From Promethearchaeota archaeon (lineage in GTDB: Archaea > Asgardarchaeota > Lokiarchaeia > Sigynarchaeales > SOKP01), in the NCBI GenBank assembly GCA_014730295.1, contig WJIN01000424.1, positions 1 to 6,818 of the forward strand: a stretch of 6,818 nt of DNA. The letters run 5' to 3'. Under the pieces are notes generated by a model, which did not search any database, was not told where the DNA came from, and was given only the letters and a program-made list of their open reading frames with translations. Below, one piece after another: positions 1 to 6,818 of the stretch. A program made the translations under genes and the position numbers. Numbering within the stretch: position 1 is the stretch's first letter; each line of letters opens with the position of its first letter.

Positions 1-12
1 AAAAAAATAACC

Positions 13-22
13 TTATAAATAT
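13..22 (+). promoter_or_regulatory. Candidate archaeal TATA box upstream of the membrane protein gene
   Basis: TTATAAATAT stands out in the 110-bp A/T-rich leader. If it is a TATA box, transcription would start near position 45 and leave a leader of about 65 nt before the ATG at 111. No Shine-Dalgarno sequence precedes that ATG. The whole stretch is so A/T-rich that a chance match is quite possible. Confidence 0.3.
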
Positions 23-110
23 TTTGAAATTAGATTTAACAAAATTTATTTTGAATCCTAAATAAAAACAAAATATCAAAATTATTGAATTAATTGTTTA
101 GACACTTATT

Positions 111-1115
111 ATGAAATTCTTTAAGGCACTATTTAATAGAGAAATCGTTAAATTAGGACTTATCCTTTTTCTCACATTTCTTTTGCAATTAATAGGTCCT
201 ATTTTTTTTGCTGATTATCCTATACCAGATGCGAAAGAATATAAAGCTTTAGTAGAATTTTTTAGAGGACAAGGAGCATTCACGGACGCAGGGGTGATAT
301 GGCGGGGGAGAGTATTAGTCCCTCTTATAGCTTCAATTTTTCCATTTGATCCCTTAATCAGTTTAAGAATTGTAAATATTGTCTTTACATTATTCTGTGT
401 AGTCTTTTTTTATCAAATTTTATCATTGCTTAAATTTCGAAATAAAGAAAGATTTTTGGGTATATTTTTATTTATTATAGCAGTCCCCACCATTACCATA
501 GGTTCAACACCTCTAACTGACTCTGCGGGATTATTTTTCGTGGTTTTCTCTATATACCTTTATTTACGATTAGATAATAAACCAAAAAAATTCTTATTAA
601 TAGGAATTATTCTCGCTATTGGAGTTTTTAGCAGAGAATCAGTTTTATTTATTATTCCTGTATTAATTCTTTGGGAAATTATTGAAATAGGAGTTTCAAA
701 GAATATTATAAAAGATATAGCTCTCAAAATTTTATTGATCGGGACATTGCCCTTATTATCATTCATTTTTATTAGAATCTTGGTACCTAAATCGTATCTT
801 TTGGACCAAATTAGCTTTTCACGTTTATTAGAAAATTTAACCGTTGAAACGTTTGAGGCAACTACACTTGCCACAATCGGTCAATTATCTGTGATTCTTA
901 TAATTGGTATTTTTGGGAATTTTACTAAAGTAATCAAGAAGTCCAAAAAGCTTTGGAAATTGATAATAGGTGCTGGAGGTTTTCTTCCAGAGTTAATAAT
1001 GGTGTATCTAATTGGCCCTCCTGGGAATAGGTTTTTCTGGATTTATTTTATATTTGCCATTCCATTCCTTTTATATTCTTTCTCCAATCTTAGGGTTAAG
1101 GATTTAAAGAATTAG
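111..1115 (+). CDS. Multi-pass membrane protein, probable GT-C-fold glycosyltransferase
   Basis: This 334-residue protein is strongly hydrophobic, with about eight or nine likely membrane segments (around residues 13-33, 83-107, 114-131, 136-153, 160-187, 204-224, 257-272, 283-301 and 306-325). A polar loop follows the first segment (about 34-67) and carries PDAKEY (Asp40, Tyr44) and then WRGRVLVPL (65-71). An acidic residue in the first external loop followed by an Arg-x-Leu-x-Pro stretch is typical of GT-C transferases, which move sugars from lipid-phosphate donors on the outer face of the membrane. LTDSAGLFF (135-143) and SRES (174-177) also resemble motifs in uncharacterised proteins of that class. 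This is motif resemblance, so donor and acceptor are unknown and another polytopic protein is possible. The ATG at 111 starts directly with MKFFKALFNR, a short basic N-terminus before the first helix. It lies 92 bp upstream of the transaldolase and may have its own promoter. Confidence 0.55.
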   Translation: MKFFKALFNREIVKLGLILFLTFLLQLIGPIFFADYPIPDAKEYKALVEFFRGQGAFTDAGVIWRGRVLVPLIASIFPFDPLISLRIVNIVFTLFCVVFFYQILSLLKFRNKERFLGIFLFIIAVPTITIGSTPLTDSAGLFFVVFSIYLYLRLDNKPKKFLLIGIILAIGVFSRESVLFIIPVLILWEIIEIGVSKNIIKDIALKILLIGTLPLLSFIFIRILVPKSYLLDQISFSRLLENLTVETFEATTLATIGQLSVILIIGIFGNFTKVIKKSKKLWKLIIGAGGFLPELIMVYLIGPPGNRFFWIYFIFAIPFLLYSFSNLRVKDLKN

Positions 1116-1171
1116 TGCAAATAAGTAAGTATTCGGGAAATCTTTTATCATTATAAATTTAAATTATTAAA

Positions 1172-1180
1172 GATATAATA
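1172..1180 (+). promoter_or_regulatory. Candidate TATA box for the transaldolase-transketolase operon
   Basis: GATATAATA is centred about 31 nt upstream of the ATG at 1208. This is near the spacing expected for a leaderless or almost leaderless archaeal transcript. No Shine-Dalgarno sequence precedes the ATG (context GTTATATTAATCAATATG), which agrees with leaderless initiation. The surrounding gap (1116-1207) is A/T-rich and other TATA-like matches exist, for example near 1151-1160. Confidence 0.35.
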
Positions 1181-1207
1181 GAACTAAATACTGTTATATT
1201 AATCAAT

Positions 1208-1867
1208 ATGAAGTTTTTTATAGATACAGCGAATTTAGATCAAATAACGGAGATGCAAGATTTAGGAATTATCGACGGAGTTACTACTAATCCAACCCTA
1301 CTTTCCAGAGAAGGAGCGGAACCTATTGAACAACTTAAGAAGATTTGTAAAATTGTTGAGGGTCCTATAAGTGCTGAGGTTGTAGGATTAAAAACGGAAG
1401 AGATGGTCTCTGAAGCTCGAGAATTAGCCCAAATAGCTCCGAACATAGTAATTAAGATTCCTATGACCAAAGATGGGATAAAAGCGGTGAAGATTTTAGA
1501 GTCCGAGGGGATAAAAACTAATGTGACCCTGGTTTTTTCCCAAAATCAGGTACTTATTGCGGCAAAAGCGGGCGCTTCATATATCAGTCCATTCATCGGC
1601 AGATTGATGGATAATGGACAGAATGAAGTCGATATGCTCAGAGAAACCATGGAAATTATCAATGCGTATGACTTTAAATCTGAGATTATCGTGGCATCAG
1701 TGCGAAATGCTCGTCATGTTATTGAAGCAGCTAAAATCGGTGCCCATATCTCCACAATTCCCTTCGGAGTATTAGAAAAAATGTTTAAACATCCGCGGAC
1801 AGATGAGGGTTTGAAGGCTTTTCTGAAAGATTGGGAGAAATTACAAACCCAGCTGAAAAATCAATAA
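1208..1867 (+). CDS. tal: Transaldolase, small TalC/MipB-type (transaldolase rather than fructose-6-phosphate aldolase signature)
   Basis: Transaldolase moves a dihydroxyacetone unit between fructose-6-P plus erythrose-4-P and sedoheptulose-7-P plus glyceraldehyde-3-P in the cytoplasmic non-oxidative pentose phosphate pathway. The 219-residue length is normal for the small single-domain (beta/alpha)8 class. Visible motifs are FIDTANL with Asp6, GVTTNPT (24-30), VIKIPMT with the Schiff-base lysine Lys83, TNVTLVFS (104-111), SPFIGRLMD (127-135, Arg132) and VASVRN (162-167). Two positions separate transaldolases from the related fructose-6-phosphate aldolases: E. coli aldolase has Gln59 and Tyr131, and the equivalents here are Glu57 and Phe129, as in true transaldolases. 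The ATG at 1208 gives the canonical N-terminus. It is the first gene of a tight block, with only 17 bp to the next ATG and then the two transketolase subunits, which use the same sugar phosphates. Confidence 0.93.
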
Positions 1868-1884
1868 TTTTTTCTTTCTTGATT

Positions 1885-2868
1885 ATGGATTTAGAAGAGA
1901 TAAAAAAGTGGAATAATCAGAAGATCTTAATCATCGGAGAATCCTTAGTCGATAAATATATTTTCGGATATGCAGATAGGATCTCTCCGGATGCTCCAGT
2001 CCCCAATATTAAAGTAGAGGAAACCGAAACTTTTATAGGTGCCATAGGGCTTGTCCTAAAATTCATTAAATCCTTAGGTGGTATTCCCGAAATTTGTACT
2101 ATTATTGGGAATGATTATGAAGGGAATTTCTTCTATAAAAAAATTGAAGAATTAAAATTAGATCTATCTGGTATAATAATTGACGATTCTATCAATACCC
2201 CCCAGATAACCCGTATTAAATCAATGAATCAACACCTCCTTAGATTGGAAACTGATTATAAACAGAATATTTCTTCTGAAGTTATTGAACAATTTTATGA
2301 AAAGATAGAATCTCAGAGAAAAGATTTGGGAGCAATTATTATTCTTGACTATGGAATTGGAGAATTATTTGAAGATGTCTTCATTCAAAATCTCTTGAAC
2401 AAAATCAAAAAAACCTATCCTAAAGTCCCCATAATAGCCAGACCGAATCTTGATAATTATTACCTATATGAAAATACTGATCTCATACGAATGAACTTAT
2501 TAAAAGCACTTCACACCCTCTCAATTGATTGCTGTACAGATACGAGTGTCTCTATAGTGGGAAAAAGAATTATAAATACCTCAAAATGTAAGAATGTTTT
2601 GCTAAATCATATTGAATCTGACTCATATTTGTTTTTTCAAGATAAAGAAAAGTTTGAGAGATATCCTTCATTTTTAAACACCCGAATAAGGAGTTTTGTG
2701 TCTGTAGGGAGTGTTATTATGGCGATATTAGGACTCTCTTATGCGGCGGGATTCCCAGTTGAGAAGGCAGTCGACTTTGCTTTAAAAGGAGCGTCACTTT
2801 CAGCTATATTGCCTCCTATTCAATTTTTCAATCAAGCCGATCTCTTAGAGTACCTAAGTAGAGATTGA
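1885..2868 (+). CDS. RfaE/HldE-like PfkB-fold protein, probable pseudokinase
   Basis: This 327-residue protein resembles the N-terminal kinase domain of HldE/RfaE (D-glycero-beta-D-manno-heptose-7-phosphate kinase). It has KILIIGESLVDKYIFG (13-28), the family hallmark RISPDAPVP (32-40), a sugar-lid region with QHLLRLE (116-122) and ILDYGIGEL (153-161), and the C-terminal SYAAGFPVEKAVDFAL (285-300). Key catalytic motifs are missing. PGGAANVA reads FIGAIGLV (50-57). The TPN strand reads RMN (202-204). The nucleotide-site TRxExG region reads NHIESD (241-246). The GAGD anion hole/catalytic-base motif reads SVGS (273-276), so the catalytic Asp is Ser276. No nucleotidyltransferase domain follows. 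The frame is intact, so this is not a decayed gene. It probably has a non-kinase or regulatory role, or an altered chemistry. The ATG at 1885 is preferred over an upstream in-frame TTG at 1831, which would overlap the transaldolase end and add an 18-residue tail unlike the family. No Shine-Dalgarno sequence is seen. Confidence 0.8.
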   Translation: MDLEEIKKWNNQKILIIGESLVDKYIFGYADRISPDAPVPNIKVEETETFIGAIGLVLKFIKSLGGIPEICTIIGNDYEGNFFYKKIEELKLDLSGIIIDDSINTPQITRIKSMNQHLLRLETDYKQNISSEVIEQFYEKIESQRKDLGAIIILDYGIGELFEDVFIQNLLNKIKKTYPKVPIIARPNLDNYYLYENTDLIRMNLLKALHTLSIDCCTDTSVSIVGKRIINTSKCKNVLLNHIESDSYLFFQDKEKFERYPSFLNTRIRSFVSVGSVIMAILGLSYAAGFPVEKAVDFALKGASLSAILPPIQFFNQADLLEYLSRD

Positions 2869-2893
2869 ATAGTTAAATATTTTAAAAGAAAAA

Positions 2894-3748
2894 ATGTCTG
2901 TTAGCGACCAGCAAGAAAAAGAATTAACAAAAGAAATCTTGAAAATTAAGAAAGATATCCTAAAGATGATTTATAAAGCCCAATCAGGACACCCGGGAGG
3001 ATCTCTTTCTTGCGCGAGTCTGCTATATCTCCTCTACACACAAATCCTTAAAATCGATCATCAAAATCCTAATTGGGAAGAGAGAGATATTTTTATACTA
3101 AGTAAAGGACACGCTGCACCCGCGCTCTATGCGGTATTATCGGAAATCGGATATATTAATAGAAAGGATTTATTCACTTTACGAGAATTTGGTTCAACTC
3201 TTCAAGGTCATCCCGTAAAAAACAAAGATATAGGGATTGAAGTCTCAACCGGATCCTTAGGAATGGGATTATCTATCGGATTAGGATGCGCCTTAGCAGC
3301 TAAATTGGATCAGGCTGATAGACGGATTTATGTATTATTGGGGGATGGAGAATTAAATGAAGGGGCAATATGGGAAGCTGCAATGGCTGCCAGTCATTTT
3401 AAATTGGATAATTTAACAGCTATAGTTGATCGTAATGGTATTCAAATTGATGGTTCAACCGAAGAAATCATGGCTTTAGAACCACTTGCTGAAAAGTGGA
3501 GGGCCTTTGGGTGGCACACGTTTGAGGTTGATGGTGCTAATTTTAAGGCTTTAAAAAATAGCTTTGAAAACGCTAAAAAAATAATACAGAGACCTTCTGT
3601 TATTATTTCTTATTTAACTAAGGGTTCTGATGTATCTTTTATGGAACATACGAGAAAATACCATGGAAGGCCTCCAAATAAAGAGGAGTACAAAGGCGCT
3701 ATTGAAGAAATTGAGACCCTAATCAAGAAATTAAATGAGGAGATTTAA
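2894..3748 (+). CDS. Transketolase, N-terminal (thiamine diphosphate-binding) subunit
   Basis: This is the first half of a split transketolase, which moves two-carbon ketol units between sugar phosphates using thiamine diphosphate (ThDP) and a divalent metal. It has 284 residues, usual for the stand-alone N-terminal subunit. Motifs are SGHPGGSLSCA (31-41, His33), SKGHAAPALYA (70-80, His73), the STGSLGMGLSIGLG stretch (118-131), and the ThDP/metal motif GDGELNEGAIWE (150-161) closed by DRNGIQ (179-184, Asn181). The C-terminal YHGRPP (256-261) supplies the His found in the substrate channel. All expected ThDP-domain residues are present, so the subunit should be functional with its partner. The gene begins 25 bp after the RfaE-like gene and ends exactly where the C-terminal subunit starts. 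An A-rich leader (AAAAGAAAAA) stands in place of a clear Shine-Dalgarno sequence. Confidence 0.95.
   Translation: MSVSDQQEKELTKEILKIKKDILKMIYKAQSGHPGGSLSCASLLYLLYTQILKIDHQNPNWEERDIFILSKGHAAPALYAVLSEIGYINRKDLFTLREFGSTLQGHPVKNKDIGIEVSTGSLGMGLSIGLGCALAAKLDQADRRIYVLLGDGELNEGAIWEAAMAASHFKLDNLTAIVDRNGIQIDGSTEEIMALEPLAEKWRAFGWHTFEVDGANFKALKNSFENAKKIIQRPSVIISYLTKGSDVSFMEHTRKYHGRPPNKEEYKGAIEEIETLIKKLNEEI
3737..3742 (+). promoter_or_regulatory. Shine-Dalgarno site for the C-terminal transketolase subunit
   Basis: GAGGAG lies 6 nt before the ATG at 3749, inside the last codons of the N-terminal subunit. It is the only strong Shine-Dalgarno match among the gene starts in this window. It fits translational coupling of two subunits that must be made in equal amounts. 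Confidence 0.6.
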
Positions 3749-4681
3749 ATGCCTGAATTTTCCCTAAGAGACACCTTCGGAGAGTCTCTGGTAGAATATG
3801 GGAGTCAGAATGAAGATATTGTTGTTTTAGATGCGGATTTATCCTCTTCCACAAGGACATATAAATTTGCGGAAAAATTTCCCAATCGATTTTTCAATTT
3901 CGGTATCGCAGAACAAAATATGGTTGGTGCTGCGATGGGATTTGCAATTTCTAGAAAAATCCCAATTGTAAGCGGTTTTGCGATTTTTACCATTGGAAGG
4001 GCGTGGGAATTTATTAGAATGGCGTGTCATGATAATTTAAATATCAAATTCGTCACTACCCACGCAGGGTTTGTCGGAGAGGACGGAAGTTCTCATAACG
4101 CATTGGAAGATTTAAGCATTATGGCAAGCTTACCTAATCTCAACATTTTGGTGCCTTGTGATAGTGCCGAACTTCGAAGTATGTTAAAATATGCCATTAA
4201 TAAAGACGGACCCTACTATATTAGACTCCCCAGAAGCTCTTTAACGCAGATTCATAAGCAGAATTACAACTATTCAAAAAACCAAATAGATGTCATAAAA
4301 AATGGGAAAGATCTGTGTATTATCGGTACAGGATATGGCACCAGTTTCGCAAATGAAAATCTTGATAAACTGACCCAAAAATATGACATCTCAATTAAGC
4401 TTATTAATCTCTCAACGGTCAAACCGATTCCAATAGAAAAATTGCTGAATGAGCTTAAAGATATTGACAAAGTTTTGGTTATTGAAGAACATAATCTATA
4501 TTGCGGTGTTAGTAGCATACTTGCAAGGTATTTTTCCCTGAGGTCTCCGAAATTGATTAAATCGATAGGAATTCATAATACTTTTGGAGAATCGGGTAAA
4601 CGAGAAAAAATTTTAGAAAATTACGGATTTTCATATAGGAATATTGAAGAGAAAATCGCAAAAATCTTAAATCGAAAATAA
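3749..4681 (+). CDS. Transketolase, C-terminal (pyrimidine-binding) subunit
   Basis: This is the second half of the split transketolase, with 310 residues comprising the pyrimidine-binding domain (about 5-165) and the C-terminal transketolase domain (about 185-305). LDADLSSST (27-35) opens the domain. FGIAEQNMVGAAMG (51-64) carries the catalytic Glu55 that activates the ThDP aminopyrimidine. THAGFVGEDGSSHNALED (104-121) gives Asp112 and His116, and YIRLPRSS (157-164) gives the phosphate-binding arginines Arg159 and Arg162. CIIGTGYG (190-197) begins the last domain, followed by VIEEHNLYCG (249-258). The ATG follows the stop of the preceding subunit with no intervening base, and a GAGGAG site sits just upstream. 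The two products should form an alpha2beta2 enzyme. By sequence alone, a related two-subunit 1-deoxyxylulose-5-P synthase-like or sulfosugar transketolase activity cannot be fully excluded, but adjacency to transaldolase favours ordinary transketolase. Confidence 0.95.
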   Translation: MPEFSLRDTFGESLVEYGSQNEDIVVLDADLSSSTRTYKFAEKFPNRFFNFGIAEQNMVGAAMGFAISRKIPIVSGFAIFTIGRAWEFIRMACHDNLNIKFVTTHAGFVGEDGSSHNALEDLSIMASLPNLNILVPCDSAELRSMLKYAINKDGPYYIRLPRSSLTQIHKQNYNYSKNQIDVIKNGKDLCIIGTGYGTSFANENLDKLTQKYDISIKLINLSTVKPIPIEKLLNELKDIDKVLVIEEHNLYCGVSSILARYFSLRSPKLIKSIGIHNTFGESGKREKILENYGFSYRNIEEKIAKILNRK

Positions 4682-4684
4682 TAA

Positions 4685-4700
4685 TAGAAAGAGATTTCTA
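4685..4700 (+). terminator. Hairpin with GAGA tetraloop after the transketolase operon
   Basis: TAGAAA and TTTCTA form a perfect 6-bp stem closed by a GAGA (GNRA-type) loop on the plus strand, beginning 4 nt after the stop codon. No long U-tract follows at once, so it may stabilise the 3' end of the transcript or work with the next hairpin rather than being a classical terminator. Confidence 0.4.
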
Positions 4701-4707
4701 ATAAAGA

Positions 4708-4731
4708 ACCCTATTATTATCGAATTAGGGT
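4708..4731. terminator. Possible bidirectional terminator between convergent operons
   Basis: ACCCTA (4708-4713) and TAGGGT (4726-4731) can pair across a 12-nt loop in the 53-bp gap between the convergent stop codons. On the plus strand it is followed by ATTTTAATTT, and on the minus strand by TTCTTTATTAG. Archaeal termination relies mainly on T-rich tracts, so the T-rich sequence on both sides matters as much as the stem. The 12-nt loop makes the stem weak. Confidence 0.35.
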
Positions 4732-4734
4732 ATT

Positions 4735-5268
4735 TTAATTTGGAATATACTTTTTCTCTTTCAACCATTTCAAAATCTTTTCTTTGCTTTCATTAACCGT
4801 TTCTTTTTCTGTATAAATTATGATATCCGAATCATCGGGTTCCTCAAATGGGTCATCATATCCCGTAAAATTCTCGATTTCTCCCGCCTTTGCTTTTGCC
4901 CACATCCCTTTCACATCACGTTCAGCGCATATTTCTGGTGATGCTTTTATATATACGAGAATAAATTCACCAATCTCCTCTCTTGAATTTTTTCGAATAT
5001 TATTATATGGAGAAACAAATGTACATAACACTGCTACACCATTTCGGGTTAAAAGTTTTGCTACGAAAGTCACCCGTTCGATATTTAGTCGTCTATCTTC
5101 CTTAGAAAACCCCAGATCTTTTGTCAAGCTTTTTCGGACAATATCGCCGTCCAGTCTCTCCACTTTCATTCCTATATTTTTAAGATCTTCAGCTAAAGCA
5201 TCTGCTAGAGTAGTCTTTCCCGAGCAAGGAAGTCCGGTAAACCATAATGTAAAGCCTTTATGTTCCAT
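4735..5268 (-). CDS. cysC: Adenylylsulfate (APS) kinase
   Basis: APS kinase phosphorylates adenosine 5'-phosphosulfate at the 3' position with ATP to give PAPS. The 177-residue size is normal for a stand-alone enzyme. The Walker A loop is GLPCSGKTT (12-20). LDGDIVRKSL (39-48) and GFSKEDRRLNIER (53-65) form the APS site. FVSPYNNIR (84-92) holds the conserved Ser86. ERDVKGMWAKAKAGEI (116-131) and NFTGYDDPFEEP (133-144) are the C-terminal APS-binding and lid regions. All look intact. The ATG at 5266-5268 gives the usual short N-terminus before the P-loop strand. It is the last gene of the minus-strand set, 43 bp downstream of ATP sulfurylase. That enzyme's unfavourable reaction is pulled forward by this one. 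A TATA-like TTATAAATT sits in the gap but too close to the ATG for a leaderless start, so co-transcription with sat is more likely. Confidence 0.95.
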   Translation of the reverse strand: MEHKGFTLWFTGLPCSGKTTLADALAEDLKNIGMKVERLDGDIVRKSLTKDLGFSKEDRRLNIERVTFVAKLLTRNGVAVLCTFVSPYNNIRKNSREEIGEFILVYIKASPEICAERDVKGMWAKAKAGEIENFTGYDDPFEEPDDSDIIIYTEKETVNESKEKILKWLKEKKYIPN

Positions 5269-5311
5269 TTTTAAAATTAATTTATAATATTTTTTTATTC
5301 TAGTAAGTTAT

Positions 5312-6457
5312 TCAGCAGAATGGATTGTTATATTTTAGAATTACTTCTGCTACTTCTGGTCGCATGACATTTGGTTCGGGGTTTTTACCCGAATTAATCA
5401 TATCTCTGATTCGCGTTCCGCTAAAAAAATCGTGCTTATCGGGCGGATGAGGACAAATTTTGTCATTTACTACAGAATTACATATATTACATCGTGAAAA
5501 TGATCTGAAAAACAATGGTTCTATCCCAAGATCAGGAAAATGCCTGAAAATTTCATGTGCATCATACGGCCCATAAAAATCGCCCACTCCCGCATGATCT
5601 CTCCCAATAATGATGTGATCACACCCATAATTTTTTCTTGCAATCGCATGAAACACAGCCTCTTTAGGACCAGCATATCGCATCTCAGTTTCAAAGATAC
5701 TCAAAACTACACGATTTTCGGGATAATAATTTTCAATTAAAGCTTTATATGATTCGATAATGACCTCATCTAAAAAATCTCCTTCTTTTTTTTTCCCCAT
5801 GACGGGATTAATAAAAAGACCGTCGTTGAAAGTTAAGGCGGCTTTTTGAACGTATTCATGTCCTAAATGGGGAGGATTTCGAGTTTGAAATGCTACTACG
5901 CGATCCCATTTTTTAGTTTTGAATAAGACTCTTGTCTCCAGAGGCTTTAAATCAAGCTCTGGGAAAGGAGGTTTTATTTCATTAATGAGAAAGATATCTC
6001 CTCCTATTAATAAATCCTTTTGCTTCAGAATCTTTCTAACGCCAGGATGTGAGCTATCTGTCGTTCCGTATACTTTCTCCGCAAAATTTTGTTTATCATA
6101 TTTATATATATCTTCAATATTTAAAAGGGCTAAAGGATTATCAATAGAATCCGTGAGAATAACATTATCACCGGCTTTAATATCTGGGATTTCTGATTTA
6201 GATATATCTAAAACGATTGGGATAGGCCACACAATATTACTTTCCAAATACATATGCTCCAAGACGTTAATGGTGTCATTCTCAACCATAAATCCCTCTA
6301 ATGGGCTGAATACACCATAGGAAATATTTTTGATTTCCTTCCAAGTAGATAATTCTACTTGAATGTGTTCGAATTCTCCAATTTCACCAATGAGGCGTTC
6401 TTTTTCTTGTTTAGGCAAGGCTTTATTGATTAAACTTCCACCGTGTGGTTGGATCAT
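5312..6457 (-). CDS. sat: Sulfate adenylyltransferase (ATP sulfurylase)
   Basis: ATP sulfurylase joins ATP and sulfate to make adenosine 5'-phosphosulfate and pyrophosphate. The 381-residue protein is the monodomain Sat type: an N-terminal PUA-like domain (about 1-165) with GVFSPLEGFM (48-57), then the catalytic domain with QTRNPPHLGHE (191-201, the HxxH nucleotide motif), EMRYAGPKEAVFHA (258-271), GRDHAGVGDFYGPY (285-298), SGTRIR (346-351) and MRPEV (365-369). Cys323, Cys326, Cys335 and His337 form a CxxC...CxH zinc ribbon known in many prokaryotic Sat proteins. There is no fused APS kinase domain, which is encoded separately just downstream. The start codon at 6455-6457 is preceded by a purine-rich GGGGAAAAAAATC, at best a weak ribosome site. 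The upstream regulator gene ends 26 bp away, so the two are probably co-transcribed. The enzyme could in principle run backwards in sulfur oxidation, but the APS kinase neighbour points to PAPS synthesis. Confidence 0.96.
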   Translation of the reverse strand: MIQPHGGSLINKALPKQEKERLIGEIGEFEHIQVELSTWKEIKNISYGVFSPLEGFMVENDTINVLEHMYLESNIVWPIPIVLDISKSEIPDIKAGDNVILTDSIDNPLALLNIEDIYKYDKQNFAEKVYGTTDSSHPGVRKILKQKDLLIGGDIFLINEIKPPFPELDLKPLETRVLFKTKKWDRVVAFQTRNPPHLGHEYVQKAALTFNDGLFINPVMGKKKEGDFLDEVIIESYKALIENYYPENRVVLSIFETEMRYAGPKEAVFHAIARKNYGCDHIIIGRDHAGVGDFYGPYDAHEIFRHFPDLGIEPLFFRSFSRCNICNSVVNDKICPHPPDKHDFFSGTRIRDMINSGKNPEPNVMRPEVAEVILKYNNPFC

Positions 6458-6483
6458 GATTTTTTTCCCCTTGAATTTATTTA

Positions 6484-6723
6484 TTAATCGAGGTATCCCA
6501 AATCTCTCAATCTTTGTTTGACTTGTTCCTCCTCCTCTTTAGTAAATGCTTGCTTATTTCGCTCCTCCTCTTCTATTGAAGAAAGAACTTGTCGGAGTAC
6601 ATACGTAACATAAGCGGAAACGGAAGAAAAACCAGTACCTTTCATTCTTTCCTTTATCTTCTCTGCTAAAGGTTTAGGTATCGAAACTGTGGTATATTCT
6701 ACCTTATGATTATTTTGACTCAT
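6484..6723 (-). CDS. Small ribbon-helix-helix (CopG/Arc-type) DNA-binding protein
   Basis: This 79-residue protein has the pattern of an obligate-dimer ribbon-helix-helix regulator. The beta-strand VEYTTVSIP (8-16) alternates polar and apolar residues. The first helix is PLAEKIKERMK (18-28), the turn is GTGFSSVSAY (29-38), and the second helix runs through about residue 49. The strands of a dimer would enter the DNA major groove. Beyond the fold is an acidic, charged helix (EEEERNKQAFTKEEEEQ, 51-67) ending in RLRDLGYLD (71-79). The ATG at 6721-6723 is preferred to an in-frame GTG at 6732, which only adds Val/Met-Leu-Ile and lies deeper in the A/T leader. It is the first gene of the set with sat and cysC, 26 bp before sat. 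It may repress that operon and itself. Regulation by sulfur status is inference only, and the ligand, if any, is unknown. Confidence 0.8.
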   Translation of the reverse strand: MSQNNHKVEYTTVSIPKPLAEKIKERMKGTGFSSVSAYVTYVLRQVLSSIEEEERNKQAFTKEEEEQVKQRLRDLGYLD

Positions 6724-6771
6724 TATTAACACTTATTTATTATTACATAAAAATCTTAATGAACTATAATG

Positions 6772-6787
6772 ATATTTAATTAAATAT
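6772..6787. promoter_or_regulatory. Perfect 16-bp A/T palindrome, possible operator
   Basis: ATATTTAATTAAATAT is a perfect inverted repeat 48 bp upstream of the ribbon-helix-helix start. It lies between a minus-strand TATA-like TTTTTATATC (6793-6802) and the start site predicted about 26 nt downstream of it (near 6770). A repressor binding here would block transcription. The sequence is A/T only in an A/T-rich region, so chance is a serious alternative. Confidence 0.3.
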
Positions 6788-6792
6788 AATAA

Positions 6793-6802
6793 GATATAAA
6801 AA
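6793..6802 (-). promoter_or_regulatory. Candidate TATA box for the regulator-sat-cysC operon
   Basis: Read on the minus strand this is TTTTTATATC, close to the archaeal TATA pattern. It would place the transcript start near 6770 and leave a leader of roughly 47 nt. A second, weaker candidate, TTTTTATGT (6745-6753), would give a leaderless transcript starting at the ATG. The sequence cannot decide between them. Confidence 0.3.
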
Positions 6803-6818
6803 GTAATTGATTCTCAGC

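Follow-up and report, generated by a model that had tools for sequence, protein, structure and literature searches.

The Locus and Its Genes

We have analyzed a stretch of 6,818 nucleotides of lokiarchaeal DNA (hereafter the window) that carries genes for a transaldolase, a 327-amino acid protein with the fold of the HldE/RfaE kinases, and the two chains of a split transketolase, TktN and TktC (Table 1). Transaldolases can be distinguished from fructose-6-phosphate aldolases by one Glu/Phe pair. The kinase-like protein appears from its residues to be inactive, and we term it a pseudokinase.

Table 1. Genes of the window and sites within the pseudokinase gene (all on the + strand)
Feature	Position	Strand	Evidence and remarks
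PMT-like membrane glycosyltransferase, between operon halves	111..1115	+	PF02366, 36 bits; homologue in locus L024 (57%) lies between GmhB and transaldolase
Transaldolase / fructose-6-phosphate aldolase family (TalC/FSA)	1208..1867	+	TIGR00875, 300 bits (cut-off 245.95); NCBI name fructose-6-phosphate aldolase
HldE/RfaE-like putative pseudokinase, 327 aa	1885..2868	+	TIGR02198, 142 bits; AlphaFold pLDDT 87.9; PDB match HldA; family of 396 proteins, 120 listed
Kept RISPDAPVP motif, residues 32-40	1978..2004	+	I33 to P38 in 120/120, P40 in 118/120
Leu56 for GGAAN Asn (E. coli HldE N55)	2050..2052	+	Leu 117/120; Asn 31/33 in HldE-type kinases
Arg186 for DPKG Asp (E. coli HldE D177)	2440..2442	+	Arg 120/120; Asp 32/33 in HldE-type kinases
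Lys207 for NXXE Glu (E. coli HldE E198)	2503..2505	+	Lys 116/120, Asn 4; Glu 33/33 in HldE-type kinases
Vicinal Cys216-Cys217	2530..2535	+	CC in 117 of 120 listed proteins and 21 of 25 genomic loci; not strict
GXGD position, reads S273-V-G-S276	2701..2712	+	Asp to Ser276 (nt 2710-2712); Ser 120/120; Asp 33/33 in HldE-type kinases
Transketolase N-terminal chain TktN	2894..3748	+	PF00456; PDB 6yak N-chain, E 1.5e-84
Transketolase C-terminal chain TktC	3749..4681	+	PF02779 + PF02780

The pseudokinase gene was correctly placed, as a fully open frame, in the original prediction. The mechanical reading frame opens at a TTG at position 1831, but the ATG at 1885 aligns with a methionine in 119 of 120 listed homologues. 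The protein had also been proposed to resemble the heptose-7-phosphate kinase domain along its whole length, and this is borne out by a match to TIGR02198 that spans residues 6-304 and by the presence of RISPDAPVP. The score does not reach the cut-off of 345 bits, and the same is true of 25 lokiarchaeal pseudokinases (130-165 bits). The closest structure in the PDB is HldA (4e84), whose fold the predicted model shares. The weakest parts of that model are residues 111-120 (pLDDT 52) and 121-130 (60), yet residues 105-125 form the best-conserved stretch of the family. The low values over residues 111-130 may mark an interface, or merely a mobile lid.

We found 396 homologues, of which 120 are listed, the protein of the window among these. 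The other 119 are 57-87% identical to it, and A1 accounts for 52 of the 120. The organism names among the listed proteins are Lokiarchaeota or Promethearchaeota; the Lokiarchaeota are archaeal relatives of the eukaryotic ancestors. Several members are labeled bifunctional heptose 7-phosphate kinase/heptose 1-phosphate adenyltransferase, though they lack the catalytic aspartate and, like the protein of the window, consist of a single domain with no adenylyltransferase domain. The label is probably wrong on both counts. A match to BrxB (E 0.0065) lay below the cut-off and was absent at 0.001 for 52 members, and was taken as chance. The scan revealed no viral relatives of the pseudokinase.

Catalytic Residues Have Been Replaced throughout the Family

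The family was compared with 33 HldE-type kinases, consisting of E. coli HldE and 32 proteins, mostly from Bacteroidota, picked by their match to TIGR02198. The set is thus defined by sequence match and not by assay, and nine of its members score under the TIGR02198 cut-off. Their identity to the pseudokinase is 18-28%.

The central claim of the original prediction, that GAGD has become SVGS with loss of the catalytic aspartate (D264 of E. coli HldE), is confirmed. None of the 120 listed homologues keeps GAGD, which would have argued against a pseudokinase, and Ser276 was found in every genomic locus in which the position is present (25 of the 26 examined, L024 being cut). The presence of Ser276 in 120 of 120 homologues rules out strain-specific decay or a sequencing error as its origin. 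Two further replacements, Arg186 and Lys207, had not been listed previously. At the NXXE motif the asparagine is kept in 112 of 120 proteins (N204) and the glutamate is gone in all 120, replaced by lysine or asparagine.

Other proposed changes required some revision. The GGAAN block is indeed altered, but the reading IGAIG was one residue out of register; the block aligns with G52-A-I-G-L56, so that its asparagine corresponds to Leu56. In the TPN region the proline is lost but Asn204 is kept, and TRxExG is changed at its threonine (N241) and glycine (D246). Three lysines conserved in the kinases have also gone; K106 of E. coli HldE is replaced by Ile/Val108, and K154 and K179 by variable residues. 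The residues kept in the family are G18, D23, Y25, G28, SPxAPVP, G52, R110, R120, P187, N204 (112/120) and G275 (119/120). The roles of GXGD, with its catalytic aspartate, and of NXXE, which serves Mg and phosphate, follow PMC5931981. Among the other residues of E. coli HldE, D23, R110 and R120 are taken to lie on the sugar side and the GGAAN asparagine to belong to the sugar site; half of the sugar-site residues are changed.

Of 56 columns with a conservation of 90% or more among the 33 kinases, 27 are changed in the pseudokinases. The columns that depart from the kinase consensus are on average better conserved than the family's average column (0.85 versus 0.75, permutation p 0.012), although columns 158, 188 and 246 vary within the family. 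Relaxed decay would not be expected to give such a result. The exchange of acids that would serve Mg-ATP for Arg186 and Lys207 would fit the holding of an anion without metal, or the simple closure of the site. A redox switch at Cys216-Cys217 was also considered, and was weakened by four of 25 genomic loci that lack one or both cysteines.

The Pseudokinase Is under Selection and Groups with HldE Kinases

If the gene were a pseudogene-like remnant, or had undergone a strain-specific change or sequencing error, the loss of many catalytic residues within a single gene would be readily understood. We regard mere decay as hardly credible, however, given identical replacements in 120 of 120 homologues, open frames and a low ratio of dN/dS. 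For 25 copies, including that of the window and leaving out L017 and L024, the median dN/dS is 0.185 over 105 unsaturated pairs, 195 of the 300 having been dropped as saturated; the pairs used share branches. Purifying constraint had been proposed as a test of the pseudokinase, and is evident in this value of about 0.19. The neighboring genes give 0.07-0.23.

A tree was calculated for the 33 HldE-type kinases, six lokiarchaeal PfkB kinases and 15 sampled pseudokinases. The pseudokinases form one clade (support 100/100) placed among the HldE-type kinases, with the PfkB kinases outside, as expected for common descent with HldE. The exact point at which the clade joins is unsure because the neighboring branches are long. 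The clade has a long stem (4.02) and short end branches (0.065-0.44), showing rapid change with constraint afterwards.

The pseudokinase is real and conserved. To judge from its sequence it descends from an HldE kinase domain and lacks the residues for activity, and it is very probably an HldE-derived protein under selection that is not an ordinary kinase. The fixed replacements, purifying selection, single clade and intact predicted fold support the earlier suggestion of an HldE homologue selected for a non-kinase role. The two roles suggested with it, as a sensor of sugar phosphate or an accessory subunit of the transaldolase or transketolase, stand as candidates.

The Gene Lies in a Predicted Heptose Operon

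The pseudokinase had been described as part of a transaldolase-transketolase operon. Those genes are present, but they represent only half of the setting, since relatives add HddA, GmhA, Rpe and GmhB. The order HddA-GmhA-Rpe-GmhB-transaldolase-pseudokinase-TktN-TktC is found complete, with all eight genes, at 14 of 26 loci, one of which (L006) has an extra reading frame ahead of the pseudokinase. A member is absent at L003, L011, L013, L015, L018, L020, L077 and L078, and L017, L019 and L024 are cut by contig ends. In the window, as in L024, a PMT-like gene stands upstream of the transaldolase gene, and the operon's first half is therefore likely to lie just past the edge of the window.

By gene order the pseudokinase is linked most tightly to the transketolase: TktN begins an estimated 7-35 bp downstream of it in 24 of the 25 loci not cut there. 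The 24 genomes with this operon TktN contain no other TktN match at 1e-40. The transaldolase gene is missing beside the pseudokinase in L003, L077 and L078, which weakens transaldolase as a specific partner. At L004 the operon is partly lost. This is a second copy in genome G004, a metagenome-assembled genome (MAG) whose intact operon is L010; it has fragments of HddA and TktC, no TktN, and intact transaldolase and pseudokinase genes. It may represent contamination.

GmhB passes its curated cut-off (201 versus 178 bits). HddA, with 224 bits against NF049969, does not reach the cut-off of 600, although the match is full length and is its best in NCBIfam; GmhA (179 bits) is under its cut-off of 209. 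For both proteins the PDB relatives agree with the names assigned, those of HddA (3k85 and 4n3o) being named heptose kinases. With these two enzymes below their curated cut-offs, the pathway is assigned by similarity. On that basis the operon would supply sedoheptulose-7-phosphate (transaldolase, split transketolase and Rpe) and convert it to heptose-1-phosphate (GmhA, HddA and GmhB), by the steps described in part of PMC10680097. The HddA-type kinase has the GHMP fold and is unrelated to HldE. We recognized no heptose nucleotidyltransferase (HddC or HldE domain II) among the scanned neighbors at loci L001-L024, leaving the activation step with no recognized gene in the operon.

The Campylobacter jejuni GDP-heptose pathway comprises GmhA, HddA, GmhB and HddC (excerpt of PMC10680097). 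Homologues of the first three are present in the lokiarchaeal operon, which differs in adding transaldolase, split transketolase, Rpe and the pseudokinase, with no HddC recognized nearby. An archaeal heptose route has been proposed for Methanococcus maripaludis (excerpt of PMC11573728), and our results indicate a heptose route in Lokiarchaeota.

Distribution in Asgard Genomes

The pseudokinase is present in 25 of 227 Asgard genomes, mostly MAGs, and all 23 of these whose records bear a name belong to the Lokiarchaeota; the fraction refers to Asgard genomes and not to the lokiarchaeal lineage. An HddA orthologue (1e-149 or better) is found in 24 of the 227, and the two occur together in 23. The exceptions are G016 and G018, with a pseudokinase and no HddA match on short operon contigs (3,102 and 5,902 bases), and G122, with HddA and no pseudokinase, where the contigs stop inside the operon. 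In G161 and G162 the pseudokinase is absent although a distant HddA (37-38% identity) is encoded, and two Asgard genomes carry Rpe-TktN-TktC-transaldolase without a pseudokinase (L167 and L168). From this pattern the pseudokinase gene accompanies the heptose branch plus the transketolase. This association is drawn from a single clade, however, and the correlation is not an independent one.

At E ≤ 1e-30, TIGR02198 matched only the pseudokinases in the 227 genomes. No HldE kinase exceeded the cut-off in any of them, the best nine first-look candidates having been scored in many cases, and within that scope a heterodimer with an active HldE was rejected. Other matches in 23 genomes reached at most 89.4 bits, and all six that were read have GAGD. 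An HldE nucleotidyltransferase domain over the cut-off was found in none of 20 genomes, the best score being 72.6 of the 181.5 bits needed.

Possible Function of the Pseudokinase

The residues give good support to a loss of kinase chemistry, and the protein is probably a regulator or a structural partner. On balance we lean toward an HldE descendant, no longer a kinase, that the heptose-biosynthesis operon has retained as a regulatory or scaffold subunit. In the sequence, the catalytic base and the conserved acids of the donor and metal side have been swapped for a fixed new set, while the fold, the lid motif and some residues of the sugar side (D23, R110 and R120) persist under purifying selection. 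HddA would have taken over phosphorylation, and the HldE-like protein, so relieved, would have lost catalysis and stayed as a non-catalytic subunit. It would bind a co-encoded enzyme, either transketolase, as gene order suggests, or HddA, as logic suggests; transketolase is a tentative choice that we consider possible. It might also bind a sugar phosphate, and so tune the flow into the heptose branch. The retained lid and sugar-side residues would allow room for such a ligand, but with the three conserved lysines and the GGAAN asparagine lost the old cleft may bind none.

The last point would suit a purely structural subunit that stabilizes or localizes the TktN/TktC complex without any ligand, since half of the sugar-site residues and those lysines have gone. 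The position of TktN directly downstream and its being the sole match in its genomes point the same way. We nevertheless think this unlikely. L167 and L168 have the transketolase genes and no pseudokinase, and the Carboxydothermus split-gene transketolase (PDB 6yak), a two-chain enzyme of the kind encoded downstream of the pseudokinase, is active alone when reconstituted, working without a pseudokinase (excerpt of PMC7661550). Moreover L004 retains the pseudokinase in the absence of TktN, and its intact gene beside remnants of HddA and TktC runs counter to the favored reading as well.

Could the protein still be an enzyme, either a kinase with another base or phosphate donor, or the catalyst of a new heptose-phosphate reaction? 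The old active site holds invariant residues, and the nucleotidyltransferase step has no recognized gene in the operon. The fixed basic residues also resemble the rebuilding of the donor site with basic residues in PPi-dependent kinases of the ribokinase family, such as TM0415, which belong to the same fold superfamily (excerpt of PMC5931981). Those enzymes, however, keep the GXGD aspartate and NXXE glutamate and have RXGRGD, according to the same excerpt, and the pseudokinase has none of the three, both acids being missing in 120 of 120 homologues. The two PPi arginine positions are Tyr/Phe271 and Val274 (position 274 is mostly Val in the family), followed by Ser276, and a PPi-dependent kinase was accordingly rejected. 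The basic residue at 202 (K/R), two before NXXE, was likewise discarded as a mark of PPi use, being lysine in 28 of the 33 HldE-type kinases. Every step up to heptose-1-phosphate is already filled, and we consider a surviving enzymatic activity distinctly unlikely.

A more specific form of regulation can be envisaged, in which a phosphorylated heptose, such as the bisphosphate product of HddA, would be held without metal in what was once the Mg-ATP site and now contains Arg186 and Lys207, and the protein would act as an allosteric sensor that throttles the supply of sedoheptulose-7-phosphate by the adjacently encoded transketolase. We give this long shot little weight; if true, it would constitute a feedback loop in the synthesis of archaeal glycan precursors.

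Comparison with Known Systems

HldE/HldA heptose-7-phosphate kinases (TIGR02198; 4e84) resemble the pseudokinase in fold, full-length alignment, the RISPxAPVP lid, D23, R110 and R120, and the context of a heptose pathway. They differ in the catalytic Asp, NXXE Glu, DPKG Asp, GGAAN Asn and three lysines, all of which the pseudokinase replaces, and in the adenylyltransferase domain that it lacks. By analogy the nearest in spirit would be the plant FLN proteins and yeast Gal3p. FRUCTOKINASE-LIKE FLN1 and FLN2 are sugar-kinase relatives in a non-metabolic or regulatory role, and FLN1 has a vicinal Cys pair; they are, however, chloroplast polymerase subunits, and the FLN1 pair lies elsewhere, while that of the pseudokinase is not strict (excerpts of PMC3409070 and PMC4036507). 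Gal3p, as recounted in part of PMC3409070, is also a sugar-kinase relative with a regulatory role, but it belongs to a different kinase fold, and its ligands are ATP and galactose.

In a search of the open-access literature, with subscription papers mostly outside its scope, we found no report of an HldE pseudokinase or of the lokiarchaeal heptose operon. Here a metabolic kinase has apparently been retained without its chemistry in the operon of its own pathway, next to an unrelated kinase that could perform its former function. This offers a clean test case of how enzymes become regulators after non-homologous replacement.

Other Genes near the Operon

In the window (4735-6732, - strand), the operon faces convergent genes for adenylylsulfate kinase (ApsK), ATP sulfurylase (Sat) and a small ribbon-helix-helix-like protein. 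They keep that place in many relatives, where a gene for a type I phosphodiesterase often separates ApsK from Sat, and a link to a sulfated glycan is possible. At L001 (55-1059, -), L020 (646-1650, -) and L024 (146-1150, -) a divergent gene just upstream codes for another HddA-like GHMP kinase, which shares 32-35% identity with that of the operon. Genes resembling GDP-mannose 4,6-dehydratase occur near the heptose operon at many loci, for example at L002 (1209-2252, -), L015 (8806-9840, -) and L018 (8942-9982, +), and their products perhaps modify the activated heptose.
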